Assembly: GCA_903889425.1 (NCBI GenBank)
Contig: CAISXI010000233.1
Span: forward strand, 1-33,754
DNA from: an uncultured Roseiflexaceae bacterium
GTDB taxonomy: Bacteria; Chloroflexota; Chloroflexia; Chloroflexales; Roseiflexaceae
Direction: 5' to 3'
Length of the DNA stretch: 33,754 bases
Shown here one piece after another: positions 1-33,754 of the stretch; position 1 is the stretch's first letter; the number at the start of each line of letters is the position of its first letter. Below the pieces are notes generated by a model. That model saw only the letters and a program-made list of their open reading frames with translations, did not search any database and had not been told where the DNA came from. Position numbers and translations under genes: made by a program.

Positions 1-1
1 C

Positions 2-490
2 GATACGGCGATTCGCGCTATCGCACTCACCCCACACGCGACGCTCCAGATTGCGGGTGACGGCGAACAGCGGCAGGCATTAGAAGCGCTTGTATCCGAA
101 TTACATCTTGAAGCACGCGTTACCTTCCTTGGGTCAGTACCACGACATACCTTGCCGGCAATTATGCACCAGTGTAATGTACTCGTGGCAACGAGTTATG
201 CCAGCGAAACATTTGGAATTGGGCTGGTCGAGGCCCAAGCATGTGGACTACCAGTGATTGCTTCGCGCTTTGGTGGCTTCGTTGAAGTTGTCGCCGCAGG
301 CGTCACGGGGCGCTTCTTTGCACCCAAAGATGCCACTGACCTCGCCGCCCAGTTCCAGTTTTTGATAGAAAACCCGGCAGTGCGCCAACAATACGCCACC
401 GCTGCCCCTACATGGGCGGCGCAATTTGCTTGGCCAGCAGTCACCGATCGCGTTACGCAGGCCTATACTGCGGCACTACAACGAGGGTAA
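2..490 (+). CDS. GT4-family glycosyltransferase, C-terminal part (5' end outside window)
   Basis: Frame 2 is open from base 2 (DTAIRAIALTPHATLQIAGDGEQRQALE...), continuing into 'SYASETFGIGLVEAQACGLPVIASRFGGFVEVV', the typical GT-B/GT4 nucleotide-sugar binding motif (E-x7-E type). Confidence 0.88.
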   Translation, partial: DTAIRAIALTPHATLQIAGDGEQRQALEALVSELHLEARVTFLGSVPRHTLPAIMHQCNVLVATSYASETFGIGLVEAQACGLPVIASRFGGFVEVVAAGVTGRFFAPKDATDLAAQFQFLIENPAVRQQYATAAPTWAAQFAWPAVTDRVTQAYTAALQRG

Positions 491-495
491 CACCG

Positions 496-1698
496 ATGCA
501 CATTTTGATTATTTCGACTTATGGATTTGACCCACACTTTCCTAGTCGACCAGAATTCCTGTTGGCGCGCACCCTTGCGGCCCTAGGGCACCGCGTGAGC
601 GCCGTGGAATACCATCATAATCCCAAGCAACCGCGCCAAGAATCATATAGCGAAAATCTCACCATTTACCGTTGTGGCACCTTTGGTTTTTTTTCACGTG
701 ATTTGTGGCAACTTGCGCAGACGTTGCCTACTCCAGATATTGTGCATGTGCATCATTTACGACACCTGTTAGCCTTTCAGGCCCAAATCCACTGGCGCAA
801 AAAAGTACCGATGGTACTGACGCCCCACGGAATTTTGCACGATGGAGATCTAGTCGTCGACCGTGAACGGCCACTCGAGCACCCCTTACGCCCTGAGCGG
901 TTACTGATGACCGGCGCACAATTACGGGCTGCGATTATGCGTGGAGCCCATCCCCGCCGTAGCGTCCGCAATTATTTGATTCATGCACCATTACATGGCT
1001 ACCACGGCATCATGGCGCTGTCACAACACGAAAAAGAAGTATTGGTAGGCTTACATGTTCCCGCCGCACACATAACCGTCGTACCAAATGCGGTCGAACT
1101 GCAACAATACATCGACGCACCGAGTCGCCCTCGACACGCCCAACCAACGATCTTGTTTATTGGGCAGTTGGTACCACGCAAAGGGTGGGATTTGGCCGTG
1201 CGGGCATTGCCGCTCATTGCCGCGTCGATTCCCGATATTCGCATGGTGATGGTCACGCACAATACGAGTCAGCAGAGTGAATTCGCGGCGCTGGCAAATA
1301 GTTTGGGCGTAACCGCGCGGATTACATTGCTCACGAGTGTTGATGAAGCCCAAAAAATCCAATTGCTCCACTCAGCACATCTGCTCCTTGCCCCAAGTCG
1401 CTACGAAGGCTTTGGAATACCCCCGATCGAAGCCATGGCCGCCCATTGCCCTGTGGTCACGACCGATTGTGCTGCGGGCAATGAAATCGTCCACCACGAA
1501 AAAACAGGATTACTCGTAGCCTATGATGATGTGGCGGGCTATGCCGCAGCCGCCGTACGCATACTCCAAGACGATACGCTACGGAAACAACTCGTACAGG
1601 CTGGTTATGACCATGTCATGCAAGATTACACTCCGATTACGGTTGCCAATCAATCGCTCAGATATTACCAACAACGCATCGCCGAATTTCACAAATAA
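496..1698 (+). CDS. GT4-family glycosyltransferase
   Basis: ATG at 496 (MHILIISTYGFDPHFPSRPEF...) is a better start than 412, which would overlap the previous gene. Contains 'PTILFIGQLVPRKGWDLAVRALP' and 'APSRYEGFGIPPIEAMAAHCPVVTTDCAAGNEIV'. Confidence 0.9.
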   Translation: MHILIISTYGFDPHFPSRPEFLLARTLAALGHRVSAVEYHHNPKQPRQESYSENLTIYRCGTFGFFSRDLWQLAQTLPTPDIVHVHHLRHLLAFQAQIHWRKKVPMVLTPHGILHDGDLVVDRERPLEHPLRPERLLMTGAQLRAAIMRGAHPRRSVRNYLIHAPLHGYHGIMALSQHEKEVLVGLHVPAAHITVVPNAVELQQYIDAPSRPRHAQPTILFIGQLVPRKGWDLAVRALPLIAASIPDIRMVMVTHNTSQQSEFAALANSLGVTARITLLTSVDEAQKIQLLHSAHLLLAPSRYEGFGIPPIEAMAAHCPVVTTDCAAGNEIVHHEKTGLLVAYDDVAGYAAAAVRILQDDTLRKQLVQAGYDHVMQDYTPITVANQSLRYYQQRIAEFHK

Positions 1699-1742
1699 AA
1701 AATCCATGTTATACTATCATCAGTAGTATTACAAGGATTGAT

Positions 1743-2966
1743 ATGCGGATACTCTACTGCATACCGCGGTACGATGCCGATGCCGTGGGAAATCTGATGC
1801 ATACCGAGGTGATTGCCCACTGGAATCAACAGGGGATTAACACCGAAGTCGCATCGCTCTCATCGCGCGTCACCACCACCACCACATTCAGCATGGATGA
1901 CGTCGTTGTTCATCATATCCCTACTGCCACATCACTCATCGACAAAGTGATGAATCGGGTATTGGGATGGGTGACTGGTTATCCCTATTTGTTTGGCGCA
2001 TGGCGCGGGTTTCGCCAGCATCTACGCCAGCAACAGTACGATTTATTACACGTCGAAACATCATTCCCACTCGGGTTAATTACCTTGTTGGCTCGTCCTG
2101 CATCCACGCGGGTAGCGGTGACATTACCCGGCGCCGATGTAATGGCGGTACCGGCGTATGATTACGGGTACGCCCGCAATTGGTTTGTGCGCCAGGCGGT
2201 GCGCTGGGTGATGCAACGGGCTGATTTGGTACGCGCTGATTCACGCCAAATCGCCATCCTTGCCAAAGAAACGTACGGGGCTCCACCAGCCAACGTGGTA
2301 GCGATTCCCTACAATATTACTGAACCAACATACCCACCGGTAGGCATGCACATGATGACATTCCGCCAGGAGTCACGGGCAACGATTACCGCGCGTCATG
2401 GCTGGAATCCCAATTCCACATTAATCCTCAGCCTAAATCGATTACATCCATTCAAAGGTATTGAATATCTCGTCGAAGCCCTGCCGCAACTAGTAGCCGC
2501 AGGGGTGGATGCGCATGCCATCATTGTAGGTGGCAATCGCAAAACTGCCCGCTTTGGTGATTACGGTGCCTATTTGACCCAACGAGCTGAGGCGCTAGGG
2601 GTCGCAGACCGCGTGCATCAAATCGGCGGAGTCCCCCACCACCAAGCCGCCGAATACATGGCGGGGTGCGACATTGCAGTTATTCCATCAATAGCAGAAT
2701 CGTTTAGCCGTGTGGTTATCGAAGCAACGGCAGTAGGTACCCCCCCCGTCGTCACCCGCACGACAGGGGCTAGTGATTATGTCAAAGATGCAGATTGTGG
2801 TGAGGTCGTCGATCCCCAAAGCGCGCAATCACTGGCCGACGGTATTCAACGGGCATTGAGCCGCCATAGCGAATTACAATCCCGTTGTGCCGCCTTTGCA
2901 GAACTATTTCGGGGAACAGTGATTGCCGATGAACTCACGGCGACCTACAAGGCGCACGGACTATGA
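1743..2966 (+). CDS. GT4-family glycosyltransferase
   Basis: 407-aa ORF with AAGGA upstream of the ATG; 'LILSLNRLHPFKGIEYLVEALPQLV' and 'IPSIAESFSRVVIEATAVGTPPVVT' motifs. Confidence 0.88.
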   Translation: MRILYCIPRYDADAVGNLMHTEVIAHWNQQGINTEVASLSSRVTTTTTFSMDDVVVHHIPTATSLIDKVMNRVLGWVTGYPYLFGAWRGFRQHLRQQQYDLLHVETSFPLGLITLLARPASTRVAVTLPGADVMAVPAYDYGYARNWFVRQAVRWVMQRADLVRADSRQIAILAKETYGAPPANVVAIPYNITEPTYPPVGMHMMTFRQESRATITARHGWNPNSTLILSLNRLHPFKGIEYLVEALPQLVAAGVDAHAIIVGGNRKTARFGDYGAYLTQRAEALGVADRVHQIGGVPHHQAAEYMAGCDIAVIPSIAESFSRVVIEATAVGTPPVVTRTTGASDYVKDADCGEVVDPQSAQSLADGIQRALSRHSELQSRCAAFAELFRGTVIADELTATYKAHGL

Positions 2967-4177
2967 GCAACACGCAACCAACAATTTATTATGTGGCCTA
3001 CCCAACGAGTCTGACCTTGGCGTCGGCGAATGCGGTACAAACATATTCGACCTTGCGCGAACTCAAAGCATTGGTACCACAAACGCAGATTTTCATCCCA
3101 CGTATGACACGCGAGGCAAATCCATTTGATGCCCTCGGCGTCAATTATTTGCCCCGTATCGGGATTGGACGGTTATCACGACTCTATAAATCAACGTTGT
3201 GGTACTACATCGAGCGAAGTGTATTTGCATGGCTGGTGCTCATCATCATGGCCTGGCGTCATTGGCGCGGTCAACAAATTGATGTGGTCTATGTGCGTGA
3301 GATTATCTGTGCCTACTGGATGGCTCGTCTTGCCCCACGGTGGTGTGGCGCACGGGTGGTGTATGAAGTCCATCACCTCGAAACCACCAATCATTCGCGC
3401 CCCAAAGAATCATGGGCTACCGGTATCATCCAAGCCCTCGATGACACCACAATCCGCAAGCCAGCCCGGTTAGTGTCGCTCACCCGGGCCTTTCGTGATC
3501 TTTTGGCGCAACAGCAGCGCCGCGTAGCGAGCGACGTTGATATTTTGCCTGATGCCTACAATGAAGCCCTCTATTATCCGCGGGATCAACAGGCTGCCCG
3601 TCAAAAACTCGGCATTACCCATACTGGGGTCATCATCACATACGCAGGATTAACGTTTGCCTACCGGCGCTTGGATTTGTTGGTGACGGCATTTGCCCAG
3701 CTCGACCCCCAACAAAAAAATCGCACCCAGCTGTACTTTGTGGGAGGCAGACCCCAAGAAGTACGTGAGCTTCGTCAGCTTGTGACCCAACACCAACTCG
3801 ACACATATGTCACGTTTGTGGGGGTCGTACCACAAACAACCGTGGCTGATTATTTGGTGGCCAGTGATATTTTGGCGATACCCGATACCGTCACCGATGA
3901 GACCGCATCGCCGTTGAAGTTGTTTGAATATATGGCCACAGGACGCGCCGTAATCTGCCCCGAAATGGCGTCGCTCCGCGAAATCATTGGTGCCGATGGC
4001 GCATGTACATTTGTACGTGGTGAGGTGGATTCACTGACCACCCACCTCGATACGTTAATTAGCAACCCCACACTGCGGCAACAATATGCCGACGCAGGCA
4101 TCACAGCTGTTGCCCCTTACACCTATCGAAATCGCGCTACAGAGCTCGTTGCAATTTGTATGCGGGCTCGGAACTGA
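2963..4177 (+). CDS. GT4-family glycosyltransferase
   Basis: 404-aa ORF overlapping the upstream stop codon (ATGA); 'VIITYAGLTFAYRRLDLLVTAFAQL' and 'PLKLFEYMATGRAVICPEMASLREII' motifs. Confidence 0.85.
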   Translation: MSNTQPTIYYVAYPTSLTLASANAVQTYSTLRELKALVPQTQIFIPRMTREANPFDALGVNYLPRIGIGRLSRLYKSTLWYYIERSVFAWLVLIIMAWRHWRGQQIDVVYVREIICAYWMARLAPRWCGARVVYEVHHLETTNHSRPKESWATGIIQALDDTTIRKPARLVSLTRAFRDLLAQQQRRVASDVDILPDAYNEALYYPRDQQAARQKLGITHTGVIITYAGLTFAYRRLDLLVTAFAQLDPQQKNRTQLYFVGGRPQEVRELRQLVTQHQLDTYVTFVGVVPQTTVADYLVASDILAIPDTVTDETASPLKLFEYMATGRAVICPEMASLREIIGADGACTFVRGEVDSLTTHLDTLISNPTLRQQYADAGITAVAPYTYRNRATELVAICMRARN

Positions 4178-4182
4178 GGGTC

Positions 4183-4989
4183 ATGATGACGTCAAATACG
4201 CCAAATTTGCACAATGACGCGGTCAAAATTGTCGATGCCTACAAAACATTGCAACCAGACAACAAACCCGAATACTTCCGCTACCACCGCTATCGGTTTG
4301 TGTCGTTACTCGAGACCGTCATGCACTTACCAGGCAAACGCGTACTCGAGATTGGGGTGAACCCTGGGCAATTCACCGAAATGCTCGTCCAAGCCGGCTA
4401 CCAGGTAAGTGGTACAGATTTATTCCCCGAACACCGCGCGGATTTTTGGCAGCGCTTGAATGTCGACGTGCAGCGTTGGAATATCGACAGCGAAGATCCA
4501 CCCTACGAGCCTGCGCAATTCGATGTTATTCTTTTTTCGGAAGTCATCGAACACCTCGCACATCCACCACTCGAAGCGCTGGAAGCATTCTATACACTGC
4601 TGGCCCCAGGTGGACATTTGGTGATTAGTACACCCAATCAGTTTTATTTCAAAAGTCGGCTACGGACATTGTTTGATATTGTGCTTAGCCGGCCATTTGA
4701 TCACGATGAAGAATTCACGCGTTGGGCATTGTTGCGGCGCGAAGCACGCTATTACACGCATAGTCGGCTGTTCAGCATGCAACAACTAGCCTGGCTGGCC
4801 CAAGAGTCGCACTACATCGTTACTCAAAAAACGTATTGTAGTGCCTATGAGCCCGTAGGACTCGAACGCGGACGCTTTAGCAAAGCGCCCCACCGTTGGC
4901 TTGCCAAAGCGTTGATTGCACTCGTCACCACAATATTCCCAGCGAGTCGCTCAATGTTATTAATAGTACTCCAACGCCCCACGCATTGA
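4183..4989 (+). CDS. class I SAM-dependent methyltransferase
   Basis: 'RVLEIGVNPGQFTEMLVQAGYQVSGTDLFPE' (SAM-binding motif I) and 'FDVILFSEVIEHLAHPPLEALEAFYTLLAPGGHLVISTPN'. The exact start (4156, 4183 or 4186) is uncertain. Confidence 0.85.
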   Translation: MMTSNTPNLHNDAVKIVDAYKTLQPDNKPEYFRYHRYRFVSLLETVMHLPGKRVLEIGVNPGQFTEMLVQAGYQVSGTDLFPEHRADFWQRLNVDVQRWNIDSEDPPYEPAQFDVILFSEVIEHLAHPPLEALEAFYTLLAPGGHLVISTPNQFYFKSRLRTLFDIVLSRPFDHDEEFTRWALLRREARYYTHSRLFSMQQLAWLAQESHYIVTQKTYCSAYEPVGLERGRFSKAPHRWLAKALIALVTTIFPASRSMLLIVLQRPTH

Positions 4990-5053
4990 ACAAATTAGCA
5001 CAATAATCCGTCTATATCATAACGACATCAGTCAATACTCATAGAACTCAAAT

Positions 5054-5081
5054 ATGACAATGATTAGTAATAACTTATGAT
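5054..5081 (+). promoter_or_regulatory. putative SigA-type promoter ATGACA-N16-TATGAT
   Basis: Hexamers at 5054-5059 and 5076-5081 lie about 29 nt before the ATG at 5110, which has a GAGGA-type ribosome-binding site. Confidence 0.4.
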
Positions 5082-5109
5082 AGGCATTAGGAAGAGCGAG
5101 GAACATCAT

Positions 5110-7524
5110 ATGCAACACTTTATACTTAGAATTTGTAGTTTACTGTTGATTATTTCATCGTTTGGGATTATCAAACCCCAAACTGCACATGCGGCAAGTG
5201 ACTTGACGAGACGTACATTGTGCCGACTAAATACGAGTTTAGTCGTGTGGGGCGGTGGTTCTGCGATTCACCCCAATGGCCTAATGTACGTTGCCAAAAG
5301 TATTTCGCCGTATAGTACGCTTTCAAGCAAATCATACATCGCAATATTTGCAATTGATCCCGAATCTGCTGGTACAGTAGATAATTCGGGTTCACAAACA
5401 TGTAATGTGGTCGGCGTATACAACGATACATCAGACAACTATACGCGGTATTCAGCACTTTTGAACCCATCTGTACTGGCCAGTGATTCGCAAGGAAATT
5501 TGTACGCGGGTAGAGGTTCGGCACGTGCTTACCGGATACTTTACATCCCTGCGTCAGCAACTGTATCTGCACCATTCGCAGGATTAGTAACAAAAAGCGT
5601 CATTTATGATGTGACCAAAGACTCATACACTTATTCAGCCCTCGGCGTAACCGATGATTATGCAGTCGTTAGCATGTCTGGGTGGAATGCCGGAGAATCA
5701 TTTGACGTACGGTATGGGATTGTACCAACAGAAACAATAAAAGGCAGTGGACCACTAGTTATCAATACTGTCTCATGGCAATCTTTAGGGTCAGGGAACG
5801 GCGCATTGGATTCATTTGTTGGTATGCCGAATGGGAAATTCTTTCTATCGGCAAACCTTGTCAGAAGCGGTACGTTTGTTATTGCTGCGGCATTTTTAAA
5901 TCCCTCCACGAGAGCCTTAACCAATGCATTTAATCCGGCATTAAGTGGGGTAGGGCTTGTAGATTGTCGCCCAGCATCAGGACTTACGTTTACCTCAATT
6001 TATGGGTGTTCGGCACCATCTGCCGCAATGGGAGCAGACGACAATTTATATTTTACCGCCCATTTGATTGAACGCAGTGGCCCTAGACGTGCGAACGTTG
6101 CGTGGCGCTACAATATCGCGACAAACGAATGGAAAGGGCTCGGAAATTTAGCAAAACCAACATTAATTACCCCGCTCAACGATCTCGAAGCGTATGGTGG
6201 CACGGAAATCACCGCCGATGCCGATGGCAATGTGGTGGCAGCAATGAATGGCGAATTCGGCATTAAAACCACAAAACTTGCATTGTTATACAATGGCGTT
6301 TGGTCAGTGGGGAATCCAAATTATACATCACCTGCATTTGGACGACCAAACGTCGAACTAATTACCGTTGATGGTGACCCACGTGTTAGTTTCATTTATG
6401 TAATCATGGGTGGAACTTCAAATTCGATGTGGTGGGCCACCTATAGTGCACCACTCAATGTGGTGTCATCACGTTGTAAAGCCAATGTCGTCGTTGAAGG
6501 TAGTGCATATTTTGTCAAAAATTCAAGTGTATCCGGAACCATTTATACAGCCGCTACATGTAATGCAACACGGTATGTCGCCGTTGCATCAAACAGCGCA
6601 ACACCGCCTGCAACACCGAACTCAAGTGATATCAAAACATTTTCAAAAGACAATGGTAATTTTTCAGTCAGTGGACTAGTATCAGGAATAAATTATATCC
6701 ATGTACGAATGTACGATTCAAGTGGCCCACTCGAGAGCTGGGTGACGAATAGCGTATATGTTGATACAAACAGCACAGTCGAAGCGACCGTAGCCCTCAA
6801 TAACGGCAACAACATTCCTAATTACAAAGATTCGTGGAACATGCGGGCTGCATCATACACGGACAGCGGATACACACGAAGTGCAATAGGTTCATTAAAT
6901 ATCACAGGAGTTACCGATCCATCGGGATTGGCATCATATGCGATTAATGATCAACCAGCCGTTGCATTTGATTCAAACAATATTAACCAACCAATACCGG
7001 TGAATTTCAATAGCATTACGAGCACCGTTGGGATTTCGTTGACACTGACCGATGGTGCCGGCAATACCGAAATCCGGGGAATTCGCCCACTGACGTATGA
7101 TGTCGAACCACCGAGTATTTCAGTTGACCCAACTCCCACGTTCACCGCCACAACAGGCGTATTTAGTGGCACAATTGGGCTGACCGGTGGTACGATTACT
7201 GACGACCTTTATGCTGCGAGTGGTCGCCAATATTGGGGCGTTTGGGTAGCCAATGCCAAGTGTGTAGGTGATGTAGTGGGCGGATGTCCTACTGCTACCG
7301 ACAGTCAACTCCGCTGGGGTGCAGTGCCAGTTAGCGATCCCACATCCATACCTTGGAATTTACTCCACGGTGTAAATCAAGCACCAAGCAGTGGATTGTA
7401 CCGTACCTATATCCGTGTGTTGGATGGTGCAGGGAATGCCAGTACCACAGCGGTAACAGTCGACACTACCGTCACCATGACCGAAACCAAGATATACATG
7501 CCGCTCAACTTTAGCCAACGGTAG
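5110..7524 (+). CDS. secreted protein of unknown function with Ig-like/cadherin-like segments near the C-terminus
   Basis: Start at M12 of the supplied ORF gives a clear signal peptide (MQHFILRICSLLLIISSFGIIKPQTAHAA). Segments such as 'ITGVTDPSGLASYAINDQP', 'LTDGAGNTEIRGIRPLTYDVEPPSISVDPTPTF' and 'LDGAGNASTTAVTVDT' resemble bacterial Ig-like modules. C-terminus is TKIYMPLNFSQR. Confidence 0.75.
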   Translation: MQHFILRICSLLLIISSFGIIKPQTAHAASDLTRRTLCRLNTSLVVWGGGSAIHPNGLMYVAKSISPYSTLSSKSYIAIFAIDPESAGTVDNSGSQTCNVVGVYNDTSDNYTRYSALLNPSVLASDSQGNLYAGRGSARAYRILYIPASATVSAPFAGLVTKSVIYDVTKDSYTYSALGVTDDYAVVSMSGWNAGESFDVRYGIVPTETIKGSGPLVINTVSWQSLGSGNGALDSFVGMPNGKFFLSANLVRSGTFVIAAAFLNPSTRALTNAFNPALSGVGLVDCRPASGLTFTSIYGCSAPSAAMGADDNLYFTAHLIERSGPRRANVAWRYNIATNEWKGLGNLAKPTLITPLNDLEAYGGTEITADADGNVVAAMNGEFGIKTTKLALLYNGVWSVGNPNYTSPAFGRPNVELITVDGDPRVSFIYVIMGGTSNSMWWATYSAPLNVVSSRCKANVVVEGSAYFVKNSSVSGTIYTAATCNATRYVAVASNSATPPATPNSSDIKTFSKDNGNFSVSGLVSGINYIHVRMYDSSGPLESWVTNSVYVDTNSTVEATVALNNGNNIPNYKDSWNMRAASYTDSGYTRSAIGSLNITGVTDPSGLASYAINDQPAVAFDSNNINQPIPVNFNSITSTVGISLTLTDGAGNTEIRGIRPLTYDVEPPSISVDPTPTFTATTGVFSGTIGLTGGTITDDLYAASGRQYWGVWVANAKCVGDVVGGCPTATDSQLRWGAVPVSDPTSIPWNLLHGVNQAPSSGLYRTYIRVLDGAGNASTTAVTVDTTVTMTETKIYMPLNFSQR

Positions 7525-7530
7525 CAGTCA

Positions 7531-9006
7531 ATGTGGAATCGGTTACGCAATTATTATCACAGAGACGCCGGGCAGATTCTGCTCGGCGTCCTCATGCTCA
7601 TTTGCTTGGCTGGCGCACTGCCGCGCGTCTACGCCACTGATGAGGTTCAGTATTATGCCTGGTTACGGTCGGCATGGTTTGATCACGACGTCAACTTCGC
7701 CAACGAATATACCCGTTTTGCCAGCATGAACCCTCAAGCCGGCATCGACAAAAGTCTCTTGATGCCTAATCGCATCCGACCATTAACCGGACTCTACGGC
7801 AACATTGCGCCGATTGGGAGCGCGCTACTTTGGGCGCCGTGGTTTGTCGCAGCCGATGTGGGGCTCCACAGCATGCATGCAGTCGGTCTGGCCAAAAACA
7901 TCCCTGCCGACGGCTATAGCTGGCCATATCAACGGGCAGTCTGTTATGCGTCGGCAATTTATGCCATGCTGGGAATTTTGATTATCCGTCAGCTAGCCCA
8001 AACCTGGACCAGTCGTTGGAGTAGTACACTCGCAACGTTTGGTATCTGGTTGGCAACACCACTCATCTATTACATGACGATTCAAATGCCATTTGCGCAC
8101 GCCAATGGTTTTTTTGTGACCTGTTGTTTTGTCTGGTGTTGGTGGCAGACCATCCTGACGCCCCAGCGCATGTCACGCTGGGTATTGCTGGGTATCAGTG
8201 CCGGCTTGTTGTATATGGTGCGCGAACAATTAATTTTGTTGCTGATAATGCCGGCAATGAGTGTCGGGTATATCGCCTGGAATGCACTGTGCGCCCGCCA
8301 ATTCACTCCATTGCGGCCATATGTCGCCCCAATTATCGTATGCGCGCTCGTCGCCGGATTCACCGTGGCGCCGCAGTTTTTGGCATATACACTGGTCAAT
8401 GGCGTCGCCAAACCAGCCAGCGAAGTATCGAGCAAACTCAATCTGTGTAGCCCACATGCCATCGATACATTGATTGACTTTGACCCTTCCCCTGAGCCCA
8501 TCTGCAATGTGGGCAAAGAACCCGTCAGCATCACGGCGTGGAGTCGGGGGGCGTTGGTGTGGAGTCCGATTTTGTTGCCGGCGATAATCGGGTTAATCGG
8601 GTTGGCGCGACGCCACCCTCGTGCTGGTGCGCCAATGCTGGTGGCGTTTTTGTTACAAGTATGGTTGAACGGCGCATTTGGGACGACGTGGCATCTGAGT
8701 GGTGCTTTCGGGTTTCGCCGATTTGTTGAATGCTCACCGTTTTTTATATGTGGCTTGGCGTTTTTGTTGGATTACCTCAAAACGCGCATTCATCCCCGCG
8801 TATTAATTGCCGGTGTGGTTGCATTGATTGTGTGGAATATGGGATTAATCGTCAACGCCACCTTGTTTAATTCGCTGACGCACATCCGACGCGGCTTGAC
8901 GTGGCCCGATGTATGGTATTGGCAATGGGAATTGCCGATGCGTATGTGGCAAAAGGGCGCTGACTTGTTTGATCGCTGTCGTGTCATCAAAAATAGTTGT
9001 CAATAA
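7531..9006 (+). CDS. polytopic membrane protein, possibly GT39/GT-C-like glycosyltransferase
   Basis: 491 aa with many hydrophobic segments and an N-terminal 'YATDEVQYYAWLRSAWFDHDVNFANEYT' acidic loop reminiscent of GT-C enzymes; starts 6 nt after the previous stop. Confidence 0.6.
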   Translation: MWNRLRNYYHRDAGQILLGVLMLICLAGALPRVYATDEVQYYAWLRSAWFDHDVNFANEYTRFASMNPQAGIDKSLLMPNRIRPLTGLYGNIAPIGSALLWAPWFVAADVGLHSMHAVGLAKNIPADGYSWPYQRAVCYASAIYAMLGILIIRQLAQTWTSRWSSTLATFGIWLATPLIYYMTIQMPFAHANGFFVTCCFVWCWWQTILTPQRMSRWVLLGISAGLLYMVREQLILLLIMPAMSVGYIAWNALCARQFTPLRPYVAPIIVCALVAGFTVAPQFLAYTLVNGVAKPASEVSSKLNLCSPHAIDTLIDFDPSPEPICNVGKEPVSITAWSRGALVWSPILLPAIIGLIGLARRHPRAGAPMLVAFLLQVWLNGAFGTTWHLSGAFGFRRFVECSPFFICGLAFLLDYLKTRIHPRVLIAGVVALIVWNMGLIVNATLFNSLTHIRRGLTWPDVWYWQWELPMRMWQKGADLFDRCRVIKNSCQ

Positions 9007-9042
9007 CGGCATAAATCGGCGCTCGCAATTGAGGGCGTCGAT

Positions 9043-9072
9043 TTGCCAAACAGGGTTATTACGTGCTAGGAT
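9043..9072 (+). promoter_or_regulatory. putative tRNA promoter TTGCCA-N18-TAGGAT
   Basis: Hexamers at 9043-9048 and 9067-9072, ending 10 nt before the tRNA 5' end. Confidence 0.4.
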
Positions 9073-9081
9073 TATATATAC

Positions 9082-9156
9082 GGGCCGATAGCTCAATGGC
9101 AGAGCACGTCGCTCATAACGACTTGGTTACAGGTTCGAATCCCGTTCGGCCCACCA
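9082..9156 (+). tRNA. tRNA with CAT anticodon, most likely elongator tRNA-Met
   Basis: GGGCCGA/TCGGCCC 7-bp acceptor stem, GCTC/GAGC D-stem, anticodon loop CTCATAA (CAT at 9114-9116), T-arm ACAGG-TTCGAAT-CCCGT, encoded CCA at 9154-9156. The T-arm matches that of E. coli elongator tRNA-Met as I recall it. tRNA-Ile2(CAT) cannot be formally excluded. Confidence 0.92.
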
Positions 9157-9163
9157 CTTCCCC

Positions 9164-9202
9164 GCAAACCCACTGCGACATTAAGCGTCACAGTGGGTTT
9201 GC
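9164..9202. terminator. 12-bp perfect inverted repeat, possible shared terminator
   Basis: GCAAACCCACTG (9164-9175) and CAGTGGGTTTGC (9191-9202) are exact reverse complements. They sit just after the tRNA and overlap the last codons and stop of the minus-strand ORF. No strong T tract. Confidence 0.45.
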
Positions 9203-10185
9203 CATTGTACTAGTGCGTGTTGCATGCCAGTCAGCGCATCGCTGAGCACCATGCGCACGTCACGACAAGCAGCCGCGATTAAATCGCCCTCGGCATGGCT
9301 CAGCGCACGTGGTGGAGTCGTGAGCGGAAATTGGGTAGCAACAATATCAAGAAAAAACTGCGCATCCACAAATGCGTCAGCAGCCTGTAGCAGTATCTGC
9401 GTACCTGTCGCTGCTGGATGAAGCGGCGCCCAATGCTGCAATAGCTGTTGGGCCGCCCCACAGCGTTGCCGCAAATCACGCATGATGGTTGCTACATGCG
9501 TCGACACCAATGCCAGTGGCGCCGCATGGTCAGCAGCGAGCGCCATCACTTCGAACGCCCCCAAGCCAACATGCCATGCTTGGTCGTCGCGTAAGGGGTG
9601 CTTTGGGGTGTCAAACCGCACAATCGTCTGTGTGCCTAATGACGTACATGCCTGAGCCAATGGTGCATACGACGGCATTGGCGCGACGGGCAGCGGAGTG
9701 AGCACAGCAATGTCAATACCACCACGACTATAGAGTGCGGAATATGCCAGTGACTGCAAACGCCCATCGACATACTGAATCGTCAGCGTTGTATCGGTAT
9801 ATGTACTCAATATGCCATATTCGGGGCCAGCAACACCCCATATAACGACCACACCAACAATTGGATTCACGAGGAATTCAGCGAGGTCCTGGGGCGTGCG
9901 AAACCAGTGCTGGGTCACGGCAATCCCACACGCCGCCCAGCACGTGGCATCCAACTGGCGCAACGCATGTAAGGCAGGCACCGCGGGAATTTGCAGGCGG
10001 GGGTGGCAATGAATCGTGGCAGGATCGAACCACGATTCCGCAGCCACATACACAAATGGTATACCGCTGGCCGCATAGACATCCTGCCAGGCACACGCGG
10101 GACGTACGGTTTGGGCAGCGGACCACAATGATGTCAGCCAACTATTCACCGCCGGAGCTGCACTATTTTTTTCACCCATAAACAC
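9181..10185 (-). CDS. protein of unknown function, possibly C39/BtrH-like papain-type fold
   Basis: 334-aa ORF whose GTG start overlaps the upstream TAG (TAGTG). Central 'IVGVVVIWGVAGPEYGILSTYTDTTLTIQYVDG' resembles the PVIxWGxxxPEFGLIxGYD segment I associate with C39/BtrH-like proteins. Function not assigned. Confidence 0.6.
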   Translation of the reverse strand: MFMGEKNSAAPAVNSWLTSLWSAAQTVRPACAWQDVYAASGIPFVYVAAESWFDPATIHCHPRLQIPAVPALHALRQLDATCWAACGIAVTQHWFRTPQDLAEFLVNPIVGVVVIWGVAGPEYGILSTYTDTTLTIQYVDGRLQSLAYSALYSRGGIDIAVLTPLPVAPMPSYAPLAQACTSLGTQTIVRFDTPKHPLRDDQAWHVGLGAFEVMALAADHAAPLALVSTHVATIMRDLRQRCGAAQQLLQHWAPLHPAATGTQILLQAADAFVDAQFFLDIVATQFPLTTPPRALSHAEGDLIAAACRDVRMVLSDALTGMQHALVQWQTHCDA

Positions 10186-11279
10186 TAGCTCCGCTTACCG
10201 CGGGCGACTACCTGAATGGGAATGCAGTCACCATCGCGCGCTTGGAGATAGAGGACATCAGACAAATTCACGGTGGTACAGACATGAATGGGGCGCATGG
10301 CGATGCGGGTGCCGATCGGCAAATCAACGCCGGGGGCCAATTGCAACACGCCGTGTTCTTCGGACATACGCACCAACGTGGCGGCATAATCGACGGCAGT
10401 GGCATAACCAAGCAAACCCATCCGATCAGGGACGACATCCCCAGAGAACGTTTTGGCGCCGGCATCAATCGTGGCCGTTTGGGCATCGGGGCGACTAATC
10501 ACCGTACACCAAATCGATAGCCCCACTTGGTCGACAGTACAGGCGCCGTTGCGCAACTGCATGTCGTCGCCAAATACATACGTGCCGGGCCGGATTTCGG
10601 TGATGCCGGGCACACACACCGCCCCTGCCCCAGCTGGGGTTGAGCCGACGCTGATGGCATTGATGGCGATACCACTGGTGCGCAAATCATTGGCCACTGC
10701 CACCATCATTTGGGATTCTTCGATACCCAAATCATACCCAGAGCGCCCATTGGCGCCAGCAAACCAGGCACCACGATAGGTGAAAATCCCGTCGAGTGCT
10801 AATCTCGGCGCTGCCAACACGGCGCGGCACAATTCGGCGGCAGCGGCGGGGGCGACACCACAGCGATGCAAGCCCGTATCGATTTCGACGCGCACCCCAA
10901 TGGTAGCACCGGCAGCCTGCATGGCAGCGGATAATTGCGCAATCCCTACCAATGAATCAACACCCACAATCAAGTGGCAACGCAGGGCCAGTTGGGCTGC
11001 ATGGGCACATTTATCAGCACCGATGATCGGGTAAGCCACAAAGCAATCGCTGAATCCGGCGTCGATAAAGACTTCGGCCTCGCTCAATTTGGCCGAGGTA
11101 ATCCCGTGTGCCCCTGCGGCAATTTGCATGCGGGCGATTTCGAGACTTTTGTGGGTTTTGATGTGCGGACGTAACGCCACGTCGTACTGATTGGCGAGCG
11201 CTTGCCAGCGCTCAATATTGGCACGCACACGCCCTTCATCGATGATTAATGCGGGGGTAGAGATAGTAGCGAGATTCAT
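10185..11279 (-). CDS. D-threonine aldolase / D-serine dehydratase-like PLP enzyme (alanine racemase fold-III)
   Basis: 'TPALIIDEGRVRANIERWQALANQYDVALRPHIKTHKSLEIARMQIAAGAHGITSAKLSEAEVF' (PLP lysine in HIKTHK) and C-terminal 'MRPIHVCTTVNLSDVLYL' with an HxC metal-site pattern. Confidence 0.88.
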   Translation of the reverse strand: MNLATISTPALIIDEGRVRANIERWQALANQYDVALRPHIKTHKSLEIARMQIAAGAHGITSAKLSEAEVFIDAGFSDCFVAYPIIGADKCAHAAQLALRCHLIVGVDSLVGIAQLSAAMQAAGATIGVRVEIDTGLHRCGVAPAAAAELCRAVLAAPRLALDGIFTYRGAWFAGANGRSGYDLGIEESQMMVAVANDLRTSGIAINAISVGSTPAGAGAVCVPGITEIRPGTYVFGDDMQLRNGACTVDQVGLSIWCTVISRPDAQTATIDAGAKTFSGDVVPDRMGLLGYATAVDYAATLVRMSEEHGVLQLAPGVDLPIGTRIAMRPIHVCTTVNLSDVLYLQARDGDCIPIQVVARGKRS

Positions 11280-11288
11280 ACATTGCTC

Positions 11289-12029
11289 CTATTGCATCAC
11301 CATGCCACCACACACATTGATGGCTTGACCATGCACAAAACTAGCTTGTTCACTCAATAAAAACTGTACCATAGCGGCGACTTCGTTGACGGCGCCACTG
11401 CGTCCCATGGGGACGCGGGCGAGGCGTTGTTGCCAAATCGAGGCAGCATCTTGGGAGTCGTCAACGAGTGCCGCGGTCACGACAGATTGCATGGGGGTAT
11501 CAATCACGCCCGGACAAACACAATTGACGCGGATGCCTGCAGTGGCCACCGTATGGGCGAACGTTTTGGTCATGGCAATCACCGCCGCCTTACTGATATT
11601 GTAGATGGGATGCATGACAGTCGTGGCTGTTTTGCCTGCAGTAGAGGCAAGCAACACCACGCTGCCTGATTGCCACGGCATCATGGCTTGGAGGACAGCA
11701 CTTGTCAAAAACCACGTTGCCTTGGCATTCACCCCCATCACCGCATCCCAATGCACTTCGTCCACAGCAAAGGGATGCGCCACCCGCATAATCCCAGCCG
11801 CATTGACCAAGCCGGCAATTTGGGGGGCGATGTGGTGCGCAGCCGCACAAATCTGGGTGGGGGCAGTTGTCGCACTTACATCGATTTGGAACGGATGCAA
11901 CGTGGGCGCATGCCAGGGAATCTCATCACGATCGACGCCTAGTACGGTGACGCCAGCCGCACACAATGATTGGGCGCAGGCCGCCCCGATCCCACTCGCC
12001 ACACCAGTTACAATCGTTATGGTAGCCAT
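11289..12029 (-). CDS. SDR-family NAD(P)-dependent oxidoreductase
   Basis: 'TGVASGIGAACAQSL' Rossmann motif, 'NAAGIMR', 'YNISKAAV' catalytic YxxxK, 'CVCPGVIDTPM', C-terminal 'VHGQAINVCGGMVMQ'. GGAG ribosome-binding site supports the ATG at 12029. Confidence 0.92.
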   Translation of the reverse strand: MATITIVTGVASGIGAACAQSLCAAGVTVLGVDRDEIPWHAPTLHPFQIDVSATTAPTQICAAAHHIAPQIAGLVNAAGIMRVAHPFAVDEVHWDAVMGVNAKATWFLTSAVLQAMMPWQSGSVVLLASTAGKTATTVMHPIYNISKAAVIAMTKTFAHTVATAGIRVNCVCPGVIDTPMQSVVTAALVDDSQDAASIWQQRLARVPMGRSGAVNEVAAMVQFLLSEQASFVHGQAINVCGGMVMQ

Positions 12030-12055
12030 ATTTTGCTCCAATGTATGGTTTCACA

Positions 12056-12847
12056 TTATTGTGGCGTGGATGCCCCATCTGCACGCAATATGCCATCGTG
12101 ACAGGGAATTTCTACATCACCAAAAGGATGCAACCCACCAACCCAGCGCTGTAACGCAGCGACCCAGTACGGATGCCGGCGTAAATTGGTCAATTGCATG
12201 AATTGCCGGATGCGTTGCTGGCTCCAGTGTGGCGCAAGTGTGAAATCAGTCGCCTGTGGCAATGGCGCATAACTCCCCTGCGGCGGTTGTTGGTACCCCG
12301 TAGGAATCGACGCTGATATCGCCAGCCAATGCGTGGCAGCTAGCAGCGCATGCACGCGAATCAAATCAGCTTCACTTGCGCAACGGGTTATGTCAATTGA
12401 TTGCTGAGCGACAATCGGGCCGGTATCGAACTGTGCATCCATTTGGTGAATGGTGATACCAGCTGGCGCATCACCGCGCGCCACATAGAACAACGGGTCA
12501 GGACCACGTAAATCGGGTAACAATGACGGATGGATATTCCAGATTGGGGCATGAGCCAACACACGCGCAGGCACCCGGCGCGGGAAGCAGGCAGTCACGA
12601 GTGGCTCACCAGCCGGAATTTGGGACAATAAATCGTCCCAGTGTGCCATATAAAATACGGGGATGCCATGCGACGACGCTAATTCGGCCACACTTGTCGC
12701 CATAATCGTCTGGTGTGGTCGTGGTGCTTGGAGCCAGCTCGCACGCCCCGCAGGTGCCGGCAAAATCAGTAGTTGGGCGGGGGTGTGTTGCCATACCTGC
12801 TGAAGAAAGCGGTAACTAAAAAGACATTCCATTGCCAAACAACGCAT
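12056..12847 (-). CDS. formyltransferase-family protein (methionyl-tRNA formyltransferase / GART-like)
   Basis: 'IWNIHPSLLPDLRGPDPLFYVARGDAPAGITIHQMDAQFDTGPIVAQQSIDI' is the catalytic N-H-D formyltransferase pattern. AAGGGA before the ATG at 12847 (alternative 12856); the 13075 start of the ORF track is too long. Confidence 0.88.
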   Translation of the reverse strand: MRCLAMECLFSYRFLQQVWQHTPAQLLILPAPAGRASWLQAPRPHQTIMATSVAELASSHGIPVFYMAHWDDLLSQIPAGEPLVTACFPRRVPARVLAHAPIWNIHPSLLPDLRGPDPLFYVARGDAPAGITIHQMDAQFDTGPIVAQQSIDITRCASEADLIRVHALLAATHWLAISASIPTGYQQPPQGSYAPLPQATDFTLAPHWSQQRIRQFMQLTNLRRHPYWVAALQRWVGGLHPFGDVEIPCHDGILRADGASTPQ

Positions 12848-12939
12848 GCTATTCATTCCCTTATTGGCGTACCGTGCTATGATACACCAATGTGATTTAC
12901 AACAATTCAACGTTGTTTCTTCAATCCAGGAGGCATGTA

Positions 12940-13482
12940 ATGAGCGAGCCAACCGTACACTGTGCATATTTTGACAAAGAATTACCGGCGCTGACGAAGC
13001 CACCACTCCCCGGCGCATTGGGCGCACGTATCCAAGCGACGATTTCGCAGCCCGCCTGGCAGGCTTGGCTTGCAATTGAAAAATTACTCATCAAACATTT
13101 TGAGTTTGACCCCAATGATCCAACCTTTATGCGCCAACGGGCGACTGCGGTCCAAGAATTCTTTTTTGGACCACCACCAGGTGAACGGATGGTCGTCTGT
13201 AGCAAATTTGGTCGCGAATTGCCTGGGATAGCAAACCTACCATTCCCCGGCGCACTCGGACAACGGATTTACGCAAATGTATCGCAACGGGCATGGGCCA
13301 TGTGGCCCGAACAAGAGCGGATTTTGATTAATCATTACGGCATGAGTTTGGTTGATCCGCAATCACAAAAAGTCTTGTTGCAATCCATGGAAGAGTTCTT
13401 TTTTGGGGAAGGGGCACAACTCCCGGAAGGGTGGGCGCCACCCCAACAAGCCGCCCCGAGCAAAGGCGGTCCACGCAAATAA
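12940..13482 (+). CDS. tandem-domain Fe(2+)-trafficking protein-like (two YggX-like domains)
   Basis: AGGAGG ribosome-binding site before the ATG at 12940. Two in-protein copies: 'VHCAYFDKELPALTKPPLPGALGARIQATISQPAWQAWLAIEKLLIKHFEFDPNDPTFMRQRATAVQEFFFG' and 'VVCSKFGRELPGIANLPFPGALGQRIYANVSQRAWAMWPEQERILINHYGMSLVDPQSQKVLLQSMEEFFFG', both matching the YggX PGxLGxRIYxxxSxxAWxxWxxxQxxLIN pattern and its N-terminal Cys. Confidence 0.88.
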   Translation: MSEPTVHCAYFDKELPALTKPPLPGALGARIQATISQPAWQAWLAIEKLLIKHFEFDPNDPTFMRQRATAVQEFFFGPPPGERMVVCSKFGRELPGIANLPFPGALGQRIYANVSQRAWAMWPEQERILINHYGMSLVDPQSQKVLLQSMEEFFFGEGAQLPEGWAPPQQAAPSKGGPRK

Positions 13483-13511
13483 CAGCCGCCATCAAAATAT
13501 CGAGTCAACCA

Positions 13512-13550
13512 CGTATCTTGGCGCGCGTAAATGCGTCAAGATACGTTTTT
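13512..13550 (+). terminator. Rho-independent terminator after the YggX-like gene
   Basis: CGTATCTTGGCGC - GCGTAAAT - GCGTCAAGATACG (13-bp stem with one G:T) followed by TTTTT. Confidence 0.75.
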
Positions 13551-13601
13551 ATGTGGCTATTTTTGGCCAAAAACAGTCTGGTACGCGAATTAACTGCGTC
13601 A

Positions 13602-14840
13602 GGCAATTAATTGGATATCGGGGTTGATTTGAATGCGTAACAAGGCATGTGCATCACGCAAGGCTTGTTCGACCGCGGCAGGGTCTTGGCCACGAGCAAA
13701 AATAAACCCGAGGTAGCTTTCACCCTCCGGCAACGTCACGATCGGCTGGTGGAGCGGGCTGGTAATTTCGATTGATTCTATCAATGGCACCGTCAAGGCA
13801 GATTCAACACCATTTACCTGGTGCAAAATACCACTGGTGGGAATTGGAATCATCATCACTCCGCCTGCTTCAAGGCGGCGCGTGGGCGTAGTCGCAAGCA
13901 AGCCACTGGCTTGGCGCACAATCAACATTTCGAGCGACTCATCACTGCCAAAGCGGAGCGTTTGCGAGCAGAGGCCGCCGATCGACCGCCCGGCAATTTC
14001 GACAATATAAATCCCATCATTGTTGATGCGTAATTCGGCATGCACGGGACCATTGATTAATCCAATGGCTAGGGCAGATTTTTGGGTAATTGTATATATT
14101 GTGTGTTGCGTTGCATCAGGCAGGCGGGACGGGGTGACATAGATTGTTTCTTCAAAAAAGGGACCATCGAGGGGGTCGGGTTTGTCAAACAAGGCCAACG
14201 GAATCAACACCCCGTTGTCCATCATCGCCTCAAGGGCCACTTCATTGCCTGGAATAAATGATTCAATCAAAAATTCATATTCGGTGTGGTGCGGGTACAA
14301 CGTCGCCAACATACGGAGTAACCGGGTGTGCGCAATCACCAACTGCGCAGGAGTATCAGCACGCATCACACCACGACTGCCATTGAGTTCGAGTGGTTTG
14401 ATGACACACGGGTATGGTACGACCGCAGTGATACGCGCAATATCATCACTACTAACAAAACGGCGAAACCACGGCAGGGGAATATCGCTCGTTTGTAATG
14501 CCAAACGCATCGCGTATTTGTTACGGGCAGCCTCGGTAGCGATGGCAGAATTGTGGGGCAACCCTAAGTCACTGGCAATCTGCTGGGCAATATGGGCGCC
14601 ACTATCATCGAGCGCCATGCACGACACGAATGGGTGTTGTTGATGGCGACTTGTAAGTGCAGAAATCAAGGCAGGGTAATCATTAGAGTTGTAGACTACA
14701 CTGCTATTGGCATATTCGGCGATTACTGCCGTATCACACAACAATAACCAATCCATCGAGAGCGCTTGGGCTGCCCGAATAAAGGCATGATTGCGATACG
14801 ATGATGACGTCGACACAAACAAGATGCATGGGGTAGTCAT
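13602..14840 (-). CDS. ATP-grasp domain protein, L-amino-acid-ligase-like
   Basis: Start at M57 of the supplied ORF (MTTPCILFVSTSSSYRNHAFIRAAQAL...). 'ARNKYAMRLALQTSDIPLPWFRRF', 'YPCVIKPLELNGSRGVMRADT', 'EFLIESFIPGNEVALEAMM', 'GPVHAELRINNDGIYIVEIAGRSIGG' form the ATP-grasp core, with a C-terminal LAL_C2-like region. The end may extend to 13599 depending on stop-codon counting. Confidence 0.85.
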
Positions 14841-17800
14841 GGGTACATCCTTTTCCAGATGACCGGAGTAGGGAAGCGTTTTTTGATTAAGGTGGCAGTA
14901 GGACGCACGGTACGGGTAATGCGCAACGTTGCACTTGGCGCAAGTGGCGGCAACGTCGGGATGGTGGTGGGGATTTGAATCGGCAGCGAAGCCACCCGCA
15001 TTTCCCATAATTGTTGTACCATCACCGGCGTATTGCGATCCGGGTTAGCGATTACGCCAAGGAGATTTGCGGGATTCTCCCCCCAGCACCAAAGTTCAGT
15101 GTTTTCGAGGATTGCACAGGTACGATTTCCCCCTGCAGCGATTGTTGTTACTGATTGCAAATCAGGTACCGTCGTCAATCTGAACGGAGTGGTTACCGCA
15201 GGATCAGGTGCCACCCCAATTTGCCCATGGGCATTATTACCCCAACATTGTACCGTGCGTTTGGATGAAAGCACGCACGTATGCGCACTCCCAGCAGTCA
15301 CTGCAACTGCGTCATACACACCATCTACTTGCTGCGCATTCACAATTTCGGTTCCTACGATACCGAGTTGACCATTTTGATTACTACCCCAACAAATCAG
15401 ACGTTGGTCTTTTTGCACGGCACACGTATGATTGTCACCGGCAGTTAGGGTGGTCACACCCCGGACACCAGGGACTTCTTGGGGAATGGTGCTCATTTCT
15501 GTACCTGCATAGCCCAGCTGGTATTGGTTATTGCGGCCCCAACAGGTAACGGTACCACTTTCAAGTAACGCACAGACATGTTGGGCACCAACCACCACAT
15601 CGATGGCAGTTGTGACCCCAGAAATAGGCGTTGGCGTAGTCCGGAACTCACCGATACCAACGGGTTCTGAGGCGATTTGACCATACTGATTATCGCCCCA
15701 ACAATAGATTTGCCCTGCCACAATCGCACAGCTTTGGTCACCACCGACGGCAAATGCGGTCACACCCACAAAATTACCTACAAAATAGGGGACTGGGCTA
15801 TCTGCTAAATCACCGCTAAACGAATTCCCTAATTGTCCAGTGGTATTACGACCCCAACAATTCAGGTCGTTCGTAACCAACAAGGCACAGGTATGATTTG
15901 CGCCCGTGGTGACGGCAATGGTATTTGCCGCAGCATCGACCTCACTCGGCAACGTACGCGTACTGCTGCCTATTTGGCTACCAATACCGAGTTGACCAAA
16001 CCCGTTGTCACCCCAACACCAGACGGTGCCTTGGTTATCGGTCATACAGATATGATTCGCACCCACACCAACAGCCGTCACACCCAAATGACCGACGACG
16101 GGTTGGGGTGCCACAATATCCTGGGCAGCACCACCCGCACCATTGCCCACTTGACCGACATTATTCCAACCCCAGCAGGTCACATCACCACGTTGGAGTA
16201 ATGCGCAGGTATGGGCGCCACCGGCAGCAATCGCCACCACATTACGCACACCGGTAACCAGCGCCGCCGTAGGGGAAGTCGCAGCGTCACCGACCACCGT
16301 ACTGACGCCGAGCTGTCCGCTGTAGTTATCGCCCCAGCAACGCATATCACCGCTGCGTTGGAGTACGCAAGTATGATTGTCACCGGCAGTAATCGCTACC
16401 ACATTCGCCACATCGGCAACCAATTGAGGGCGCGTGATATAGGCAGTATCACCCACAGCACCCATACCCACTTGGCTATAACGATTCCAGCCCCAACAGT
16501 AGACTTGGCCATTTTGGATTAGGGCACAGGAATGATCAAGGCCCAAACTAATAGTGGTAACGCCACTTAACCCTGGTACAGGGGTCGGGATAGATAATCC
16601 AGGGCCAACATCACCGATGCCCAATTGCCCTTGTTGATTACGCCCCCAACAAACGACTTTGGTTGATTGTAATACTGCACACGTGTGATTACCTCCTGAT
16701 TTCAATACAACTGCCGTCGCCAAATCAGCGACACGCAACGGCATACCCGATGAGGCAGTGCTCCCACTTCCCAATTGACCATCATCATTCCGGCCCCAAC
16801 AGGCACCACCACCGTCTTGGAGTAATGCACAGCTATGTGATTGCCCGAGCGAGAGATCGACTGTTTGTTGGACTGCGGCAATCACCGGAGTACTACTGTC
16901 TTCGGTGGCTTGATTCCCTAATTGACCGTAATTATTATGCCCCCAACAACGTACGGTACCATCACTTACAATCAAGCAGGCATGGGCATTACCCGCTGCA
17001 ATGGTGACAGCTTCGTCATTACTTCGGACGGTTTGTGGCAGAGCTGCGGTATTTGTCGTGCCATCGCCAATTTGACCATAGTCATTACCACCCCAACAAC
17101 GCACGATAACCTGCGTGAGGAGCGTACAACTGAAATCTCCCCCTGCGGCTATCGCAAACCCATCATTTAAGCCCTTTACATAGGGCTGTGACGCGTCATA
17201 TTCATACACACCGTTGCCTAATTGACCATAACTTGCATCACCCCAACAACTAGTTTGACCGATTTGGAGTCGGGCGCAGGTGGTCGTAAAGCCTAAGGCT
17301 ACATGCGAGACGTCGCTCAACACGATTTGTGGTGGCAAAACAATTGAATCGTCGCCTGTTGCGCTGACTTGATTGCGATCATTTGCCCCCCAACACCACA
17401 ATTGGCGCATTGCATCAATACCACACGTATGGCGTCCCCCCGTGGCAATCGATTGCAGGGGGGGTAATCCTGCAACTATTTGCGGAGTAGTCGTAGTTTG
17501 ATTGGGTGCCCCAAACGACTGCTTCCCCCAACAAAGTACGGCACCGTCGATACGCAACGCACAGGCATGCTGCCAGCCAATTTTGACATCGACGACATCG
17601 ACTAAATTTGCAATCGGCGTAAACGCGGGTGTATTGGGGAGCAATGGTGCCCCCCAACAAACTACGGTTGCATCGTTTTGGAGGGCACAATTACTGTCAC
17701 CACCAGATGCAATGGCAACAACCGAGGGGAGGGCTGCAATCGCTGTTGGGAGCGATTGAGCTGGGCCAACACTACCTAATTGCCCGACGTTATTTGCCCC

Positions 17801-19390
17801 CCAACACCACACCTGGCCTGATTGTTGCAACGCACAGGTATGATGTGCGCCGGCACTCAACGTCGCGGCACGCGTAAGCGTCCAAATTTGCGAAGGCTGG
17901 TCATGATTTTGAAAATCAGCCACGCCCAATTGTCCAAATTCATTGGCACCCCAACAATATATTTGTTGGTCATACCGCACCACACAGGTATGTTGGGCAC
18001 CGGCCACTACACTCAGCACACCATCAATATCTGGCGGTGCCGGATTCGGTTGATCACGTTGGAACGCAGTACCGAGTTGGCCTTCAAGGTTCCTACCCCA
18101 ACACTGGAGCCGGCCTTGTTGCCACAAGGCACACATATGCGCAACCCCACCAGCCAATACATCAACAGTTACGCCTAGGTGCATCAACACAAATTCTGAT
18201 TTTGTTTTTTCGGTAATAGTCGCCCCTAATTGCCCATATTGATTATCGCCACGACAGACGATTTTGGCAGCACGCAACAATACACACGTACTGTTATCGG
18301 TGGTAGTCACATCAAGTGCACCAAATAATGGAGTTTGGACAATTTGGGTGTTTTGATTAGTCATACATCCCAAATTATCATTCGCGAGCACCGCACACAA
18401 TACCGAAGTATTACTGCCACGGATGCGTACAATTGCGGATGGAAACTGAATTTGCTGGGGCAAAGCGCCATTCCCCCAACACCACAAACTCCCATTAGAA
18501 TCAAGCGCACAGCTTTGTTGGGCAGTCAACACGATTGCATTGGCAACGGGGATGCCTGCAATTAATACGGGGGTGACAATCGAATTACCCGCATTTCCAT
18601 CAACTTGACCAACGGTATTTTCACCCCAACACCAAACTGCGCCAGCTGCAGTCAAGGCACAATTATGATTCCCGCCCGCAGCAATCGCTGTCACATCGCT
18701 CGGTAAATCGTTGATTGGATGGGCATCGATGGCACGTTGACGGGTATCGTCACCAATCTGTGCGCGGCGATTATCGCCCCAACAACGTACACCACCATCA
18801 TCTTGGCGGGCACAGGTATGATTGGCACCACTGACAATTTGTACGACACGCGCGAGCCCTACGACTTGTTGTGGTACTGATTGATTGGTTTGTGGGCCAT
18901 TACTGGTATTTCCTAATTGGCCAAATTGATTCCCACCCCAACAATAGACTCGGCCAATCCGCATTTGCAATGCACACGAATGCGTATCACCGAGGGCAAT
19001 TGCACTTACATCAACCAGCCCACTCACATTCATTGGATTAGGATTCATAGCGAGCGCGTTCCCATCGCTACCACTACCTAATTGCCCTTGACGATTATCA
19101 CCCCAGCACCTGACGAGCGCAGATTGGGTAACCACACAGATATGCCCTGTCCCACTCGCTATTGTATGAAGCTGCGTTGATTGAATCAGCACGGGTTCAT
19201 CGTCTGGCAAGGCTGGCATTGGGATTATTTCTTCTCGTTGGGTTGTAATCGGCGCAACAACCGGCTTGCCACGTTGCTGCACCCGTTCAACGACCTGCAC
19301 CACCACCGTCGACAGCGGCGCGGCAATCATCCCTATCACAAATAGCGTCATGACGCTATACCAAATCGGTAACAAAACACGGTTTATCAT
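14837..19390 (-). CDS. membrane-anchored or exported giant RCC1-repeat protein
   Basis: 1517 aa; N-terminal hydrophobic segment (MINRVLLPIWYSVMTLFVIGMIAAPLSTVVV); repeated 'GxxHTCALxxxGxVxCWGxNxxGQLG' units; Thr/Pro-rich C-terminus. Confidence 0.93.
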   Translation of the reverse strand: MINRVLLPIWYSVMTLFVIGMIAAPLSTVVVQVVERVQQRGKPVVAPITTQREEIIPMPALPDDEPVLIQSTQLHTIASGTGHICVVTQSALVRCWGDNRQGQLGSGSDGNALAMNPNPMNVSGLVDVSAIALGDTHSCALQMRIGRVYCWGGNQFGQLGNTSNGPQTNQSVPQQVVGLARVVQIVSGANHTCARQDDGGVRCWGDNRRAQIGDDTRQRAIDAHPINDLPSDVTAIAAGGNHNCALTAAGAVWCWGENTVGQVDGNAGNSIVTPVLIAGIPVANAIVLTAQQSCALDSNGSLWCWGNGALPQQIQFPSAIVRIRGSNTSVLCAVLANDNLGCMTNQNTQIVQTPLFGALDVTTTDNSTCVLLRAAKIVCRGDNQYGQLGATITEKTKSEFVLMHLGVTVDVLAGGVAHMCALWQQGRLQCWGRNLEGQLGTAFQRDQPNPAPPDIDGVLSVVAGAQHTCVVRYDQQIYCWGANEFGQLGVADFQNHDQPSQIWTLTRAATLSAGAHHTCALQQSGQVWCWGANNVGQLGSVGPAQSLPTAIAALPSVVAIASGGDSNCALQNDATVVCWGAPLLPNTPAFTPIANLVDVVDVKIGWQHACALRIDGAVLCWGKQSFGAPNQTTTTPQIVAGLPPLQSIATGGRHTCGIDAMRQLWCWGANDRNQVSATGDDSIVLPPQIVLSDVSHVALGFTTTCARLQIGQTSCWGDASYGQLGNGVYEYDASQPYVKGLNDGFAIAAGGDFSCTLLTQVIVRCWGGNDYGQIGDGTTNTAALPQTVRSNDEAVTIAAGNAHACLIVSDGTVRCWGHNNYGQLGNQATEDSSTPVIAAVQQTVDLSLGQSHSCALLQDGGGACWGRNDDGQLGSGSTASSGMPLRVADLATAVVLKSGGNHTCAVLQSTKVVCWGRNQQGQLGIGDVGPGLSIPTPVPGLSGVTTISLGLDHSCALIQNGQVYCWGWNRYSQVGMGAVGDTAYITRPQLVADVANVVAITAGDNHTCVLQRSGDMRCWGDNYSGQLGVSTVVGDAATSPTAALVTGVRNVVAIAAGGAHTCALLQRGDVTCWGWNNVGQVGNGAGGAAQDIVAPQPVVGHLGVTAVGVGANHICMTDNQGTVWCWGDNGFGQLGIGSQIGSSTRTLPSEVDAAANTIAVTTGANHTCALLVTNDLNCWGRNTTGQLGNSFSGDLADSPVPYFVGNFVGVTAFAVGGDQSCAIVAGQIYCWGDNQYGQIASEPVGIGEFRTTPTPISGVTTAIDVVVGAQHVCALLESGTVTCWGRNNQYQLGYAGTEMSTIPQEVPGVRGVTTLTAGDNHTCAVQKDQRLICWGSNQNGQLGIVGTEIVNAQQVDGVYDAVAVTAGSAHTCVLSSKRTVQCWGNNAHGQIGVAPDPAVTTPFRLTTVPDLQSVTTIAAGGNRTCAILENTELWCWGENPANLLGVIANPDRNTPVMVQQLWEMRVASLPIQIPTTIPTLPPLAPSATLRITRTVRPTATLIKKRFPTPVIWKRMYP
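15056..19168 (-). repeat. 28 tandem RCC1-like coding repeats (~45-55 aa each)
   Basis: Hand segmentation of the translated protein gives 28 C-x(~9)-C(W/R)G-type units. Unit 6 is degenerate but keeps both cysteines. Confidence 0.85.
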
Positions 19391-19592
19391 GGCATACTCT
19401 CACTATGACTCTGCGTATTTTAGCCCAGAATACACAGCAGTATCAATCAGTTTTAACAGCACAATCATTTTTTACCAAAAGTCGCCCAAAAACAGCACTG
19501 GCAACAATTAATTATCGAGCACTAACTATTAGATAAACCTTGAGGTCACCTCGTTTTGGGATTTGGGCACGAAATGGGACAATCAGACAAAC

Positions 19593-19610
19593 AGGCCAAT
19601 ATTTTGGCCT
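19593..19610. other. perfect 7-bp hairpin AGGCCAA-TATT-TTGGCCT
   Basis: Exact inverted repeat in the intergenic region between the divergent RCC1 gene and the opp-type operon, followed by ATTTTAA. Confidence 0.45.
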
Positions 19611-19669
19611 ATTTTAATGGTAAGGTGTGGCTACTTGTGAAATTGAAAACAAGGTGACCGTAACTTTCA

Positions 19670-19698
19670 TTGACAGCAAAATACAGAGATGCTATAGT
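19670..19698 (+). promoter_or_regulatory. strong SigA-type promoter TTGACA-N17-TATAGT for the opp-type operon
   Basis: Consensus -35 at 19670-19675, 17-nt spacer, TATAGT at 19693-19698. Confidence 0.7.
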
Positions 19699-19934
19699 AC
19701 AACGGATTAAGCAAATCTTAATCTTTCCGTAGACTAGATATTCATATGTAGTGGGCAGACGATATACACGCTGTGTATGCCGTTTTGGTCATGCGTGTAC
19801 ACAAACGTCATTCAGTACAACCGGCTGTATTGTATGAATGAAGTGTTGCAGTTACGCAACAGCATCACCATGAATTTGTATGTTAAGGAGGAACACCGAT
19901 ATTCTACTCGCACACTAGGCGTTAGGGAGATCAC

Positions 19935-20054
19935 ATGGAGATGGCATTTGCGTCATCACCACCGTCTTCCCGAAGCACAGTGAATGTAGGCGACAAATCA
20001 AGGATACGATTCGTTACGAACAGTTGCCGTTCATTTGGATTACTCCTACGCTAA
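19935..20054 (+). CDS. candidate 39-codon leader ORF
   Basis: GGGAGATCAC-ATG start; MEMAFASSPPSSRSTVNVGDKSRIRFVTNSCRSFGLLLR-stop. Lies inside the long leader; weak evidence for coding. Confidence 0.25.
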   Translation: MEMAFASSPPSSRSTVNVGDKSRIRFVTNSCRSFGLLLR

Positions 20055-20200
20055 TCCACAACCAATTCCCGACACGCAAACTGATATACTCGTGACCCGT
20101 CACCGTTATCGACAACACTCCTTGTCTAGTCGCATACGTCTATTGCATGTATTTTTTCATCCGTATCCTATGCTTAACGTAATAAAGGAAAGGCATCCGC

Positions 20201-21133
20201 ATGGTAGCCTACATTTTGGGTCGTTTACTGCGCCTGTTGATTGTTTTTTTCATCGTAACCATCGTAGCGTTTTTGTTGATGCACAATGTCCCTGGTGGAC
20301 CATTTGACGAAACAAACATGCCCTTGAGCGCACAGCAGAAAGCCAATATTTTGGCGAAGTATGGACTCGATCAGCCACTGTATGTGCAATACTACAAATA
20401 CATGAGTAAGGCGCTACTAGGCGATTTTGGGATTTCCTATGCCAACCCCGACAAAACAGTGATGGAAGTCATCGGCTCTGTATGGCCGAAAAGTATTCAG
20501 TTTGGTGGCTTTACGGTGATTATCGCCTTAAGTACCGGGATGTTTTTGGGGATATTGGCGGGTGTCAAACAAAACACCTGGATTGATAGCTTGGTGACAT
20601 TTATTGCCACCGCAGGGATGACGATTCCGAATTTCATTATCGCCATTTGGATGATTTTGATTTTTGTGGTGCAACTAAAAATGCTCCCAATCGCCCTCGA
20701 CATGGCAAACTGGGGCAATTGGAAGGCATGGATTATGCCGGTAATCGCGTTGGGACTTGGCCCGTTGGGGGTTGCAGCGCGCTTTACCCGTGGCAGTATC
20801 GCCGAAGTAATGTCTGCAGATTATATTCGGACTGCGCGTGCCAAGGGGCTATCTGAATCGATGGTTATTTGGCGTCACTCACTCAAAAACGCACTTATCC
20901 CGATTATTACTGCCCTTGGGCCGATGGTGCCAAATCTCATCACCGGGACGATTTTCGTTGAGACGATGTTCCGTATCAACGGTATTGGTAAGTTTTTTGT
21001 GACCAGTATTCAAGACCGTGATTATCCGATGATTCTGGCGTTAATGTTGTTGATTGCGTCGTTGTGGGGCATACTATACCTCTTGACAGACTTGGTTTCA
21101 ACCATTATTGATCCACGTATCAAGCTTGATTAA
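20201..21133 (+). CDS. ABC transporter permease, OppB/DppB type
   Basis: 'MVAYILGRLLRLLIVFFIVTIVAFLLMHNVPGGPFDE' N-terminus, 'GLGPLGVAARFTRGSIAEVMSADYIRTARAKGLSESMVIWRHSLKNALIPIITALG' EAA loop. Confidence 0.95.
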   Translation: MVAYILGRLLRLLIVFFIVTIVAFLLMHNVPGGPFDETNMPLSAQQKANILAKYGLDQPLYVQYYKYMSKALLGDFGISYANPDKTVMEVIGSVWPKSIQFGGFTVIIALSTGMFLGILAGVKQNTWIDSLVTFIATAGMTIPNFIIAIWMILIFVVQLKMLPIALDMANWGNWKAWIMPVIALGLGPLGVAARFTRGSIAEVMSADYIRTARAKGLSESMVIWRHSLKNALIPIITALGPMVPNLITGTIFVETMFRINGIGKFFVTSIQDRDYPMILALMLLIASLWGILYLLTDLVSTIIDPRIKLD

Positions 21134-21147
21134 ATAGGAACAAACAA

Positions 21148-22038
21148 ATGACGACGCCAAACACTGCTTATGTCGAACCAATGGTAGTCCGCAAGCCAGC
21201 CAACTTATGGCGCGATGCCGGGATTCGTTTCAGTCGCAACCGGTTAGCGATGGGAGCAGCAATTGTTGTATTGTTGTTCATCCTGATGGCTATTTTTGCT
21301 GATGTATTAGCACCGACGGCCTATGATTACTCAGACTTAACCAAAAGTCGACGGTTCCCCAGTGCAGAGAACCTACTGGGTACAGACAGCGTCGGGCGTG
21401 ACCAATTGAGCCGCTTGATTTACGGTGCCCGGGTTTCATTGACCATCGGGTTAGCAGTACAAATCATTGCCGTGATTGTCGGTGTGACACTCGGGAGCGC
21501 GGCCGGGTTTATTGGGGGTTGGGCTGATACAATTATCATGGGTATCATCGAAGTCTTTACGGCCATCCCACAGCTCTTGTTTGCGTTGTTTTTGTTATCG
21601 ATATGGGGTGGTGGGTTATTTAATTTGATTCTAGCGTTAGGGTTAATCAGCTGGATCGAGATGTGCCGGTTAACCCGGGCCCAGATCTTGTCGCTCCGCG
21701 AAAAAGAATACATCGAAGCAGCCCGGGCGATTGGCGTAACCAACACGAGTATCGCATGGCGCCATCTGCTGCCGAATGCGCTGTCACCACTGATTATTTC
21801 GTTCACCCTAGGGATTCCAGCCACGATGTTTGCCGAAGCAGGGTTGAGCTTTTTGGGTATTGGTATCAACGACCCCATCCCAAGCTGGGGCAAGATGGCC
21901 GGACAGTCGTCGTCATTCATCGAAGTGTACTGGCATTTGGGACTCTTCCCGACCGTCATGATTGCCTTGACGATGTTGAGTTTTTCGTTTGTGGGTGACG
22001 GCTTGCGGGCTGCCCTAGACCCACGGGGCAGCAAGTAG
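21148..22038 (+). CDS. ABC transporter permease, OppC/DppC type
   Basis: 'AENLLGTDSVGRDQLSRLIYGARVSLTIGLAVQII' and 'REKEYIEAARAIGVTNTSIAWRHLLPNALSPLIISFTLGIPATMFAEAGLSFLGIG'. Confidence 0.95.
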   Translation: MTTPNTAYVEPMVVRKPANLWRDAGIRFSRNRLAMGAAIVVLLFILMAIFADVLAPTAYDYSDLTKSRRFPSAENLLGTDSVGRDQLSRLIYGARVSLTIGLAVQIIAVIVGVTLGSAAGFIGGWADTIIMGIIEVFTAIPQLLFALFLLSIWGGGLFNLILALGLISWIEMCRLTRAQILSLREKEYIEAARAIGVTNTSIAWRHLLPNALSPLIISFTLGIPATMFAEAGLSFLGIGINDPIPSWGKMAGQSSSFIEVYWHLGLFPTVMIALTMLSFSFVGDGLRAALDPRGSK

Positions 22039-22113
22039 TCAGTCATGGTGCGATATCTTTCGCAACTGAAACTTCGTAATCGGTTATGAAGTATCAAAAC
22101 CATGCTAGGATTA

Positions 22114-22146
22114 TTGCATTCAGTTATATTTATATGTTAATATAAT
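22114..22146 (+). promoter_or_regulatory. possible internal promoter before the substrate-binding protein gene
   Basis: TTGCAT (22114-22119) with TAATAT (22138-22143, spacer 18), overlapping a perfect TATAAT (22141-22146), in an AT-rich 220-bp intergenic gap. Confidence 0.35.
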
Positions 22147-22259
22147 TATCACAAATGGCGCGTGTTTCATGGTCAATCTCCTCAAACGGGCGGTCCATTT
22201 GAGGATTGATATAGATGTGTTACCACATTTATCGGATTTTTACGTGAAGGAGATCACAG

Positions 22260-24107
22260 ATGACCCAGTCACCCAAGGGTTCACGTTGGGCAATGCTACT
22301 CGTGACTACCGTGTTGCTTGCAGCATGTGGTGGTGCACCAGCAGCCGAGCCGACCGCTGCACCAGCAGCCGAGCCGACCCAAGCCCCCACCGCGGTATCA
22401 GTTATCGACCAACCCACCGCCGTACCGGAGCCCACTGCTGTACCATCAGGTGCAGGCGTAGAACTTCCCAATGGTAAAGTGTTGCCAGACGATGCTGCTC
22501 CTCTCGATCAGCAAGTCATCTACACCTACCATGACAGCACCACCACCTTCACCACCGTTGACTTCTTGGTCAGCGTGTACGAAGAGGGCGGCGCCGTTGC
22601 CAACATCCACAGCGAGCCATTGATTCGCTTGGACAACAATTTCATGCCTCAGCCAGCTGCTGCCCTTTCATGGTCATCAAATGCTGATGCCACGGAGTGG
22701 ACCTTCAACCTCGACCCCAACTTGAATTGGAGTGATGGCACACCGGTGACCGCTGCCGACTATGTGACCACCTTCCAATATGCTGCCGACAAGACCCATG
22801 CATGGGACTTCGCATGGTTCTTCTCAGCACCAGGCGAAATCAAGAACTGGAACAAGGTTAACGCCGGCGAAGTACCCAACGACCAATTGGGCGTTGTGGC
22901 CAAGGACGCAAAGACCTTGGTATTCACCACCGAAACCCCAGCTCCGTTCTTCGCAGCCAAAGCACTCTACAGCACCCCATTGCAGAAAGCCGCATTCGAC
23001 AAGTACGGACCGTTGTACAACAGCGATCCCAAGACTTCCGTCTCATGTGGACCTTTCATGATGGAAGAATGGGTCAAGGGCGAGCGTTTGGTATGGGTTG
23101 CAAACCCAACCTACACCGGCACCAACAAGCCATTCATCCAAAAGATTGTCGTCATGGCTGCCAAGTCTGAGACATTCTTTGCCGGTTACCGCGCAGGTGA
23201 AGTAGACTTCCTCGATGGTGGTAACATCAGTGCCACCGACGCCGAAATCATTGCTGCTGATCCAGATCTCGCATCACAGGTCCGCACCAATGCCAATGAC
23301 TTCCGCACCGACTACTTGTTCTTTGACAATGCCAATCCTCCTTTCGACAACTTGAAAGTGCGTCAAGCATTCTCACACGTCATCGATCGTGATTCGTTGA
23401 TTGCCAGCATCATCGGCAAGACCCAAGCCATTCCAGCTTACTCATTCTTGATGCCCGGTTTCCATGCCGAGAACTCGAAAGCGCTCTCAGGCATCCAAAA
23501 CTATGACGTTGAGAAGGCCAAAGCATTGATGGCTGAAGCCGGCTACCCAGAAGGCAAGGGCTTCCCCAAGATTGAACTCTGGCTCCGCAGCGAGAACCAA
23601 TCACGCCAAGATGCCGCACAAGCAATTGCTGCGTCATTGAAGCAAAACCTCGGCGTTGACATTGAAGTTTCCAACAAAGAACAAAAAGTCTTCATGGAAG
23701 CCATCAACGCCAAGCCCACCAAGGGTATGCAATTCGGTATGGTTTCATACGGTATTGACTTCTTCGACGCTTCCAACATGTTGGGCGTCTGGTCAACCGG
23801 CGGTCGCCATAACTGGAACAACGCAGACTATGACAAGATGGTTGCTGACGCATCAGCAAGCAACGACACCGCCGGCCGCTTGAAAATGTTCCAAGATGCC
23901 GAGAAGTTGTTGGTTGAAGATGTCGGTGGTATCTTCTTGTTCCACCGCGTCAACTCAGGTTTGAACAAGCCATACCTCGGTGGCGATCAACTCCAAGCCA
24001 ATGCAGCCGGTTTCACCGGTATTCAATGGCCAGGGTTGTCGGCATACAGCACGGTACCTGGTTCAATCTACATCAAGAACAACGTTTCAGATTACCGCAC
24101 AAAGTAA
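22260..24107 (+). CDS. ABC transporter substrate-binding lipoprotein, OppA/DppA type (SBP family 5)
   Basis: Lipobox 'LLAACGGA'; 'AAALSWSSNADATEWTFNLDPNLNWSDGTPVTAADYVTTFQYAAD', 'VRQAFSHVIDRDSLIASI', 'YDVEKAKALMAEAGYPEGKGFPKIELW'. Confidence 0.95.
   Translation: MTQSPKGSRWAMLLVTTVLLAACGGAPAAEPTAAPAAEPTQAPTAVSVIDQPTAVPEPTAVPSGAGVELPNGKVLPDDAAPLDQQVIYTYHDSTTTFTTVDFLVSVYEEGGAVANIHSEPLIRLDNNFMPQPAAALSWSSNADATEWTFNLDPNLNWSDGTPVTAADYVTTFQYAADKTHAWDFAWFFSAPGEIKNWNKVNAGEVPNDQLGVVAKDAKTLVFTTETPAPFFAAKALYSTPLQKAAFDKYGPLYNSDPKTSVSCGPFMMEEWVKGERLVWVANPTYTGTNKPFIQKIVVMAAKSETFFAGYRAGEVDFLDGGNISATDAEIIAADPDLASQVRTNANDFRTDYLFFDNANPPFDNLKVRQAFSHVIDRDSLIASIIGKTQAIPAYSFLMPGFHAENSKALSGIQNYDVEKAKALMAEAGYPEGKGFPKIELWLRSENQSRQDAAQAIAASLKQNLGVDIEVSNKEQKVFMEAINAKPTKGMQFGMVSYGIDFFDASNMLGVWSTGGRHNWNNADYDKMVADASASNDTAGRLKMFQDAEKLLVEDVGGIFLFHRVNSGLNKPYLGGDQLQANAAGFTGIQWPGLSAYSTVPGSIYIKNNVSDYRTK
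22335..22379 (+). repeat. 21-bp perfect direct repeat (24-bp period) in the lipoprotein linker
   Basis: GCACCAGCAGCCGAGCCGACC at 22335-22355 and 22359-22379, encoding APAAEPT twice. Confidence 0.9.
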
Positions 24108-24122
24108 GCTGAACCATTGGGG

Positions 24123-24156
24123 CGAGGGCGTTGCTTCGGCAATGCCCTCGTTTTTT
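24123..24156 (+). terminator. Rho-independent terminator of the opp-type operon
   Basis: CGAGGGCGTTGC-TTCG-GCAATGCCCTCG (one G:T) followed by TTTTTT; UUCG tetraloop. Confidence 0.93.
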
Positions 24157-24208
24157 GTGCCAAATATACAGTACAATGAATGAAACACCCTACCGAGAAG
24201 CGACACCC

Positions 24209-24820
24209 ATGCACATCATGCTCGTCCGCCATGGCGAAACAGCCTACAACGCTAGCGGCCACTATCAAGGCCATATGCAAATCAGCCTCAACGATACCGG
24301 CTTTGCCCAAGCCACCCGGGTCGGTGAACGGCTACGCCATCACCACTTTGCCGCCATCTATAGTAGCGACCTGCTCCGTGCCGTCCAAACCGCTACCGCC
24401 ATCGCTGCCCATCACCACCAGCCTGTGGTTGAATTGGCCGGTTTCCGTGAAATCGACGTCGGCCTGTGGGAACACCTCACCGTCGCCGAAATCTCTGCCC
24501 AATTTCCTACCGACTTTGCCGCCTATCGCGCCAAACCAGGCCGGGCCATTTATACCGGTGGTGAATCATACGCCCAAATGCAAACCCGCGCCATGCACGC
24601 CCTCACCACGGTCATGCAACGCAACGACGAACACGACACCATTTGTATCGTCTGCCATGGTGGCACCATCCGATCAATCGTCTGCGCCGTGCTCAATCTC
24701 GATATCGACCACTATACCCAGATGTGGATCGATAATTGTGCCTTGACCACCGTCATCCACCAACACGGCAAATTGCGCCTCGGTAATCTCAACGATAATG
24801 CCCACGCCGAAATCCACTGA
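24209..24820 (+). CDS. histidine phosphatase family protein (phosphoglycerate mutase-like), paralog 1
   Basis: 'MHIMLVRHGETAYNASGHYQGHMQISLNDTGFAQA' RHG motif, 'IYSSDLLRAVQTA', 'VCHGGTIRSIV'. The ORF-track start 24131 lies inside the terminator; 24209 (or 24176) is preferred. Confidence 0.92.
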   Translation: MHIMLVRHGETAYNASGHYQGHMQISLNDTGFAQATRVGERLRHHHFAAIYSSDLLRAVQTATAIAAHHHQPVVELAGFREIDVGLWEHLTVAEISAQFPTDFAAYRAKPGRAIYTGGESYAQMQTRAMHALTTVMQRNDEHDTICIVCHGGTIRSIVCAVLNLDIDHYTQMWIDNCALTTVIHQHGKLRLGNLNDNAHAEIH

Positions 24821-24839
24821 GCAGAATTAACCATGCATT

Positions 24840-25448
24840 ATGCAGTTACTCCTCATTCGCCACGGCGAAACAGCCTATAACGTCCAAGGAATAATCTATG
24901 GTCACGCCCAAGTTCCGCTCAATGAGCGCGGACAGACACAGGCGCACCACCTAGGGCAACGACTCAAACAGCACCAAATCCGGGCCGTCTATAGTAGTGA
25001 TTTGATTCGGGCAATGCATACTGCCGAAGCGATTTTGGCCCATCACCCAATCACACTCGTAACGGATGTCGGCTTGCGGGAACTTGATGTCGGTGAGTGG
25101 GAACACAAAAGTGTCCCCGATGTGCAACAACATTATGCCGAACTCTACCAACAATATTGTGCGACACCAGGTCAAATGATCTACCCAGGCGGTGAATCAC
25201 ATCAAATGCTCCAACACCGCGTGATGCACGTAATCAATCGTTATGTCGCCTTGCACCAAGACAACGACATCATCTGTGTGGTCTGTCATGGTGGTACAAT
25301 TGCAGCTATTGTTTGTGCAGTGTTAGGACTCGACATTAATCTGCACGAACGCATCCGCATCGACAACTGTGCGATTACCACGATTACGATTACCAATGGG
25401 GTCATGCAACTTGCCTGCCTCAACGACAATACACACGCAGCATCATAG
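24840..25448 (+). CDS. histidine phosphatase family protein (phosphoglycerate mutase-like), paralog 2
   Basis: 'MQLLLIRHGETAYNVQGIIYGHAQVPLNERGQTQA', 'VYSSDLIRAMHTA', 'GGESHQMLQHRVMH', 'VCHGGTIAAIV'; clearly paralogous to the upstream gene. Confidence 0.92.
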   Translation: MQLLLIRHGETAYNVQGIIYGHAQVPLNERGQTQAHHLGQRLKQHQIRAVYSSDLIRAMHTAEAILAHHPITLVTDVGLRELDVGEWEHKSVPDVQQHYAELYQQYCATPGQMIYPGGESHQMLQHRVMHVINRYVALHQDNDIICVVCHGGTIAAIVCAVLGLDINLHERIRIDNCAITTITITNGVMQLACLNDNTHAAS

Positions 25449-25459
25449 GAGAAGCGCTG

Positions 25460-26860
25460 ATGAGTACACTCCAATTCGACCCCAATCAGCTCGGATACAA
25501 CGCCGATGTCGTTGTCATCGGAGCTGGCATTTCGGGGCTTGTCGCCACATGGCGCTTGCTTCGTGAAGGCGTCGATGCCGTATTACTCGAAGCGCGCGAT
25601 CGTGTGGGCGGCCGTGCCAACAGCGGCACCTTTAATGGCGAATCGTACGATTTAGGGGCGCGTTGGATTAGCCCGCACGCCAAACAGTTTCGCCAGCTTG
25701 CCCACGAATTAGGTATCCAACTTACACCACAATACAGCCAAGGGGAAAGTGCGATTCGGCTCAATGGTCGTAGTGTGCGCTTCCGCAATCGTGCACCGTG
25801 GTTCGCACCCAACGTCCAACTCGACTACCGCAGAATCATTGCCAAACTCAATCACTTGTCACGCCAACTGCAATTACAGACCGTCAAAAGTGCACTCGCC
25901 ATCAAAAACTACGATCAATTTTCATTTGGGGCGTGGTTACAGCAACAGAGTAGTGCCCCTGCCACACAGAGTTTATTCCGGCTGCTCACCCATGTGCATT
26001 TCATGGCAGAGCCCAGCGAAATTTCGTTTGTGTATGTCCTCGATCAAATCCAAGCCTATCAACGCGCTGAAGTCATTTTTTCATTACGCCCAGCCCATGA
26101 GCAAGATCGCATACCAGGTGGCATGCAGCGCATAACCGAGCGCTTGGCCCAACAATTGCGCCCGCAACTCAATGTCGATACACCAGTACTGGCAATGCGC
26201 CAAGACGAAGAAAGTGTCTCGGCATATTCCCGCGGGGCCTCATTCCGGGCTCGCTATGCCATCATCGCCACGCCTCCAGCCGTGGCTGCCCAAATCTACT
26301 ACGAACCGGCACTCCCCAGCAACCGCGATGCCCTCAACCAACGCGTCATCATGGGGCGGGCCATCCAAGCAGTACTCTGCTATGATTATCCCTTTTGGCG
26401 GGAAAACCAAAAATCAGGCTTTTTGATGAGTGACGACGGCCCTGCCAGCATCATCCACGACGTATCACCGACCACCAGTAGCGAAGGCGCCTTGGCCTGC
26501 GTCATCATCGGTGACAATGCCAGCCATTGGAGCGCCCAACCCCGTAGCGAACGCCTGCGCGCATTGGTGACACAACTCACTGGCTGGTTCGGCAACGAAG
26601 CACTCGCCTATCGTGGCATGATTGAACGCGATTGGAACAACGAGCGCTGGAGTCGTGGCACCGTCGGCTATATGCCCCCAGGCAGCGCCGGCTTTGTGCA
26701 TGCCATTGGCACCCCCGTCGGGCGCATCCATTGGGCGAGTAGCGAAACCGCCACCCAATGGTCAGGCAGCATCGAAGGTGCCATCGAAGCCGGTGAACGC
26801 ACCGCCGCCGAAGTCATCGGTCAACTCAGTAGCGCCGGATTACTCCGCCGTGATACCTAA
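25460..26860 (+). CDS. flavin-dependent amine oxidase / FAD-dependent oxidoreductase
   Basis: 'ADVVVIGAGISGLVATWRLLREGVDAVLLEARDRVGGRANSGTFNGESYDLGARWISPHAKQFRQLAHELGI' dinucleotide-binding motif; C-terminal 'GRIHWASSETATQWSGSIEGAIEAGERTAAEVI'. Confidence 0.9.
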   Translation: MSTLQFDPNQLGYNADVVVIGAGISGLVATWRLLREGVDAVLLEARDRVGGRANSGTFNGESYDLGARWISPHAKQFRQLAHELGIQLTPQYSQGESAIRLNGRSVRFRNRAPWFAPNVQLDYRRIIAKLNHLSRQLQLQTVKSALAIKNYDQFSFGAWLQQQSSAPATQSLFRLLTHVHFMAEPSEISFVYVLDQIQAYQRAEVIFSLRPAHEQDRIPGGMQRITERLAQQLRPQLNVDTPVLAMRQDEESVSAYSRGASFRARYAIIATPPAVAAQIYYEPALPSNRDALNQRVIMGRAIQAVLCYDYPFWRENQKSGFLMSDDGPASIIHDVSPTTSSEGALACVIIGDNASHWSAQPRSERLRALVTQLTGWFGNEALAYRGMIERDWNNERWSRGTVGYMPPGSAGFVHAIGTPVGRIHWASSETATQWSGSIEGAIEAGERTAAEVIGQLSSAGLLRRDT

Positions 26861-26944
26861 TCACCACTGTTTTTGTTTTTGATAAAAAACTGCCCTGCGG
26901 GCGCACGTCGTGAATATATCACGTGACAACAGTTCAGGGTGCGC

Positions 26945-26973
26945 TTGCACAAAACGCCAACATAGCGTATAGT
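26945..26973 (+). promoter_or_regulatory. putative SigA-type promoter TTGCAC-N17-TATAGT upstream of ppdK
   Basis: Hexamers at 26945-26950 and 26968-26973 with a 17-nt spacer. Confidence 0.55.
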
Positions 26974-27087
26974 ATGCGCGGTATTTCTGTGCAAAAGCGT
27001 GGAGCTACGCATGCAACGTGGCAAACGATGCTCCGGATAGTGAAACGCACATGGATAAGTGATCTGCACAATTAGAGGAGCATGTAC

Positions 27088-29751
27088 ATGTCTAAGAAGT
27101 GGGTATACCTCTTCACCGAGGGGAATTCCACCATGCGTGATTTGCTGGGTGGTAAAGGCGCAGGGATGGGCGAAATGACGCGCACCGGCGTACCAGTTCC
27201 ACCAGGATTCACCATCACCACCGAAGCCTGTAATGCCTATTATGATGGCGGCAAAAAATTGCCCGAAGGCTTGTGGGAACAAGCCCGTGTCGCAATGCTC
27301 GAAGTCGAAAAAGTCTCGGGCAAGAAATTCGGCGATGCCACCAACCCCTTGCTCGTATCCGTCCGTTCGGGTGCCCGTGAATCAATGCCCGGCATGATGG
27401 ATACCGTCCTCAACCTCGGACTCAACGCCCAGACCCTCGAAGGATTAGCCAAGCAAACCGGCAATCCCCGTTTTGCCGCTGACGCCTATCGTCGCTTTGT
27501 GCAGTTGTTCGGCAAAATCGTTTTGGGTGCCGACGGCGAAAAGCTCGAGCACGTCATGAACGATGCCAAGGGCAAGAACCGCGCCGACACCGATTTGTCG
27601 GCTGCCGAATTGACCGATATTGCCAACAAATTCAAAGTACTCATCAAACAAGATACCGGCCATGACTTCCCCGAAGACCCCAACGTCCAACTTGAAATGG
27701 CCATTATGGCCGTCTTCAATTCGTGGATGGGTCGCCGCGCCATCGATTATCGCCGCATCGAAAAGATCCCCGATAACATTGGTACCGGCGTCAACGTACA
27801 AACCATGGTGTTCGGTAACATGGGCGATGACAGCGCCACCGGCGTGGCCTTTACCCGTAACCCAGCCACCGGCGAAAACGAAATGTTTGGTGAGTATTTG
27901 GTCAATGCCCAAGGTGAAGACGTGGTTGCTGGTATCCGTACCCCCAAACCCATCACCGAAATGGCCAAAGAACTTCCCAAATCATCTGCAGAGTTCTTGC
28001 AAATTGCCCGCAAACTCGAAGCTCACTACAAAGACGTCCAAGACGTTGAGTTCACCATCGAGCGCGGCAAATTGTGGATGCTCCAAACCCGCAATGGCAA
28101 GCGCACCGGCATGGCCGCCGTACGTATCGCCGTTGACTTGGTCGAAGAAGGCGTCATCGACAAGAAGACCGCCCTCAGCCGCGTCAAGCCTGAAATGCTC
28201 AACCAATTCCTGTTCCCGATTGTTGATGCCAAATCAGCCGCCGTTGCCCAAAAGCTCGCCACCGGCTTGGCTGCCGGCCCTGGTGCTGCCAGTGGTAAGG
28301 TCTGCTTTGACCCCGATCGGGCCGCTGAATGGGCCGAAAAAGGCGAAGTGGTGATTTTGGTGCGTACTGAAACCGCCCCCGAAGACTTCCACGGTATGGT
28401 CGCCGCTGCCGCGATTTTGACCGCCCGTGGTGGTTTGACCAGCCATGCCGCCGTGGTTGCCCGCCAAATGGGTAAGTGCTGCGTCTGTGGTTGTGGCGAT
28501 ATCGACGTCGACTATCACAAGGGTGTATTCACCGTTGGTGATGTGACCATCAAAGAAGGTGATTTCATCACCGTCGATGGCCATAGCGGTACCGTCTACA
28601 ACGGCCAAATCAACACCAGCGAATCAGAAGTCATCCAAGTCATCCGTGGCATGATCAAACCTGAGCAATCAGCGTTGTACGGCTACCTCTTCAAGTTCCT
28701 CGGCTGGGCCGACGAAGTGCGCACCATGGGTGTGCGTGCCAACGCCGATACCCCCACCGATGCCCGCGTCGCCCGCATGTTTGGGGCCCAAGGCATCGGA
28801 TTGTGCCGCACCGAGCACATGTTCTTCGAAGGCGACCGCATCGATGCCATCCGGCAGATGATTGTGGCGTCGTCATTGAACGAGCGCAAATCGGCCTTGG
28901 CCAAAGTCGAACCGTTGCAACAAGCCGACTTCGAAGGCTTGTTCACCGAAATGGACGGCTTCCCGGTCACCATCCGGACACTTGACCCACCCTTGCATGA
29001 GTTCTTGCCCCATGGCGATCACGAAATCGAAGCCTTGGCCGCCAAGATGGGTATCAGCGGCGAATTGCTCAAGAACAAGGTCGAAAGCTTGCGCGAATCC
29101 AACCCCATGTTGGGCTTCCGTGGCTGCCGCTTGGGTATTGAGTACCCCGAAATCACCGAAATGCAAGCCCGAGCCATCTTCCGTGCCGTCGTGGCTGTCA
29201 AGAAGCGTGGCATCACGGTATTGCCCGAAGTGATGATTCCGTTGGTCAGTGATGTCAGCGAATTGCGCATCCAAAAGGCCATCGTGGTGCGGGTCGCCCA
29301 AGAAGTCAAAGCCGAGAGCGGTATCGATTTCGAGTACATGGTTGGTACCATGCTCGAATTGCCCCGCGCCTGTGTGACTGCCGACAAAATCGCCCAAGAA
29401 GCCGAATTCTTCTCATTCGGTACCAACGACTTGACCCAGACCACCTTCGGTATGAGCCGCGACGACGCCGGGCGCTTCTTGCCCAAGTATGTCGAACAAA
29501 AGCTCTTGCCTGAAGACCCCTTCCAAGTCCTCGACCAAGAAGGCGTCGGCCAATTGGTCAAGATGGGTGTGGAACGTGGTCGGAGCACTCGCCCCGGCAT
29601 GAAAACCGGTATCTGTGGCGAACACGGTGGCGAAGCAGCCAGCGTCAAGTTCTGTCACAACGCGGGGCTCAACTACGTGTCATGTAGCCCGTACCGCGTC
29701 GTCATTGCCCGTTTGGCAGCCGCCCAAGCCGTGCTTGAAGCCACCAAGTAG
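27088..29751 (+). CDS. ppdK: pyruvate, phosphate dikinase
   Basis: 'KKWVYLFTEGNSTMRDLLGGKGAGMGEMTRTGVPVPPGFTITTEAC', catalytic 'GGLTSHAAVVARQMGKCCVCGC', 'GIGLCRTEHMFF', 'FSFGTNDLTQTTFGMSRDDAGRFL', 'GICGEHGGEAASVKFCH'. GAGGAG ribosome-binding site favours the ATG at 27088 over 27082. Confidence 0.97.
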   Translation: MSKKWVYLFTEGNSTMRDLLGGKGAGMGEMTRTGVPVPPGFTITTEACNAYYDGGKKLPEGLWEQARVAMLEVEKVSGKKFGDATNPLLVSVRSGARESMPGMMDTVLNLGLNAQTLEGLAKQTGNPRFAADAYRRFVQLFGKIVLGADGEKLEHVMNDAKGKNRADTDLSAAELTDIANKFKVLIKQDTGHDFPEDPNVQLEMAIMAVFNSWMGRRAIDYRRIEKIPDNIGTGVNVQTMVFGNMGDDSATGVAFTRNPATGENEMFGEYLVNAQGEDVVAGIRTPKPITEMAKELPKSSAEFLQIARKLEAHYKDVQDVEFTIERGKLWMLQTRNGKRTGMAAVRIAVDLVEEGVIDKKTALSRVKPEMLNQFLFPIVDAKSAAVAQKLATGLAAGPGAASGKVCFDPDRAAEWAEKGEVVILVRTETAPEDFHGMVAAAAILTARGGLTSHAAVVARQMGKCCVCGCGDIDVDYHKGVFTVGDVTIKEGDFITVDGHSGTVYNGQINTSESEVIQVIRGMIKPEQSALYGYLFKFLGWADEVRTMGVRANADTPTDARVARMFGAQGIGLCRTEHMFFEGDRIDAIRQMIVASSLNERKSALAKVEPLQQADFEGLFTEMDGFPVTIRTLDPPLHEFLPHGDHEIEALAAKMGISGELLKNKVESLRESNPMLGFRGCRLGIEYPEITEMQARAIFRAVVAVKKRGITVLPEVMIPLVSDVSELRIQKAIVVRVAQEVKAESGIDFEYMVGTMLELPRACVTADKIAQEAEFFSFGTNDLTQTTFGMSRDDAGRFLPKYVEQKLLPEDPFQVLDQEGVGQLVKMGVERGRSTRPGMKTGICGEHGGEAASVKFCHNAGLNYVSCSPYRVVIARLAAAQAVLEATK

Positions 29752-29766
29752 TCTATAACACCGAGT

Positions 29767-29798
29767 CGCCTTAGTCACGCAGTTGCGTGGCTGAGGCG
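29767..29798. other. 15-bp hairpin downstream of ppdK
   Basis: CGCCTTAGTCACGCA-GT-TGCGTGGCTGAGGCG, two T:G pairs, no T tract directly after. Confidence 0.7.
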
Positions 29799-29808
29799 AT
29801 ACCGCGAA

Positions 29809-29845
29809 GGACAGTCACGCAACATGCGTGACTGTCCTTTTTTTT
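29809..29845 (+). terminator. Rho-independent terminator of ppdK
   Basis: GGACAGTCACGCA-ACA-TGCGTGACTGTCC perfect 13-bp stem followed by T8. Confidence 0.95.
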
Positions 29846-29873
29846 GCAAACTGCGCGATTCCCCCCGCACGAA

Positions 29874-31079
29874 TTACACGGTACCCCAGCTCCCTTTTTG
29901 CCACTCGGCGATAATCCGGCCGTACACCGATGCAGTGGCGGCGGCGATTGTTTCCCAGGCATAAGTGATACGAGCTTCTTCGTAGGCATTCTCGATGCGT
30001 TGTTGGGTCAAATTGGGGTAATCGAGCGTATATTGCAACCCAACCACCAGCGAATCGGCATCGCCTGTGTCTACCAAAATCCCGGTACGATTGGCATTCA
30101 CCACTTCACGTAATCCACCCGTATCACAGACCACGACCGGACAGCGCAACGCCATGGCTTCGAGGGCCACAATCCCAAATGGCTCATACAACGATGGGAA
30201 GACGGCAATATCGGCACTGGCATACAAGCCATCACGTTCATCATCGGTAATGAAGCCGGCAAACGTGACAGCACTATAAACGTCGTGGGCGCGAGCGACA
30301 CGTTCAAGTTCCGCACGAAATCCCCCCACACCCGCCAATACCAAGCGCGCTTCAGGATAGTTGCGGCGTAATTTTGCCAAGGCAGCAATCAGCACATGCC
30401 AGCCTTTTTCGTAGACCAAGCGTCCCACCGCATACAACAACGGGGCAGCGTAGGGTTGATAGCGCTGTCGGAAGGTTTGACGTTGGGTCGCAGTATCAAA
30501 CGGGAGCAGCGGCATGACCACCCCGTTGGGAATCATGTCAATTTTGTCGAGTGGCAAACTAAAATCTTGCATCAGTTGCGTCACCATAAAATGTGAGCAC
30601 ACCACTACCCGCCACGCTTCGTAAGTCAAACGCCATTCAATTGCATCAATCGCCGCTGATTCTGGGGATGAGATATCACCATGGCGCCGGCCACGCTCAC
30701 TGGCATGGATGGTCGCCACCAATGGACGGCGGTAGTGGTGTTTGAGGGCAATCGCCACATCGGCCAGCAACCAATCGTGGACATGAATAATATCAAAGCC
30801 TCCCATTGTCTGCCAGATGTGATGGGCAGCTTGGAGGAATGTGACGGTGGCGTCGCTTACCCGGGTCACGATATCGGCGGCCCGTTCGTTGAGCGGCACC
30901 CGAATAACCTGCAGATTGGGGGCAACCGTGTGTTGTTGTGCGGCCCCCGCAGACCAGAGGGTCAAGATGGTTAATTCGATTCCTTGGGATGCCAGACGTG
31001 GGGCAATGTCAGCTACGTGGCGACCGAGCCCACCCACCATGTGTGGGGGGTATTCCCACGATATCATCAAAATACGCAT
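29874..31079 (-). CDS. GT4-family glycosyltransferase (glycogen-synthase-like N-terminus)
   Basis: Start at M26 of the supplied ORF: 'MRILMISWEYPPHMVGGLGRHVADIAPRLASQGIELTILT'; 'LLYAVGRLVYEKGWHVLIAALAKLRRNYPEARLVLAGVGG'; 'VFPSLYEPFGIVALEAMALRCPVVVCDTGGLREVV'. Confidence 0.93.
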   Translation of the reverse strand: MRILMISWEYPPHMVGGLGRHVADIAPRLASQGIELTILTLWSAGAAQQHTVAPNLQVIRVPLNERAADIVTRVSDATVTFLQAAHHIWQTMGGFDIIHVHDWLLADVAIALKHHYRRPLVATIHASERGRRHGDISSPESAAIDAIEWRLTYEAWRVVVCSHFMVTQLMQDFSLPLDKIDMIPNGVVMPLLPFDTATQRQTFRQRYQPYAAPLLYAVGRLVYEKGWHVLIAALAKLRRNYPEARLVLAGVGGFRAELERVARAHDVYSAVTFAGFITDDERDGLYASADIAVFPSLYEPFGIVALEAMALRCPVVVCDTGGLREVVNANRTGILVDTGDADSLVVGLQYTLDYPNLTQQRIENAYEEARITYAWETIAAATASVYGRIIAEWQKGSWGTV

Positions 31080-31231
31080 ACGGGAATTCCTTTTGTTAGT
31101 GCCTCTTATTATAGCAATCTTCCGCTGTTTTTTCAAAAAATTCACGATAATCATGCATATTTATCACAATATTCACCAAAAACCTCATATCACACTCGTC
31201 AATCACCTGTTTTCACCGCATATGATGACAA

Positions 31232-31260
31232 CTGCCAAGCAGAGCACAAAATGGTACAAT
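31232..31260 (+). promoter_or_regulatory. putative promoter CTGCCA-N17-TACAAT of the EamA-larB-larE operon
   Basis: Hexamers at 31232-31237 and 31255-31260; the -10 ends 7 nt before the ATG at 31268. Confidence 0.5.
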
Positions 31261-31267
31261 AGCAATT

Positions 31268-32185
31268 ATGAATACAACGACGACGTCATCTGCACGAGTT
31301 ACGGCGGCGATTGCCCTCACATTGGGGATTATTGTCATCGCATCGGCTTCAATATTAATTCGTTTCGCTCAAGCTGACAATATCCCTTCATTGGTGATTG
31401 CTGCGGCCCGGCTTGGAATCTCGGCGAGCATCTTGAGCCTGATTGTAGTGTGGCGACGCCAGATTTGGACGGCAACGATTACACCCCGTCATGCGGGATT
31501 AGCAATAATTTCGGGAATTTGTTTGGCGATACACTTTGCCACCTGGATCCAATCACTCGAACACACCACCGTCGCCTCGTCGGCGGCACTGGTCGCCACC
31601 ACACCGCTGTGGGTCGGCTTGGCAGCCCGGTTTTTGCTGAAAGAATCACTCAATCGCTGGCGCATCATTGGCATGGCATTGACCATCGCTGGGTCAGTGC
31701 TCATCGCCGTCAGCGATCACCAACAGACCAGCGCCAGCAACCCGTGGCTCGGCAATGGTTTAGCACTAATCGGCGCCATCAGTGGCTCAGCCTATTTTTT
31801 GGTGGGGCGCAGTTTGCGCAACGATATTCCCTTGCTCCAATACATCTGGATGACCTATGGCAGTGCCGCTGTCGTACTCCTGACTGCCAGCATTGCAGTG
31901 GGCAATCACACCCTCCCAAGCACGCCCACCGCATGGCTCATCCTCGCTGGGCTGGCCATCGGCCCACAACTACTCGGTCATACTTCGATTAATTACGCCA
32001 TGCGCCATCTGTCGGCCTTACTCGTCACCATTGCCTTGCTCGGTGAACCACTCGGGTCTGCGATCTTGGCTTTCTTTTTGTTTCACGAACATATCGCGCC
32101 CTTACAACTTATGGGGCTGATTGGGTTGTTAGTAGGGATTGGTGCCACTGCATTTGGCGAAACACGCGAGGGAGTCACCACATGA
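31268..32185 (+). CDS. EamA/DMT-family transporter
   Basis: 305-aa multi-TM protein with two EamA-like halves: 'SASILIRFAQADNIPSLVIAAARLGISASIL...TTVASSAALVATTPLWVGLAARFLLKESLNRWRIIGMALTIAGSVLI' and 'LLVTIALLGEPLGSAILAFFLFHEHIAPLQLMGLIGLLVGI'. Confidence 0.93.
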   Translation: MNTTTTSSARVTAAIALTLGIIVIASASILIRFAQADNIPSLVIAAARLGISASILSLIVVWRRQIWTATITPRHAGLAIISGICLAIHFATWIQSLEHTTVASSAALVATTPLWVGLAARFLLKESLNRWRIIGMALTIAGSVLIAVSDHQQTSASNPWLGNGLALIGAISGSAYFLVGRSLRNDIPLLQYIWMTYGSAAVVLLTASIAVGNHTLPSTPTAWLILAGLAIGPQLLGHTSINYAMRHLSALLVTIALLGEPLGSAILAFFLFHEHIAPLQLMGLIGLLVGIGATAFGETREGVTT

Positions 32186-32901
32186 GCGACCCGTTATTAC
32201 ATCTCGATAACTTTGCTACCATCGATTTATTACGGCAAGCCCGCACTGGCATGCCCGAAGTCATCTATGCCGCCAGCAAAACACCCGCCCAAACAGTGGC
32301 TATCGCTGACGGTATCCTGGCCCACCACGGCCGCGTCTTGATTAGTCGCCCCGATACCGTCACCGTCGAATTGCTACTAACCCACTTCCACGACGCTATC
32401 ATCATCCGTGGCACCGCCGATCGCATCATCACCATCGCCCGCCACCATAGCCAATTACCTACGCCCGGTGGTGAAGTAGGGATTATTGCCGCTGGCACCA
32501 GCGATTTGCCGGCCGCCGACGAAGCCGCTGCGGTGTGCCGTGAACTGGGCTGCAACATCCACCGCGTCACCGATGTGGGGGTGGCTGGGCTCCATCGCTT
32601 GTTTGAGCCATTACGTCAACTCCTCCTCGTACCCGTCGATGTCATCATCGTCGCCGCCGGCATGGATGGCGCGTTGCCGTCGGTTGTCACCGGGCTCGTC
32701 GATATGCCCGTAATTGGGCTTCCCACAGCCGTGGGCTATGGCTTTGGTGGCGCCGGCCACGCTGCCCTTGGCACCATGCTCCAGAGCTGCGCCCCTGGTA
32801 TTACCGTGGTCAATATCGACAATGGTATCGGTGCTGGTGCTGCCGCCGCCCGGATTGCCCGTAAGTTATTTTTGGCACGTACAAAAGGAACCACATCATG
32901 A
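32182..32901 (+). CDS. larB: nickel pincer cofactor biosynthesis protein LarB
   Basis: 'GMPEVIYAASKTPAQTVAI', 'VGIIAAGTSDLPAADEAAAVCRELG', 'GLPTAVGYGFGGAGHAALGTMLQSCAPGITVVNIDNGIGAGAAAARIAR' are LarB (PurE-like AIR carboxylase fold) signatures. Confidence 0.93.
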   Translation: MSDPLLHLDNFATIDLLRQARTGMPEVIYAASKTPAQTVAIADGILAHHGRVLISRPDTVTVELLLTHFHDAIIIRGTADRIITIARHHSQLPTPGGEVGIIAAGTSDLPAADEAAAVCRELGCNIHRVTDVGVAGLHRLFEPLRQLLLVPVDVIIVAAGMDGALPSVVTGLVDMPVIGLPTAVGYGFGGAGHAALGTMLQSCAPGITVVNIDNGIGAGAAAARIARKLFLARTKGTTS

Positions 32902-33734
32902 CCACACCAACCCTTGCGGACAAATACGCCAATCTGCAACAACTCTTCCGTGATATGGGCAGCGTAATGGTGGCCTTCTCGGGAGGCGTCGATAGCACTC
33001 TGCTCCTCAAAGCCGCCTATGACACCCTCGGCGACAAGTGTGTCGCCGGCACTGCCGACTCCGAGACCTACCCCCGCGAAGAATTAGGCCAAGCCAAAGA
33101 ACTGGCTCAATTCATCGGCGCCCGCCATATCGTCGTCACCACCCGTGAACTCGAACTCGACGGCTATGCCCGCAACGACACCGACCGCTGCTATTTCTGC
33201 AAAAAAACCTTGTTTACCGAGCTCGAACCGGTCGCCAAAGAACTAGGGATTGGCACCATCGTCTATGGCGCCATGGCCGACGACGTCGGTACCCACCGCC
33301 CTGGCCACCAAGCCGCCACCGAATTCAACGTACGGAGCCCGTTGCTGGAAGTAGGGCTTGGCAAAGCCGAAATCCGCGTGCTCGCCAAAAACTTCGGCTT
33401 GTCGAATTGGAACAAACCCTCATACGCCTGTTTGTCGTCACGCATTCAATACGGCGAACGGGTCACCGCCGACAAATTGCGGGTCCTCGACGAAGCCGAG
33501 CGCTTCATGCGCGGCCTCGGATTTTTGCAATTCCGGGTGCGCCATCACGACACCATCGCCCGCATCGAAGTCACCGCCGATCAATTCACATTGGCACTCG
33601 AGCACCGCGACGCCATGACGGCCAAACTCAAAGAACTCGGCTATAAATTTGTGACCCTCGATTTGGCTGGCTACCGCTCGGGCAGCATGAACGACCTCAA
33701 AGCACCCAAGGCCCAAGAGATTTTGTTGATATAG
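32898..33734 (+). CDS. larE: ATP-dependent sacrificial sulfur transferase LarE
   Basis: PP-loop 'VAFSGGVDSTLLLKAAYDTLG', 'ADSETYPREEL', 'NDTDRCYFCKKTLFTEL', 'NKPSYACLSSRIQYGERVT'; overlaps the larB stop (ATGA). Confidence 0.95.
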   Translation: MTTPTLADKYANLQQLFRDMGSVMVAFSGGVDSTLLLKAAYDTLGDKCVAGTADSETYPREELGQAKELAQFIGARHIVVTTRELELDGYARNDTDRCYFCKKTLFTELEPVAKELGIGTIVYGAMADDVGTHRPGHQAATEFNVRSPLLEVGLGKAEIRVLAKNFGLSNWNKPSYACLSSRIQYGERVTADKLRVLDEAERFMRGLGFLQFRVRHHDTIARIEVTADQFTLALEHRDAMTAKLKELGYKFVTLDLAGYRSGSMNDLKAPKAQEILLI

Positions 33735-33754
33735 ACGCACCCATGCCACACAGA

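Follow-up and report, generated by a model that had tools for sequence, protein, structure and literature searches.

An RCC1-repeat protein with 28 cysteine-paired units in a freshwater relative of Roseiflexus, probably arranged as four seven-bladed propellers

An uncultured freshwater bacterium of the Roseiflexaceae, a relative of Roseiflexus, encodes a protein of 1517 aa (ATG start) that contains 28 RCC1 units, 27 of which are clear matches to a profile of its own blades and one of which is degenerate. Judging from the sequences of this protein and of its relatives, we consider it probable (about 0.8) that these units make up four seven-bladed propellers. The gene is located on the minus strand of contig CAISXI010000233.1, the 33,754 nucleotides of which were analysed as a whole and are referred to below as the window (Table 1). 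The best explanation, which we regard as likely, is a membrane-anchored, disulfide-stapled rod. The protein would be exported and would stay attached to the cell membrane through its N-terminus. Its extracytoplasmic chain would consist of four consecutive propellers (units 1-7, 8-14, 15-21 and 22-28) following each other without visible linkers, with a short Thr/Pro-rich tail at the end. A disulfide would staple the second to the third strand of each blade, through cysteines at the HTC and CWG positions.

Repeat units, cysteine pairs and predicted export

Membership of the RCC1 repeat family is evident from tandem repeats scoring above the curated Pfam cut-offs: PF25390 was matched with 831 bits (cut-off 150), PF13540 with 612 bits over 22 stretches (cut-off 22) and PF00415 with 542 bits over 17 stretches (cut-off 21.7). 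RCC1-type families were the only ones found by Pfam in the protein, and no NCBIfam family matched it. An HMM of the blade, built from the protein's own CWG-anchored units, recognised 27 units with E-values from 2e-12 to 3e-20. The remaining one, unit 6 (residues 319-355, between units 5 and 7), is degenerate and stayed below the threshold here, and was weakly matched at the equivalent place in the orthologs of G003, G008, G009 and G010; units 5 and 6 are both short, with intervals of 38 and 37. The total is thus 28, the figure given in the initial annotation after segmentation by hand, which is upheld by the blade profile and with which the 28 cysteine pairs agree. Both ends of the protein are also as described there, with a hydrophobic stretch at about residues 8-33 and a Thr/Pro-rich tail, in which the motif PTxTLI(R/K) is kept in every ortholog that reaches the C-terminus.

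All 56 cysteines of the protein reside within the units, one pair per unit and none outside. Within a pair, one cysteine belongs to HTC and the other to CWG, at a distance of 9 to 11 residues and mostly as C(X9)C. Of the other orthologs with an alignment along their length, six likewise have exactly 56 cysteines and the most distant one, that of G003, has 58; the pattern of one pair per unit is retained in full-length orthologs of 43-84% identity across the genus. Among 893 distinct blades of other RCC1 proteins, 828 had both cysteines, 52 neither and 13 were discordant, and in at least nine of the 13 both cysteines are present with a longer loop between them; as this set was mostly found with a cysteine-containing query, the cysteine-free share is not representative, while the pairing is. 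This all-or-none pattern argues strongly for a disulfide between neighbouring strands in each blade and, with the hydrophobic N-terminus, equally strongly for export and an extracellular location of the protein, which is probably anchored at the surface.

Table 1. Features of the RCC1 gene and its downstream neighbour in the window (ring boundaries are counted, not observed)
Feature	Position	Strand	Basis
RCC1-repeat protein, 28 units, 1517 aa	14837..19390	-	Pfam, blade HMM, cysteine pairs
N-terminal hydrophobic anchor or signal region (putative), residues 1-40	19271..19390	-	sequence; helix 2-23 in low-confidence model
Putative propeller 1, units 1-7, residues 72-406	18173..19177	-	counting in sevens
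Degenerate unit 6, residues 319-355; Cys pair 332/342 retained, other motif lost	18326..18436	-	HMM, cysteines
Putative propeller 2, units 8-14, residues 407-741	17168..18172	-	counting in sevens
Putative propeller 3, units 15-21, residues 742-1101	16088..17167	-	counting in sevens
Conserved patch, units 15-18, residues 742-941	16568..17167	-	ortholog identity
Putative propeller 4, units 22-28, residues 1102-1465	14996..16087	-	counting in sevens
Thr/Pro-rich C-terminal tail, residues 1466-1517	14840..14995	-	sequence
ATP-grasp ligase (PF13535 + LAL_C2)	13599..14840	-	Pfam; sequence

Conservation and distribution within the genus

A search of ten other genomes of the genus detected the ortholog in each of them, as a complete gene, as a copy truncated at a contig end or as one broken by a gap in the assembly. 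Eight of these orthologs, aligned along their length, show identities of 40-84%, differ in unit spacing by no more than 3 residues, and all keep the number of 28 units and all 28 CWG-type cysteines. In near ortholog pairs dN/dS amounted to 0.07-0.09, with high dS and some values near saturation. Because of the complete cysteine conservation, the near-constant spacing and this dN/dS, the 28-unit pattern is not a product of chance. No full-length match was found elsewhere among 60 relatives or 300 genomes of the phylum searched, and RCC1 proteins of other Chloroflexota match the protein in part.

The closest named records are the Roseiflexaceae MAGs L040 and L041, along with L039 (CALQBW020000016.1), which is filed as Singulisphaera and carries a full-length ortholog of 76% identity. 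It should be added that the L039 contig is the same as that of genus member G008; the Singulisphaera label of this public MAG is probably wrong.

Conservation is distributed unevenly along the chain. Identity between the three ortholog clades was 0.34 for units 1-7, 0.43 for units 8-14, 0.60 for units 15-21 and 0.48 for units 22-28, so that putative propeller 1 is the fastest evolving and putative propeller 3 the most conserved. Unit 14 has an identity of 0.40, and the values then jump, with loops counted, to 0.66 (unit 15), 0.73 (unit 16), 0.82 (unit 17) and 0.60 (unit 18); this step at unit 15 coincides with a predicted ring boundary.

Groups of seven and the arrangement of propellers

RCC1 structures are seven-bladed beta-propellers, and 28 units, as counted from the sequence, are compatible with closed rings of seven. 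We considered 66 non-redundant RCC1 proteins with at least six units from many phyla, a set that leaves aside the ortholog group of the 28-unit protein; 54 of them had exactly 7, 14, 21 or 28 units, the sole 28 being most likely L097, with units of 39 residues. At a chance rate of 1/7 this corresponds to p ~1e-34, a value made too small by relatedness of the proteins. L020 (15 units) and L024 (8 units) are exceptions to the sevens, both with near-identical repeats, as is expected for recent amplification (PMC9218822).

The rule of sevens was tested on a fresh sample of 20 RCC1 proteins fetched afterwards, of which 15 gave 7 or 14 matches and five gave 8 or 15. These five, and one protein of 14 matches with a missed unit, have only strands C-D at the start and only strands A-B at the end. 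Proteins with 8 or 15 matches were consequently rejected as exceptions: their first and last parts make up a single blade, and with such closing blades taken into account the whole sample of 20 conforms to multiples of seven. In this split-blade class the closing blade is divided such that C-D lie at the N-terminus and A-B at the C-terminus. The first blade was whole in 85/89 cysteine-paired proteins and split in 8/9 cysteine-free ones, in counts uncorrected for relatedness, and it is the split blade of L045 that lacks both cysteines. Furthermore, L135, L136, L139, L144 and L147 were observed to be cysteine-free, with half a blade (C-D) first and the other half (A-B) last. We tentatively suggest that exported bacterial RCC1 propellers close in two styles, by cysteine-stapled whole blades or by a cysteine-free split blade, and that the 28-unit protein may represent the stapled kind in a large form without linkers. 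Such a rule is not universal, because UVR8 is cysteine-free with an apparently whole first repeat.

Groups of seven are directly visible in several paralogues from the same genus. L094 (G002:C41), an ORF of 2661 aa that is cut off by the end of the contig, has 42 cysteine-paired units at intervals of about 50-61, enlarged to 95-105 after units 7, 14, 21, 28 and 35, and is, as read from these intervals, predicted to hold at least six propellers in one chain. L105 (G001:C60) and L104 (G005:C65) have 21 units each, with a Thr-rich linker behind unit 7 and another behind unit 14; units i, i+7 and i+14 of L105 look alike, which points to duplication of a whole propeller. L095 comprises two proteins of 14 units with a single long interval after unit 7. 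All of these share with the 28-unit protein the cysteine-paired blades, the sevens, a hydrophobic N-terminus and Thr-rich segments, but have clear linkers between the sevens, whereas none is visible in the 28-unit protein. A second class, with shorter units, is represented by the L097 protein (L097:6027 onward, G052:C113), in which 28 cysteine-paired units of about 39 aa within 2282 aa fall into two sets of 14, with repeats of other kinds after them. It should also be added that the genome under study (G000) has about fifteen further contigs with ORFs of RCC1 repeats, several of them cut by contig ends (among them C509, C361, C485, C352, C513, C527, C207 and C436), which is an unusually large set for 3.6 Mb.

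Within the 28-unit protein itself, similarity between units showed no excess at period 7 (p = 0.48), so that it does not resemble a series of copied propellers. Position-specific profiles of the blade, trained on proteins of 7 and 14 units, had no power to tell the phase in held-out 7-unit proteins. AlphaFold2 was run on residues 1-1200 and 345-1517, the latter deliberately started one blade out of phase as a test of encoded phase, each with an alignment of five rows of close sequences only, from four genomes. Mean pLDDT was 50.3 and 47.5, respectively, and pTM 0.37; strands were visible in each unit, and at that low confidence there was no trustworthy closed ring. AlphaFold also failed on a chain of 47 blades studied by Pereira and Lupas (PMC9218822). 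The best Foldseek matches of these low-confidence models were RCC1-type propellers (UVR8, RPGR and HERC2), with globally poor fits to single propellers (rmsd of about 8 A or worse).

The proposal of the initial annotation that 28 stands for four complete propellers of seven has thus gained strong, if indirect, support from the quantisation in relatives and from the paralogue linkers, while a closed ring was not recovered in the models. The same lack of a confident ring, together with the short units 5 and 6, would suit a different partition of the blades, for example into rings of 6, 7 and 8 or with blades outside rings, the product of four and seven then being a coincidence; mixed rings have been reported elsewhere, 15 WD40 blades having been modelled as 7+8 (PMC9218822). 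We find this quite improbable in view of the sevens within the RCC1 family, the linkers after every seventh unit in paralogues of the genus, the conservation step at unit 15 and the retention of 28 units in all orthologs, all of which favour four propellers of seven.

Possible role and relation to known systems

Our best guess for the function, though we would put it at somewhat less than even, is that the chain acts as a surface binding rod. The conservation peak at units 15-18, where neighbouring blades would form one face, suggests this face for the main ligand, and it may hold a candidate binding site. The conserved site would accordingly sit on propeller 3, chiefly on the face of blades 15-18, and the remaining propellers would serve as a stem or as faster-changing contact surfaces.

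A lone, strongly conserved patch on one propeller would also suit one dedicated target, as in a secreted or surface inhibitor resembling BLIP-II, in which one face blocks a foreign enzyme and the rest is scaffold. BLIP-II is indeed a secreted bacterial propeller of RCC1 type, and the resemblance to it is one of sequence similarity (E 3e-10), but it is a single small propeller (PDB chains of 273-287 residues), as opposed to four with an N-terminal anchor here, and no target gene adjoins the RCC1 gene; we therefore regard an inhibitor as improbable. A structural component of wall or sheath that binds nothing seems unlikely too, albeit a little less so: a long stapled rod with a Thr/Pro-rich end and the many RCC1 proteins in one genome would be in keeping with it, but a purely structural rod has no need for one propeller far more conserved than the others. 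The neighbouring genes raise yet another explanation, that the protein is functionally tied to them, for instance by receiving or carrying a small peptide product at the surface in conjunction with an oligopeptide ABC transporter. The start codon of the ATP-grasp gene overlaps the RCC1 stop codon (ATGA) in the window, with identical spacing in near relatives, so that both genes are probably translationally coupled here; the ligase carries LAL_C2, and the neighbourhood is kept across the genus. Genes for a formyltransferase, an SDR and a D-amino-acid enzyme follow, and an oligopeptide-type ABC transporter is encoded divergently upstream. In the second clade, however, the RCC1 and ATP-grasp genes are about 200 bases apart, and at the G003 locus no match to the ATP-grasp gene was found beside the RCC1 gene. 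Since synteny in the genus extends over the entire region, proximity says little and the neighbourhood is weak evidence for a shared function, which makes this link as doubtful as the inhibitor; the binding rod remains our preferred reading.

Apart from this, positions 9181-14840 (-) of the window constitute a possible operon of the ATP-grasp ligase (LAL_C2), formyltransferase, SDR, a D-amino-acid aldolase/dehydratase-like protein and an unknown 334-aa protein, the products of which may synthesise a dipeptide or a small derivative of an amino acid. Further along, a protein of 815 aa (5077-7524, +) adjoins a PMT-like mannosyltransferase and is conserved in several genomes of the genus, with zero matches in Pfam or NCBIfam.

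The nearest known systems belong to the RCC1/BLIP-II lineage (RCC1, UVR8, RPGR, HERC RLDs and BLIP-II), with which the protein shares the motif, a unit of about 50 residues and the best sequence and fold matches, differing by its 28 units per chain and its probable export. The aligned units of UVR8 have no cysteine pair, in contrast to every blade here. In the ectodomain of plant CRINKLY4 (ACR4), likewise an extracellular RCC1-type propeller with regularly spaced cysteines and matched by sequence (7a0j), a disulfide per repeat has been proposed on the basis of the motif C(X10)CWG (PMC4617170). A cysteine pair per repeat is found in all 28 units of our protein, mostly as C(X9)CWG; CRINKLY4 has seven repeats, each of about 39 aa, where our protein has 28 of about 50 aa, and its receptor kinase and TNFR-Cys domains are absent from the 1517-aa protein, in which Pfam found RCC1-type families only. 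Pereira and Lupas (2022) placed RCC1/BLIP-II among the amplified propeller lineages (PMC9218822), and their multi-propeller chains also have many blades; in contrast to those, the blades here are diverged, not recently amplified, and their number is fixed at 28 across the genus.

The fold and the chaining of propellers are already known, and the fixed, fully cysteine-paired architecture of 28 blades is a striking example of them. It offers a naturally diverged chain of RCC1 units, four propellers by our reading, with 28 blades genus-wide, beside paralogues in which modules of seven units are visible and the blades number 7 to 42, so that the statement "RCC1 rings close at seven" becomes directly testable in sequence. 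Moreover, a disulfide in each blade, as proposed for CRINKLY4, suggests a common stabilisation of RCC1 propellers outside the cell, and the conserved patch of units 15-18 is a place to seek a ligand.
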